Positions 1 through 64,000 of a stretch of 64,000 nucleotides of DNA are shown here, piece after piece; within the stretch, counting starts at the first letter, position 1; every line of letters begins with the position of its first letter. The stretch is from Nocardioides sp. HDW12B (lineage in GTDB: Bacteria; Actinomycetota; Actinomycetes; Propionibacteriales; Nocardioidaceae): assembly GCF_011299595.1 (NCBI RefSeq), contig NZ_CP049867.1, positions 3,286,001-3,350,000 on the forward strand. The letters are read 5' to 3'. A program made the position numbers and the translations under genes. Below the pieces are notes generated by a model. The model did no database searches, had not been told where the DNA came from, and was given only the letters and a program-made list of their open reading frames with translations.

Positions 1-326
1 ACGGCCGCCGCGAGCACGAACACGGTCGTGACCAGGGTGATCTTCACGTGCTCCCACGTGAGGTCGAGCAGCGTGCCCCAGGCGAGCTGACGGCTCTCGA
101 TCGCGTCGAGGGAGGCGGTGGCGCGCCACCAGACCCATCCTCCCAGCACGAGCACGACGACCACGGGGATGCCGAGGAGCAGGATGACCTGCTCGCGGGA
201 GATCCGGGATCGCGCCGAGCGCTCGGGGGCGACGTCGGTCTCCCCCGTCAGCTCGTCCCGCTCGCCCGTCTCGGGGGAACCCGTCGGGGCGTCCTCGTCG
301 GGGCGGGTGCGGGTCGCCTCGCTCAT
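1..326 (-). CDS. OpuC-type ABC transporter permease (partial, runs off left edge)
   Basis: Only the N-terminal ~108 codons are present. They encode a polar, Asp/Glu/Thr-rich tail of about 45 residues, one strongly hydrophobic membrane segment (VILLLGIPVVVVLVLGG), and the start of a second (ITLVTTVFVLAAA). The ATG (324-326) overlaps the stop of the upstream ATPase gene as ATGA, so the two are translationally coupled. Order in transcription is permease, ATPase, permease, as in OpuC/ProU-like osmoprotectant importers. The remaining permease and any substrate-binding protein lie outside the window. Assignment as a second permease rests on context plus the membrane segments. Confidence 0.72.
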   Translation of the reverse strand, partial: MSEATRTRPDEDAPTGSPETGERDELTGETDVAPERSARSRISREQVILLLGIPVVVVLVLGGWVWWRATASLDAIESRQLAWGTLLDLTWEHVKITLVTTVFVLAAA

Positions 327-1564
327 GCCGGGGTCCCGCGGTCCAGGCGCTCCGCCTCGGACTCGCTGCTGGCGTCGCCGACGTTCTGGATCCGCTGCGT
401 CACCGACGTGAACGACGCGACGCCGAGGAACTCCTCGCGACGGCCCGTCACGATGGCGCCGGCGTGGCTGGAGGTCAGCATGTCGTCGAGGGCGTCGTTG
501 AGCGTGGCCCGGCGGTCGACGCCGAGCACGTCGTCGCCCCGGGGCTCGGACACGGTGGAGGCGTCCTCGAGGTCGCGCAGCCACACCCAGTCGCGGGGGC
601 GCCGGTTCTTGTCGAGGATGATGACGGAGCGCTCGCCGGCCTCCTTGGCCCGGCGGACGGCCTCCTCGCTGGACTCTCCGACGGTGGCCGTGGGCCAGTC
701 GAGGAGCTCGATGTCGCTGACCCGCATCAGCGTCAGCTGCTTGAGCGACGACCCCGCTCCCACGAAGTCCTCGACGAACCGGTTCGCCGGGTTGGCCAGG
801 ATGTTCTCGGGGGTGTCGTACTGCGCGATCTCCGCGCCCTCGCGCAGGATACAGATCCGGTCGCCGAGCTTGATGGCCTCGTCGATGTCGTGGGTGACGC
901 AGACGATGGTCTTGCGCAGCTCGGCCTGGATCGACATGAGCTCGTCCTGCAGCCGCTGCCGCGTGATCGGGTCGACCGCGCCGAACGGCTCGTCCATGAG
1001 CACGACCGGCGGGTCGGCGGCCAGGCCGCGGGCGACGCCGACGCGCTGCTGCTGACCGCCGGAGAGCTCGCGGGGATAGCGGTCGCGGTACTTCTTGGCG
1101 TCCAGGCTGACCAGGTCGAGCAGCTCGTCGACGCGCTCGTCGATGCGCTTGCCGTCCCACTTGAGGAGCTTGGGCACCATCGCGATGTTCTGGGCGACCG
1201 TCATGTGGGGGAAGAGGCTGCCGCCCTGGATGACGTAGCCGATGTGACGGCGCAGCTCGTCGACCGAGCGGCCCTTCACGTCCTCGCCCCCGATGGTGAT
1301 GGTGCCGGAGGTGGGCTCGATGAGCCGGTTGATCATCTTCAGCGACGTCGTCTTGCCGCAGCCCGAGGGGCCCACGAACATCACGATCTCGCCGGCCGGG
1401 ATGTGCAGGGTCAGGTGGTCGACGGCCGCCGAGTCCTGTCCCGGGTACTTCTTGACGACGTCGGTGAGCTCGAGGTCGACCCCGCTGATCTCGGTGTCGG
1501 CGTTGCGACCGCCGGAGTCGTCCGGACGGTCGGAGGCGCTGGTGTCGGTGGAGGTGGCGGTCAT
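323..1564 (-). CDS. Glycine betaine/choline-type ABC transporter ATP-binding protein with CBS domains
   Basis: A 413-residue OpuCA/ProV-like ATPase that would power osmolyte uptake. After about 27 variable residues comes the ABC domain: Walker A GPSGCGKTT (about 65-73), signature LSGGQQQR, Walker B VVLMDEPFGAVD, then the H-loop in CVTHDIDEA. The C-terminal third carries a CBS-domain pair (LLDWPTATVGESSEEA and the DDVLGVDRRATLNDAL region), which in OpuA-type systems senses ionic strength. I chose the ATG at 1564 over a start 28 codons upstream because that extension overlaps the preceding permease gene. The chosen start lies one base after the permease stop. Confidence 0.9.
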   Translation of the reverse strand: MTATSTDTSASDRPDDSGGRNADTEISGVDLELTDVVKKYPGQDSAAVDHLTLHIPAGEIVMFVGPSGCGKTTSLKMINRLIEPTSGTITIGGEDVKGRSVDELRRHIGYVIQGGSLFPHMTVAQNIAMVPKLLKWDGKRIDERVDELLDLVSLDAKKYRDRYPRELSGGQQQRVGVARGLAADPPVVLMDEPFGAVDPITRQRLQDELMSIQAELRKTIVCVTHDIDEAIKLGDRICILREGAEIAQYDTPENILANPANRFVEDFVGAGSSLKQLTLMRVSDIELLDWPTATVGESSEEAVRRAKEAGERSVIILDKNRRPRDWVWLRDLEDASTVSEPRGDDVLGVDRRATLNDALDDMLTSSHAGAIVTGRREEFLGVASFTSVTQRIQNVGDASSESEAERLDRGTPA

Positions 1565-1565
1565 G

Positions 1566-2219
1566 TCAGACACGGATTCCCTTCGAGGTGGTGACCCGAC
1601 CGAACACCTGCAGCAGGGCGTCGAGGACGAGGGCGAGGAGGATGACACCGACGGTGCCGACGAGCGCGGAGTAGAGGGCGTTGGCGCTGCCGATCTGCTC
1701 GAGACCAGCGTAGATGTAGCCGCCCAGGCCGGGGCCCAGGGCGAAGGCCGCGATGGCGGCGACGCCCATCGACATCTGGGTCGACGTGCGCACCCCGGCC
1801 AGGATGACCGGCCAGGCCAGCGGCAGCTGGACGCGCAGCAGGGTGCTGACCGAGCCCATGCCCATGCCGCGGGAGGACTCGAGGAGGGTGGCGCTGACGC
1901 CCTGCAGCCCGACGACGGCGTTGCGCAGGATCGGCAGGATGGCGTAGAAGGTCACCGCGATGACCGACGGCCGGGGACCGATGCCGACCAGCGGCAGCAG
2001 GAGCCCGATGAGGGCGAAGGAGGGCAGCGTCAGGCCGATCGAGCTGATGGCGTTCGCCACCGGGTCGAGGGCCGGCACCCGGGTGACGAGGACGGCGAGC
2101 AGGAAGGCGAGGACGGTCGCGATCGCCACGCACTGCACCACCAACGACACGTGCTGATAGCTGCTGTAGAGGAGCTCGGTCCTCTGGTCGACCAGGTAGT
2201 CCCACACGTGGGCACTCAC
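1566..2219 (-). CDS. OpuC-type ABC transporter permease
   Basis: A 217-residue inner-membrane permease of the BPD_transp_1 family, with about five or six hydrophobic segments. The EAA-like loop is LESSRGMGMGSVSTLLRVQLPLA, followed by WPVILAGVRTSTQMSMGVAAIAAF, typical of OpuCB/ProW-like proteins. It is the first gene of the osmolyte transporter and is followed one base later by the ATPase. The GTG start at 2219 is preceded by a purine-rich GGGGTTGAGG stretch. The 125 bases upstream, back to cbs, must hold the operon promoter and contain the inverted repeat at 2315-2328. Confidence 0.88.
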   Translation of the reverse strand: MSAHVWDYLVDQRTELLYSSYQHVSLVVQCVAIATVLAFLLAVLVTRVPALDPVANAISSIGLTLPSFALIGLLLPLVGIGPRPSVIAVTFYAILPILRNAVVGLQGVSATLLESSRGMGMGSVSTLLRVQLPLAWPVILAGVRTSTQMSMGVAAIAAFALGPGLGGYIYAGLEQIGSANALYSALVGTVGVILLALVLDALLQVFGRVTTSKGIRV

Positions 2220-2303
2220 CTCAACCCCGAGTAGATGGCAGAAACGCGTTCTACCTTTGCACGGATCTGCCAGAGGGCCTACGGAACGGGCGAAATGCCG
2301 GTG

Positions 2304-2336
2304 ATGTGAGTGACGTGAGAGGTCTCACCCGTCCCG
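2304..2336. repeat. Intergenic motif with GTGAG/CTCAC inverted repeat, copy 1 (3' side of cbs)
   Basis: The stretch contains GTGAGA-GG-TCTCAC (2315-2328), flanked by ATGTGA on the left and CGTCCCG on the right. A second version with the same flanks and core lies at 3829-3858, upstream of cbs. It sits between the cbs stop and the opuC-type operon, so it could be an operator for that operon, part of the cbs terminator, or a dispersed intergenic repeat. Confidence 0.6.
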
Positions 2337-2344
2337 GCCCGTGC

Positions 2345-3772
2345 TCAGCCCTGGGCGAGGAAGGCGAGCAGGTCCTGGCGCGTCAGCACCCCGATCGGCT
2401 TGCCGTCCTCCTGCACCAGCAGGGCGTCGCCCTTCTCCAGCGCCGCGACGGCGGCGTCGACCGGCTCCGAGGCGCCGATGGTCGGGAAGGGCGCGCTCAT
2501 GTGGTCCTCGACCGCGTCGGACAGCCGTGCCTCGTTGGTGAACAACGCGTCCAGCAGCGCCCGGTCCGAGACGGACCCGGCCACCTCGGCCGCCACGACG
2601 GGCGGCTCGGCCCGCACGACCGGCATCTGCGAGACGCCGTACTCGTGGAGGATCGCGATCGCCTCGGCGACGGTCTCCGCGGGGTGGGTGTGGACGAGGT
2701 CGGGCAGCCGGTCGTCCTTGCCGCGCAGCACCTGCCCGACCGTCTGGCCGCCGGTGGCGGGCAGGAAGCCGTAGCGGGCCAGCCACTCGTCGTTGAAGAC
2801 CTTCGTCAGGTAGCCGCGCCCGGAGTCCGGCAGCAGCACCACGACCACCGCGTCGCGCCCCTCCTCGGTGCCGGCCAGCTCGTGCGCGAGCCGCACCGCG
2901 GCCACCGCCGCCATGCCGCAGGAGCCCCCGACGAGCAGGCCCTCCTCGCGGGCCAGCCGGCGGGTCATCGCGAACGAGTCGCCGTCGGAGACCTCGATGA
3001 TGCGGTCGGCGACCTCACGGTCGTAGGCCTCGGGCCAGAAGTCCTCGCCGACCCCCTCCACGAGGTAGGGCCGCCCGGTGCCGCCGCTGTAGACGGAGCC
3101 GGCCGGGTCCGCCCCGACGACCTGCACGTCGGGGTTCTGCTCCTTGAGGTAGCGGCCCGTGCCGCTGATCGTGCCGCCGGTGCCGACGCCGCAGACGAAG
3201 TGCGTCACCCGGCCCTCGGTCTGGCGCCAGATCTCCGGCCCGGTGGTCTCGTAGTGCGAGCGCGGGTTGGCCGGGTTGGAGTACTGGTCGGGCTTCCAGG
3301 CGCCCTCGATCTCGCGGGTGAGCCGGTCCGAGACCGAGTAGTAGGAGTCCGGGTGGTCGGGGTCCACCGCGGTCGGGCAGACGACCACCTCGGCGCCGTA
3401 CGCCTTGAGGACGTTGCGCTTGTCCTCGCTGACCTTGTCCGGGACGACGAAGACGCAGTGGTAGCCCTTGGCCTGCGCCACCAGCGCCAGCCCGACGCCG
3501 GTGTTGCCCGAGGTGGGCTCCACGATGGTGCCGCCCGGCTGCAGCTCGCCGGAGGCCTCCGCCGCCTCCACCATGCGTACGGCGATGCGGTCCTTCACCG
3601 AGCCGCCCGGGTTCATGTACTCCACCTTGGCCAGCACCAGCGGCCCGTCCTCGGACGCCGAGCCCGACGCCGCGTCACCGGCACCACCGGGGCCGCTCTC
3701 GTCGAGCACCCGGCGCAGCCGCACGAGCGGGGTGTTTCCGATCAGGTCCAGCATCGAGTCCACGTAGTCCAC
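2345..3772 (-). CDS. cbs: Cystathionine beta-synthase
   Basis: PLP enzyme condensing homocysteine and serine to cystathionine (transsulfuration), 475 residues from the chosen start. The fold-type II core includes LDLIGNTPLVRL near the N-terminus, the PLP lysine in NPGGSVKDR (Lys60) and the substrate loop EPTSGNTG. A CBS-domain pair fills about the last 120 residues (VSQMPVV, IGVLTRQDLLAFL). The GTG start at 3772 is preferred because a -10-like TAGACT ends 7 bases upstream, the spacing expected for a leaderless mRNA, and family proteins begin with a similar xYVxSxLDLIGNT. An ATG six codons in (3754) is the alternative. A Gly/Ala/Ser-rich insertion (about residues 28-42) separates the first strand from the rest. 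O-acetylserine sulfhydrylase is less likely given the CBS pair. Confidence 0.93.
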   Translation of the reverse strand: MDYVDSMLDLIGNTPLVRLRRVLDESGPGGAGDAASGSASEDGPLVLAKVEYMNPGGSVKDRIAVRMVEAAEASGELQPGGTIVEPTSGNTGVGLALVAQAKGYHCVFVVPDKVSEDKRNVLKAYGAEVVVCPTAVDPDHPDSYYSVSDRLTREIEGAWKPDQYSNPANPRSHYETTGPEIWRQTEGRVTHFVCGVGTGGTISGTGRYLKEQNPDVQVVGADPAGSVYSGGTGRPYLVEGVGEDFWPEAYDREVADRIIEVSDGDSFAMTRRLAREEGLLVGGSCGMAAVAAVRLAHELAGTEEGRDAVVVVLLPDSGRGYLTKVFNDEWLARYGFLPATGGQTVGQVLRGKDDRLPDLVHTHPAETVAEAIAILHEYGVSQMPVVRAEPPVVAAEVAGSVSDRALLDALFTNEARLSDAVEDHMSAPFPTIGASEPVDAAVAALEKGDALLVQEDGKPIGVLTRQDLLAFLAQG

Positions 3773-3779
3773 GTCGTGG

Positions 3780-3785
3780 AGTCTA
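3780..3785 (-). promoter_or_regulatory. -10 element for leaderless cbs
   Basis: TAGACT on the minus strand, 7 bases before the GTG at 3772. No good -35 hexamer is visible. The start codon would be at or next to the transcription start. Confidence 0.55.
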
Positions 3786-3810
3786 GGCCCGCCCCTCGAC
3801 CCCCTGAGAA

Positions 3811-3877
3811 CCGCGCACAAGAGCCCTCATGTGACTCGTGAGCACCTCACACGTCCCGTGACCGGTCTTGTGCGCGG
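3811..3877. terminator. 12-bp inverted repeat between map and cbs
   Basis: Arms CCGCGCACAAGA (3811-3822) and TCTTGTGCGCGG (3866-3877) are perfect complements around a 43-base loop, which contains its own GTGAG-CAC-CTCAC hairpin. It lies 15 bases past the map stop and upstream of the cbs -10. It may terminate the spc/secY/adk/map transcript or act as a cis element of cbs. There is no T-tract. Confidence 0.5.
3829..3858. repeat. Intergenic motif with GTGAG/CTCAC inverted repeat, copy 2 (5' side of cbs)
   Basis: It reads ATGTGA, CT, CGTGAG, CAC, CTCAC, A, CGTCCCG, matching 2304-2336 block by block with small differences in the spacers. It is enclosed by the 12-bp inverted repeat 3811-3877. Confidence 0.6.
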
Positions 3878-3891
3878 AAATGGCGCCCCGG

Positions 3892-4713
3892 TCAGTCGCC
3901 GCCGTAGGGGACGCCGAGGGCCTCGAGCCGCTCGCGGCCGCCGTCGAGGGCGGTCAGCACCCAGGCGCCGCGCTCGGTGAGCGTGAAGGTGTGCTCGAAG
4001 TGGGCCGCCCAGGACCCGTCGAGCGTCGCCACCGTCCAGTCGTCGTCGAGCACGACGCTGTCCTGCGCGCCGGCGGTGACCATGGGCTCGACGGCCAGCG
4101 CCAGGCCGAGCACCAGCTTCGGCCCGCGCCCCGGACGGCCGTGGTTGGGCACCGAGGGCGGCTGGTGCATCTGCGAGCCGATGCCGTGGCCGGTGTAGTC
4201 GCGCACGATCCCGTAGGGGCCCTCGGCCCGGACCGACGTCTCGACGGCGTGGCTGATGTCGCTCACCCGGCCCCCGAGACGGGCGGCCGCGATCCCGTGC
4301 CATAGGCTCGCCTCGGTCACGCGCATCAGCTCGAGCGCCTCGGGCTCGACGGTGCCGACAGCGACCGTCGTCGCGGCGTCGCCGTGCCACCCGTCGACGA
4401 TCGCGCCGCAGTCGATGGACACGATGTCGCCCTCGACCAGCAGGCGCTCGCCGGGGATGCCGTGCACGATCTCGTCGTTGACCGATGCGCAGATGCTGGC
4501 GGGGAACGGTGGTTCGGCGTACCCCTTGAAGGAGGGGACCGCGCCGCGTGAGCGGATGTGGTCCTCGGCCAGCGCGTCGAGCTCGCCGGTGCTCACGCCC
4601 GGTCGCGCCGCCGCGCGCAGCAGCTCGAGGGCCTCGCCGACCACGAGGCCGGCAGCGCGCATGCGCTCGATCTGCTCGGGCGTCTTGATCTCGATGCCCC
4701 GCTCGCGGAACAC
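3892..4713 (-). CDS. map: Methionine aminopeptidase, type I
   Basis: Removes the initiator methionine from nascent proteins. At 273 residues it has the usual length for a type Ia enzyme with a short N-terminal part (IEIKTPEQIERMRAAGLVVGEAL). Metal ligands can be placed in DIVSIDCGAIVDGWHGDAATT, GHGIGSQMHQPPSVPNHG and VEPMVTAG. The final metal-binding Glu is in AHFEHTFTLTERG. The GTG start lies 7 bases after the adk stop, so it is part of the secY-adk-map tail of the spc operon. Confidence 0.95.
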   Translation of the reverse strand: MFRERGIEIKTPEQIERMRAAGLVVGEALELLRAAARPGVSTGELDALAEDHIRSRGAVPSFKGYAEPPFPASICASVNDEIVHGIPGERLLVEGDIVSIDCGAIVDGWHGDAATTVAVGTVEPEALELMRVTEASLWHGIAAARLGGRVSDISHAVETSVRAEGPYGIVRDYTGHGIGSQMHQPPSVPNHGRPGRGPKLVLGLALAVEPMVTAGAQDSVVLDDDWTVATLDGSWAAHFEHTFTLTERGAWVLTALDGGRERLEALGVPYGGD

Positions 4714-4720
4714 CGGGGTG

Positions 4721-5290
4721 TCAGTCCTGCGTCTCGAGGGCGTCGAAGATGCGCTGGGTCACCGTGTCGACCTCGCCGATGCCGTCGACCTCGACCAGCA
4801 GCCCGCGCTCGTCGTAGACCTTGATGAGCGGCGCGGTCTGCTCGTTGTAGACCTCCTGGCGCCGACGGATCACCTCTTCGGTGTCGTCGGTGCGCCCCTC
4901 GACCTCGGCGCGCTTCAGCAGCCGCTTGACCAGCTCGTCCTGGTCCGCGGCCAGCGAGACGGCCGCGTCCAGCTTGGTGCCGAGCTCGGCCAGCATGTCG
5001 TCGAGCTCGTCGACCTGCGCCAGCGTGCGCGGGTAGCCGTCGAGCAGGAAGCCCGGCTCGGCGTCGGGGAGGTTGACCCGGTCGCGCACCATCGCGTTGG
5101 TGATCTCGTCGGGGACGTACTCCCCCGCGTCCATGTAGCGCTGCGCCTCTTGCCCCAGCTCGGTCCGGCCGGCCACGTTCGCGCGGAAGATGTCGCCGGT
5201 CGAGATGGCCGGCACGCCGAAGTGCTCGGCCACGACCTTGGCCTGCGTGCCTTTGCCGGCCCCGGGCGGGCCCATGAGGATCAGTCGCAT
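4721..5290 (-). CDS. adk: Adenylate kinase
   Basis: Catalyses ATP + AMP = 2 ADP. The protein is 189 residues with the P-loop GPPGAGKGT at residues 7-15, the AMP-binding STGDIFR and the DGYPRT motif. The LID is short ([17 protein letters not shown]) and lacks the four-Cys zinc site, as in other actinobacterial short-form enzymes. The ATG shares one base with the secY stop (TGATG), so reinitiation coupling is likely. A longer in-frame extension overlapping secY was rejected. Confidence 0.96.
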
Positions 5291-6585
5291 CAGCGGAGGA
5301 ATCCTTCGTAGTTGCGCTGCTGCAGCTGGCTCTCGATCTGCTTCACGGTGTCGAGGGCGACCCCGACCATGATGAGGATCGAGGTGCCACCGAACGGGAA
5401 GTTCTGGTTGGCGTCGACGAGGACCAGCGCGATCAGCGGGATGAGGGCGATCAGACCGAGGTACGTCGCTCCCGGCAGGGTGATGCGGGAGAGGACGTAG
5501 CTGAGGTACTCCTCGGTCGGCTTGCCGGCCCGGATCCCGGGGATGAAGCCGCCGTACTTCTTCATGTTGTCCGCGACCTCGGTCGGGTTGAACGTGATCG
5601 AGACGTAGAAGTAGGTGAAGAACACGATCATGGCGAAGTAGACCGCCATGTAGAGGGGGTGGTCCCCGGTGGTGAAGTACTTGCCCAGGAAGCTGGACAC
5701 CGGGTTGTCCTGGTTGGGGTCGAACTGGGTGGCGAGCGCCGGCAGGTACAGCAGGCTCGAGGCGAAGATGACCGGGATGATGCCGGCCTGGTTCACCTTG
5801 AGCGGGATGTACGTCGACGAGCCGCCGTACATCTTGCGACCCACCATCCGACGGGCGTACTGCACGGGGATCCGCCGCTGGCCCTGCTCCATGAAGATGA
5901 CAACGGCGATGATCACGAAGCCGATGAGGATGACCATGCCGAAGACGGCCCAGCCACGGTCCTGGCGCAGCGCCCACAGCGTCGCGGGGAACGTCGCGAC
6001 GACCTGGGTGAAGATCAGGATCGACATGCCGTTGCCGATGCCGCGGTCGGTGATGAGCTCGCCGAACCACATGATGATCGCGGTGCCGGCGGTCATCGTG
6101 ATGACCATGATGAGCATCGTCGCGATGCCCTCGTCGTAGAGCAGCGGCAGCGCGCAGCCCTGGATCAGCTGGTCGGCGCGCGCGAGGGCCACGATGCCCG
6201 TGGCCTGCAGGATCGCGAGCGCCAGGGTGAGGTAGCGGGTGTACTGCGTGATCTTGGTCTGGCCGGCCTGACCCTCCTTCTTCAGGGTCTCCAGCCGGGG
6301 GATCACGACCACCAGCAGCTGCAGGATGATGCTCGCGGTGATGTAGGGCATGATCCCCAGCGCGAAGACCGTCAGCTGCAGCAGCGCTCCGCCGGAGAAC
6401 AGGTTGATCAAGCCGTAGATGCCGTCGTTCTGCACCTGCGCGACACAGTCCTGCACGTTGGCGACGTTCACGCCGGGTGCGGGGAGCTGGGAGCCGAGAC
6501 GGAAGATGACGATGATCCCGAGCACGAACAGCAGCTTGCGTCGCAGGTCCGGCGTGCGGAACGCGTTGACGAATGCGCCTAGCAC
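5290..6585 (-). CDS. secY: Preprotein translocase subunit SecY
   Basis: Channel subunit of the Sec translocon in the cytoplasmic membrane. It has 431 residues from the GTG at 6585, giving the canonical N-terminus [20 protein letters not shown] and ten hydrophobic segments. Typical cytoplasmic loops are visible ([36 protein letters not shown]). The GTG was chosen over an upstream in-frame start because GAGGA lies about 5 bases before it and the upstream residues are unlike SecY. It is separated from rplO by 165 bases that include the inverted repeat 6676-6732. Confidence 0.95.
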
Positions 6586-6675
6586 CAAGTCCTCATTTCC
6601 TGTGTCTGCCACCGAGGGCGATCTGCCTCGCGCGACGGGTCCCTCGACCCACGGCGGCACGCCTCGGAGAGCCTA

Positions 6676-6732
6676 ACAGGGGCCCCGGCTCCGGTCGGTC
6701 GCTTGGTGCGACGTCGGTGCCAGGGCCCCTGT
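6676..6732. terminator. Inverted repeat between rplO and secY
   Basis: ACAGGGGCCC (6676-6685) pairs with GGGCCCCTGT (6723-6732) around a 37-base loop holding a second stem, GTCGC/GCGAC. It begins about 20 bases after the rplO stop on the minus strand. It could terminate or attenuate spc operon transcription before secY. A TAGGCT -10-like box (6669-6674) follows it toward secY. Confidence 0.5.
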
Positions 6733-6750
6733 CTCGAGCGTGGAGTCACC

Positions 6751-7191
6751 TCACAGCTGGGTGATGGAGCCGCCCGCTGCCTCGACCTTCTGCTTGGCCG
6801 ACGCCGAGAAGGCGTGGGCGCTGAGCTGGACGGCCGTGCTGATCTCGCCGGTGCCGAGCACCTTGACGGGCTGGCCGGCGCGGACCGCACCGCGCGCGGC
6901 GAGGTCCTCGACGCCGACGGTGCCGCCCTCGGGGAACAGCTCCGAGACGCGGTCGAGGTTGACGACCTGGAAGGTCACCTTGAAGGGGTTCTTGAAGCCC
7001 TTGAGCTTCGGCAGACGCATGTGCAGCGGCATCTGCCCACCCTCGAAGGCGGCCGGGACCTGGTTGCGGGCCTTCGTGCCCTTCGTGCCTCGTCCGGCCG
7101 TCTTGCCCTTGCTGGCCTCGCCTCGACCCACGCGGGTCTTGGCGGTCTTGGCGCCCGGTGCGGGGCGCAGGTGGTGCACCTTGAGTGCCAT
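6751..7191 (-). CDS. rplO: 50S ribosomal protein L15
   Basis: Large-subunit protein of 146 residues, close to the usual length. The glycine/lysine-rich N-terminal arm ([23 protein letters not shown]) and the [18 protein letters not shown] core identify it. It starts one base after the rpmD stop and is the last ribosomal protein gene of the spc operon before the possible terminator and secY. Confidence 0.97.
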
Positions 7192-7192
7192 G

Positions 7193-7387
7193 TCAGTCGA
7201 CCTCCTCGACGACGACGAGGTGACGCACGGTCTGCACCATGCCCCGGACCTCGGGTCGGTCCTCCTTGACGACGACGTGCCCGATCCGCTTGAGACCCAG
7301 CGACCGCAGCGTGTCGATCTGGTTCCTCTTGCAGCCGATCGTGGAACGCGTCTGCGTGACCTTGAGACTCTTCGCGTTGTCCGCCAT
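7193..7387 (-). CDS. rpmD: 50S ribosomal protein L30
   Basis: Small 64-residue protein matching the L30 pattern: [30 protein letters not shown] in its body. The ATG at 7387 shares one base with the rpsE stop (TGATG). In-frame codons further upstream run through rpsE and were discarded. Confidence 0.95.
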
Positions 7388-7986
7388 CAGGAGGTCACCT
7401 CCGCACGGGCGCGCAGCAGCGCGGCCGGGGCGACGTCCTCCACGGGCAGACCGCGGCGCGCGGCCACGGCCTCGGGCTCCTCGAGACCCTTGAGGGCCTC
7501 GACGGTCGCGTGGACGATGTTGATCTGGTTCGACGAGCCGAGCGACTTGCTCAGCACGTCGTGAATGCCGGCGCATTCCAGCACGGCGCGCACCGGACCA
7601 CCGGCGATGACACCGGTACCGGGAGCAGCCGGGCGGAGCAGCACGACGCCCGCGGCCTTCTCACCCTGCACGGGGTGCGGGATGGTGCCCTGGACGCGCG
7701 GCACGCGGAAGAAGGCCTTCTTGGCCTCCTCCACGCCCTTGGCGATGGCGGCCGGAACCTCCTTGGCCTTGCCGTAGCCGACGCCGACCGTGCCGTCGCC
7801 GTCGCCGACGATGACCAGGGCGGTGAAGCTGAAGCGACGACCACCCTTGACCACCTTGGCGACGCGGTTGATCGCGACGACACGCTCGAGGTAGGCGGTC
7901 TTGTCTGCAGCCTGGCCGCCGCGACGGTCGTCGCGGTTGCCGCGACGCTCGCCTCCGGCACCCGTACGGCGCTGGGGTCCGCTCAT
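7387..7986 (-). CDS. rpsE: 30S ribosomal protein S5
   Basis: At 199 residues it has a polar Arg/Gly-rich N-terminal extension of about 28 residues, then the S5 double-stranded-RNA-binding fold ([23 protein letters not shown]) and the C-terminal domain ([23 protein letters not shown]). S5 takes part in decoding accuracy and in spectinomycin-sensitive translocation. It follows rplR after a 45-base gap and overlaps rpmD by one base. Confidence 0.97.
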
Positions 7987-8031
7987 GTCGAGTTCCCTTC
8001 TCTCACTAACAGTCTGTGTGGTCGTGCGCGA

Positions 8032-8415
8032 TCAGAACGCGAGCCCGCCCTCGCGGGCGCCGTCCGCGAGGGCCGCGACGCGACCGTGGTACTTGTTGCC
8101 GGCGCGGTCGAAGACCACGCCCTCGACACCGGCCGCCTTGGCCCGCTCGGCGAGGAGCTCGCCGACGCGCTTGGCCTTCTCGGTCTTGTCACCGGTGGCG
8201 GCCCGCAGGTCCGCCTCCATGGTGCTGGCCGAGGCCAGGGTCTTGCCGACCGAGTCGTCGACGACCTGCGCACCGATGTGGCGCGCGGAGCGGGTGACGA
8301 CGAGGCGGGGACGCTCGGTCGAGCCGGTGATGCGCTTGCGACCACGGACCTGGCGACGCAGCCGCGACGCGGTGCGCCCGGCGGTGTGCTTGCCCTGCTT
8401 GAGTGCGATGGCCAT
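8032..8415 (-). CDS. rplR: 50S ribosomal protein L18
   Basis: 5S rRNA-binding protein of 127 residues. [27 protein letters not shown] and the terminal [23 protein letters not shown] are characteristic. It starts two bases after the rplF stop. Confidence 0.97.
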
Positions 8416-8417
8416 GG

Positions 8418-8960
8418 TTACTTACCAGCCTTTCCGACCTTGCGGCGGACGACCTCGCCCGCGTAGCGGACACCCTTGCCCTTGTACGGCTCGGGCTTCC
8501 GCAGCTTGCGGATGTTCGCGGCCACCTCACCGACGAGCTGCTTGTCGATGCCGGCGACCGAGAGCTTGGTGGGGCCCTCGACGCCGAAGGTGATGCCCTC
8601 GGGGGCGTCGAAGATGATGGGGTGCGAGTAGCCGAGCTGGAACTCCAGCTGGGTCGGCCCCTTGGACAGGACGCGGTAACCCACGCCCACGATCTCGAGC
8701 TTCTTCTCGTAGCCCTGGGTCACGCCGGTGACCATGTTGGCGATGAGGGTCCGGGTCAGCCCGTGCAGCGAGCGCGACTGACGCTCGTCGTTGGGACGGA
8801 CCACGGCGATCTCGCCGTCGTCGTTGCGGTCGACCGTGATGGGCTCGGCGACGGTGTGGCTCAGGGTGCCCTTGGGGCCCTTGACCGTCACCACGCTGCT
8901 GTCGAGGGTGACCTCGACGCCCGACGGGACCGGGATGGGGAGCTTGCCAATGCGCGACAT
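8418..8960 (-). CDS. rplF: 50S ribosomal protein L6
   Basis: A 180-residue protein starting [17 protein letters not shown] and ending with the conserved [15 protein letters not shown] motif plus a lysine-rich tail. L6 binds the 23S rRNA near the GTPase-associated centre. Standard position between rpsH and rplR. Confidence 0.98.
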
Positions 8961-8997
8961 GCTGTGTGTCTCCTCTACGTCTCTCGTCCGGCCCGGA

Positions 8998-9405
8998 TCA
9001 CCAGACGTAGGCGAGGACTTCTCCGCCCACGCCCTTCTGGTTGGCCTTGCGGTCGGTCAGGAGACCCTGGCTGGTGGAGATGATGGCGACGCCGAGCCCG
9101 CCGAGGACCTTCGGGAGGCCGGTGGACTTGGCGTAGACACGCAGGCCGGGCTTGCTGATGCGGCGCAGGCCGGCGATCGAACGCTCGCGGTTCTGGCCGT
9201 ACTTCAGCGTGACCGTGAGCGTCTTGCCCACGGCGCCCTCGGGCGCGTCCTCGACGGAGTAGGAGGTGATGTAGCCCTCCTGCTTGAGGATCTCGGCGAC
9301 CCCCACCTTGAGCTTGCTGTGCGGCATCACCACGGCGTCGTGGTACGCCTGGTTGGCATTGCGCAGACGGGTCAGCATGTCTGCGATCGGGTCAGTCATC
9401 GTCAT
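8998..9405 (-). CDS. rpsH: 30S ribosomal protein S8
   Basis: 16S rRNA-binding assembly protein of 135 residues. [18 protein letters not shown] is the usual actinobacterial start, and the C-terminus has [26 protein letters not shown]. In E. coli the homologue also represses its own operon. I see no obvious leader here. Confidence 0.97.
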
Positions 9406-9496
9406 GGCCGTGAGGCCCTTTCTCGTCGTGGTTTCGACTCCGTCAGGAGCCGACCTTCAACGTTCTCTCGAGTGATGGAGGTGGAACGGGGGTGGG

Positions 9497-9682
9497 TCAC
9501 CAGGAGCTCTTGGTGACACCGGGCAGCTCGCCGCGGTGCGCCATCTCCCGCAGGCAGATCCGGCAGAGGCCGAACTTGCGGTAGACGGCCTTGGGGCGAC
9601 CGCAGCGCTGGCAGCGCGTGTAGCCCCGGACGGCGAACTTCGGCTTGCGAGCCGCCTTGACCTTGAGTGCTGTCTTGGCCAT
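9497..9682 (-). CDS. rpsZ: 30S ribosomal protein S14, zinc-binding type Z
   Basis: A 61-residue S14 with two CxxC pairs (CQRC and CRIC, 12 residues apart), so it is the zinc-binding housekeeping form. A zinc-independent paralogue, if the genome has one, is not in this window. It sits between rplE and rpsH with a 91-base gap to rpsH, the largest gap inside the spc operon. Confidence 0.97.
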
Positions 9683-9687
9683 CGCTG

Positions 9688-10263
9688 TCAGTTCTCCTTG
9701 AAGGGGAAGCCGAGCTGCTTGAGCAGCGCGCGTCCCTCGTCGTCGCTGGTCGCGGTGGTCACGACCGTGATGTCCATGCCGCGGGAGCGGTCGATCCTGT
9801 CCTGGTTGATCTCGTGGAACATGACCTGCTCGGTGAGACCGAAGGTGTAGTTGCCACGGCCGTCGAACTGACGGTCCGACAGACCACGGAAGTCACGGAT
9901 GCGGGGCAGCGCCAGCGTGAGCAGGCGGTCCAGGAACTCCCACATGCGGTCGCCGCGCAGCGTGACGTGCGCACCGATCGGCATGCCCTCGCGCAGCTTG
10001 AACTGCGCGATCGACTTGCGGGCCTTGGTGACCTGCGGCTTCTGGCCGGTGATCGCGGTGAGGTCGGCGACCGCACCGTCGATCAGCTTCGAGTCGCGGG
10101 CCGCCTCGCCGACGCCCATGTTGACCACGATCTTGGTCAGGCCGGGCACCTGCATGACGTTGGCGTAGCCGAACTGCTCGTGCAGCGCGGGGAGGATCTC
10201 CTCGCGGTACCGCGCCTTGAGGCGCGGCGGCACGGTGGTCGTCTCGTTGTCGGTGGCGGTCAT
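9688..10263 (-). CDS. rplE: 50S ribosomal protein L5
   Basis: 5S rRNA-binding protein of 191 residues with the motifs [34 protein letters not shown] and [17 protein letters not shown]. It shares its first base with the last base of the rplX stop. Confidence 0.98.
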
Positions 10264-10637
10264 CAGATCTCCTCGCCGGTGGAGCGCGAGACGCGGACGC
10301 TGCGCTCAGCGGTGTACGTCGAGCCGTCGGGGCGACGCTTCTCCGAGGACACCCGCTTGAAGCCGACACGCGTGGTGCCGTCCTTCTCGACGAGCATCAC
10401 GTTGGAGACGTGCACGGCGGCCTCCTGCGTGATGATGCCCCCGGTGTTGCCGGCGCGGCCGCCCTGCTGGATCGCCTTGGTGTGACGCTTGACGAGGTTG
10501 ACGCCCTCGACGATCACACGGTCGGCCTCACGCAGCACGGAGATGACCTTGCCCTGCTTGCCCTTGTCGGCTCCGGCGATCACCTTGACGGTGTCGCCCT
10601 TCTTGATGTTCACGGTCTTCTTCTTCGCGTTGGCCAT
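10263..10637 (-). CDS. rplX: 50S ribosomal protein L24
   Basis: Early-assembly large-subunit protein of 124 residues with a KOW motif ([21 protein letters not shown]). A GTG at 10643 is also in frame and would overlap the rplN stop. I chose the ATG at 10637 because GGAGGTG lies 9 bases before it, and the GTG would be only about 3 bases from the same Shine-Dalgarno. Confidence 0.94.
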
Positions 10638-10639
10638 GC

Positions 10640-11008
10640 TCACAGCACCTCCGGGGCGAGCGAGATGATCTTCATGAAGCGCTTGTCGCGCAGCTCGCGC
10701 CCGACGGGGCCGAAGATGCGCGTTCCGCGCGGCTCGCCGTCGTTCTTGAGGATCACCGCAGCGTTCTCGTCGAAGCGGATGTAGGAACCGTCGGGACGGC
10801 GCCGCTCCTTGACGGTGCGGACGATGACCGCCTTGACGACGTCGCCCTTCTTGACGTTTCCGCCCGGGATGGCGTCCTTGACGGTGGCGACGATGGTGTC
10901 ACCGATCCCGGCGTACCGACGGCCTGACCCACCGAGCACCCGGATGCAGAGGATCTCCTTCGCACCGGTGTTGTCGGCGACCTTCAGCCGCGACTCCTGC
11001 TGAATCAC
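10640..11008 (-). CDS. rplN: 50S ribosomal protein L14
   Basis: A 122-residue protein with the invariant [27 protein letters not shown]-terminal region and [15 protein letters not shown] near the end. It starts with GTG. It is the first gene of the spc operon, separated from rpsQ by 91 bases with a GC-rich hairpin. Confidence 0.98.
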
Positions 11009-11074
11009 TGTCTTCTCCTGGTCTCACTGGTTCTCGGCTCCGTGAAGAGCGAGCCTGGTGGAACTCTGGTCTGT

Positions 11075-11093
11075 CGGGCCCCTGCGGGGCCCG
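11075..11093. terminator. GC hairpin at the S10/spc operon junction
   Basis: CGGGCCCC-TGC-GGGGCCCG: an 8-bp perfect stem with a 3-base loop, 7 bases past the rpsQ stop on the minus strand, without a T-tract. It may be a partial terminator or RNA-processing structure between the two operons. Confidence 0.55.
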
Positions 11094-11099
11094 GCGTGG

Positions 11100-11387
11100 T
11101 TACTTGGCCTTCTCCAGCACACCGACGACGCGCCAGCGCTTGGTGGCGGACAGCGGACGGGTCTCCATGATCTGGACCCGGTCGCCGACGCCACACTCGT
11201 TGGTCTCGTCGTGCGCCTTCAGCTTGCTGGTGCGCCGCAGGACCTTGCCGTAGAGCGCGTGCTTGACGCGGTCCTCGACGAGGACGACCACGGTCTTGTC
11301 CATCTTGTCGCTGACGACCAGGCCCTGGCGCACCTTGCGGGGCGCCCGCTCCTCGTTCGTTGCGGTCACGTTGCTGTCCTGACTCAT
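11100..11387 (-). CDS. rpsQ: 30S ribosomal protein S17
   Basis: A 95-residue OB-fold protein. The conserved core is [24 protein letters not shown] with [14 protein letters not shown] near the end. Last gene of the S10 operon. Its ATG overlaps the rpmC stop by 4 bases. Confidence 0.97.
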
Positions 11388-11623
11388 GAGTCACCGTCCT
11401 GGTTCGGGTTCTGACGGATCCCGAGCTCCCGCTCACGCACCACGGTGTAGATGCGGGCGATGTCGCGCTTGACCGACCGGAGCCGGCCGTGGCTGTCCAG
11501 CTGGCCGGTGGCCGACTGGAAGCGGAGGTTGAACAGCTCCTCCTTGGCCTCGCGCAGCTTGGTCTCGAGATCAGCGTTGGTCATCTCGTCGAGCTCGTGG
11601 GCCTTGCTCACCTGGCTAGCCAT
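11384..11623 (-). CDS. rpmC: 50S ribosomal protein L29
   Basis: A 79-residue helical hairpin protein near the polypeptide exit tunnel. [20 protein letters not shown] is the family signature. It overlaps rplP upstream by one base and rpsQ downstream by four, so three genes are tightly coupled. Confidence 0.96.
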
Positions 11624-12042
11624 CAGAACTCACCTGCCTCACGGGTGACGAAGCGGCACTTCATGGGGAGCTTGTGCATCGCGCGGCGCATCGCCTCACG
11701 GGCGACGTCCTCCTCGACGCCGGCCAGCTCGAACATGACGCGACCGGGCTTGACGTTCGCGATCCACCACTCGGGCGAGCCCTTGCCGGAACCCATGCGG
11801 GTCTCGGCGGGCTTCTTGGTCAGCGGGCGGTCCGGGTAGATGTTGATCCAGACCTTTCCGCCGCGCTTGATGTGGCGGGTCATGGCGATACGGGCCGACT
11901 CGATCTGTCGGTTGGTCACGTAGTGACCCTCGACCGCCTGGATGCCGAAGTCGCCGAAGGACAGCGTGGTGCCGCCCTTCGCCGCACCTCGGCGGTTCGG
12001 GTGGTGCTGCTTGCGGTGCTTGACCCTGCGGGGCATCAACAT
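11623..12042 (-). CDS. rplP: 50S ribosomal protein L16
   Basis: A 139-residue protein at the A-site and 5S interface. It starts [15 protein letters not shown], close to the usual [14 protein letters not shown], which supports the ATG at 12042 over the one two codons in. [20 protein letters not shown] is also conserved. Confidence 0.97.
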
Positions 12043-12045
12043 GGC

Positions 12046-12893
<848 letters not shown>

Positions 12894-12894
<1 letters not shown>

Positions 12895-13331
12895 CAGGCC
12901 TTCCGTCCCTTCTTGTTCGTGGTCGTGGTCTGCGCGACGACGCGCGGCGTGACCACCAGCGTGATGTGGCTGGTCCGCTTGTTGATGCGCGACGCCCGGC
13001 CCTGGGCGCGTGCGCGCCAGCGCTTCATCGTCGGGCCCTCGTCGACCATCGCCTTGCTGACCACGAGCGTGCTCGCGTCCAGGCCCTCGGTCGTCTCCGC
13101 GTTGGAGACCGCGCTCGCCAGGACCTTGTAGACGGTCTCGGCAGCGGCCTGCGGGGCGAACTGGAGGGTGTTCAGCGCGTCCTCGACGCCCATCCCACGG
13201 ACCAGGTCGACCACGCGACGGGCCTTCAGGGGCGTGATCCGCACGAAACGTGCGCTCGCGAAGGCACCGGGCTCGTCACCCAGCAGGCTCTCGCGGCGCG
13301 CGCTCACCTGCTTGCGCTCCATAGTGCTCAT
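12894..13331 (-). CDS. rplV: 50S ribosomal protein L22
   Basis: Exit-tunnel protein of 145 residues. The core includes [26 protein letters not shown] and the hook-tip region [26 protein letters not shown]. The N-terminus carries about 25 extra residues before the family core, so a later start cannot be excluded, although no better start codon is visible. Confidence 0.95.
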
Positions 13332-13359
13332 GTCTCTCGTCTCCGTCTCGTCCCCGCGA

Positions 13360-13641
13360 TCAGCGGCGACGGCTCTTCCGGTCGTCCTTGACGTGCCCGC
13401 GGTAGGTGCGGGTCGGGGCGAACTCGCCCAGCTTGTGACCGACCATCGAGTCGCTCACGAAGACCGGGACGTGCTTGCGGCCGTCGTGCACCGCGATGGT
13501 GTGGCCGATCATCTCGGGCACGATCATCGAGCGCCGCGACCACGTCTTGATGACGTTGTGCGTGCCCTTCTCGTTCTGGTTCTCCACCTTCTTCATGAGG
13601 TGGCCGTCCACGAAGGGACCCTTCTTCAGGCTGCGAGGCAT
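13360..13641 (-). CDS. rpsS: 30S ribosomal protein S19
   Basis: A 93-residue protein of the 30S head, starting [20 protein letters not shown] and containing [28 protein letters not shown]. It lies between rplB and rplV with short spacers. Confidence 0.98.
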
Positions 13642-13654
13642 GTGTCTTCAGTCC

Positions 13655-14488
13655 TTATCGACGCTTGCCGGACTTGCGGCGGCGGATGATCTGGGCGTCG
13701 GAGGCCTTGCGCTTGCGCGTGCGGCCCTCCGGCTGGCCCCAGGGGGACACCGGGTGACGTCCACCCGAGGTCTTGCCCTCTCCACCACCGTGGGGGTGGT
13801 CGACCGGGTTCATGACGACACCGCGGACGGTCGGGCGCTTGCCCTTCCAGCGCATGCGGCCGGCCTTGCCCCAGTTGATGTTCGACTGCTCGGCGTTGCC
13901 GACCTCGCCGATCGTCGCGCGGCAGCGGACGTCGACGAAGCGCATCTCGCCCGAGGGCATGCGCAGCGTCGCGCGGCTGCCCTCACGGGCGACCAGCTGG
14001 GCCGAGATGCCGGCCGAACGGGCGATCTTGGCGCCACCGCCGGGGCGGAGCTCCACGCAGTGGATGGTCGTGCCCACGGGGATGTTGCGCAGCGGCAGGT
14101 TGTTGCCCGGCTTGATGTCGGCGCGGACGCCGGCCTCCACCGTCATGCCCTGCACGAGGTCGCGCGGGGCGATGATGTAGCGCTTCTCGCCGTCGGCGAA
14201 GTGCAGCAGCGCGATGCGCGCGGTGCGGTTCGGGTCGTACTCGATGTGAGCGACCTTGGCCGGCACGCCGTCCTTGTCGTAACGACGGAAGTCGATGACG
14301 CGGTAGGCCCGCTTGTGGCCGCCACCCTGGTGACGCGTGGTGATGCGTCCCTGGTTGTTGCGGCCGCCCTTCTTGGGCAGCGGACGGGTCAGCGACTTCT
14401 CCGGCGTGGTCCTGGTGACCTCGACGAAGTCGGCGACCGACGAGCCACGACGGCCCGGGGTGGTCGGCTTGTACTTGCGGATAGCCAT
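13655..14488 (-). CDS. rplB: 50S ribosomal protein L2
   Basis: A 277-residue protein needed for subunit joining and peptidyl-transferase activity. [14 protein letters not shown] at the start and the C-terminal [15 protein letters not shown], with the conserved active-site-proximal histidine, identify it. Confidence 0.98.
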
Positions 14489-14523
14489 GAGTCTGTGTCC
14501 TCGTTAACGATTCTCGGGGCCGG

Positions 14524-14829
14524 TCAGGAGACCGGTCCTCCGAAGATGTCGATGCGCTGACCCTCGGCGAGGCTGACGATCGCCCGCTTGGTGTCGGCAC
14601 GCTTGCCCAGGCCGTTGCGGGTGCGCCGCGTCTTGCCCGACCGGTTGAGCGTGTTCACCGAGGTGACCTTCACGTTGAAGATCTTCTCGACCGCGATCTT
14701 GATCTCGGTCTTGTTCGCGTCCGGGTGCACCACGAAGGTGTACTTGTTGACGTCGAGCAGGCCGTAGCTCTTCTCGCTGACGACCGGCGCGATGAGCACG
14801 TCGCGGTGGTCCTTGTGGAAGGTGCTCAC
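14524..14829 (-). CDS. rplW: 50S ribosomal protein L23
   Basis: A 101-residue protein at the exit tunnel, docking site for trigger factor and SRP. It contains [21 protein letters not shown] and [18 protein letters not shown]. Its ATG overlaps the rplD stop (ATGA). Confidence 0.97.
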
Positions 14830-15473
14830 TGCTGGGCCTCCTCGGAGGTAGCGACGGCCTTGACCGACTTGCCGGTCGACGGGCCCGCCACGAACGCCTC
14901 GTAGGCGCCCTGGGTGAAGACCACGTCGTCGGCGACGAGGACGTCGTAGGTGTTGAGCTGGTCGACGGCGATCAGGTGCACGCCGGACTCGTTGCGCAGC
15001 GACAGCCAGGTGAGGTTGTCGCCCCGCTCGAGCACGACCAGCGCGCGACGCTTCTCGACCAGTCCGGTCAGGGACGCCAGCGCCGTACGCGTCGAGGGCT
15101 TGTCACCGTCGATCAGGCCGTCGACGACGTGCACACGACCCGAGCGCGCCCGGTCGGACAGGGCACCGCGCAGGGCGGCGGCCTTCATCTTCTTGGGCGT
15201 GCGCTGGCTGTAGTCGCGCGGCTGCGGGCCGTGGACGACGCCACCACCGGCGAACTGGGGAGCGCGGACCGAGCCCTGGCGGGCGCGGCCGGTGCCCTTC
15301 TGCTTGTGGGGCTTGCGACCACCGCCGCGGACCTCGCCGCGGGTCTTGGTCGCGTGCGTGCCCTGACGGGCCGCGGCCTGCTGGGCCACGACGACCTGGT
15401 GGATCAGGGGGATGTTGACCTGGACGTCGAAGATCTCGGCCGGCAGGTCGACCTTCACGAGGTTCGCGGTCAC
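14826..15473 (-). CDS. rplD: 50S ribosomal protein L4
   Basis: A 215-residue protein with the exit-tunnel loop [35 protein letters not shown]. In E. coli L4 represses the S10 operon through its leader. It overlaps rplC by 4 bases and rplW by 4 bases. Confidence 0.97.
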
Positions 15474-16129
15474 TGGGCACCACCCTTCTTGGTCGCCGAG
15501 CGCAGGACGATCACGCCGCCCTTGGGGCCGGGGACGGCACCCTTGAGCAGCACGAGGCCCTTCTCGGCATCGACGGCGTGGACGACGACGTTCTGCGTCG
15601 TGACGGTCTCGCCACCCATGCGACCCGCCATGCGCAGGCCCTTGAAGACCCGGCCGGGGGTGGCGCAGGCACCGATGGAACCGGGCTTGCGGTGGTTGCG
15701 GTGAGCACCGTGCGAGGCCGAGACACCGGCGAAGCCGTGACGCTTCATGACACCGGCGAAGCCCTTGCCCTTGCTCGTCCCGGTGACGTCGAGGACGTCG
15801 CCGGCGGCGAAGGTGTCGGCCGCGAGCTCCTGGCCCACGGTGTACGACGCGGCGTCCGCGGTGCGGATCTCGATCAGGTGGCGGCGCGGCGTGACACCGG
15901 CGGCGGAGAAGTGACCGGCGCGCGGCTTGTTGACCTTGCGCCCGTCGATCTCGCCGAAGCCGATCTGCACGGCGTTGTAGCCGTCCTTCTCGGGACCGCG
16001 CACCTGCGTCACGACGTTGGTGCCGGCCGCGACGACGGTGACCGGGACGACGCGGTTGCTGTCGTCCCAGGTCTGGGTCATGCCGAGCTTGGTGCCCACC
16101 AGACCCTTGACGTTTCGTTCCATAGTCAT
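15470..16129 (-). CDS. rplC: 50S ribosomal protein L3
   Basis: A 219-residue protein at the base of the peptidyl-transferase centre. It starts [22 protein letters not shown]. The loop with [16 protein letters not shown], then [15 protein letters not shown], is intact. The ATG at 16129 has GAGGAT about 7 bases upstream, and a further in-frame extension would overlap rpsJ. Confidence 0.97.
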
Positions 16130-16139
16130 ATCGCGATCC

Positions 16140-16448
16140 TCAGAGCTTGATCTCGATGTCGACACCGGCCGGGAGGTCGAGACGCATGAGCGAGTCGACG
16201 GTCTTCGGCGTGGGGTCGATGATGTCGATCAGCCGCTTGTGCGTGCGCATCTCGAAGTGCTCGCGGCTGTCCTTGTACTTGTGGGGGGAGCGGATGACGC
16301 AGAAGACGTTCTTCTCCGTGGGGAGCGGCACGGGGCCGGCCACCTTCGCGCCCGTCCGGGTCACCGTGTCGACGATCTTCCGCGCCGAGGTGTCGATCAC
16401 CTCGTGGTCATAGGCCTTGAGCCTGATGCGGATCTTCTGTCCCGCCAT
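16140..16448 (-). CDS. rpsJ: 30S ribosomal protein S10
   Basis: A 102-residue protein of the 30S head, with [19 protein letters not shown] at the start and [35 protein letters not shown] following. First gene of the S10 operon. The ATG at 16448 is preceded by an AGAAGGA Shine-Dalgarno. The leader contains a 23-base element repeated upstream of rpsL. Confidence 0.98.
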
Positions 16449-16491
16449 CAGCCATCCTTCTTCCTCGTCGTGGAGCGCCCCCCCTCCGCCG

Positions 16492-16514
16492 ACCCCCGCG
16501 GTCGGGCGTGTCGC
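16492..16514 (-). promoter_or_regulatory. Conserved 23-base leader element of the S10 operon
   Basis: Identical over 23 bases to 29936-29958 in the rpsL leader, same strand. Its core on the plus strand is gcggtcgggcgtgtcgc. On the transcript CCGACC-GCGGG-GGTCGG can form a hairpin here, extending past the element. It lies 43 bases upstream of the rpsJ start. Likely an RNA or DNA element coordinating ribosomal operons; the mechanism is unknown to me. Confidence 0.7.
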
Positions 16515-16702
16515 GCCTTCGAGGCACACACGGAGACCGACCTGTTGTTGCGGGAGTCATGGGCGTTGGCACCCGACTCGACGTCGGGATGAGCAGGGGT
16601 CTCACGGTGCGGCGCGGGCACGACGAAGGCTCAGCGCTCAGAAACACCGATTCACCAGTCAATGTGCTCGCACCCCGGCGACCCCGCCGGAGCAACCTGA
16701 CT

Positions 16703-16731
16703 ATCTTGACAGAGGCGTGGGGACAGGGCAA
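16703..16731 (-). promoter_or_regulatory. Candidate S10 operon promoter
   Basis: -35 TTGCCC (16726-16731), 17-base spacer, -10 CAAGAT (16703-16708). It would give a leader of roughly 250 bases before rpsJ. The -10 is imperfect, so this is tentative. Confidence 0.45.
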
Positions 16732-16899
16732 ATCCGCCCGGATCTGGGCCCTGAGCGGCCTCCGCGCCCGGCTCCCCAATCGCCCGAACTTCCAGTCCGA
16801 CCTGCGGCGATGTGGACATGCGGGCGACTTCGTCTCAGCATGTGACCTGCGTTACATCATCGTTACGCCGGGTCCTTGACGAGTGGCCCCCTACCCCAC

Positions 16900-16914
16900 T
16901 TGCATCATCTGCAA
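16900..16914. promoter_or_regulatory. Palindromic operator candidate TTGCA-N5-TGCAA
   Basis: TTGCA TCATC TGCAA, 57 bases upstream of the solute-binding protein start. Sugar importer operons of this type are usually controlled by LacI-family repressors that bind palindromes of this size. No LacI gene is in the window, so this is inference. Confidence 0.4.
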
Positions 16915-16970
16915 CGAGTGGCCGACGTGTGCGCCCGCTCGCTGACCCACTTCACGATGAAAGGCAAGGC

Positions 16971-18362
16971 ATGAGAACACCTCAAGCTCGCCGCGGCATT
17001 GCGTCGGCGGCAGTGCTGGTCCTGACCGGCGTGGGCCTCGCGGCTTGCGGCGGCGGCAGCAGCGAAGGCGGGGGTGAGGCGCAGTCCGCGGGCGGCACCT
17101 CCCCCGGCGAGGGCAACCCCGACTGCGAGCAGCTCACCCAGTTCGGTGACCTGACCGGCGAGGAGGTCAGCGTCTACACCTCGATCGTCGCTCCCGAGGA
17201 CGCCTCGCACAAGGAGACGTACAAGACGTTCAAGGAGTGCACGGGCGCGGACGTCGCCTACGAGGGCTCCAAGGAGTTCGAGGCCCAGCTCGTGGTGCGC
17301 GTGCGCTCGGGCAACCCGCCGGACGTCGCGTTCGTCCCGCAGCCCGGACTCCTCAAGACGCTGGTGACCGACACCGGGAAGGTCGTCGCGGCCCCGCAGC
17401 CCGTCGAGGACAACGTCGACGAGTTCTTCGGCGAGGACTGGAAGGTCTACGGCACGGTCGACGACACGTTCTACGCCGCTCCCCTGGGCGCCAACGTGAA
17501 GTCGTTCGTCTGGTACTCCCCGAAGATGTTCAAGGAGAACGGCTGGGAGATCCCGGAGACCTGGGACGACATGCTCGCGCTCTCCGACGAGATCGCCGGC
17601 ACCGGCATCAAGCCCTGGTGCGCCGGCATCGGCTCCGGTGACGCCACCGGCTGGGTCGTCACCGACTGGCTCGAGGACGCCGTCCTGCGCGACGCCGGCC
17701 CCGACGCCTACGACCAGTGGGTCAACCACGAGATCCCCTTCAACGACCCGCAGGTCGTGGAGTCGCTGGACCGGGTCGGCGGCATCCTCAAGAACGAGGA
17801 GTACGTCAACGGCGGCATCGGCGACGTGAAGTCCATCGCGACCACGGAGTTCACCGACGGCGGACTGCCGATCCTCGACGGCGACTGCGCCCTGCACCGC
17901 CAGGCCAGCTTCTACGCGGCCAACTGGCCCGAGGGCACGGACGTCTCCGAGAACGGTGACGCCTTCGCCTTCTACCTGCCGACCACCAACGAGGAGTTCG
18001 GCCAGCCCGTCCTCGGTGGTGGCGAGTTCGTCGCGGCGTTCAACGACGAGCCGGTCACCCAGGCGTTCCAGACCTACCTCTCGAGCGACGTCTGGGCCAA
18101 CGAGAAAGCCATCGCCACCACCGGCGGCGGCTGGGTCAGCGCCAACACCGGTCTGGATGTGAAGAACCTGGCCTCGCCGGTCGACCAGCTGTCCGGCGAG
18201 ATCCTGCAGGACCCCGAGGCGGTCTTCCGCTTCGACGGTTCCGACCAGATGCCGGGCGCAGTCGGAGCGGGCTCGTTCTGGTCCGAGAGCACGGCCTGGA
18301 TCACGGGTCAGAGCACCCAGGACACCCTCGACAAGATCGAGGACTCCTGGCCGTCCTCCTGA
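16971..18362 (+). CDS. Carbohydrate ABC transporter substrate-binding lipoprotein
   Basis: A 463-residue extracellular sugar-binding protein (SBP family 1, similar in style to AglE/oligosaccharide binders). The N-terminus MRTPQARRGIASAAVLVLTGVGLAAC is a type II signal peptide with lipobox LAAC, acylated at Cys26, followed by a Gly/Ser linker. The mature part has EFEAQLVVRVRSGNPPDVAF and PWCAGIGSGDATGWVVTDWLEDAVLRDAG, typical of this family. It is first in an operon with two permeases and no ATPase. I chose the ATG at 16971 for its signal peptide and the AAGGCAAGG upstream. The substrate is not deducible. The convergent beta-glucosidase suggests beta-glucosides or related oligosaccharides. Confidence 0.9.
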   Translation: MRTPQARRGIASAAVLVLTGVGLAACGGGSSEGGGEAQSAGGTSPGEGNPDCEQLTQFGDLTGEEVSVYTSIVAPEDASHKETYKTFKECTGADVAYEGSKEFEAQLVVRVRSGNPPDVAFVPQPGLLKTLVTDTGKVVAAPQPVEDNVDEFFGEDWKVYGTVDDTFYAAPLGANVKSFVWYSPKMFKENGWEIPETWDDMLALSDEIAGTGIKPWCAGIGSGDATGWVVTDWLEDAVLRDAGPDAYDQWVNHEIPFNDPQVVESLDRVGGILKNEEYVNGGIGDVKSIATTEFTDGGLPILDGDCALHRQASFYAANWPEGTDVSENGDAFAFYLPTTNEEFGQPVLGGGEFVAAFNDEPVTQAFQTYLSSDVWANEKAIATTGGGWVSANTGLDVKNLASPVDQLSGEILQDPEAVFRFDGSDQMPGAVGAGSFWSESTAWITGQSTQDTLDKIEDSWPSS

Positions 18363-18368
18363 CGACCA

Positions 18369-18403
18369 CAGGTGGGGGCCTCCGCTCCGGAGGCCCCCAC
18401 CTG
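18369..18403 (+). promoter_or_regulatory. Strong hairpin between binding protein and permease genes
   Basis: A 15-bp perfect stem (CAGGTGGGGGCCTCC / GGAGGCCCCCACCTG) with a 5-base loop, 6 bases after the stop. No T-tract follows and the permease genes continue downstream. It probably acts as a partial terminator or 3'-end stabiliser that raises the amount of binding protein relative to permeases, as in malE-type operons. Confidence 0.7.
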
Positions 18404-18459
18404 CACCTCTGCACGACCCGTCCACGTGTGCGTCGCCCGGAGCCCCGGAGGAGGCCCCC

Positions 18460-19422
18460 ATGACAACTCCTGAGAAATTCATCCAGCTCGCCATCGTCAT
18501 CGCCCTGTTCATCGGCGTGATGACCGCTCTGCTCGTCCTGACCTCGAAGACGCAGAGCAGGCGCGGGGAGCTCTTCCAGTCGCTCGCCTTCGTGCTGCCG
18601 GCCGTGCTCATGATCGCGCTCGGCCTGCTCTACCCCGCGATCAGGACCATCATCCAGTCCTTCCAGGACACCGCCTCGATCAACTTCGTGGGCCTGGAGA
18701 ACTACAAGACCGTCTTCACCAGCGACGACCAGATCCTGGTGCTGCGCAACACGGCGGTGTGGGTCATCCTGACCCCGATCGCGGCGACCTTCATCGGTCT
18801 GATCTACGCGATCCTCATCGACCGCTCCCGCTTCGAGAAGTTCGCCAAGGCGCTGATCTTCCTGCCGATGGCGATCTCGCTGGTCGGCGCCTCGGTCATC
18901 TGGCGCTTCGTCTACGACTACCGCGCGGCCGAGCAGACCCAGATCGGCCTGCTCAACCAGATCCTCAAGACCCTCGGCATGGACACCTACCGGTTCCTGC
19001 TCGAGCCACCGTGGAACACCGTGTTCCTGGTCGTCATCCTGATCTGGGTGCAGGCAGGCTTCGCGATGACGATCCTGTCGGCCGCCATCAAGGCCATCCC
19101 CGACGACATGCTCGAGGCCGCTCGCCTCGACGGCGTCAGCGGGCTGAAGATGTTCCGCTACATCACCGTGCCGAGCATCCGTCCCTCGCTGATCGTGGTG
19201 CTGACCACGATCTCGATCACCACCCTGAAGGTCTTCGACATCGTCCGGACCGCGACCGGTGGTCAGTTCGACACCAGCGTGGTGGCCTACGAGTTCTACG
19301 TGCAGAGCTTCCGCTCGTTCAACAACGGGCTCGGGGCCGCTCTGGCCACGTTGCTGTTCATCCTCGTGATGCCGATCGTCATCTACAACGTGCGCCAGCT
19401 GCGAAAGGTGGAGGCCCGATGA
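18460..19422 (+). CDS. Sugar ABC transporter permease 1
   Basis: A 320-residue MalF/UgpA-type membrane protein with six to seven hydrophobic segments. The EAA loop EAARLDGVSGLKMFRYITVPSIRPS docks the ATPase. A first segment near the N-terminus (FIQLAIVIALFIGVMTALLVL) precedes the usual core. Its stop overlaps the next permease start (ATGA). GGAGGAGG lies just before the ATG. Confidence 0.92.
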   Translation: MTTPEKFIQLAIVIALFIGVMTALLVLTSKTQSRRGELFQSLAFVLPAVLMIALGLLYPAIRTIIQSFQDTASINFVGLENYKTVFTSDDQILVLRNTAVWVILTPIAATFIGLIYAILIDRSRFEKFAKALIFLPMAISLVGASVIWRFVYDYRAAEQTQIGLLNQILKTLGMDTYRFLLEPPWNTVFLVVILIWVQAGFAMTILSAAIKAIPDDMLEAARLDGVSGLKMFRYITVPSIRPSLIVVLTTISITTLKVFDIVRTATGGQFDTSVVAYEFYVQSFRSFNNGLGAALATLLFILVMPIVIYNVRQLRKVEAR

Positions 19423-20387
19423 GCACCAGCACCCCTCCGAGCATCGACGTCGGCGCCGAGACCGCTGAGAAGCCCTCCCGGGCCGCGGCCGCGAAGCAGA
19501 AGCTGTCGTCCCCGTGGGCGTCGTTGTTCGCCATCGTCATCGCGATCCTCTGGACGATCCCCACCCTGGGGCTCTTCATCAGCTCCTTCCGGCCGGAGTC
19601 CTCGGTCAAGGGCAGCGGCTGGTGGACGTGGTTCACCGACCCCGAGTTCACGATGTCGAACTACGACGCCGTGCTCAACGGTGGCGACACCAACCTGGCA
19701 ACGTACTTCGTCAACACGATCGTGATCACGATCCCGGCGGTCGTCATCCCGATCAGCATCGCGGTGCTGGCGGCGTACGCCTTCGCATGGATGAAGTTCC
19801 CCTTCCGCGACGGCCTGTTCGTGGCTGTCTTCGCCATGCAGATCGTGCCGATCCAGGTCACGATGATCCCGCTGCTCACCCTCTACGTGAACCCGGGCGG
19901 GGCGCTGGGGCTGGAGGACGGGTCGATCCCGTCGCTCGCGGGGCCGGACGCCTTCGGCGGCGGCTTCTACACGATCTGGCTCTCGCACGCGATCTTCGCG
20001 CTCCCGCTCGCGATCTACCTCCTGCACAACTTCATGAAGGAGATCCCGGGCGAGCTGATCGAGGCGGCGTTCGTCGACGGCGCCGGGCACGCCCAGGTGT
20101 TCACGAAGATCATGCTGCCGCTGATGACACCGGCCATCGCCGCCTTCGGCATCTTCCAGTTCCTCTGGGTCTGGAACGACCTGCTCGTGGCCCTGGTGTT
20201 CGGTGGCGGCAACCTGGACGTCTCGCCGCTGACCGTGCGGCTGGCCGAGCTGTCCGGCTCGCGGGGGGCGGACTGGCACCTGCTGTCGGCCGGCGCCTTC
20301 GTCTCGCTGATCGTGCCGCTCATCGTGTTCCTCAGCCTGCAACGCTTCTTCGTGCGAGGTCTCCTCGCCGGCAGCGTGAAGGGCTAG
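19419..20387 (+). CDS. Sugar ABC transporter permease 2
   Basis: A 322-residue MalG/UgpE-type permease. About 30 cytoplasmic residues are followed by six membrane segments, with the EAA loop EAAFVDGAGHAQVFTKIMLPLMTPA. Translationally coupled to permease 1. No ATP-binding gene follows, so the system probably uses a shared MsiK-like ATPase encoded elsewhere, as is common in actinobacteria (inference). Confidence 0.92.
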   Translation: MSTSTPPSIDVGAETAEKPSRAAAAKQKLSSPWASLFAIVIAILWTIPTLGLFISSFRPESSVKGSGWWTWFTDPEFTMSNYDAVLNGGDTNLATYFVNTIVITIPAVVIPISIAVLAAYAFAWMKFPFRDGLFVAVFAMQIVPIQVTMIPLLTLYVNPGGALGLEDGSIPSLAGPDAFGGGFYTIWLSHAIFALPLAIYLLHNFMKEIPGELIEAAFVDGAGHAQVFTKIMLPLMTPAIAAFGIFQFLWVWNDLLVALVFGGGNLDVSPLTVRLAELSGSRGADWHLLSAGAFVSLIVPLIVFLSLQRFFVRGLLAGSVKG

Positions 20388-20403
20388 CGCGAGCCGCACG
20401 CAC

Positions 20404-20436
20404 GACGGCCCGCCACCCCTCGGGTGGCGGGCCGTC
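20404..20436. terminator. Bidirectional terminator between sugar permease and beta-glucosidase
   Basis: GACGGCCCGCCACCC-CTC-GGGTGGCGGGCCGTC: a 15-bp perfect stem with a 3-base loop, midway between two convergent genes. No strong T-tract on either side. Confidence 0.8.
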
Positions 20437-20460
20437 CTGCGTCCGGGGTCGTGCCCGCGG

Positions 20461-21831
20461 TCAGCGGTGGCGCGCGACGTGGTCGGCGTAGAAGTCGAAG
20501 GACGCCTTCGGGGTGCGGTCCTGGGTCTCGGGGTCGATGTGGACGAGCCCGAACGTCTTCGTGTAGCCCTCGGCCCACTCGAAGTTGTCCAGCAGCGTCC
20601 AGCACACGTAGCCCCGGACGTCCGCTCCCTGCTCGCGCGCCCGCTCGAGCGCGGCCAGGTGGTCGCGCAGGTAGGTGATGCGGTCCTGGTCGTCGACCCG
20701 GCAGTCGTCGGCCACCGCGTCGACGCAGGCCGCGCCGTTCTCGGTCACCAGCAGCGGCAGGCCCGTCCGCTCGTGGGTGGCCACGAGCAGCTCGGTCAGC
20801 GCGCGGTCGTCGGTCTCCCAGCCGATGTCGGTCAGCGGACCGCGCGGGCGGAAGGTGAGACCCTCGACCCCGGGGTACGCCGCCGCCGCGCCGGCGTCGA
20901 CCTCGCCCTCGTCCAGCACGTCGGGCCGGTCGGGGGTGTAGTAGTTGACCCCGATCCAGTCCGCCGATCCCCGGATCAGGTCGAGGTCGCCCTCACGCAC
21001 CACGTCGGGGTCCGCCAGCTCGGGCGCGATCGCCCGCAGCCGCTCGTCGTACGCACCGTCGACCAGGGGGTCGATCCAGACTCGATTGCGGATGGCGTCG
21101 ACGCCGTCGGCGACGTCGGCCGCCTCCGGTCGCTCGGGCCACACGGTGTTGAGGTTGTGGACGATGCCGACGTCGCCGGCCCCGGCCTCGCGCATCCGGT
21201 GCGCGGCCAGGGCGTGCCCCAGGTTGAGGTGGTGCGCCGCGACCAGCGCCCGAGTGCCCTCGGTGCGTCCCGGGGCGTGCACGCCGGCGGCGTAGCCGAG
21301 CAGGGCCGCGCACCAGGGCTCGTTGTGGGTGGCCCACAGCCCGACCCGGTCCGCGAGGCGCTCGGTGACCACCATCGCGTAGTCGGCGAAGGCCTCGGCG
21401 GTGTCGCGGTTGAGCCAGCCGCCGCGACTCTCCAGGGCCTGCGGGAGGTCCCAGTGGTACAGGGTGACCATCGGGGTGATCCCGCGCTCCAGGAGGCCGT
21501 CCACGACCCGGTCGTAGTAGTCCAGGCCGCGGCCCTCGACGTTCCCGACGCCCTGCGGCACGACGCGCGGCCAGGCGACGGAGAACCGGTAGGCGTCCAC
21601 CCCGAGGCGATCGAGCAGCGCGAGGTCCTCGTCGAGCCGGTGGTAGGAGTCGCACGCCACCGAGCCGTCCTTGCCGTCACGGACGGTGCCCGGCAGCGCG
21701 GCGAAGGTGTCCCAGATCGACGGCCCCCGTCCGTCGGCGGTGGTCGCCCCCTCCACCTGGTAGGAGGCCGTGGCCGTGCCCCAGAGGAAGGTCTGCGCGT
21801 CAGGGAGCCCCGTGGGCGGTCGAGAGGTCAC
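20461..21831 (-). CDS. GH1 family beta-glucosidase
   Basis: A 456-residue cytoplasmic retaining glycosidase without a signal peptide. Family 1 landmarks are FLWGTATASYQVEGA at the N-terminus, acid/base Glu171 in THNEPW, nucleophile Glu364 in VTENGA, and the aglycone-side CWTLLDNFEWAEGYTKTFGL. It would hydrolyse beta-linked glucosides brought in by an importer such as the convergent one. The GTG at 21831 is favoured by a TAGCGT box ending 6 bases upstream (leaderless). Confidence 0.95.
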   Translation of the reverse strand: MTSRPPTGLPDAQTFLWGTATASYQVEGATTADGRGPSIWDTFAALPGTVRDGKDGSVACDSYHRLDEDLALLDRLGVDAYRFSVAWPRVVPQGVGNVEGRGLDYYDRVVDGLLERGITPMVTLYHWDLPQALESRGGWLNRDTAEAFADYAMVVTERLADRVGLWATHNEPWCAALLGYAAGVHAPGRTEGTRALVAAHHLNLGHALAAHRMREAGAGDVGIVHNLNTVWPERPEAADVADGVDAIRNRVWIDPLVDGAYDERLRAIAPELADPDVVREGDLDLIRGSADWIGVNYYTPDRPDVLDEGEVDAGAAAAYPGVEGLTFRPRGPLTDIGWETDDRALTELLVATHERTGLPLLVTENGAACVDAVADDCRVDDQDRITYLRDHLAALERAREQGADVRGYVCWTLLDNFEWAEGYTKTFGLVHIDPETQDRTPKASFDFYADHVARHR

Positions 21832-21837
21832 CCGGTC

Positions 21838-21872
21838 ACGCTATCGCCCGGGTCCAGCGCGGCCACTACGGT
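21838..21872. promoter_or_regulatory. Divergent leaderless promoter pair
   Basis: Minus strand: TAGCGT (21838-21843), then 6 bases and the GTG of the beta-glucosidase. Plus strand: TACGGT (21867-21872), then 6 bases and the ATG of the aminotransferase. The two -10 boxes are only 23 bases apart, so their -35 regions overlap and the polymerases would compete. Confidence 0.6.
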
Positions 21873-21878
21873 GACGAC

Positions 21879-23234
21879 ATGCCCACGGCGCCCGATCGAG
21901 ACCGGTTGACCTCCCTCCTGCGCTCGGAGCAGGAGCGCTTCGTGCGCGACCATCCTCGCTCGCGCGAGCTGGCCGACCGGGCCGCCGGCAGCCTGCTGGC
22001 CGGCGTGCCGATGCCGTGGATGACCCGGTGGCCCGGCGCCTTCCCGGTCTTCGTGGAGTCCGCCGAGGGCGCCGGCTTCGTCGACGTCGACGGTCACACC
22101 TACGTCGACCTGTGCCTGGGCGACACCGGGGCGATGACGGGGCACACGCTGCCTGCCGTGGCCGAGGCACTCACCGCCCAGGCCCGCCGCGGTCTGACCA
22201 CCATGCTGCCCAGCGAGGACGCCGCCTGGGTCGGCGAGGAGCTGACCCGCCGCTTCGGCCTGCCCCTGTGGCAGCTCGCGATGACCGCCACCGACGCCAA
22301 CCGCTTCGTCCTGCGCTTCGCGCGCATGATCACCGGCCGGCCCAAGGTCGCAGTCATGGACTGGTGCTACCACGGCACCGTCGACGAGACCCTGGCCGTG
22401 CTCGACGGCGACCGGGTCGTGGCGCGTCCGGGAGCGATGGGCCCGCAGGTGGACGTCGCCCTCACCACCCGGGTGGTGCCCTTCAACGACGTCGCCGCGC
22501 TGGACGCCGCGCTGGCGCACGGAGACGTGGCCTGCCTGCTGATGGAGCCGGCCCTGACCAACATCGGCATCGTGCTGCCGGACGAGGGCTACCTCGACGC
22601 CGTCCGCGAGGTCACCCGGCGCCACGGCGTCCTGCTGGTGATGGACGAGACCCACACCCTCTGCGCCGGCCCCGGAGGGGCGACCCGGGCCTGGGGCCTG
22701 GACCCGGACCTGCTGGTCGTGGGCAAGCCCATCGGCGGCGGCGTCCCGGTGGCGGCGTACGGCATGAGCGCGGACGTCGGCGCCCGCGTGGATCCCTACC
22801 TGCGCGGCCACGAGGCCGACGTCGGCGGGGTCGGCGGCACCCTCACCGGCAGCGCCCTGGCGCTGGCCGCCACCCGGGCCACGCTGTCGCACGCCCTGCG
22901 CGAGGAGGACTTCGCGGTCGCGGTGCCGCTGGCGGAGCGTTTCGCCGCCGGGGTCGCGGGCGTGATCGAGGAGGCCGGGCTGCCCTGGCACGTCCAGCGG
23001 CTCGGCTGCCGGGCGGAGTACTGGTTCTGCCCGCCTCCGCGCACCGGTGCCGACGCGGCCGCCGCCGTCGACGACGAGCTGGAGGAGCTCATGCACCTGT
23101 GGGCCCTCAACCGCGGCGTGCTGCTCACCCCGTTCCACAACATGGCGCTGTTCTCGCCGGCCCACACCGTCGCCGACGTCGACCGGCACACCGAGGTCTT
23201 CGCCGGGGCCGTGGAGGCGCTGCTCGACCGCTGA
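21879..23234 (+). CDS. Class III PLP-dependent aminotransferase
   Basis: A 451-residue fold-type I enzyme resembling glutamate-1-semialdehyde aminomutase and related omega-aminotransferases. The cofactor Asp sits in LLVMDETHTLCAGPGG and the Schiff-base lysine in LLVVGKPIGGGVPVAAYG, with GDTGAMTGH and MMLPS-like TTMLPSEDA earlier. The Thr-Asp-Ala-Asn segment (MTATDANRFVLRFAR) occupies the place where HemL has TGTEA, which suggests a different substrate from HemL. There is no haem gene nearby. Transcribed divergently from the beta-glucosidase. Confidence 0.85.
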   Translation: MPTAPDRDRLTSLLRSEQERFVRDHPRSRELADRAAGSLLAGVPMPWMTRWPGAFPVFVESAEGAGFVDVDGHTYVDLCLGDTGAMTGHTLPAVAEALTAQARRGLTTMLPSEDAAWVGEELTRRFGLPLWQLAMTATDANRFVLRFARMITGRPKVAVMDWCYHGTVDETLAVLDGDRVVARPGAMGPQVDVALTTRVVPFNDVAALDAALAHGDVACLLMEPALTNIGIVLPDEGYLDAVREVTRRHGVLLVMDETHTLCAGPGGATRAWGLDPDLLVVGKPIGGGVPVAAYGMSADVGARVDPYLRGHEADVGGVGGTLTGSALALAATRATLSHALREEDFAVAVPLAERFAAGVAGVIEEAGLPWHVQRLGCRAEYWFCPPPRTGADAAAAVDDELEELMHLWALNRGVLLTPFHNMALFSPAHTVADVDRHTEVFAGAVEALLDR

Positions 23235-23263
23235 CCGCGTGACCGCGTGACCGCGTGACCGCG
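23232..23263. repeat. Four tandem copies of TGACCGCG
   Basis: Perfect 8-base repeats starting at the stop codon of the aminotransferase, so the first TGA is the stop and later copies provide further TGAs in other frames. Possible slippage locus. Confidence 0.85.
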
Positions 23264-23327
23264 TGACGCCTGTCCGGTCCAGCCGGCACGGACCGGCACG
23301 GATCCGCAACGATCCGGCGCAAACCGC

Positions 23328-23356
23328 TTGCCGGGTCGGGGCCGGCGTCCTAGCGT
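23328..23356 (+). promoter_or_regulatory. Promoter of the small membrane protein gene
   Basis: -35 TTGCCG (23328-23333), 17-base spacer, -10 TAGCGT (23351-23356), then 6 bases to the ATG at 23363: a textbook leaderless arrangement. Confidence 0.65.
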
Positions 23357-23362
23357 CACGTC

Positions 23363-23782
23363 ATGGGCGAGCTCATCTCCGCCGTCCTGGTCTTCGGGAC
23401 GGCCGCGGCGGCGTGGACCGTCGTGCTGCGCGGGACCGAGCGCATCTGGTTCCCCCGCACGCTGCGCCGCGCGGACCGCCTGCTGCTGCGCCTCGGGCTG
23501 CGGTCCCCGGCGCCCGAGCCGACCGGCCGCCCGCTCGAGGTGGTCGCCGCCGACGTACGGCGCCTGGCCCGGCGCTTCCGCTGCCCCGCGGAGGGGGCCC
23601 GGTTCGCCAAGGTCGAGGGCTACCGACGGGCCTACGACGCGGTGCTGGTGGAGGCCTGCGACGTGCTGGGCGTGCCGACCCTCGTCGGGGTGCTGCCTCC
23701 CGGCAGCGAGCTGGACCGCGAGCGCGCCCGGGTCGAGGAGGCGCTCGACGCCGCCGGGCTGTCGGTCGAGGTGTGGCGTTGA
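23363..23782 (+). CDS. Hypothetical protein with one N-terminal membrane segment
   Basis: A 139-residue protein not recognised. The N-terminus MGELISAVLVFGTAAAAWTVVL is a likely membrane anchor or uncleaved signal. The rest is soluble, Arg- and Leu-rich, with RRLARRFRCPAEGARFAKVEGYRRAYDAVLVEACDVLGV in the middle. No catalytic motif stands out. It has its own leaderless promoter and converges on trmB, whose stop is only 22 bases beyond. Confidence 0.75.
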   Translation: MGELISAVLVFGTAAAAWTVVLRGTERIWFPRTLRRADRLLLRLGLRSPAPEPTGRPLEVVAADVRRLARRFRCPAEGARFAKVEGYRRAYDAVLVEACDVLGVPTLVGVLPPGSELDRERARVEEALDAAGLSVEVWR

Positions 23783-23804
23783 GCCGACCGGCCGTCGTCC
23801 CTGA

Positions 23805-24518
23805 TCAGACCCGGCGGTAGGTCAGGTCCACCGGGGGCCGACCGGCGTCCAGCCCGCGCCGCTCGAAGCGGGTCACGGGCCGCTCGGCCCACCGCTCGGT
23901 GCGCCCCCCGACCAGCTCGGGCACCGTCGCCAGCGTCTGCTCGGCGTGGTCGGCGTAGTCCGGCCAGTCGGTCGCCAGCCGCCACAGCCCTCCGGCGCGC
24001 AGGCGCGAGGCGACGACGCCCGCGAACCGGGGGCCCACCAGGCGGCGCTTGTGGTGGCGCTTCTTGGGCCAGGGGTCGGGGAAGAAGGTCCACACCTCCG
24101 CCAGCGAGCCCGGCGGCAGCCGGTGCTCGAGCAGCCAGGTGGCGTCGAGCATGACCAGGCGGACGTTCGGCACGTCGGCGGCGAGCAGCCGGCGCAGCGT
24201 GCCGGCGACCCCCGGACGCCAGACCTCGACCGCCAGGACGTCCTGCTCCGGGCGGGTGGCGGCGAGGGCGGCGACCGACTCGCCGTCGCCCGAGCCCACC
24301 TCGACGACCAGCGGCGCCTCCCGGCCGAACCAGCGACGCTGGTTCCAGGTCTCGTGGGCGACCGCGTCGGTGGGGAGCACCCACCGGTCGGCGGCGGCGT
24401 CCCAGGCCTTCTGCTGCGGGCCGTTGAGCCGGCTGCCGCGCCGCGCGTAGGAGGTGACGACCTGCAGGGGCCGGCCGTCCTCGGTGACGCCGGCGCCCGG
24501 GCGGGCCGGGTCGCTCAC
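23805..24518 (-). CDS. trmB: tRNA (guanine-N7-)-methyltransferase
   Basis: A 237-residue SAM-dependent enzyme that makes m7G46 in tRNA. SAM-binding EVGSGDGES (family EIGFGxG), the class signature FFPDPWPKKRHHKRRL, and the N-terminal SYARRGSRLN are all present. The GTG overlaps the stop of the upstream flavoprotein gene (GTGA), so the two are co-translated. Confidence 0.95.
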   Translation of the reverse strand: MSDPARPGAGVTEDGRPLQVVTSYARRGSRLNGPQQKAWDAAADRWVLPTDAVAHETWNQRRWFGREAPLVVEVGSGDGESVAALAATRPEQDVLAVEVWRPGVAGTLRRLLAADVPNVRLVMLDATWLLEHRLPPGSLAEVWTFFPDPWPKKRHHKRRLVGPRFAGVVASRLRAGGLWRLATDWPDYADHAEQTLATVPELVGGRTERWAERPVTRFERRGLDAGRPPVDLTYRRV

Positions 24519-25318
24519 GCGGGTCCGTCCTCGGCGTCCTGGGCCTCCTGGGCCGCGTCGTAGGCGGCCCAGATCTCCGCGTCGCTCCGCCCGGCGGCCT
24601 TGCCCTCCCGCCAGATCGGCCCCGGGTCCACCGCCCGTGGCTGCCGGCGCGCGACCGCTCGCCAGTAGCCCATGACGTCGTACGCCGTCGACGGCCAGCG
24701 CAGCTCGCGCGAGAGGTGCTTGCGGATGGCCCGCATCTGGGCCGACTCGCCCGCCATCCAGAAGTAGCCGGGGCCCTCGGGCCAGGTCGTCGCCGTCACC
24801 ACGTCGGCCAGGCCGGACCCGTGGCCGGCGACCCAGGTCACCGCCGTGCCCTGCGGCAGGTAGCCGGGGAGCTCGTCGGGCACCTCGGCGTGCAGGTGGA
24901 GGTCCAGTCCCCCGCCCACCCGCTCAGCCAGCGTCTCGCTGATGCGGGCCATGGCCGGCATCGCGGTCAGGTCGCCCACCAGCCGCACCCAGCGGGCGTC
25001 GTCGGGCAGCGCGAAGCTGCCCTTGGGCGGCAGCACGGTCACCCGCTCCCCCACCACGTCGCGCCGTGCCCACTCGGTCACGAGCCCCTCGGGGTGCAGC
25101 ACCACGTCGAGGACCAGCTCCTCGCCGTCCCACGAGCGCACGGTGTAGTAGCGGCTCTGGAACTGGCCCGGCACGACCAGGCCGACCCACTCGTCGGGCA
25201 TGCCGGTGGAGGCGAAGCCCGCGAGGTCGTCGCCGCCCAGGACCAGGCGGACCAGGTGGGGGGACAACCGCTCGCGCCGGAGGACCTCGGCGTACGACGG
25301 GACGGAGCGAGCGGTCAC
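24515..25318 (-). CDS. Siderophore-interacting (ViuB-like) FAD-binding protein
   Basis: A 267-residue protein of the SIP/ferredoxin-reductase-like family that reduces ferric siderophores. Visible features are the FAD-binding RYYTVRSW (family RxYTxR), the linker WVRLVGDLTAMPAMARI and the C-terminal domain with YFWMAGESAQMRAIRKHL, LRWPSTAYDVMGYWR. The GTG at 25318 was chosen because TACCCT ends 6 bases upstream and because codons further 5' run into the tuf terminator. No siderophore gene is nearby. Confidence 0.9.
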   Translation of the reverse strand: MTARSVPSYAEVLRRERLSPHLVRLVLGGDDLAGFASTGMPDEWVGLVVPGQFQSRYYTVRSWDGEELVLDVVLHPEGLVTEWARRDVVGERVTVLPPKGSFALPDDARWVRLVGDLTAMPAMARISETLAERVGGGLDLHLHAEVPDELPGYLPQGTAVTWVAGHGSGLADVVTATTWPEGPGYFWMAGESAQMRAIRKHLSRELRWPSTAYDVMGYWRAVARRQPRAVDPGPIWREGKAAGRSDAEIWAAYDAAQEAQDAEDGPA

Positions 25319-25324
25319 CGAGGC

Positions 25325-25330
25325 AGGGTA
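25325..25330 (-). promoter_or_regulatory. -10 element for leaderless SIP-family gene
   Basis: TACCCT, 6 bases before the GTG at 25318, immediately downstream of the tuf terminator. No clear -35. Confidence 0.5.
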
Positions 25331-25360
25331 GCCGGTGCCCGGGTCGGGCACGAAAACGGC

Positions 25361-25396
25361 GGAACCGCCCCGGACCTGCTGGTCCGGGGCGGTTCC
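25361..25396 (-). terminator. tuf terminator
   Basis: A 16-bp perfect stem (GGAACCGCCCCGGACC / GGTCCGGGGCGGTTCC) with a 4-base loop, 49 bases past the tuf stop. On the minus strand it is followed by GCCGTTTTCG, so it resembles an intrinsic terminator with a short T run. Confidence 0.85.
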
Positions 25397-25445
25397 GACT
25401 GCTCTGGCGAGCGGGCTCAGGTCCGGTGGATCGAGCCCGTCGAGA

Positions 25446-26639
<1,194 letters not shown>

Positions 26640-26735
26640 GGTGGGCTCCTCCTGTTGTTGTTACTTGACTCGTGGTGCGATGTCTCTGGAACGTGATGGT
26701 CGTGCGGGTGACGCGGATGAGGCGGGGTCCGGACG

Positions 26736-28847
<2,112 letters not shown>

Positions 28848-28980
28848 CTGGGATATCCCTACTCAGAGTCGGTGTGTGGTTACGTGCGGGCGCGGTCGCG
28901 CCGGGGCGGCGTACCGGGTCGTGGCGCGCTCGTGGGCAGGATCGCTGCCCTCGCGCCCGGTGCGACCCGGTGCCGCGGGC

Positions 28981-29451
28981 TCACCAGCGGTAGTGAGCGA
29001 AGGCCCGGTTGGACTCGGCCATCTTGTGCGTGTCCTCGCGACGCTTCACCGCGGCACCGAGGCCGTTGGACGCGTCGAGGATCTCGTTCATGAGGCGCTC
29101 GGCCATGGTCTTCTCGCGACGGTCCTGCGAGTAGGAGACCAGCCAGCGCAACGCGAGCGTCATGCCGCGGGTGCCCTTGACCTCGATCGGGACCTGGTAG
29201 GTCGCACCACCGACACGGCGGCTCTTGACCTCGAGGGCCGGCTTGACGTTGTCCAGCGCACGCTTGAGCGTGACGACGGGGTCGGTGCCGGTCTTCTCGC
29301 GGCAGCCCTCCATCGCGCGGTAGACGATGCGCTGGGCAGTCTGCTTCTTGCCGTCGACCAGGATCTTGTTGACCAGCTGGGTCACGACGGGGCTGCCGTA
29401 GACCGGGTCGACGTCGATCGGACGCTTCGGGGCGGGACCCTTGCGCGGCAT
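28981..29451 (-). CDS. rpsG: 30S ribosomal protein S7
   Basis: A 156-residue head-assembly protein starting [34 protein letters not shown] and [10 protein letters not shown] are conserved. The ATG shares one base with the rpsL stop. In E. coli S7 represses the str operon, but no comparable site was identified here. Confidence 0.98.
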
Positions 29452-29825
29452 CAGCTCTTCTCCTTCTTCGCGCCGTAACGGCTGCGAGCCTGCTTGCGGT
29501 TCTTGACACCCTGGGTGTCGAGCGAACCGCGGATGATCTTGTACCGGACACCGGGGAGGTCCTTCACCCGGCCGCCGCGGACGAGCACGATGGAGTGCTC
29601 CTGGAGGTTGTGACCGACACCGGGGATGTAGGCCGTGACCTCCACACCGCTCGACAGGCGCACACGGGCGACCTTGCGGAGGGCGGAGTTCGGCTTCTTC
29701 GGCGTGGTCGTGTAGACGCGCGTGCACACGCCGCGCCGTTGGGGCGAACCCTTCAGAGCGGGCGTCTTGTTCTTCGACACCTTGTCCTGGCGGCCCTTGC
29801 GGACCAGCTGCTGGATTGTGGGCAC
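29451..29825 (-). CDS. rpsL: 30S ribosomal protein S12
   Basis: Decoding-centre protein of 124 residues. [22 protein letters not shown] and [15 protein letters not shown] are present. Lys43 and Lys88, the positions where changes give streptomycin resistance, are the sensitive residues. First gene of the str operon. Confidence 0.98.
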
Positions 29826-29935
29826 CGCGTCGATCTCTTTCCTCTATGCGATCAGGTCATTGTCCTGCTGAGTCCTGCTGGTCATGCTCGTTCTGCGTCG
29901 TGCTGGCTGTGCTCGGTCGTGCTCCTCGTGCGAGC

Positions 29936-29958
29936 ACCCCCGCGGTCGGGCGTGTCGC
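29936..29958 (-). promoter_or_regulatory. Conserved 23-base leader element of the str operon
   Basis: Identical to 16492-16514 upstream of rpsJ. Here it lies 110 bases upstream of rpsL and its upstream half can pair as CGGGCG-ACA-CGCCCG. Flanking bases differ between the two sites, so the conserved block is sharply bounded. Confidence 0.7.
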
Positions 29959-30079
29959 CCGGCCGGGTCCGCGGCGACGATCCGCTGCGGTGGCTCTCAT
30001 GAGGACTGCTGCGCGAAGCAGCACGCGACTCGGCTGGTGAGCACGCGTCATGACCTGGCTCGGCCAGGCACGGTTGTCA

Positions 30080-30108
30080 AGACTACCGGCTGCCCCGAGG
30101 AGGGTCAA
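30080..30108 (-). promoter_or_regulatory. str operon promoter
   Basis: -35 TTGACC (30103-30108), 17-base spacer, -10 TAGTCT (30080-30085): a near-consensus housekeeping sigma promoter. Predicted start near 30073. Confidence 0.8.
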
Positions 30109-30188
30109 AACGCCTGCCACACGCCCTCCCGCCGCCCGTCCGACGCCGGTTTCCCATGGTATGCAGGCGTGTTCTCAGGCTCTGCGTC

Positions 30189-32960
30189 TCAGAGGCGGGA
30201 GGCGAGGAGCTCGGCCAGGTGCATCGAGCGTACGGCGGTCAGGTCGGCCAGCTGGGTGCGGCAGGAGAACCCGTCGGTCAGCACCACGGCGTCCGGGCCG
30301 GCCGCCTCGACGGCGGGGCCGAGGTCGTGCTCGAACACCGCGACCGAGACCTCGTAGTGGCCCTTCTCCATGCCGAAGTTGCCGGCCAGCCCGCAGCAGC
30401 CGCCCACCCGGGTCAGCGTGGCCCCGGCCCTTGTCAGCAGGGCAGCGTCGGTCGACCAGTCGAGCACCGAGGCGTGGTGGCAGTGGGGCTGGGCCACGAC
30501 CTCGACGCCGTCCAGCGACGGTGGGGTCCAGCCGAGCCCGGCGAGGTGCTCGGCCAGCGTGACCACGCCCGCGAGCGGCTCCCCCAGCAGCTCGCCGGCG
30601 TCGTGGCGCAGCACGGCCAGGCACGACGGCTCCAGCACCACCACGGGCACCCCGGCGTCCAGGTGCGGGCGGAGCCGGTCGACGAGGGCACGGAGCGAGC
30701 GGCGGGCGGCGTCGAGCTGACCGGTGCTGATGAGGGTCAGCCCGCAGCACTCGTCGCCCTGGGCGTGCAGCTGCACCTGCTGCCCCGCCGCCTCGAGCAC
30801 CCGGACGGCGGCGTCGGCCACCTGAGGGGTGAAGCGGTTGGTGAACGTGTCGGCCCAGACCACGACGTCGGGCGAGGTCGGCACCGGTCGCGGCGCGCGA
30901 CGGCTCAAGGGCCGACGCGCGAGCACCGGCAGCGAGCGGCGGGTGTCGACGCCCGACATCCGGGCGGCCAGCCTCGGTGTGCCCTTCAGCCCCAGGTTGG
31001 CCAGCGACGGCGGCACCTTGGCCAGCAGCTGCGGCAGGCGACCCAGCGTGTAGTGGGTGAGCGGTCGACGGCGGCCGGCGTACTTCTCGTGCAGCGCGGC
31101 CACCTTGTAGGTCGCCATGTCGACCCCGGTCGGGCAGTCGTGGGCGCAGCCCTTGCAGGCCAGGCAGAGGTCGAGCGCCTCCTCCACCGCGGGGTGCGCC
31201 ATCCCCCCGGGGAGCCGTCCGGTGACCGCGTCCTGGAGCACGCGCGCCCGCCCACGGGTCGAGTCCTTCTCGTCGCGGGTCGCCTGGAAGGACGGGCACA
31301 TCACGCCCTTGCTGCCGGTGTTGTCGGCCAGGCACTTGCCGACGCCGGTGCAGCGGTGGACCGCCCGGGAGAGGTCGCCGTGGTCGTGCAGCAGCGTGAG
31401 GGCGGGGGTCGGACGCGCGCCGGCGACCGCGGCGAGCCGCACGTCGGTGTCGAGGGGGGCTGGGTCGACCAGCACCCCGGGGTTGAGCAGGCCGCGCGGG
31501 TCCATCAGCCGCTTGACCTCGGCGAACAGCGCGAGCGCCGGCTCGTCGTACATCAGGGGCAGCAGCTCGGAGCGGGCCCGGCCGTCGCCGTGCTCGCCCG
31601 ACAGGCTCCCGCCGTACGACGCCGCCAGGCGAGCCGCGTCCTCGACGAAGGCCCGGTAGCCGGCCCGGCCCTCGGTGGTCGAGAGCGCGAAGTCGATGCG
31701 GATGTGGACGCACCCGTCGCCGAAGTGGCCGTAGGGCGCGCCGTGGAAGCCGTGCTGGTCGAGGAGCGCGTCGAAGTCGCGCAGGTAGGCCCCCAGCCGC
31801 TCCGGCGGCACGGCGGAGTCCTCCCACCCGGCCTGCCCGGGCGGATCGGTGGCGCGCGACGCCAGCCCGGCGCCGTCCTCGCGGATGCGCCACAGCGCGA
31901 GCTGCTCGACCACGTCGGTGACCACACGGTGCTCCAGCGCGCCGGCGTCGGCGACGACCGCCCCGGCCCGCGCTGTCGCCTCGGCGAGGGTGTCGCCGGT
32001 CAGCTCCACGAAGAGCCACCCGCGGCCCCGCGGCAGCGGCGGTGCGGTCGGCACCAGCCGGGTGATGCGCTCGTCGATGCCCTCGCAGGCGACGGGGCCG
32101 TGCGCCAGCAGCGCTGGTACGGCGTCGGCCGCGTCGGCCATGCTCGGGTAGCCCAGCACGGCGAGCACCCGCACGGGAGCGTCCTCGACGAGGCGGACCG
32201 TGGCCTCGGTGACCACCGCCAGCGTGCCCTCGGAGCCGACCAGGAAGCGGTCCAGCGAGCGGCCGTTCTCGGGCAGCAGGTGCTCCAGCGAGTAGCCCGA
32301 CACCTGACGGGTGAAGCGCCCGAAGCGTGGTCGGATGGTGCCGAGGTGCGCGTCGGCCAGCGCTGCGAGGTCACCGGCCCGCTCCCCCGCCGGCCGGCCG
32401 TCGACGGTGAGGGCGTCGAGGGCCAGGACGTTGTCGGCCGTGCGGCCGTAGCCGAGGGCACGAGAGCCGCAGGCGTTGTTGCCGACCATCCCGCCGACGG
32501 TGCAGCGGGTGTGGGTCGAGGGGTCCGGGCCGAAGCGCAGGCCCACCGCCGCCGCGGCCCGCTGGAGCGTCGCGTGCACCGTGCCGGCCTCCACCACGGC
32601 CGAGCGGGCGTCGGCGTCGATCGACACGACCCGGTTCAGGTGGCGCGAGACGTCGACGACGATGCCGGGCCCGACCGCGTTGCCGGCGATGGAGGTGCCG
32701 GCGCCGCGCATCGTCAGCGGCACCCCGGTCGTCGTGACGACGTCGAGGACGGCGGCGAGCTCGTCGCGGTGGCGGGGCCGGACCACGACGAGCGGCTCGA
32801 CGCGGTAGATCGAGGCGTCGGAGGAGTAGAGCGAGCGCGACAGGGCCGAGGCGGAGACGTCGGCGACGCCCCGACGGGCCAGCTCGGCGAGCACCTCGTC
32901 GGTGCGGTCGGTCGGGGTCGGGCCGCCGACGGGGTCCACGGAGGTCGCGGCGGTGCTCAC
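30189..32960 (-). CDS. FAD- and Fe-S-containing D-2-hydroxyacid dehydrogenase (YdiJ/D-lactate dehydrogenase-like)
   Basis: A 923-residue fusion. The FAD_binding_4 domain spans about 54-270 (PLTMRGAGTSIAGNAVG; GGMVGNNACGSRALGYG), then the FAD-oxidase C domain (SGEHGDGRARSELLP). A ferredoxin-like part has CTGVGKC near 540 and CLACKGCAHDCP near 600. Two GlpC-type CCG domains are marked by ECCGL (~735) and GGCCGLAGN (~853). This layout matches D-lactate and D-2-hydroxyglutarate dehydrogenases that pass electrons to the respiratory chain. The GTG overlaps the stop of the preceding transhydrogenase-like gene (GTGA), favouring D-2-hydroxyglutarate as substrate. That is inference; D-lactate or glycolate remain possible. 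Confidence 0.88.
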   Translation of the reverse strand: MSTAATSVDPVGGPTPTDRTDEVLAELARRGVADVSASALSRSLYSSDASIYRVEPLVVVRPRHRDELAAVLDVVTTTGVPLTMRGAGTSIAGNAVGPGIVVDVSRHLNRVVSIDADARSAVVEAGTVHATLQRAAAAVGLRFGPDPSTHTRCTVGGMVGNNACGSRALGYGRTADNVLALDALTVDGRPAGERAGDLAALADAHLGTIRPRFGRFTRQVSGYSLEHLLPENGRSLDRFLVGSEGTLAVVTEATVRLVEDAPVRVLAVLGYPSMADAADAVPALLAHGPVACEGIDERITRLVPTAPPLPRGRGWLFVELTGDTLAEATARAGAVVADAGALEHRVVTDVVEQLALWRIREDGAGLASRATDPPGQAGWEDSAVPPERLGAYLRDFDALLDQHGFHGAPYGHFGDGCVHIRIDFALSTTEGRAGYRAFVEDAARLAASYGGSLSGEHGDGRARSELLPLMYDEPALALFAEVKRLMDPRGLLNPGVLVDPAPLDTDVRLAAVAGARPTPALTLLHDHGDLSRAVHRCTGVGKCLADNTGSKGVMCPSFQATRDEKDSTRGRARVLQDAVTGRLPGGMAHPAVEEALDLCLACKGCAHDCPTGVDMATYKVAALHEKYAGRRRPLTHYTLGRLPQLLAKVPPSLANLGLKGTPRLAARMSGVDTRRSLPVLARRPLSRRAPRPVPTSPDVVVWADTFTNRFTPQVADAAVRVLEAAGQQVQLHAQGDECCGLTLISTGQLDAARRSLRALVDRLRPHLDAGVPVVVLEPSCLAVLRHDAGELLGEPLAGVVTLAEHLAGLGWTPPSLDGVEVVAQPHCHHASVLDWSTDAALLTRAGATLTRVGGCCGLAGNFGMEKGHYEVSVAVFEHDLGPAVEAAGPDAVVLTDGFSCRTQLADLTAVRSMHLAELLASRL

Positions 32961-34222
32961 CACAGCTCGAGGGACCGGGTCAGGATGCCGGCGAGGTCCT
33001 CCTCGGAGGCCTCCTTCGGAGCGGTCGCCAGCAGCCGCTGCTGCTTCACGGTCCCCTCCACGAGGTCGCCGACGTCGGAGGCGTCGTACCCCACGGCGGC
33101 GAGGCCGTTGGGCAGGTCGACGTCGCGCATCAGCGTGCTGATCACGTCGGCCAGCGCGTCCGGGCCGTCCCCGTGCACCTCGCCGCGGCCGAGGAGCTCG
33201 GCGGCGCGGAGGTGGCGCTCCGGGGAGGCGTCGAACGTGAACCGGAAGGCCTCGGGCGCGGTCAGGGCGACCGCCATCCCGTGCGGCACCATGGGCTCCA
33301 CGTCGGGGTAGCCGACCGGGTGGAAGTCCTTGACTCGCCCGGCGATCGGGTAGGCGTTGGCGTGCGGGATGTGGACGCCGGCGTTGCCGAAGCCGAGCCC
33401 CGCGAACGTCGCGGCGAGTGCCATCTGCTCGCGCGCCTCGGCGTCGTCGCCGTCGGCGACCGCGCGCCGGAAGGACCCGGCCAGCAGGCCGAGCGAGCGC
33501 TCCGCCCACAGGTCCGCCACCGGGTTGGCCCCGCAGTAGGGCACCCGCTGCTCCGGCCGCTTGCGCTCGTACGACGAGAACGGCCGGGCCGTCCACGACT
33601 CCAGGGCGTGGCAGAGGATGTCCATTCCCGCGGCCGCCGTGACCCCGGCGGGCTGGGTCATCGTCAGGCGCGGGTCGACCACGGCCAGCGTGGGACGCAG
33701 CCGCGGGTGGCTGATGCCCGTCTTCACGTGCAGCGACAGCACGTCGAGCACGCAGATGGTCGTGCTCTCGCTGCCGGTGCCGGTCGTCGTGGGCACGGCG
33801 ACCAGCGGCTTGAGCGCCTTCTCGGGGGTGCGGGCGCGGCCCACGGGGGCGTTGATGTAGTCCATCAGCTCGCCCTCGTTGCTGGTCAGCAGGTTGACCG
33901 CCTTGGCGGTGTCGATCGCCGACCCTCCCCCGACGGCGACGAACGCGTCCCAGGGACCCTCGGCCCGGGCCCAGGCGACGGCCTCGTCGAGGCTGACGTC
34001 GGTGGGCTCCACGTGGGCGCGGTCGAAGACCCGCACCTCCATGCCGTACGCCGCGATCTGGTCGGCGATGCGCTGCGGGTGCCCGGTCGCCGCCACCCCG
34101 GGGTCGGTGACGACGAGGACGCGACGCGCGTCGTAGGTGCTGAGGTCGTGGCCGATCTCGTCGGACGCGCCGGCGCCGAACTTCAGCGCCGGGGCGGCGT
34201 AGGTGAAGACGGTCTCGTTCAT
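32957..34222 (-). CDS. Iron-containing alcohol dehydrogenase, hydroxyacid-oxoacid transhydrogenase-like
   Basis: A 421-residue group III Fe-ADH. The nucleotide-binding GGGSAIDTAKA, the VPTTTGTGSE motif and metal-ligand His residues in CHALESWTARPF and the PHGMAVALTAPEAF region are visible. The insertion YERKRPEQRVPYCGANPVADLW resembles the extra segment of ADHFE1-type transhydrogenases, which oxidise 4-hydroxybutyrate while reducing 2-oxoglutarate to D-2-hydroxyglutarate. Overlaps the Nudix gene upstream and the FAD/Fe-S gene downstream by 4 bases each. A generic Fe-ADH is the alternative. Confidence 0.82.
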   Translation of the reverse strand: MNETVFTYAAPALKFGAGASDEIGHDLSTYDARRVLVVTDPGVAATGHPQRIADQIAAYGMEVRVFDRAHVEPTDVSLDEAVAWARAEGPWDAFVAVGGGSAIDTAKAVNLLTSNEGELMDYINAPVGRARTPEKALKPLVAVPTTTGTGSESTTICVLDVLSLHVKTGISHPRLRPTLAVVDPRLTMTQPAGVTAAAGMDILCHALESWTARPFSSYERKRPEQRVPYCGANPVADLWAERSLGLLAGSFRRAVADGDDAEAREQMALAATFAGLGFGNAGVHIPHANAYPIAGRVKDFHPVGYPDVEPMVPHGMAVALTAPEAFRFTFDASPERHLRAAELLGRGEVHGDGPDALADVISTLMRDVDLPNGLAAVGYDASDVGDLVEGTVKQQRLLATAPKEASEEDLAGILTRSLELW

Positions 34223-34695
34223 GGGTGCTCCTCGCGGGTGTCGATCAGGGCGAGCGCGTGCTGGGCGGTGCTGGAGAGCGGGAGCCGGCGGGCCCGACCG
34301 AGCGGCACCCAGGCGATCTCACGGGTGGTGCCGTCGACCTCGACGACGTGTGGCTCCACGCCCTCGGACTCGGGGAGCACCGACGCCGCGAAGATCAGCC
34401 CGACGCCGTGGAAGTCCTCCACCCGACCGTCGGGGCGGGCCCCGGTGAAGTGGCGCGAGTGCACGTCGAGGACCGGGCCGACCGCGACGCGGAGCCCGCT
34501 CTCCTCGTGCACCTCGCGGGCCGCGGCGACCCGTGGGTCCTCCCCGTGGTCGACGCCGCCGCCGGGCAGCGTCCACAGGTCGGCGTGGATGTGGGTGGCG
34601 ATCCGCGCGAGCAGCACGTCGCCGTCGGACCCCGACCCGCGCCGGAGCACGGCGTACGCCGCGAGCCTCTGGCGTCGGGGCGGAACGTCGGACAT
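34219..34695 (-). CDS. Nudix hydrolase
   Basis: A 158-residue protein with a full Nudix box (Gx5Ex7REVxEESGL, about residues 46-68). LWTLPGGGVDHGED precedes the metal-binding glutamates. Substrate unknown; the family includes ADP-ribose and oxidised-nucleotide pyrophosphatases. The ATG is probably leaderless, with TAGGTT ending 7 bases upstream. It heads the coupled trio with the transhydrogenase-like and FAD/Fe-S genes. Confidence 0.9.
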   Translation of the reverse strand: MSDVPPRRQRLAAYAVLRRGSGSDGDVLLARIATHIHADLWTLPGGGVDHGEDPRVAAAREVHEESGLRVAVGPVLDVHSRHFTGARPDGRVEDFHGVGLIFAASVLPESEGVEPHVVEVDGTTREIAWVPLGRARRLPLSSTAQHALALIDTREEHP

Positions 34696-34702
34696 GGGTC
34701 AG

Positions 34703-34748
34703 AACCTACCTTCGCCCCTGACGCCGGACACCGCGGCGTTCGTATCCT
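34703..34748. promoter_or_regulatory. Divergent leaderless promoter pair (Nudix / BTAD regulator)
   Basis: Minus strand: TAGGTT (34703-34708), 7 bases, then the Nudix ATG at 34695. Plus strand: TATCCT (34743-34748), 6 bases, then the regulator GTG at 34755. No convincing -35 elements. Confidence 0.55.
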
Positions 34749-34754
34749 GCGACG

Positions 34755-37700
34755 GTGACCGACGACCTGGAGCTGTGCGTCCTCGGGCCCCTGGTGCTCC
34801 GCAGCGGCGAGGTGCCGCTGGAGCCCGGTGCCCCCAAGCAGCGTTCCCTGCTGGCTGCCCTGGCCCTCACCCCGGGGCACGCCGTGGCGGTCGACACCCT
34901 GGTGGACCTGCTCTGGGGGGAGCGCCCTCCCCCGGGCGTCCTGGCCACCGTCCAGGCCTACGTGTCCGGGCTGCGCAAGGTGCTGGAGCCCGGCCGGGAG
35001 CGGCGGGCCCCGGCCCGGGTCCTCGTGACCCAGGCCCCCGGCTACGCGCTGCGCCTCGGTCCCGACGCCTGCGACGCGACGCGCTTCGAGCGGCTGGTGA
35101 CCCGCGAGCACCGGCGGCTCGCGCTGCCCCTGCTGGGCCCCAGCCCGCTGCCGGCGAGCACCCTCGACACCGCGGTCGCCGTCCTCGACGAGGTGCTCGC
35201 GTCGTGGCGCGGGCAGCCGTACGCCGAGCTCGGCGACCTGCCGGCCGTGCTGGCCGAGCGGTCGCACCTGGAGGAGCTGCGGGTGATCGCCCTCGAGGAC
35301 CGGGCCGCCGCGTGGCTGGCCCTCGGCGACCACGCGACCGCCGCGGCCGAGCTCGAGACCCTCACCGGCCAGCACCCGCTGCGCGAGCGCCTCTGGGCGT
35401 TGCGCGTGCTGGCGCTGGTCCGCTCCGGCCGGCAGGCGGACGCCCTCGACGCGCTGGCGCGCGTGCGCTCGGTGCTCGCCGACGAGCTGGGACTCGACCC
35501 GGGCGCGGAGCTGCGCGACCTGCAGGCCCGGGTGCTGGCGCAGGACCCGGCGCTGTCCTGGTCGCCGCCTGCCGGCGAGGAGCCGGAGCGCCCCGGCCCT
35601 GCGTCCGAGCCCCCGGGAGAGGCGGGCCCGGGAGGTGGGGGCCCGTCCCGCGCGGGGGCGCAGGACGCCGGGTGGCCGCTCTTCGGCCGCGACGACGAGC
35701 TCGCCCGGCTGCTCCAGCGGCTCGAGCGGGCCGAGGCCGGCGAGGCGGGCTTCGCGGCCGTCACGGGTGAGCCGGGGATCGGCAAGAGCCGGCTCTGCGC
35801 GGAGCTGGCGTCGCGGGCCCGGGCCCGGGGCGCGACCGTGCTGGTGGGTCGCTGCTCGCAGGACGACGGCGCCCCTCCGCTGTGGCCGTGGGAGCTCGCG
35901 CTCCGCTCCCTCGGCCGGTCGGCGACCGGCGACCCCGCCGGGGACGGCGACCCGACCGGCGACCCGACCGGTGACCCGACCGGAGACCTCGCCGGGGACG
36001 GCACCCGCGAGGGCGACTTCGCCGCCTGGTCGCGCACGGCACGCACCGTGCTGGACGCGGCTCGCGACAGCCTGGTGCTGGTCGTCCTCGACGACCTTCA
36101 CTGGTCCGACACCGCCAGCCTGCGCGTGCTCCGGCTGCTGGTGGAGCAGGCCGCGAGCGAGCGTCTGCTGCTCGTGGCGACCTGGCGCGACCGCCCCGCC
36201 CCCAGCGGCGCCCTGGCCGACGCCGCCGAGACGATGGCGCGCGCCCACGCGGAGCGTGTCGAGCTGGGCGGGCTGGACACGTCGTCGGTCGCCGGGATCC
36301 TCGACGCGCTCGGGCACCGCCACCCCACCGCCCACGAGACCGACGCCCTGCGGCGCCGCACCGACGGCAACCCCTTCTTCCTGGTCGAGTACGCCCGGCT
36401 CGCCGCCACCCGCCCCGACCTGGGCGGGCTGATCGACGGCGAGGAGCGCCCGCGGGCCGTCCAGGAGGTGCTCACGCGCCGCATCGGCCGTCTCCCCGAG
36501 CCGACCCGCCGGGCGCTGAGCGCGGCCGCCGTGATCGGTCGCCGCTTCGACCTGCCCCTCCTGGCGGCGACCACCGGCACCGACGCCGACGACGTGCTCG
36601 ACGTGCTCGAGCCCGCCCAGGTCTCCGGCCTGGTCTCCGAGGAGGCGGTCGACGTCTTCGTGTTCGAGCACGCCCTGGTCCGCGACACGGCGTACGACGC
36701 GGTGAGCCCGACCCGCCGGGCCCGCGGGCACGCCGCGGTGGCCCGGACCCTGGAGTCCCGCGGCGGCCACGCGACCGAGGTCGCCCGGCACTGGCTCGCC
36801 GCCGGTCCCGCCCACGCCCCACGAGCCTGGCGGGCGGCGGCGGCGGCCGGAGCGGTCGCGCTCCGTGCGCACGCGCACCCGGAGGCCGCGTCCCTGTTCG
36901 ACGCCGCCCTCGAGCGCCTCGGTGACGACCCGGGCGCGGGCGCGCGGGACCGCTACGACCTGCTCGTGCAGCGCGCCGTCGCCGAGCGCTGGGGCGCACG
37001 GTGGAGCGCCCTCACGGCCACCGTCGAGGACGCCGTGCGCGCGGCCGGGGAGCTCGGGGACCCCGTGCTCGCCGCCGAGGCGGCGACGCTGACGGTGCGC
37101 GGCGCGCTGTGGCAGTCGGCCCGGCACAGCGGGGTCCACGACCACATCGTCGACGCGCTGCGCCGCAGCCTCGAGGTGCTTCCCGAGGAGGACTCCCCCG
37201 TCCGGTGCCGGTGCCTGCTCGGGCTGGCGCTGGAGCTCTACTACGTGTCCACCGTCGAGGAGCGTCGCGCGCTGGTCGACGACGGGGTCGCGATGGCCCG
37301 GCGCCTGGGTGACCCGGGTCTGCTCATCGACGCCCTGTCCGGTGCCTTCAACGCCCTGTGGACGCCGGGGCACGAGGCGGAGCGTCTCGACCTGGCCGAC
37401 GAGTCGCTCGCCCTGGCGCGCGAGGTCGGCGACGAGCACGCCGAGGGGGTCGCCCTCACCCAACGCGTGATCGCGCTGTGCGAGCTCGGACGTCCCGACG
37501 AGATGTGGGAGGCCTACCACCGGGCGGTCGAGGTGTCGGACCGGCTGCGCCTGCTCTACGCGCTCGTCGTGCTCAAGTCGCTGGTCGTCCCCTGGCACGC
37601 GATGGCCGGCCGGTTCGAGGAGTGCCACCGGCTCTTCGGCGAGGTCGTGGCCCACGTCGGGCTGGCCGACCTCAGCCAGGCCGAGGAGGCCCTGGCCGGC

Positions 37701-38180
37701 GTGGTCGGGGCGATGACGCTGTGGGACCCGACCCTCACCTGGTCCGAGGAGGCGTTCGCCACCAGCCAGGCCAGCCCCCTGCCCACCGAGACCACCCTCG
37801 CCTTCATCATGTGGCGCCAGGGCGACGAGGAGCGCGCGCGGCAGTGGCTCGTCGAGCACCCGGCCCGGTTGGAGGACCGGGACTGGTTCTCCAAGCTCAA
37901 CTGGGGCTTCGCCGCCGCCATGTCCGCCTGCACCGGCGACCGGACCCTCGCCCGGGAGGCCTACGACCGGCTCGGCCCGTTCGCCGGGCAGGCGTGCACC
38001 GCGGGCTCGGGCTTCGCGTCGGGCCCGGTGGACGCCTACCTCGCGCTGGCCGCCTCGACGACCGGCGACCTCGCCCGCGCGACCCGGCACGCCGACGCCG
38101 CCGAACGCCTGGCCGAGGCGTGGCAGATACCGCTGTTCACCCGCTGGTTCCGCGACGAGCGCACCCGCCACGCGTTCTGA
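34755..38180 (+). CDS. BTAD-domain AAA ATPase transcriptional regulator (AfsR/SARP-like)
   Basis: A 1141-residue regulator. An OmpR-type winged helix lies at the N-terminus (LELCVLGPLVLRSGE, KQRSLLAALAL, LVDLLWGERPP, VQAYVSGLRKVLEP; about 1-100). A BTAD follows (about 110-245, ending RVRSVLADELGLDPG), then a Pro/Gly/Glu-rich linker. The AAA/LuxR-type ATPase has Walker A GEPGIGKS (~338) and Walker B LVVLDDLHWSD (~440). An alpha-helical TPR-like region runs to the end. No LuxR HTH is seen at the C-terminus, so DNA binding would be N-terminal. The DPTGD repeats (about 400) lie between Walker A and B, an unusual place for low complexity. GTG start, leaderless. It converges on an MMPL exporter whose promoter region has heptameric direct repeats. 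Confidence 0.9.
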   Translation: MTDDLELCVLGPLVLRSGEVPLEPGAPKQRSLLAALALTPGHAVAVDTLVDLLWGERPPPGVLATVQAYVSGLRKVLEPGRERRAPARVLVTQAPGYALRLGPDACDATRFERLVTREHRRLALPLLGPSPLPASTLDTAVAVLDEVLASWRGQPYAELGDLPAVLAERSHLEELRVIALEDRAAAWLALGDHATAAAELETLTGQHPLRERLWALRVLALVRSGRQADALDALARVRSVLADELGLDPGAELRDLQARVLAQDPALSWSPPAGEEPERPGPASEPPGEAGPGGGGPSRAGAQDAGWPLFGRDDELARLLQRLERAEAGEAGFAAVTGEPGIGKSRLCAELASRARARGATVLVGRCSQDDGAPPLWPWELALRSLGRSATGDPAGDGDPTGDPTGDPTGDLAGDGTREGDFAAWSRTARTVLDAARDSLVLVVLDDLHWSDTASLRVLRLLVEQAASERLLLVATWRDRPAPSGALADAAETMARAHAERVELGGLDTSSVAGILDALGHRHPTAHETDALRRRTDGNPFFLVEYARLAATRPDLGGLIDGEERPRAVQEVLTRRIGRLPEPTRRALSAAAVIGRRFDLPLLAATTGTDADDVLDVLEPAQVSGLVSEEAVDVFVFEHALVRDTAYDAVSPTRRARGHAAVARTLESRGGHATEVARHWLAAGPAHAPRAWRAAAAAGAVALRAHAHPEAASLFDAALERLGDDPGAGARDRYDLLVQRAVAERWGARWSALTATVEDAVRAAGELGDPVLAAEAATLTVRGALWQSARHSGVHDHIVDALRRSLEVLPEEDSPVRCRCLLGLALELYYVSTVEERRALVDDGVAMARRLGDPGLLIDALSGAFNALWTPGHEAERLDLADESLALAREVGDEHAEGVALTQRVIALCELGRPDEMWEAYHRAVEVSDRLRLLYALVVLKSLVVPWHAMAGRFEECHRLFGEVVAHVGLADLSQAEEALAGVVGAMTLWDPTLTWSEEAFATSQASPLPTETTLAFIMWRQGDEERARQWLVEHPARLEDRDWFSKLNWGFAAAMSACTGDRTLAREAYDRLGPFAGQACTAGSGFASGPVDAYLALAASTTGDLARATRHADAAERLAEAWQIPLFTRWFRDERTRHAF
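35949..35984 (+). repeat. Three tandem 12-base repeats inside the regulator gene
   Basis: GACCCGACCGGC, GACCCGACCGGT, GACCCGACCGGA encode a DPTG-repeat with degenerate copies on both sides. In frame, so copy number could vary without frameshift. Confidence 0.85.
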
Positions 38181-38196
38181 GGTGCCGGGCACACCG

Positions 38197-38253
38197 CCGC
38201 GGACGCCACGGGGCCGTGGCCGCTCCAGCGACCACGACCCGTGACGTCCGCGG
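38197..38253. terminator. Long bidirectional terminator between BTAD regulator and MMPL gene
   Basis: CCGCGGACGCCACGGG (38197-38212) pairs with CCCGTGACGTCCGCGG (38238-38253) with one mismatch. The loop continues the stem (CGTGGCCGCT / AGCGACCACG), so about 26 pairs form with few defects. It lies between convergent genes. Confidence 0.8.
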
Positions 38254-38265
38254 GGTGGGGGTTCC

Positions 38266-40449
38266 TCAGGCGTCGACCAGCGGACGCTCGTCGGACGGCG
38301 GGACGGTCGAGGTGCCGACCGGATCCGGACCGGCGACCTGCCCGACGGGCGGCTGAGCGGGCCTCGGGGCCGGGTGCGGGAGCTCGGCGTCGATGCGCGG
38401 CAGCACGCGGTCCAGCCAGCCCGGGAGCCACCAGTTCCAGCGACCCAGCAACGCCATCGTCGAGGGCACCAGCACCATCCGGACCACGGTGGCGTCGAGG
38501 AACACCGCCACCGCCATCCCCAGCCCGATCTGCTTGACGACGGTGTCGCTCTCGGTGGCGAAGCCGAGGAACACCGCGACCATGATGGCCGCCGCCGCCG
38601 AGATGACCCGCCCGGTGTCCGCGAGCCCCTGGACCACGCTGCCCCGTGCGTCACCGCTGGCCAGCCAGTGCTCCCGGATGCGGGAGAGCAGGAAGACCTC
38701 GTAGTCCATGGACAGGCCGAACAGGATCGCGAAGATCAGGATCGGCACCCAGGCCGAGACCGGCACGCTCTGCTCCAGACCGATCAGGTCCGCGCCCCAG
38801 CCCCACTGGAAGACCGCCGTCAACGTGCCGTAGGCCGCACTGACCGACAGCAGGTTCATCAGTGCCGCCTTCACCGGGACGACCACCGAGCGGAACATCA
38901 TCATGAGCAGGACCACGGAGACGCCGACCACGAAGAGCACCACGACGAGCAGGCGGTCGGCCAGCATCGCCGAGATGTCGGCGAAGAACGGCAGGTCGCC
39001 GGTCAGCTCGGCCCCCTCGGGCAGGACGTCGCGCAGGGAGTCCACCAGGCCGGGGATCCGCTCGTCGGTGGCGCCGTACCCCGGGACCACGTCGGCCACG
39101 GCGACCTCGCCGTCGGGCGAGACCCGCGGCTCGGAGACCGCGACCACGCCGTCGGTGGCACGCACGTCGCCGAGCGCGTCGTCGAGCGCCGCCCGCGGCA
39201 CGGCGGAGAGGTCGGCGACGACCACCATGTTCGTGGTCGCACCCGGGCCGAACTCCTCGGTCACGAGGTCGAAGGCCTGACGGGTCGTCAGCTCCTCCGG
39301 CTGGCTGCCGGCGTCGTGCGGCCAGGTGCGCATGTCCAGGGTCGGCAGCGCGAGCAGGAGCATCAGCAGCGTCGCCCCCACAGCCCAGGCCGCGGGACGG
39401 CGGCTCACCTTGCGGGCCCACCGGGCCGTGGCCGGCTCGGTCGTGCGCACCTTCTGCCTGCGGTCGCCGCGCGGCAGGAGCCGCCGACCGGCCAGCCGGC
39501 ACAGCGCCGGCACGAGCACGAGGGCGGAGACCAGCACGCACAGCACCGCGATCGCGGTGGCGAAGCCGAAGGCGGAGTACGTCGGCAGGTTCGCCAGCCG
39601 CAGGCCGAGGAGGGACACCAGCACGGTGCCGGCCGCGAAGACCACGGCCCGACCGGCGGTCGCCGAGGCGAGCGCCGCCGAGGTGACCACGTCGTGACCG
39701 GCCCGGAGGTTCTCCGCGTGCCGCACGGCCATGAGCAGCGCGTAGTCGATGCCGACCCCCAGGCCCACCATCGTGGCGACCATCGGTGCCGACGGGCTCA
39801 CGTCCATCACCGCCGCCAGCAGCGCCAGACCCCCGGAGGCGCCCACCAGGCCGCCCACCGCGATCGCGACGGGCAGACCGGCCGCGACCACGGACCCGAA
39901 GGTGAGGACGAGGATGACCAGCGCGGCCACGATGCCGATCAGCTCGCCGTAGCCCTTCATCGGGGCGGCGGCGGTGTCGGGCAGACCACCGCTCAGCTCG
40001 ACCTGGACGCCGGTGTCGCGCAGCGGCTCCGCCGCCTCCTCGAGCGGGGCGACGTCCTCGAACAGGTCCGGGTGGGTGACCGGGACGTCGTAGCCCACGT
40101 CGACGACGGCGGTGTCGCGGTCGTCGGAGAGCCGCGGCGGCGCGACGGTCGCGACGTGGTCGAGCTCGGACAGCCGGGAGCCCAGCGCCTCCAGGGCGCC
40201 GGCCTCCAGCGGCCCGTCGTCGTGGACCACGACGCGGGCGTAGGCGTTGCCCGCGCCGGGCACGTGCTCGCGGAGCAGGTCGGTGCCGACCTGCGCGCGG
40301 GCGCCGGGCACGTCCCAGTTCTCCTGGGTGGTGCCGCCCCAGTCGGCCGCCGCCCCGAGGAGGGCACCCAGCAGGGTCAGCCAGACCAGCAGAGCCCGCC
40401 ACGGGTGGGCGGCGGCGGCGTGGCCGGATCGGTAGAGAAGTCGGTTCAT
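38266..40449 (-). CDS. MMPL-family RND exporter
   Basis: A 727-residue membrane protein with about 11-12 hydrophobic segments and two large extracytoplasmic loops. The proton-relay motifs are typical: GLGVGIDYALLMAVRHAE in the first half and FGLSMDYEVFLLSRIREHW in the second, each with the Asp-Tyr pair. Likely exports a lipid, secondary metabolite or drug. The ATG at 40449 has AGGAGC about 8 bases upstream. In-frame codons beyond it cross a repeat-rich promoter region and are not coding. No TetR gene is adjacent, and the nearest regulator is the BTAD protein. Confidence 0.92.
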   Translation of the reverse strand: MNRLLYRSGHAAAAHPWRALLVWLTLLGALLGAAADWGGTTQENWDVPGARAQVGTDLLREHVPGAGNAYARVVVHDDGPLEAGALEALGSRLSELDHVATVAPPRLSDDRDTAVVDVGYDVPVTHPDLFEDVAPLEEAAEPLRDTGVQVELSGGLPDTAAAPMKGYGELIGIVAALVILVLTFGSVVAAGLPVAIAVGGLVGASGGLALLAAVMDVSPSAPMVATMVGLGVGIDYALLMAVRHAENLRAGHDVVTSAALASATAGRAVVFAAGTVLVSLLGLRLANLPTYSAFGFATAIAVLCVLVSALVLVPALCRLAGRRLLPRGDRRQKVRTTEPATARWARKVSRRPAAWAVGATLLMLLLALPTLDMRTWPHDAGSQPEELTTRQAFDLVTEEFGPGATTNMVVVADLSAVPRAALDDALGDVRATDGVVAVSEPRVSPDGEVAVADVVPGYGATDERIPGLVDSLRDVLPEGAELTGDLPFFADISAMLADRLLVVVLFVVGVSVVLLMMMFRSVVVPVKAALMNLLSVSAAYGTLTAVFQWGWGADLIGLEQSVPVSAWVPILIFAILFGLSMDYEVFLLSRIREHWLASGDARGSVVQGLADTGRVISAAAAIMVAVFLGFATESDTVVKQIGLGMAVAVFLDATVVRMVLVPSTMALLGRWNWWLPGWLDRVLPRIDAELPHPAPRPAQPPVGQVAGPDPVGTSTVPPSDERPLVDA

Positions 40450-40501
40450 GGTCGTGCTCCTGCACATCGGTCCGTCTCGGATGCTCCGACGATGGCGGAA
40501 C

Positions 40502-40542
40502 CCGCTTGAGGGCGACTTGGGACCGACTTGCGGACGCGCTTG
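40502..40542. promoter_or_regulatory. Four heptameric direct repeats upstream of the MMPL gene
   Basis: CCGCTTG (40502), CGACTTG (40513), CGACTTG (40524) and GCGCTTG (40536) are spaced 11, 11 and 12 bases apart. Read on the minus strand the consensus is CAAGYSG. SARP/AfsR and other OmpR-type winged-helix regulators bind direct heptamers at 11-base spacing just upstream of the -10. The block ends 53 bases before the MMPL start. Confidence 0.65.
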
Positions 40543-40574
40543 CGGACCGACCTGCCCGGGCGGGGCACGACGCG

Positions 40575-40610
40575 GCGAGGGCCGGGCCCCTGTCGGGACC
40601 CGGCCCTCGC
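40575..40610 (-). terminator. rpoC terminator
   Basis: GCGAGGGCCGGG (40575-40586) pairs with CCCGGCCCTCGC (40599-40610) around a 12-base loop that adds a CCC/GGG pairing. It begins 19 bases past the rpoC stop. No T-tract. Confidence 0.7.
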
Positions 40611-40628
40611 CGGTGGTGGTGCGGTGAC

Positions 40629-44468
<3,840 letters not shown>

Positions 44469-44539
44469 GGTGGCTACTTCCCTGTCTTTCTGTGGGTCTG
44501 AGGGGGCCGGGGGCGGCCTGAGGATCGGGCGGGAGGGCG

Positions 44540-44590
44540 GGGGGTACGTCGAGGCGGCCGGTCAGACCGACGCGGGCTCGACGTACCCCC
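44540..44590. promoter_or_regulatory. 14-bp inverted repeat between rpoB and rpoC
   Basis: GGGGGTACGTCGAG (44540-44553) and CTCGACGTACCCCC (44577-44590) are perfect complements around 23 bases with an inner CGGT/ACCG stem. It starts 6 bases past the rpoB stop. It could attenuate transcription or be an RNase III-type cleavage site. Confidence 0.75.
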
Positions 44591-44596
44591 GCACTC

Positions 44597-48082
<3,486 letters not shown>

Positions 48083-48184
48083 GAGGCGTCCTTCCAGAGG
48101 CTGGCTCGGTGCTGGGACTGAAGCCTGCCGTCGCCGCGAGGGGCAAAAATGCCACGATCGACGTGAGGGCAGGCGCAACGAGCG

Positions 48185-48213
48185 AGACTAGCACTCGCTG
48201 ACGGTGGGCACAA
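48185..48213 (-). promoter_or_regulatory. rpoB promoter
   Basis: -35 TTGTGC (48208-48213), 17-base spacer, -10 TAGTCT (48185-48190), the same -10 as the str operon. Predicted start near 48178. Confidence 0.7.
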
Positions 48214-48351
48214 CCGAGCGGAGCCTGCCTTCGTCACCCTCGCGGACGGGACCTTCATATGACCCGGCTCGAGAGCCATCAGCGGCTCGTGAACGCTCTG
48301 TGAAGTGTGACCTCGCGGGTGCGGCCAGTCAAGCAACTCGCCCGGTTTGCT

Positions 48352-48374
48352 CCCGGGCGCCCGCTCCGCCCGGG
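48352..48374 (-). terminator. Possible mce operon terminator
   Basis: CCCGGGC-N9-GCCCGGG, a 7-bp stem 12 bases past the last mce-associated gene. No T-tract. Confidence 0.5.
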
Positions 48375-48385
48375 GGCGGCGATCC

Positions 48386-49192
48386 TCAGAAGGAGAGGAT
48401 GTCGGACACCTTCCAGGTGTCCCCCTCCTCGACCATGATCATCTCCACGCGGTTGAGCGCGAGCTTCGGCTGCGCGGCGTCCGCGGTCAGCGTGGTCTGG
48501 TCGAGGAAGAGCAGCACCCGCACCTTGTCGACGCTGGCGGACAGCACCGCGGAGCCCTGCACCTCGACGCTGACCTGCGCCTTGGACTCGGTCGCGGCGT
48601 CGACGACGGCGGTGTCGAAGGTGCCGACGTAGTCCTTCGCGTACTCCTCGGTCATGAACCGGGTCGCCGCGTCGCGGTCCTCCTCCAGGGTGCGGAAGTC
48701 GTAGGCCAGCACGGCCCCCGCGGCGCGCTCGGCCGAGGCCTGGGCGGCCCGTCCGGCGGCGGCCTCCTGGTCGGCGCGGTCGAGGTCCGCGACTCCGTCG
48801 GTGCCGAGAAGGCCGAGCAGCATCAGGCCGACGTAGAGCAGCAGCACCACGAGCAGGGCGGCCAGCCCCAGGACCAGGCGGCGTCCTCCGGCCACGACGG
48901 CGCGGGCGCGAGGAGCCGGGCCGCCGGAGTGGTCCCGACGCGGTCGCGCCGGCGCGACCGGGGTGTCGTCGCGGCGCGTGGACTCGCGTCGTCTCAGGAG
49001 CGAGACGCGGCCGGCCGGTCGAGCCTCGGCGGCGTCGGCGCTGCCGGAGGTGGGCGGTGCCGGGGGTGCTCCCGCGCCGGCCCGACGCTGGCTCGGGGTC
49101 GCGGTCGGGGTCCCGGTCGCGGAGTCCACCGCGGCAGTACGGCGCTCGCCGGCGATCCGTCGGCGGCGGGGGGTGGGCTGCTGGTTGCTCAT
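48386..49192 (-). CDS. Mce-associated membrane protein (Mas) 2
   Basis: A 268-residue protein. About 105 polar, Arg/Pro/Ala-rich residues precede one membrane segment (LVLGLAALLVVLLLYVGLMLLGLL). A C-terminal domain of about 130 residues (VLAYDFRTLEEDRDAATRFMTEEYAKDYVGTF) resembles the NTF2-like fold of Mce-associated proteins. Last gene of the operon, 3 bases after the other Mas gene. The long basic N-terminal region is more extended than usual. Confidence 0.82.
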   Translation of the reverse strand: MSNQQPTPRRRRIAGERRTAAVDSATGTPTATPSQRRAGAGAPPAPPTSGSADAAEARPAGRVSLLRRRESTRRDDTPVAPARPRRDHSGGPAPRARAVVAGGRRLVLGLAALLVVLLLYVGLMLLGLLGTDGVADLDRADQEAAAGRAAQASAERAAGAVLAYDFRTLEEDRDAATRFMTEEYAKDYVGTFDTAVVDAATESKAQVSVEVQGSAVLSASVDKVRVLLFLDQTTLTADAAQPKLALNRVEMIMVEEGDTWKVSDILSF

Positions 49193-49195
49193 GGC

Positions 49196-49753
49196 TCAGG
49201 CCTCTTCGAACTTGTCGACGAGCCACTCGCCGTCGGTCTTGACGAAGCTGATCTGCCACCGCCAGTGACGGACCACCTGCTGGCCCGAGGACACACGCTG
49301 GGCGTCGGAGACGACCAGCACCTGGGCGGAGTCGTCGTCCTGGGTCGCGATCCCGACCAGCGGCACCTCGTCCTCGTCGATGAGCACCTTGCCGACCGAG
49401 GACAGCTGCTGCTGCTCGATGCCGGTGATGACGTTCTGGGTGGCCTTCTCGAACTCGGCGCGGAACTTCGTCGACAGCAGGGGGCCGACCGAGTCGACGT
49501 ACTCCTGGGCCTGACCGGCCTCGAAGGTGTTCCAGGTCTCGGTGAAGCGCTCGGCGGCCTGGCGCAGCGCGACCTGGTCCTCGGCGCGCTGCTCGTTCTC
49601 GGCCGTCTCGCCCCGCAACCAGAGCGTCACCCAGACGGCGGCCACGAGGGCCGCCACACAGAGCAGCGACAGCGCGGTGGCCACGGACGGGCTCGTGAGC
49701 AGCCCACCGGAGCGGTTCTCACCGGTCGGGCGGGGGGTGGGGTCGTCGGTCAT
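49196..49753 (-). CDS. Mce-associated membrane protein (Mas) 1
   Basis: A 185-residue protein with one membrane segment (VATALSLLCVAALVAAVWVTLWL) and an extracytoplasmic domain, including ERFTETWNTFEAGQAQEYVDSVGPLLSTKFRAEF. Mas proteins stabilise or assist the Mce complex. Follows mceF after 25 bases. Confidence 0.82.
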   Translation of the reverse strand: MTDDPTPRPTGENRSGGLLTSPSVATALSLLCVAALVAAVWVTLWLRGETAENEQRAEDQVALRQAAERFTETWNTFEAGQAQEYVDSVGPLLSTKFRAEFEKATQNVITGIEQQQLSSVGKVLIDEDEVPLVGIATQDDDSAQVLVVSDAQRVSSGQQVVRHWRWQISFVKTDGEWLVDKFEEA

Positions 49754-49778
49754 CGTGCGACCTCGCGGTCGCGGTCGC

Positions 49779-51062
49779 TCACTTCTCCGAAGCGAGCGGC
49801 TGGATCAACAACCACTTCCATGACTCCTTGCCCAACGCCTCGTGGGCGCCACCGGTGTAGGTCACGTCGCGCGACCCTGTCGGTTCACCGTACTTGACCG
49901 TGCCCGTCGCGCTGTCGTACGTCGCGATGGCGGGACCGGCCTCCCAGGGAGCGACGCGGTTCGCGTTCTGCGCGCCACGGGCGTTGCTCACGGTCGCCGG
50001 CTCCGCGCAGCGCGCCCGCTCGTTCATCGGCTTGTTGCCGCGCTGCGTGTTCGGGTCGCGCTGGTTGGTGCTCTGGTAGCCGTTGGTGCACGCCTTGGGC
50101 TCCTGCTCGAGGATCAGGCCGAAGTGGGCGTTGTTGACGTTGCCCTCGCGGGCGTTGACCACGAAGCCGCCGGCCACGACGTAGGGGTACATGATCAGGA
50201 CCATCTCGATGCCGGGCAGGTGCCGCAGCTGCACCTCGCCGGTCGTCACGAGGTTGTTGATCAGCTTGCCGAGGTTGACCTCGTTCTCCTCCAGGAACGT
50301 GCGCAGCTGGGTCGCCGTCGCGCTGCCGCTGGCGATGACGCGACGCAGGTCGGGGTCGCTGGCGGCCAGGGTGTCGGAGAACAGCGCCAGGTCGCGGGCG
50401 AAGGTCCGGATCGCCGAGGCCTTGTCGAGCTGGGTGCCCAGCACCGTGTTGCTGTCCCGGATGAGGTCGCGGGTGACCTCGAAGTTGGCGTCGGCGGCCT
50501 CGATGAAGGACGTGGAGCTGTCGATCAGCTGTCCCAGGTCGTCGCCACCGTCGGCGAACGCCTTGCCGAACTCGCTGATGACGGTGCGGAAGTCGTCCTT
50601 CGGGATCGAGTTGACCAGCGCCTGGGTGTTCGTCAGCCAGGTCACCGTGGAGATCGGGATCTCGGTGTTGGACTGCTCGATCGTCGAGCCGTCCTCCAGG
50701 TAGGGCTCGGAGTCCGACTGGGGCTGGAGCTCGACGTACTGCTCACCGACGGCCGAGCGGTTGCCGACCAGCGCCTTGGCGTCGGCCGGGATGTCGTCGT
50801 TGGCGTTCTCGATGTCGAGCGTCACGTCGACGCCGTCGTCGGTGACCTCCATGCCTCCGACGCGGCCGATCGTGACACCTCGGTAGGTGACCTCGGCGCC
50901 CTCGAAGATGCCGCCGCTGTCCTCGAAGCTCGCGGTGACCGCGTAGGAGCGGTCCAGCACGAGCCGGTCGAGCTTGGCGTAGCGGGCGCCGACGTAGCTG
51001 ACGCCGAGGAGCGCGATGATCACGAAGATCACGAGCTGTTTCTTGGTGCGTGCGGTGATCAT
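49779..51062 (-). CDS. mceF: Mce family protein MceF
   Basis: A 427-residue protein with an N-terminal anchor (LVIFVIIALLGVSYVGARY), one MCE domain (about 38-115; ASFEDSGGIFEGAEVTYRGVTIGRV) and a long helical region. It forms part of the periplasmic lipid-conducting hexamer. The ATG overlaps mceE (ATGA). Confidence 0.92.
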   Translation of the reverse strand: MITARTKKQLVIFVIIALLGVSYVGARYAKLDRLVLDRSYAVTASFEDSGGIFEGAEVTYRGVTIGRVGGMEVTDDGVDVTLDIENANDDIPADAKALVGNRSAVGEQYVELQPQSDSEPYLEDGSTIEQSNTEIPISTVTWLTNTQALVNSIPKDDFRTVISEFGKAFADGGDDLGQLIDSSTSFIEAADANFEVTRDLIRDSNTVLGTQLDKASAIRTFARDLALFSDTLAASDPDLRRVIASGSATATQLRTFLEENEVNLGKLINNLVTTGEVQLRHLPGIEMVLIMYPYVVAGGFVVNAREGNVNNAHFGLILEQEPKACTNGYQSTNQRDPNTQRGNKPMNERARCAEPATVSNARGAQNANRVAPWEAGPAIATYDSATGTVKYGEPTGSRDVTYTGGAHEALGKESWKWLLIQPLASEK

Positions 51063-52351
51063 CGCTGGTCCATCCCCTGCACGAGCAGTCCGGCGAGGCC
51101 GAAGATGCGGCGCTCACGGACCTGCATCTCGGTCATCGGCTCACCCGGGGCCGCACGGCCGAGGCCGCCCGGAAGGTTCAGACCGCCACCGCCACCGCCG
51201 CCGCCACCACCACCGCCGCCGCCACCGAGCGGGTTGCGGATGCTCGGCCTCGGAATCGCGCTGGTGACGCCTCCGAGGTCGGTCGGGATGACGTCGGTGG
51301 GCAGGCCCGTCACGTCGGGCAGCTCGTCGATCAGCGGCAGCGTGCCGACCAGCTCGGTGAGGTCGAGCTGCAGCTCGGCGTTGAGGTTGGTGTAGTCGCC
51401 CATCTGCAGGTCGCGCGCCTGCTGGGGGTTCTTGCCGACCACCCCGTCGATGAAGGGGAAGGTCAGCACGATCTGCAGGCTGTTGACGAAGTCGTCGCCC
51501 GACTTCGCCAGCTCGGTCAGCACCGGGGCGAGGGAGTTCAGCGACTTGATGGTGCCGGCCTTGGAGGCCTGGATCACCCGCGTGCCGACGCCGCTCAGGC
51601 GCGCCAGGGCCTCCAGCATCTTCACCAGGTCGTCGCGCTGGCTGTCGACGGAGGCGATCGCCGACGGCAGCTCGGCGAGGGCGAGGTCGAGGGTGTCGGT
51701 CTCCTTGTTGAGTGCGATCGAGAGCGCGTTGACGTTCTCCAACGCGCGCACGATGCCTTCCTTGCCCTCGTCGAGACCGCCCATCAGGGTCGCGAAGCGA
51801 CGCAGCGTGGACTTCACCTCGTCCTCACGGCCACCGAGGGCTGCGTTGAGCTCCTCGGTCACGATCTTGAGCTGGCCCACGCCGCCGCCGTTGAGGAACA
51901 GCGACAGCGCGCCGAGCACCTCCTCGACCTCCGGGTTGCGCCCGGAGTCCTCGAGCTCGATCGTGTCACCGTCCTCGAGCTTGCCCTGCGGCTCGCCGCT
52001 GGGCGGTGCGAGGTCGACGAACTTCTCACCGAGGAGGCTGGTCTGGCGGATGCCGGCGATGGCGTTGTCGGGCAGCTCCACGTCGCCGCGCACGAGCAGG
52101 GTGACCTCGGCGGTGTAGCCGTCGAGCTTCACGTCGTCGACGCGTCCTACGGAGATGTCGTTGACCTTGACCGCCGACTGCGGCACCAGGTCGAGCACGT
52201 CGCGGAACTGGACGGTCACCTCGTAGGGGTTGTCGCCCAGGTCCGCGCCACCGGGCAGCGGCAGGCTGTAGACCGAGAACTCGCACCCGCTGAGCAGCAG
52301 GGCGCCCGCGCCTGCCAGCGCAGCGAGTCGGGTACGGCGCAGGGCGCTCAT
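51059..52351 (-). CDS. mceE: Mce family lipoprotein MceE
   Basis: A 430-residue protein. The signal peptide ends in lipobox LLSGC (Cys23), as expected for the lipoprotein member of the hexamer, and is followed by the MCE domain (NPYEVTVQFRDVLDLVPQSAVKVNDISVGRV). Near the C-terminus is a run of 15 glycines before NLPGGLGRAAPGEP. The ATG overlaps mceD (ATGA). Confidence 0.93.
   Translation of the reverse strand: MSALRRTRLAALAGAGALLLSGCEFSVYSLPLPGGADLGDNPYEVTVQFRDVLDLVPQSAVKVNDISVGRVDDVKLDGYTAEVTLLVRGDVELPDNAIAGIRQTSLLGEKFVDLAPPSGEPQGKLEDGDTIELEDSGRNPEVEEVLGALSLFLNGGGVGQLKIVTEELNAALGGREDEVKSTLRRFATLMGGLDEGKEGIVRALENVNALSIALNKETDTLDLALAELPSAIASVDSQRDDLVKMLEALARLSGVGTRVIQASKAGTIKSLNSLAPVLTELAKSGDDFVNSLQIVLTFPFIDGVVGKNPQQARDLQMGDYTNLNAELQLDLTELVGTLPLIDELPDVTGLPTDVIPTDLGGVTSAIPRPSIRNPLGGGGGGGGGGGGGGGLNLPGGLGRAAPGEPMTEMQVRERRIFGLAGLLVQGMDQR
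51182..51226. repeat. Poly-glycine trinucleotide tract in mceE
   Basis: Fifteen consecutive GGC/GGT codons. Low-complexity G/C tract prone to slippage in steps of three. Confidence 0.9.
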
Positions 52352-53610
52352 CGGGGGACCTCCACGAGTCCGGCCAGGCTGGTGTCGATCGGCTCGATCT
52401 CCACGACGCGGGAGGACACGGTCGGGGTCTTCGCGCCCCGGGTGCCGGCGCGCGGGGCGATGCCGAGCAGGCCACCGCCGCCTCCGCCGTTGCTGGCACC
52501 TCCCTCGAGGGCCTCGGGCGACAGCTCGACGCCGAGGTCGGTGAGGATCTGCTCGACGCCGGTGCAGGCCGCGCCCGCGGGCTCTGCCGGCTGGATGAGC
52601 GTGCACAGCGCACCGAGCGGGTCCTTCTCCAGATCCGCGATGTTCTCGCCGAGGTTGCTCCGCGTGTCCAGCGTTCCGGCGCCCGGGTTGTAGGTGTGGA
52701 ACAGGTTGGACAGCGCTGTCGGGGCCGCGGACAGCACCTCGTCGAGGGCGGCGCGCTGCTTGACCAGCACGTCGGTCACCCCGACCAGGCCCTTGATGTT
52801 GCGCGACAGCGCGTCCTTGTTCTCCTTGACGAAGCCGGAGACGGCCTCGAGGGCGACGCCGAGGTTGCGCAGAGCAGCAGCCAGCTCCTCACGCTCCCCC
52901 TCCAGCACGGTGGAGGCCGAGGCGAGGCTGTCGTTGAAGTCCCGGACGGTCTGGTCGTTGTCGGCCAGCGCCTTGACGAACCGCTCGATCTCGGTGGCGG
53001 TGCTGAACAGCGCCTCCTTGTTGTTGTCGAGGGTCTGCGTGAAGCGGCTGAGGTTCGTGATCGTCTCGTTGAACTTCTCGCCCTGCCCGCCGAAGTTGTC
53101 GGCGGTGACCTCGAGCAGGCGCGTCAGCGCGCCCTCCTTGTTCGCACCGTTCGGGCCCAGACCCACGGCGAGCTCGTCGAGGTACTTGTAGATGTCGTCG
53201 AGCTCGAGCGGGACGGCGGTGTTGCTCATGTCGAGCGTGGCGCCGTCCTCCAGCTTCTCGCCGCCGGTGTAGGCGGGGGTGAGCTGGATGTAGCGGTCAC
53301 CCACGACGGACGGGGCGACCACGACCGCCTTGGCGTTCGCCGGCACCTCGATCTCGGGGTCGTAGCTCATCTCGACCTCGACCGTGGTGCCGGCCGGGGT
53401 CACGGTGTCGACCTGGCCGACCGGGACGCCGAGGATGCGCACCGCGGAGCCCTCGTAGATGGAGACCGTGCGCGGGAAGCTCGCGGTGAGGCGGGCGTCG
53501 TCGGAGCCGGGACGCAGGAACACCACGGCGAGCGCGATCACCATCAGCCCGGCGAGCGAGAGCGCTGCGATCCGGCCGGCACCGCTGCTGAAGGAGGGAA
53601 GGGACGCCAT
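52348..53610 (-). CDS. mceD: Mce family protein MceD
   Basis: A 420-residue protein with an N-terminal anchor (IAALSLAGLMVIALAVVFL), an MCE domain (ASFPRTVSIYEGSAVRILGVPVGQV) and a helical stretch. The C-terminal tail is Gly-rich. The ATG at 53610, one base after the mceC stop, was chosen over a GTG four codons earlier. Confidence 0.9.
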   Translation of the reverse strand: MASLPSFSSGAGRIAALSLAGLMVIALAVVFLRPGSDDARLTASFPRTVSIYEGSAVRILGVPVGQVDTVTPAGTTVEVEMSYDPEIEVPANAKAVVVAPSVVGDRYIQLTPAYTGGEKLEDGATLDMSNTAVPLELDDIYKYLDELAVGLGPNGANKEGALTRLLEVTADNFGGQGEKFNETITNLSRFTQTLDNNKEALFSTATEIERFVKALADNDQTVRDFNDSLASASTVLEGEREELAAALRNLGVALEAVSGFVKENKDALSRNIKGLVGVTDVLVKQRAALDEVLSAAPTALSNLFHTYNPGAGTLDTRSNLGENIADLEKDPLGALCTLIQPAEPAGAACTGVEQILTDLGVELSPEALEGGASNGGGGGGLLGIAPRAGTRGAKTPTVSSRVVEIEPIDTSLAGLVEVPR

Positions 53611-53611
53611 G

Positions 53612-54580
53612 TCACTGACCACCCGTCGCGGGCACCGGCGGGATGTTCTCGATGATCGTGTCGAACCACGGGCCGTTGCCCAGCGTGTTGGCGAACACCC
53701 GGTAGAACGGCGCCATCAGCCGCAGGCTGTTGTCGAGGTTCTCCCGGTTGGCGTTGAGCGTGTCCACCACGGTCTCCAGGTTGTCCAGCGCGGGGCGCAG
53801 GTCGGCGCGGGTGTCGCGCACGAGGCCGGTCAGCTGCACCGACAGCTGGGACGTCGCCACCAGCAGGTCGTGCACGGAGTCACGGCGGGCCACCAGCGCG
53901 CGGAAGAGGACGTCGCCGTCCTCCATCAGCGTGACGATGTCCTCCTTGCGGTCGCCCAGGACGCCGGAGACCTTCTTGAGGTTGAGCAGCAGGGTGTTGA
54001 GCTCCTCGTCCTTCTCGGCGACGTTGGCCGAGAGGGCGGAGACCCCGCGGAGCGCGGCCCGGAACTCGTCGGGCGTGTTCTGGGTCAGGTCGGCCATCAC
54101 GTTCAGCGAGTCGGCGAGCTGCTCGGTGTCGATGCCCTCGGAGCGCTCCGCGAGCCCCTCGAAGACGTCGACGACGTCGAACGGCGAGTTGGTCCGCTCG
54201 ACCGGGATGGTCCCGCCCTCCTCGAGCTGGCCGTCACCGGCGGGCACCAGCGCCACGAACATCGACCCGAGGATCGTCTTGACCTTGATCGCCGCCTCGG
54301 TCTCCTCGCCGAACTCGGCGCCCTCGACCTGGAAGCCGACCTTCACCTGGTCGCCGTCGAGCTCGATGCTGCGGACCTTGCCCACGCGGACACCGGCGAT
54401 CCGGACCTCGTCGTTGGCCTTCAGTCCGCCCGCCTCGGTGAAGTTGGCGTAGTAGGTGTCACCGCCGCCGATGATCGGCAGGTCGCCGGCCTTGAAGGCG
54501 GTGACCATCAGCGCCGCGATCACCGCGATGCTGATGGCGCCGATGGTGACGGGGTTGCGCTCCCGGAACGGAGTGCTCAT
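53612..54580 (-). CDS. mceC: Mce family protein MceC
   Basis: A 322-residue protein with anchor (VTIGAISIAVIAALMVTAF), an MCE domain (YYANFTEAGGLKANDEVRIAGVRVGKV) and helices. It is the shortest of the six. The ATG at 54580 follows GAGGGGAGC and overlaps the stop of a 27-codon micro-ORF. Earlier in-frame codons overlap mceB and are rejected. Confidence 0.92.
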   Translation of the reverse strand: MSTPFRERNPVTIGAISIAVIAALMVTAFKAGDLPIIGGGDTYYANFTEAGGLKANDEVRIAGVRVGKVRSIELDGDQVKVGFQVEGAEFGEETEAAIKVKTILGSMFVALVPAGDGQLEEGGTIPVERTNSPFDVVDVFEGLAERSEGIDTEQLADSLNVMADLTQNTPDEFRAALRGVSALSANVAEKDEELNTLLLNLKKVSGVLGDRKEDIVTLMEDGDVLFRALVARRDSVHDLLVATSQLSVQLTGLVRDTRADLRPALDNLETVVDTLNANRENLDNSLRLMAPFYRVFANTLGNGPWFDTIIENIPPVPATGGQ

Positions 54581-54660
54581 GCGTGCGCTCCCCTCGTGGA
54601 ATCGGTCATGGACGGGGTGGACTCGTCGGTGCGAGCGATGACGACGTTGACGGCACTCAT
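54577..54660 (-). CDS. 27-codon micro-ORF coupling mceB and mceC
   Basis: ATG at 54660 overlaps the mceB stop (ATGA) and its own TGA overlaps the mceC start (ATGA). The peptide begins MSAVNVVIARTDES and ends RGAHA, with no membrane segment. It is in a different frame from mceC. Its most likely role is to keep ribosomes moving across the 76-base gap, though a functional peptide is possible. Confidence 0.5.
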   Translation of the reverse strand: MSAVNVVIARTDESTPSMTDSTRGAHA

Positions 54661-55706
54661 CCGATGTTGCACCTCGCCGCCTCGGTTCCGTCCGGTGGGT
54701 ACTCCGGGATCTTGACGGGGGCCACTCCCGGCGCGAGGCGCACGGAGCCGCTGAAGTCACACAGGTAGAAGTTGAACCACGAGCCGTAGATCGCGGTGCG
54801 CCCGACCTTTCTCAGCTTGATCGGCAGCACCTTGAGGGCGCGGTCGAGCTCGTCCCGGTTCTTCGCGATGTTGCCGGCCACCGTGCGCAGCTGGGTGATG
54901 TCCCGCGACAGCCCGGGCCGGATCCCGGTGACGAGGTCGGCCGTCTGGACCGTGAGGTCCGAGATGGAGTCGAGCGACCCGAGGATCGCCTGACGGTCGT
55001 CGGTGAGTCCGCCGATGAAGCGGCGGAACTGGATGATCAGGTCCGACAGCTCCTGGTCTCGGTCGCCGACCGTCTCGAGCGTGGTGTTCAGGTTGGCGAT
55101 GAGGTCGCTCACGAGGTCGTCACGCGCGGCCAGGGTGTTGGTGACCGAGGCCGTGCTGTCGAGCAGCGACTCGATGGTGCCGCCCTCGCCCTGGAAGACC
55201 TGGATGAGCTCCATCGAGAGCTTGTTGACGTCGGCCGGGGTCAACGCGGAGAACAGCGGCTTGAACCCGTTGAACAGCACCGTCAGGTCGAGGGCCGGGC
55301 TGGTCCGCTCCATCGGAATGGTGTCGTTCTCCTCGAGCTCGCCCTGCCCGCCCGTGCCCTCGGTCAGCGCGATGTAGCGCTGGCCCACCAGGTTGCGGTA
55401 GCGGATCGTGGCGTAGGTGCTCTCGGTCAGGCGGCTGTCGTCGGAGACGTCGAACTCGACGATGGCCTGCGTCTTGTCGTAGATCTCGACGCCGCTGACC
55501 GTGCCGACCTTGACACCGGCGATCCGCACGTCGTCGCCCTTCACGACGCCGGTGGCGTCGGAGAACACGGCCTTGTAGTCGGTCGTCGCGCCGAAACTGA
55601 TGTTGCCGATCGTGATCGCGAGCAGGGTCGTGGCCAGCGTGGTGACGATGATGAAGATGCCCAGGCGGATGGAGTCGCCGGTGGTCTTCTTGTCGAGCAG
55701 CTTCAT
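54657..55706 (-). CDS. mceB: Mce family protein MceB
   Basis: A 349-residue protein with an anchor (IRLGIFIIVTTLATTLLAITI), an MCE domain (YKAVFSDATGVVKGDDVRIAGVKVGTV) and helical part. The C-terminal IYGSWFNFYLCDFSG is typical. The ATG overlaps mceA (ATGA). Confidence 0.93.
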   Translation of the reverse strand: MKLLDKKTTGDSIRLGIFIIVTTLATTLLAITIGNISFGATTDYKAVFSDATGVVKGDDVRIAGVKVGTVSGVEIYDKTQAIVEFDVSDDSRLTESTYATIRYRNLVGQRYIALTEGTGGQGELEENDTIPMERTSPALDLTVLFNGFKPLFSALTPADVNKLSMELIQVFQGEGGTIESLLDSTASVTNTLAARDDLVSDLIANLNTTLETVGDRDQELSDLIIQFRRFIGGLTDDRQAILGSLDSISDLTVQTADLVTGIRPGLSRDITQLRTVAGNIAKNRDELDRALKVLPIKLRKVGRTAIYGSWFNFYLCDFSGSVRLAPGVAPVKIPEYPPDGTEAARCNIG

Positions 55707-56998
55707 CGGACGGTCACCCCCTTGCCCTGGGCCAACGACCCGATGAGCAGGGTGGTCACGTCGGGGACCTCACTCACGGGTCGTCCCATCGCCGCGGCCG
55801 CTGCCAGGTCGATCACGTCCTTCTGAGCCTGGGTGCCGATGACGGAGTCACCGACGGCGACGCGCTTGCCGAGCGGGTAGTTGACGCCGTCACGGATCTG
55901 CGGCGAGGTCAGCGAGCGCGGCGGCAGGTTCTCCTGGGAGTACTTGCCGTTGATGGCGGCGTACATGTCGTTGCAGTACTTGAACGGCCCGCGGCTGTCG
56001 GTGAACGCAGGCTGGTCCCCGGCGTTGTAGCCGCGGGGCTGCGGCACCGTCTCGAGCTTGATGTGCAGGGTCTTGTTGCGGAAGGCGCTCTCGTTCGGCG
56101 CGATGCTCGCGACGGCCCCGCGCAGGAAGCACTTGTACTCGGGCGCGTAGCGGGCCAGCAGGGGCAGGATCCGCGCCCCCTGGTTCGACAGGGTGATGAT
56201 GTTGTCGCCGTTCTCCTCCAGGAACCCCCGGGTGGTGTCGGCGAAGCCGGCCACGTCGTCGAAGAGGACCTCGACACGGTCCTCCTCGCTCTCGAAGGTC
56301 TGCGTGGTCTTGACCGTGTTGCGCAGCAGGCGGGCCAGCTCGGGCACGACGTCCTCGTAGACGCCCGAGACCTGGCCGAGCCGGTCGAGGCTCTCCACCA
56401 GCGCCGGGACCTCGGGGTTGAGCTTGCCGAGGTAGGAGTTGAAGGTCTCCAGGCCCTCGCCGAGCTTGTCACCGCGGCCCTCGAGCGCGGTGGCGATCGC
56501 GTTGAGGGTGACGTTGAGGTCGCCCGGTCGCACGGCGCGCAGCAGCGGGAAGAGGTCGTTGAGGACCTCCTCGACCTCGATGGCCACCTCGGACTGCTTG
56601 ATGACGGCGCCCACGGCGATGGGCTCGGCCCCGGCCGCCTCGCCGTCGGGCACCTCGAGCGACACGTACTTCTCACCGAAGAGCGTCTTGGGCAGGATGC
56701 GCCCGGTCACGTCGGCGGGCACGGAGTCGCGCATGTCGGGGAAGAGCCCGAGCGTCAGCTTCGCGCCGTCGCCCTCGGTCGTGGTCTCGAGGACCTCTCC
56801 GACGATGACGCCCCGGATCTTGACGTCCGCGCGAGCGGGCAGCGACAGGCCGATCTTGGAGGACTGGAGCGTGACCTCGTCGTACGGGGTGAACTTCTTG
56901 GTGAACACCGCGTACGTCAGGTAGACGAAGAGCACGCACAGCGCGAGGAACGCCGCGCCGTACACGCGGGCTCCGAGGGCTTTTCCGATCTTGGGCAT
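55703..56998 (-). CDS. mceA: Mce family protein MceA
   Basis: A 431-residue protein with anchor (GAAFLALCVLFVYLTYAVF), MCE domain (VTLQSSKIGLSLPARADVKIRGVIVGEV) and long helical region with a cysteine-containing C-terminal domain (YAPEYKCFLRG; GPFKYCNDMYAAING). First of six MCE subunits. It starts 6 bases after yrbEB. Confidence 0.93.
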   Translation of the reverse strand: MPKIGKALGARVYGAAFLALCVLFVYLTYAVFTKKFTPYDEVTLQSSKIGLSLPARADVKIRGVIVGEVLETTTEGDGAKLTLGLFPDMRDSVPADVTGRILPKTLFGEKYVSLEVPDGEAAGAEPIAVGAVIKQSEVAIEVEEVLNDLFPLLRAVRPGDLNVTLNAIATALEGRGDKLGEGLETFNSYLGKLNPEVPALVESLDRLGQVSGVYEDVVPELARLLRNTVKTTQTFESEEDRVEVLFDDVAGFADTTRGFLEENGDNIITLSNQGARILPLLARYAPEYKCFLRGAVASIAPNESAFRNKTLHIKLETVPQPRGYNAGDQPAFTDSRGPFKYCNDMYAAINGKYSQENLPPRSLTSPQIRDGVNYPLGKRVAVGDSVIGTQAQKDVIDLAAAAAMGRPVSEVPDVTTLLIGSLAQGKGVTVR

Positions 56999-57004
56999 TG
57001 GTCC

Positions 57005-57832
57005 TTACCCCGCCAGCCGGACGGTCGTGGTCGTTCCCCAGATGGCCATGGACAGCAGCAGGTCGATGACGTTGATCGCGACGATCGACGTACGCACGGC
57101 GCGACCCACCGCGACGCCCACGCCCGCGGGGCCGCCGGAGGCGGTGTAGCCGTGGTAGCAGTGGATGAGGATGACGACCACGGCGAAGACGAGCACCTTG
57201 CCGAAGGACCACAGGACGTCGCCCGGTGGAAGGAAGAGCTCGAAGTAGTGGTCGTAGGTGCCGGCGCTCTGGCCGAAGAACTGGGTGACGGTCAGCCGCG
57301 TCGCGAAGTACGACGACATCAGGCCGACGACGTAGAGCGGCACAATGGCGATGAGTCCCGCGATGATGCGGGTCGTGACCAGGAACGGCAGCGAGGGGAT
57401 CGCCATCACCTCGAGGGCGTCGACCTCCTCGGAGATGCGCATGGCGCCGAGCTGCGCGGTGAAGCCGCAACCCACCGTCGCCGCGAGGGCGATGCCGGAG
57501 ACCAGCGGCGCGATCTCGCGGGTGTTGAAGTAGGCCGACACGAAGCCGGTGAAGGCCGACGTGCCGATCTGGTTCAGCGCCGCGTAGCCCTGCAGGCCGA
57601 CCTCGGTGCCGGTGAAGAACGCCATCATCGTGATGACGCCGACCGTGCCGCCGATGACCGCGAGCGAGCCCGAGCCGAGGGTGACCTCGGCCAGGAGACG
57701 CAGGATCTCCTTCTTGTAGCGCTTGATCGCGCGCGGTGCCCACGCGATCGCGGTGATGTAGAACTTCAGCTGGCCACCGAGGGTGTCCAGGCTCTTCAAC
57801 GGCTTCTGGGCCATCGCCTTCACGTCTGCCAT
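57005..57832 (-). CDS. yrbEB: YrbE/MlaE-family permease B
   Basis: A 275-residue membrane protein with about five segments. GSGSLAVIGGTVGVITMMAFFTGTEVGLQGY and AAQ-like ATVGCGFTAQLGAMRISEEVDALEVM are the family motifs, the last being the ATPase-coupling helix. Forms the membrane pore of the importer with yrbEA. Confidence 0.94.
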   Translation of the reverse strand: MADVKAMAQKPLKSLDTLGGQLKFYITAIAWAPRAIKRYKKEILRLLAEVTLGSGSLAVIGGTVGVITMMAFFTGTEVGLQGYAALNQIGTSAFTGFVSAYFNTREIAPLVSGIALAATVGCGFTAQLGAMRISEEVDALEVMAIPSLPFLVTTRIIAGLIAIVPLYVVGLMSSYFATRLTVTQFFGQSAGTYDHYFELFLPPGDVLWSFGKVLVFAVVVILIHCYHGYTASGGPAGVGVAVGRAVRTSIVAINVIDLLLSMAIWGTTTTVRLAG

Positions 57833-57843
57833 GTCGACTCCGC

Positions 57844-58629
57844 CTAACCCGTCTTCGGTGGGACGAGCTGGAAGTAGATCGCGCTCATCACGAAGTTGAC
57901 GACGAACAGCAGGATGAAGGTGATGACGACCGACTCGTTCACGGCGTCACCCACCCCCTTGGGACCACCGGCGGCGTTCATGCCCTTGTAGGCGGCGACG
58001 ATGGCGGCGATCAGGCCGAAGATCAGCGCTTTCGCCATGCCTTGCCAGAGATCTGGGAGCTGGGCGAGCGCGGTGAAGCTCGCTAGGTAGGACCCTGGTG
58101 TCCCGTCCTGGAGCAGCACGTTGAAGACGTAGCCGCCGAGCACGCCGACGACGCTGACGAGACCGTTGAGGAAGACGGCCACCAGCATGCAGGCCAGCAC
58201 GCGGGGGACGACGAGGCGCTGGATGGGATCGATGCCCAGCACCATCATGGCGTCGAGCTCCTCGCGGATCTTCCGCGCGCCGAGGTCCGCCGCGATCGCG
58301 GACCCGCCGGCACCGGCGATCAGCAGCGAGGTCGCGATCGGTCCCGCCTCCCTGACCACCGCGAGCACCGACGCCGACCCGGTGAAGGACTGGGCGCCGA
58401 ACTGCTTGATCAGGCCGCCGACCTGCAGCGCGATGACGGCGCCGAAGGGGATGGCGACCAGGGCCGTCGGGATGATCGTGACCGAGGCGATGAACCACGC
58501 CTGCTGCAGGAACTCCCGCAGCTGGAAGGGGCGCTTGAAGAGCCCCTTGCCGACGTCGAGGCCGAAGGCGAAGAGTCCGCCCGCGGTGCCGATCGGGCGC
58601 AGGACGCGCGCCGAGGTGAGTGAGGCCAT
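57844..58629 (-). CDS. yrbEA: YrbE/MlaE-family permease A
   Basis: A 261-residue permease. TIIPTALVAIPFGAVIALQVGGLIKQFG and ADLGARKIREELDAMMVLGIDPIQRLVVPR are diagnostic. The ATG at 58629 lies 5 bases after mceG. An upstream in-frame extension overlaps mceG and was rejected. Confidence 0.94.
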   Translation of the reverse strand: MASLTSARVLRPIGTAGGLFAFGLDVGKGLFKRPFQLREFLQQAWFIASVTIIPTALVAIPFGAVIALQVGGLIKQFGAQSFTGSASVLAVVREAGPIATSLLIAGAGGSAIAADLGARKIREELDAMMVLGIDPIQRLVVPRVLACMLVAVFLNGLVSVVGVLGGYVFNVLLQDGTPGSYLASFTALAQLPDLWQGMAKALIFGLIAAIVAAYKGMNAAGGPKGVGDAVNESVVITFILLFVVNFVMSAIYFQLVPPKTG

Positions 58630-58634
58630 GACCG

Positions 58635-59582
58635 TCAGATCGCCCCGGCGTTCTGGTCCTCGAAGGAACCTGGAGGCGGCGTGACGCCGTTCTCCTTGCA
58701 CCAGGCGCCGGGCTCACGCTGGCTGCGCCGCGGCTTGCCGTTGGTCGGCTCGATCTGGAGCGGGATCGGCGGCAGCGGCGGGAGCTCCTGGTCCTTCTCC
58801 GCCTCGAGCTCGTCGGCGTCCTTCTCCTCGGACATGCCGATGGGGCCGACCCGCTGGGCGTTGAGGAACTGCCGCACCACCGGCTCCTCGGAGGACAGGA
58901 GCATCTCGCGCGGGCCGAACATCGCCAGGTGCTTGTGGTAGAGCAGGCCGATGTTGTCGGGCACCGTGCGGGCGGTGTTGATGTCGTGGGTGACGATGAG
59001 GAACGTCGCGTCGATCTGGGCGTTCAGGTCGACGATGAGCTGGTTGAGGAACGCGGTGCGGACCGGGTCGAGACCGGAGTCCGGCTCGTCGAAGAGCACG
59101 ATCTCGGGCTCGAGCACGAGGGCCCGCGCCAGCCCGGCGCGCTTGCGCATACCGCCGGAGATCTCGCCGGGGAGCTTCATCTCCGCACCGACCAGACCGA
59201 CGAGGTCCATCTTCTCCATGACGATGTTGTTGATCTCCGACTCGCTCTTCTTCGTGTGCTCGCGCAACGGGAAGGCGACGTTGTCGAAGAGGTTCATGGA
59301 GCCGAACATCGCACCGTCCTGGAACAGCACGCCGAAGAGCTTGCGGACCTCGTAGAGGTCCTTCTCCGAGCAGCTCGCGATGTCGAGGCCCTCGATCATG
59401 ATCTTGCCGTTGTCGGGCTTTAGCAGCCCGATGAGGGTCTTGAGGAAGACCGACTTGCCGGTGCCGGACGGGCCGAGCATCACGCAGATCTCGCCGGCGG
59501 GGATCGTCAGGGTCACGTCGCCCCAGATCAGGTCCTTGCCGAACGACTTGGTGAGGTGCTCGACCTGAATCTCGACGCCCAC
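58635..59582 (-). CDS. mceG: Mce transporter ATPase MceG (Mkl/MlaF-like)
   Basis: A 315-residue ABC ATPase powering lipid import. Walker A GPSGTGKS (37-44), signature ISGGMRKRAGLARAL, Walker B IVLFDEPDSGLDP. A C-terminal extension of about 60 residues rich in Glu and Pro follows the ABC domain, as in MceG. The GTG at 59582 has GAGGAG about 7 bases upstream. First gene of the operon; in mycobacteria mceG is unlinked from mce operons. Confidence 0.94.
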   Translation of the reverse strand: MGVEIQVEHLTKSFGKDLIWGDVTLTIPAGEICVMLGPSGTGKSVFLKTLIGLLKPDNGKIMIEGLDIASCSEKDLYEVRKLFGVLFQDGAMFGSMNLFDNVAFPLREHTKKSESEINNIVMEKMDLVGLVGAEMKLPGEISGGMRKRAGLARALVLEPEIVLFDEPDSGLDPVRTAFLNQLIVDLNAQIDATFLIVTHDINTARTVPDNIGLLYHKHLAMFGPREMLLSSEEPVVRQFLNAQRVGPIGMSEEKDADELEAEKDQELPPLPPIPLQIEPTNGKPRRSQREPGAWCKENGVTPPPGSFEDQNAGAI

Positions 59583-59704
59583 GGCGATCTCCTCTGCTGA
59601 CAGGTGGTGGTGCTGGTCCCAGGCGCCGGTGCTGTGGTGCCAGTCACAAGGGGGCCAGCGTACCAACGAGTAACTCTGGGGCGGGTTACGGCTCCGACCC
59701 TCGA

Positions 59705-59733
59705 ACGCTAAGGCAAATCAGGGGACGTGTCAG
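59705..59733 (-). promoter_or_regulatory. mce operon promoter
   Basis: -35 CTGACA (59728-59733), 17-base spacer, -10 TAGCGT (59705-59710). Predicted start near 59698, leader about 116 bases. Confidence 0.65.
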
Positions 59734-59827
59734 ACGTTCGCCCCAGGTGGGGACAACACGGAGGGGCAGTCCGCCCGCCGCGCCCCCGGGTCGGCCCGGG
59801 AGACGGTGCTCCCGACTGACAACGCAG

Positions 59828-59863
59828 ACGAGCGGTGGGCACCCGGAGGTGCCCACCGCTCGT
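59828..59863 (-). terminator. rplJL terminator
   Basis: ACGAGCGGTGGGCAC / GTGCCCACCGCTCGT, a 15-bp perfect stem with a 6-base loop, about 60 bases past the rplL stop. Confidence 0.85.
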
Positions 59864-59923
59864 TCGGCGTACTGCTGGGGTGGAGCTGTGCTGAGTGCCT
59901 CCGAGGAGGCCCTCAGCGCGTCG

Positions 59924-60310
59924 TCACTTGACGGAGACGGACGCGCCGGCAGCCTCGAGCTGCTCCTTGGCCTTGTCCGCGGCCTCCTTGGAGACCTTCT
60001 CCAGGACGGCCTTCGGAGCGGCCTCGACCAGCTCCTTGGCCTCCTTGAGGCCGAGGCTGGTGAGCGCACGGACCTCCTTGATGACGTTGATCTTCTTCTC
60101 GCCGGCGCCCTCGAGGACGACGTCGAACTCGTCCTGCTCGGCGACCTCCTCGGCACCGGCGCCGCCGCCGGCCGGGGCGGCCGCGACGGCAGCCGGGGCG
60201 GCCGCGGTCACGCCGAAGGTGTCCTCGAACTGCTTCACGAACTCGCTGAGCTCCAGGAGGGTCATCTCCTTGAAAGCGTCGAGCAGCTCGTCGGTGCTGA
60301 GCTTCGCCAT
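59924..60310 (-). CDS. rplL: 50S ribosomal protein L7/L12
   Basis: Stalk protein of 128 residues. An N-terminal dimerisation domain ([26 protein letters not shown]), an Ala/Gly hinge and the factor-binding C-terminal domain ([24 protein letters not shown]). 74 bases after rplJ, ending at a strong terminator rather than reading into rpoB. Confidence 0.98.
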
Positions 60311-60384
60311 GATGGCTTCCTTTCCTTGCGTTCAGGTGCGTTGCTGTGGTCCGCCCGGGATCGGCCGGACCGGTGGGTGGTGGG

Positions 60385-61023
60385 TCAGGCCTCGGTCGAG
60401 GCGGCTGCCTCGTCGTCGGCGGGCGTCTCGGTGGAGGTGGACTCCTCCGCGACGGGCTCCTCCGCGACGGCCGCCGGCTCGCCGGCACCACCCTGGAGGA
60501 TCGAGGGGTCCTGCTCGGCCTTCTGCTGCAGGGCCGCCGCGACACGGGCGGTCTGCGCCAGGGGGGCCTGGAACAGGGCGGCAGCCTGGCTGAGCGAGGC
60601 GAGCATGCCGCCCGCGAGCTTGGCCAGGAGGACTTCACGCGACTCGAGGTCAGCGATCTTGCTGATCTCGGAGACGTCGACGGTCCTGCCGTCGAGATAC
60701 CCACCCTTGATGACGAGGGCGGGGTTGGCCTTGGCGAAGTCACGCAGGCCCTTGGCCGCCTCGACCACGTCGCCGTTGATGAAGGCGATGGCGGTCGGGC
60801 CGGTGAGCAGGTCGTCGAACCCGGCGACCCCGGCCTCCTTGGCGGCGATCTGGGTGAGCGTGTTCTTCACCACGGCGTAATGGGCGTTCTCGCCGAGCGA
60901 GCTGCGCAGGTCCTGCAGCTGCTTGACGGTCAGCCCGCGGTACTCGGTCAGCACAGCGCCGGTCGACTCCTGGAACGAATCCACGAGCTCCGCGACGGCT
61001 GCTGCCTTGTCTGGCCGCGCCAT
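60385..61023 (-). CDS. rplJ: 50S ribosomal protein L10
   Basis: Stalk base protein of 212 residues. [20 protein letters not shown] start, [16 protein letters not shown] and [13 protein letters not shown] are conserved. The last ~35 residues form an acidic Ala/Glu/Thr-rich tail. The ATG at 61023 has AGGAG just upstream. In-frame upstream codons lie in the structured leader and are not counted. Confidence 0.96.
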
Positions 61024-61334
61024 GGGTCTCCTTCCGCGGTTACGGTTCACGGACCAGAGACGGACTCCCGACGTCACCCGGCACAGCCGGAGAGACGACG
61101 AACGCCCCGGCGCAGGAGGCACGGGGCGTGGATCTCCGCGAGGCGGAGCACTCGGTGTCACCTGCGCTGGTCGCCCGCGGTGCGGGGCCTTCGACCGACG
61201 GGCCCGGGAACGGGCACGCCGACAACCGGCGGTCTCTGGAACAGGTGCCAGCGTACGCCGCCCGCGACGTCACGACCAAATCGGGCACCGGTCCACGCCC
61301 GGATCCACCCCACCGCCCCGTCGGCTCTGCTTCC
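61024..61334. other. 311-base L10 leader region shared with the DnaB-like gene promoter
   Basis: Divergent spacer. On the minus strand it carries the L10 leader with stable hairpins: GCCCCG/CGGGGC (61104-61127) and CTCCG/CGGAG (61134-61148). L10-type leaders usually bind L10-L12 for feedback repression; that role here is inference. No clear promoter was found for the plus-strand gene. Confidence 0.6.
61251..61279 (-). promoter_or_regulatory. Candidate rplJ promoter
   Basis: -35 TTGGTC (61274-61279), 17-base spacer, -10 TACGCT (61251-61256). It would give a leader of about 220 bases, consistent with an L10 leader. Confidence 0.5.
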
Positions 61335-62357
61335 ATGGGGACCGTGGACGAGTCACCGGCGGACCTTCAGCTCCAGTCGCTCAGCGACACCATCGACCAG
61401 GCCGACCGTCGCGTCCGCGCCGGCGCCGACGCCCCCGAACGGGTCTGGCCCACCGGTTTCGACGTGCTCGACGCCAACCTGCACGGCGGCTTCCGCAGCG
61501 GCGACCTCGTCCTGCTCGGCGGGCCCCAGGGCATGGGCAAGACGACCTGGGCCCTCCAGGTGGCCCGCAACGTGGCCCGCCAGGGTCGCCCGGTCGTCTA
61601 CTTCTGCTACGAGCACGACCAGGCCGCGATGCTCGTGCGGCTCGTCGCCCTCGAGGCCGGGCTGATCGGCGGCATCGAGGCGCCCAGCGTCAGCCAGGTC
61701 CGGTCGATCTTCGAGACCAGCGACGGGCTCGGGCTGTCGCTCGACGAGCGGCTCGAGGAGACCACGGGCGGCGGCGAGGCCCTCGAGGTCGTCCGCGAGT
61801 ACGCCGACCGCCTCCGCATCCACCGCTCGTCCGGGGGCCGCACGACCCTCGACGTCATCAAGCGCACCGTCGCCGACGTCGCCGACCAGCACGGTGCCGC
61901 CCCGCTGGTCGTCCTCGACTACCTCCAGAAGGTCCCCGTCGCCGACGCCCCCACCGAGGACGAGCGCATCACCCAGGTCGTCGAGGAGATCAAGGACCTC
62001 ACCCTCGACCTCGACCTGCCCGCCCTCTGCGTCGTCGCCTCCGACAAGGAGGGCATCGGTGCCGGCAAGCGGATGCGGGTCGGCAACATCCGTGGGTCCT
62101 CGGCGCTGGCCTACGAGGCCGACACCGTGCTGATGCTCAACAACAAGTTCGACGTGGTGGCGCGCCACCACCTCGTCTACGACAGCGGCAACGTCGAGCG
62201 GTTCCGGCACTGGGCGGTGCTGACCGTCGAGAAGAATCGCAGCGGGCTGACCGGCGTCGACATGGAGTTCGCCAAGCGCTTCGAGCAGTCACGCTTCGAG
62301 ACCCACGGGCAGCTGGTCCGCGAGAAGCTCGTCGACGAGCGGGTGTTCATCGAGTAG
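61335..62357 (+). CDS. DnaB-like RecA-fold ATPase
   Basis: A 340-residue protein equivalent to the C-terminal ATPase half of replicative helicase DnaB, without DnaB's N-terminal domain. TGFDVLDANLHGGFRSGDLVLLGG leads into Walker A GGPQGMGKTT (62-71), then VVYFCYEHD, Walker B LVVLDYLQKV and the arginine-finger-like VEKNRSG. Replication or recombination role is possible, but such solitary proteins in actinobacteria are uncharacterised to my knowledge. The start is uncertain (ATG 61335, or GTG 61344). It separates rplJL from rplKA. Confidence 0.82.
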   Translation: MGTVDESPADLQLQSLSDTIDQADRRVRAGADAPERVWPTGFDVLDANLHGGFRSGDLVLLGGPQGMGKTTWALQVARNVARQGRPVVYFCYEHDQAAMLVRLVALEAGLIGGIEAPSVSQVRSIFETSDGLGLSLDERLEETTGGGEALEVVREYADRLRIHRSSGGRTTLDVIKRTVADVADQHGAAPLVVLDYLQKVPVADAPTEDERITQVVEEIKDLTLDLDLPALCVVASDKEGIGAGKRMRVGNIRGSSALAYEADTVLMLNNKFDVVARHHLVYDSGNVERFRHWAVLTVEKNRSGLTGVDMEFAKRFEQSRFETHGQLVREKLVDERVFIE

Positions 62358-62434
62358 CTGCTCGTCCGGGGATGGCGGGTGTGATCGCCTCTCGGTGGCT
62401 GGCTCGGGGTGCGGGCGCCTGCCGGAGGGTGCGC

Positions 62435-62754
62435 GGAGGCTGGACCTGCGATCGCCCCTCGCGAGCTCGGGGCGCTCTCGGTCCTTGAGGCCGTCCGCCC
62501 ACCCTCCGTCCGGTGACCGGACCCCGCGGCACCCTCACGTCGGAAACGACGCACGGACAGCCGCCCCACGTCGTCAACGACGGCTGTCCGGCTGCCTGGC
62601 GTCGTCAACGACACCAGGACCGTCATGGGTCCCGCTGGGCCGGCCTCACGTCGGGGACGACGTCGGGCGGGGTGGCCGGACGGGGCGGGGGCGGATGGCC
62701 TCAAGGGCCGAGAACCCTCCGAGCCTGCGAGGAGGATTCGCAGGTCCAGCCTCC
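62435..62754. repeat. Large inverted-repeat element with nested hairpins
   Basis: Arms 62435-62504 and 62685-62754 are inverted copies with about 80% identity over 70 bases by hand alignment, including 17 perfect bases at the outer ends. The centre holds four hairpins CGTCG-N4-CGACG with loops GAAA (62538-62551), TCAA (62569-62582), TCAA (62601-62612, within CCTGG...CCAGG) and GGGA (62649-62662). An outer CGGACAGCCG/CGGCTGTCCG stem encloses the second. Similarity fades outward but may reach 62380 and 62800. The rest of 62358-62858 has no gene except the terminator at 62809. Confidence 0.8.
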
Positions 62755-62808
62755 GCCGCCGTCGCGGGAGGCGACCCCGGCCGACGTCGCGCACACCCCC
62801 GGGACGCG

Positions 62809-62843
62809 ACGACGGCCCCGAGCGCAGTGCTCGGGGCCGTCGT
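62809..62843. terminator. rplKA terminator, possibly bidirectional
   Basis: ACGACGGCCCCGAGC / GCTCGGGGCCGTCGT, a 15-bp perfect stem with a 5-base loop, 15 bases past the rplA stop. Confidence 0.85.
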
Positions 62844-62858
62844 TCAGGGTGCGGAGCC

Positions 62859-63572
62859 TCAGGCCTCGTCGGCCTCGGTGAGGTTGCGCGTGCGGTTCGG
62901 GTCGACCGGGATGCCCGGGCCCATCGTGGTGGAGACGGTCACCTTGCGGATGTAGCGGCCCTTGGAGCTGGCCGGCTTGAGCCGCAGCACCTCGTCGAGC
63001 GCGGCGGCGTAGTTCTCCGCGAGCTGGGTCTCGGTGAAGGAGGCCTTGCCGACGATGAAGTGCAGGTTGGCGTGACGGTCCACGCGGAACTCGATCTTGC
63101 CGCCCTTGATGTCGTTGACGGCCTTGGCGACGTCCATGGTGACGGTGCCGGTCTTGGGGTTCGGCATGAGGCCGCGGGGGCCGAGCACCTTGCCCAGACG
63201 GGCGAGCTTGCCCATCATGTCGGGGGTCGCGACCGCGGCGTCGAAGTCGAGCCAGCCGCCCTGGACCTTCTCGATCATGTCGTCGCCACCGACGAAGTCG
63301 GCGCCGGCCTCACGGGCGGCCTCGGCCTTGTCACCGTTGGCGAAGACGACCACGCGGGCGGTCTTGCCGGTGCCGTGGGGCAGGTTGACGGTGCCGCGGA
63401 CCATCTGGTCGGCCTTGCGCGGGTCGACACCCAGGCGCATGGCGACGTCGACGGTCTCGTCGAACTTCTTCTTGCTCGCCGTCTTGGCCATCGTGATGGC
63501 GGTCAGCGGCGAGTAGAGCTGGTCGGTGTCGACGCCCTTGGCGGCCTCGCGGTAGGTCTTGCTGCGCTGCAT
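62859..63572 (-). CDS. rplA: 50S ribosomal protein L1
   Basis: L1-stalk protein of 237 residues. It begins [42 protein letters not shown] and [23 protein letters not shown] are the family signatures. In many bacteria L1 represses rplKA. Followed by a strong terminator. Confidence 0.98.
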
Positions 63573-63710
63573 GGTCTGGTTCCTCTCACCAGGTCGTGGT
63601 CAACGGCCGCAGAGCGGGCCTGCCACTGATCTCTCCCCGACGCAGGGTCGCGCCGGAGTCGTGCGGGTCGTGCGTGCCGGCCGGAGCCGGAGGGGTTCAG
63701 CGCCGGGGGT

Positions 63711-64000
63711 TCAGCCCTCGACGGTGACACCCATGGAGCGGGCGGTGCCCTCGACGATCTTCATCGCGGCGTCGATGTCGCGCGCGTTGAGGTCGGGCAT
63801 CTTGCCCTCGGCGATCTCGCGCACCTGGTCCTTGGTCAGCTTGCCGACCTTCTCCTTGTGCGGGACGCCGGAGCCCTTGGACAGGCCGGCGGCCTTCTTG
63901 ATGAGCTCGGCGGCCGGGGGCGTCTTGGTGACGAAGGTGAAGCTGCGGTCCTCGTAGATGGTGATCTCGACGGGGATGACCTGGCCGCGCTGCTGCTCGG
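63711..64000 (-). CDS. rplK: 50S ribosomal protein L11 (partial, start beyond right edge)
   Basis: The C-terminal ~96 residues are present: [17 protein letters not shown], then [21 protein letters not shown], and [29 protein letters not shown] to the stop. This is the rRNA-binding domain of L11. The N-terminal thiostrepton-region domain lies outside the window. 138 bases separate it from rplA. Confidence 0.96.

Follow-up and report, generated by a model that had tools for sequence, protein, structure and literature searches.

Two dispersed families of palindromic repeats form a mosaic in Nocardioides sp. HDW12B, one of them also bracketing a predicted nuclease gene

The convergent gap of about 500 nt between a DnaB-like gene and rplA in Nocardioides sp. 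HDW12B holds a strikingly symmetric stretch of DNA, and this raises the question of what kind of element it is and what could have built it. An original prediction, made from the sequence alone, treated it as a single 320-base inverted-repeat element and offered a MITE, a BIME-like dispersed element, a structured RNA and a protein-binding array as its possible identities. The locus is analysed here within a window of 64,000 nt (C1:3286001-3350000 of the host's single-contig 4.19-Mb genome), and its repeats are followed through the host genome and into other Actinomycetes.

A mosaic in the gap between the DnaB-like gene and rplA

An inverted-repeat search of the window recovers two inverted arms, which are real but longer than the 70 bases first noted (106 nt each, 76% complementary), and which frame four GTCG-N4-CGAC palindromes with the very loops originally described (Table 1). 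The arms align with a score of 99, as compared to a mean of 20.2 (sd 3.3, maximum 40) in 500 dinucleotide shuffles and a maximum of 34 at 310 other places of equal geometry in the window, so that chance similarity, the concern raised with the prediction, does not explain them. Folding of the whole 421-nt stretch yields -305 kcal/mol against -229 (sd 6.7) in 100 shuffles, with z values of -11.4 and -11.0 on the two strands, and the motif ACGTCG-N4-CGACG is found seven times in the window where 0.5 occurrences are expected, four of the seven falling in the stretch and two of these four being one site counted on both strands. Arm score, fold energy and motif count are thus all far beyond chance, and it is due to this inverted symmetry that similar peptides are read from both strands. 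The two long ORFs spanning the stretch are without a Pfam match at E<=0.001, in agreement with the view that no recognisable protein is encoded, and its placement between the DnaB-like gene and the ribosomal-gene terminator is as had been reported.

Table 1. Features of the mosaic and its neighbours (positions are those of the window)
Feature	Position	Strand	Basis
Left neighbour, DnaB_C-domain ATPase gene	61353-62357	+	Pfam PF03796, E 7.2e-23; putative start codon; convergent with rplA
Left arm of the large inverted repeat, with A-family unit at about 62433-62506	62413-62518	+	76% complementary; A unit aligned with other host copies
P core 1, GTCG-GAAA-CGAC	62539-62550		Palindrome listing
P core 2, GTCG-TCAA-CGAC, 31 nt after core 1	62570-62581		Palindrome listing
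P core 3, GTCG-TCAA-CGAC, 31 nt after core 2	62601-62612		Palindrome listing
P core 4, GTCG-GGGA-CGAC, 49 nt after core 3	62650-62661		Palindrome listing
61-nt doublet formed by P cores 3 and 4 (49-nt spacing)	62601-62661		49-nt spacing once per array of at least three cores
Right arm, with second A-family unit at about 62683-62756, in opposite orientation	62671-62776	-	Arm complementarity; A-unit alignment
Terminator-like hairpin downstream of rplA, separate from the element	62809-62843		15-nt perfect arms
Right neighbour, rplA	62859-63572	-	Named by reading the translation

The search for further copies changes the picture of a single element. When the host genome is searched with the 421-nt stretch by BLASTN, at least 13 matches at E<=0.001 are obtained, at least 11 of which lie outside the element at 8 distinct places, so that a complete lack of other copies, the outcome named as refuting the prediction, did not arise. 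Among the 40 scored candidates (of 180), no second full copy of the stretch is present. Instead, the arms (A) and the core (P) are found separately elsewhere in the genome, and because they occur apart, one long transposable unit is ruled out. Of the original proposals, the single 320-base element therefore falls and the BIME-like element holds, since two dispersed palindromic families meet here, BIME-like, as a mosaic between convergent genes. In order, this mosaic would comprise one A unit, the four P palindromes (a pair of single ones followed by the 61-nt doublet) and a further A unit in the opposite orientation. The coincidence that remains to be weighed for a MITE, namely that an ordinary element moved by another host transposase happens to share palindromes with the nuclease gene described below, is barely credible despite the terminal inverted symmetry of the stretch, since the whole is not found repeated as one unit among the candidates scored, and since coincidence does not account for nucleases across the class being bracketed again and again by palindromes of differing kinds.

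The A family consists of a unit of about 70 nt, one in each arm, with two further good host copies at 784305-784399 and 3354156-3354228, and the four copies can be aligned with one another. All three A loci (784 kb, 3348 kb and 3354 kb) are in convergent gaps, and folded singly as DNA the units are moderate (z -1.1, -1.9, -3.7 and -1.4). No partner gene of the A family was identified; pairing with a paralogue of the nuclease described below was considered and rejected, as the A copies lie far from the four host members read. We read A as a second, orphan repeat family. Beside one A unit, a tandem array of a 64-nt repeat is present (L005:1590-1859, host about 784.4-784.7 kb; 4.3 copies, 90% matches).

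A structured RNA, or a two-way terminator or RNA stabiliser for which the repeat nature would be secondary, is suggested by the strong fold on both strands and by the convergent location. This explanation is very improbable: no Rfam family reaches the gathering score within the window, the six sub-gathering matches all fall at or next to the terminator hairpin of rplA, this separate and perfect terminator already stands behind rplA, the four A units fold singly only moderately as DNA, and the same gap in a relative (G002) has only a short terminator-like hairpin. The element is not found in the DnaB/rplA gap of the relatives compared. The gap is short in G002, G036, G027, G048, G052 and G055, and in G001, G003, L079 and L080 it is filled with other repeats. 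Short repeats in the gap of relatives (L078/L092, L079/L094, L080) include CGAGTCGGCGCTTGTGCACG and GTTCAGACGCGACTTTTTCGCC. The DnaB_C gene itself, on the plus strand, sits between rplJ-rplL and rplK-rplA (all minus, named by reading), thereby splitting a usually joined ribosomal cluster, and it has relatives at E<=1e-60 in 15 of the 61 genomes of the family-level set (host included), several of them at the same place.

The P family and the predicted nuclease gene that it brackets

At least 43 P cores are distributed over at least 10 intergenic arrays of the host genome. All 33 spacings between neighbouring cores fall into three classes, 30-32 nt (20 spacings), 40-42 nt (4) and 49 nt (9), and in each of the nine arrays with at least three cores the 49-nt spacing occurs exactly once; the 61-nt doublet that it defines is probably the repeat unit of the family, within which the orientation of the cores cannot be told because they are palindromic. 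These counts derive from a search for core pairs with spacings of 22 to 52 allowed, which gave 69 pairs. Among the 50 pairs listed of these 69, 26 are assigned to arrays and 24 were excluded by eye as coding, 22 of the excluded pairs having a spacing that is a multiple of three and none a spacing of 30-32 or 49. The figure of 10 arrays is a lower bound due to the other 19 pairs and to single palindromes (e.g. L024), which are left out of the count. Sequence between the cores is poorly conserved, and it is therefore the spacing that is kept and not the linker. Loops are often alike inside one array, such as TTAC at 418 kb, which suggests that arrays may have grown by local duplication. In 13 of the 43 cores, GTGG immediately adjoins the core at one end or both, where by eye it is paired within a longer palindrome.

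With a simple ORF caller, six arrays are convergent, three tandem and one divergent, and after adding by eye two missed genes, the nuclease gene and an Lrp-like gene, seven are convergent, three tandem and none divergent. The strict pair pattern occurs 18 times in the host as compared to at most once in each of 148 other Nocardioidaceae genomes (once in seven of them, seemingly coding by eye). P is thus lineage-specific.

What changes the meaning of the locus is that the P cores also bracket a nuclease gene at 368 kb, beyond the window. This gene (C1:368122-369216, minus strand, 365 aa) is directly flanked by two P arrays, one of four cores at 367984-368105 and one of six cores at 369235-369419; its further neighbours are presumably an acyl-CoA dehydrogenase gene and a gene for an Lrp-type regulator. 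The host protein has no match in Pfam or NCBIfam at E<=1, and the assignment draws on its family. In an alignment of 22 members, the catalytic-type residues E229, D263, E274, H280 and D289 are invariant in all 22, and weak matches to DUF559 (8 of 22 members, best 1.8e-4) and to MTES_1575 REase (9 of 22, best 1.1e-3) are obtained. A PADLOC AbiEi model matches the host protein at E 6.5e-10, and one such model matches the N-terminal part of 15 of the 22 members at E<=0.1, while the Pfam AbiEi models match none of the 22. Among solved structures the best match, over the catalytic stretch, is the non-significant one to PvuRts1 I (E 0.46), with none below E 0.4. We read the protein as an AbiEi-like N-terminus joined to a predicted DUF559/Vsr-like PD-(D/E)XK nuclease domain.

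Homologues are common, being present in 54 of the 61 family-level genomes at 1e-5 and in 67 of 118 class-level genomes at 1e-20 (host included in both), and none was found on plasmids or in phages and viruses. The genomes G151, G195 and G211, all of genus g29, match the nuclease family 10, 12 and 10 times, respectively, at E<=1e-20. The host itself has five matches to the nuclease family, four of which were read: besides the gene bracketed by P, the paralogues at 4161511 and 2199274 have two other palindromes, each on both sides of its gene, and that at 1393992 has no flanking palindrome.

Palindromes at nuclease loci across Actinomycetes

Flanks of 14 nuclease loci, when read, reveal differing imperfect palindromes, mostly of 45-75 nt, on both sides of most loci. 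For a broader test, the best local alignment between the upstream and the downstream flank of a locus was compared with alignments to the flanks of other loci, taking from each genome its best locus, 30 in each search, together with 19 extra paralogue loci, out of a larger number of matches. In the family-level set, 21 of 27 loci exceed the 99th percentile of 702 cross pairs (threshold 38), and in the class search 22 of 25 do so, including 16 of the 19 that lie outside the family; six and three loci, respectively, fail. Three loci are common to the two sets, and loci with incomplete flanks were dropped (L124, L130 and L134, 3 of 30, in the family; L208, L215, L218, L226 and L228, 5 of 30, in the class). 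Among the 19 extra paralogue loci, 8 exceed their own 99th percentile, a threshold inflated because same-genome pairs enter it, and 14 exceed the family threshold of 38. With DnaB homologues as a control gene (host included), all ten flank scores are 30 or less against the same threshold of 38; ten of 15 loci were used, five being incomplete, and DnaB's own cross scores, inflated by synteny, were set aside. Bracketing of the nuclease gene by palindromes therefore recurs across Actinomycetes with palindromes that differ by lineage, though not at every locus. Palindrome pairs about 1 kb apart were also considered as hidden nuclease loci and rejected, as L184, L186 and L187 hold other genes (L185 was left out).

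Similarity of the palindromes tracks that of the proteins (Mantel r 0.29 over 38 loci; none of 5000 permutations reaches it, the largest being 0.23). The 38 loci were hand-picked, comprising the passing loci and L110, which is just under the threshold, without L223, L224, L229 and duplicates, and as the correlation comes from the most similar proteins, shared descent contributes to it. In four of 38 flank units (L112, L115, L117 and L120), GTAGTCC is found at the outer end of an arm, where it is also paired.

Dispersal was followed using 12 joined flank units over 11 genomes. Among the matches listed, which end near E 7e-8, at least 94 places away from the nuclease loci were tallied by eye in seven genomes, each in the unit's own genome: 25 in G012, 16 in G002, 15 in G032, 13 in G048, 12 in G046, 3 in G031, and in the host 9 for the second family and 1 for the third. 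These copy numbers, as all those from the genome searches, are lower bounds, and two further cognate places each are present in G052 and G001 beyond those listed. No dispersed cognate copy was found in G022 or G054, the latter unit matching only at its own locus, and the one cross-hit, of 23 nt, is the second G022 match, to the G012 unit. The cognate palindrome is thus clearly dispersed in seven of the 11 genomes tested, and dispersed palindromes are nearly always genome-specific. The copies in G002 are inverted units of 61-62 nt with arms of about 20 nt and often an extra arm nearby, and the 61-nt P doublet of the host equals them in length.

Gain and loss were compared in G016 and G037, which belong to one genus and carry one palindrome family. 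Three dispersed copies are common to both, with flanks mostly 90-94% alike, and two further G037 copies are absent at the matching G016 places, where the flanks are diverged or rearranged: one place follows a groEL-like gene (named by reading) and has other sequence in G016, and the other is in a rearranged stretch. For two more G016 copies no matching place was located in G037, whose 70% completeness does not allow them to be called private. No clean empty site was found in this comparison, and no target-site duplication was seen by eye there or in the G002 copies. To the right of one palindrome copy, the segment G037:C21:13879-16573 has two further same-strand matches close by that are 99-100% identical, possibly a tandem duplication.

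Alternative readings and comparison with REP systems

P and A are dispersed, spacings are fixed, the nuclease gene is bracketed, the bracketing recurs with lineage-specific palindromes, the cognate palindrome is dispersed in most genomes tested and palindromes turn over with the protein. The reading that we favour, with a probability of about 60%, is that P consists of REPIN-like repeats with the predicted nuclease at 368 kb as their cognate enzyme in a REPtron-like layout, and that this nuclease spreads the palindromes. We infer the spreading because the layout matches that of a REPtron and because the host is without Y1_Tnp (PF01797; no match, the same search being positive in 5 of 14 known genomes used as a control); a Y1/RAYT partner for P was accordingly discarded. 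Mechanistically, the nuclease would recognise its own palindrome, probably as a cruciform or single-strand hairpin, and cut it, thereby copying or inserting units into intergenic DNA, where they would survive best downstream of genes.

The main rival takes the palindromes as binding sites of the AbiEi-like, DNA-binding part of the protein that the enzyme does not mobilise: next to its own gene they would act as operators, and elsewhere they would form arrays bound by the protein at 3' ends, with a role in insulation, termination or chromosome folding. Palindromic sites at fixed spacings, 31 nt being about three helical turns, would suit such binding, as would the preference for convergent gaps (by eye, seven of ten host arrays, the other three tandem) and the PADLOC AbiEi matches in up to 15 of 22 members. 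However, 49 nt does not correspond to an integral number of helical turns, and strict helical phasing of the 31/49 pattern was rejected on this ground. Palindromes also differ among lineages and among paralogues of one genome, the invariant nuclease residues would be needless for plain binding, and some copies differ in presence between relatives. We consider this rival unlikely as a full account, and a protein-binding array, as first proposed, may be part of the mechanism.

It is improbable that the gene encodes a selfish nuclease of the homing type whose target is its own palindrome family, with the dispersed copies as landing sites or debris of double-strand-break repair and not elements themselves. 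Residues of the Vsr/PD-(D/E)XK type would fit it, and so would a gene lying between palindrome copies, as expected after invading one of them, but each genome has one or a few copies of the gene, against many palindromes in seven of the 11 genomes, the G002 units are discrete at 61-62 nt, and the palindromes are nearly always genome-specific.

If nuclease-driven spreading is generalised, a second, independently evolved REP-type system would be widespread in Actinomycetes, in which every palindrome family has its own chromosomal AbiEi-PD-(D/E)XK nuclease, by which short inverted-doublet palindromes are copied or inserted into intergenic DNA, with enzyme and palindrome changing together rapidly and each lineage and paralogue having its own palindrome. 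To this wider proposal we give even odds. It would suggest a function for common unnamed actinobacterial nucleases, found in more than half of the class-level genomes searched, and for unexplained intergenic repeats, and the pairing is directly testable, since each nuclease predicts its own substrate.

Among known repeats, REPs are described in passages of several studies as short intergenic palindromes, often in inverted doublets at preferred distances and in mosaic clusters, mostly between convergent or unidirectional genes (PMC2817692, PMC3116915, PMC6006769, PMC3733652). P shares with REPs and BIMEs the short palindromes, the many copies, the intergenic location and the frequent clustering, and with REPINs the doublets at a preferred distance of 49 nt, while no unpaired foot of the GTAG type is evident in it. 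Terminal inverted symmetry is shared with MITEs, which differ by repeating as a whole unit, something not found for this stretch among the 40 of 180 candidates scored. CGTC-tagged REPs are, in the passages describing them, mainly alphaproteobacterial, carry CGTC as an unpaired tag and "apparently lack a dedicated transposase" (Di Nocera 2013, PMC3733652); P has CGTC inside the stem, palindromes without it are found in other lineages studied here, and no membership is claimed. None of PMC3733652, PMC6006769 and PMC2817692 uses the word Actinobacteria in its main text. RepRanger gives REP counts for three Actinomycetota species (PMC12306157), and palindromic repeats in this phylum have therefore already been counted by computer; its main text has no occurrence of transposase, RAYT, endonuclease or Nocardioid and gives no partner gene.

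On the side of the enzyme, the C-terminal domain is weakly similar to DUF559 and MTES_1575 REase and the N-terminal part resembles AbiEi of type IV toxin-antitoxin systems. A relative, VsrA of Caulobacter, is described in connection with mismatch repair (PMC12907096). Titles and opening abstract lines of the papers listed for DUF559 make no link to dispersed palindromic repeats, one abstract naming CRISPR, and among the open-access PMC articles searched, a scope apart from subscription journals and preprints, none was seen that pairs DUF559/AbiEi nucleases with palindromic repeats.

The closest likeness is to the REPtron, in which, according to passages of PMC6006769, PMC2817692 and PMC3116915, each repeat family has one cognate enzyme gene (RAYT or TnpA-REP) bracketed by its own REPs. 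Origin and spread of REP-like repeats have so far been tied to this one enzyme family, the Y1 HUH transposases, with one REP class left without an enzyme (PMC3733652). In the systems described here, a single enzyme gene likewise goes with each repeat family and is flanked on both sides by its repeats, though not at every locus, whereas the enzyme is a predicted AbiEi-like protein with a DUF559/Vsr-like PD-(D/E)XK domain in place of the Y1 HUH transposase of RAYTs. The pairing of nuclease and repeats may thus represent a second route, unrelated to the first, by which repeats of this kind multiply in bacterial genomes, and, if this is true, the same arrangement, here with palindromes of its own and an enzyme not homologous to RAYTs, would have evolved at least twice.
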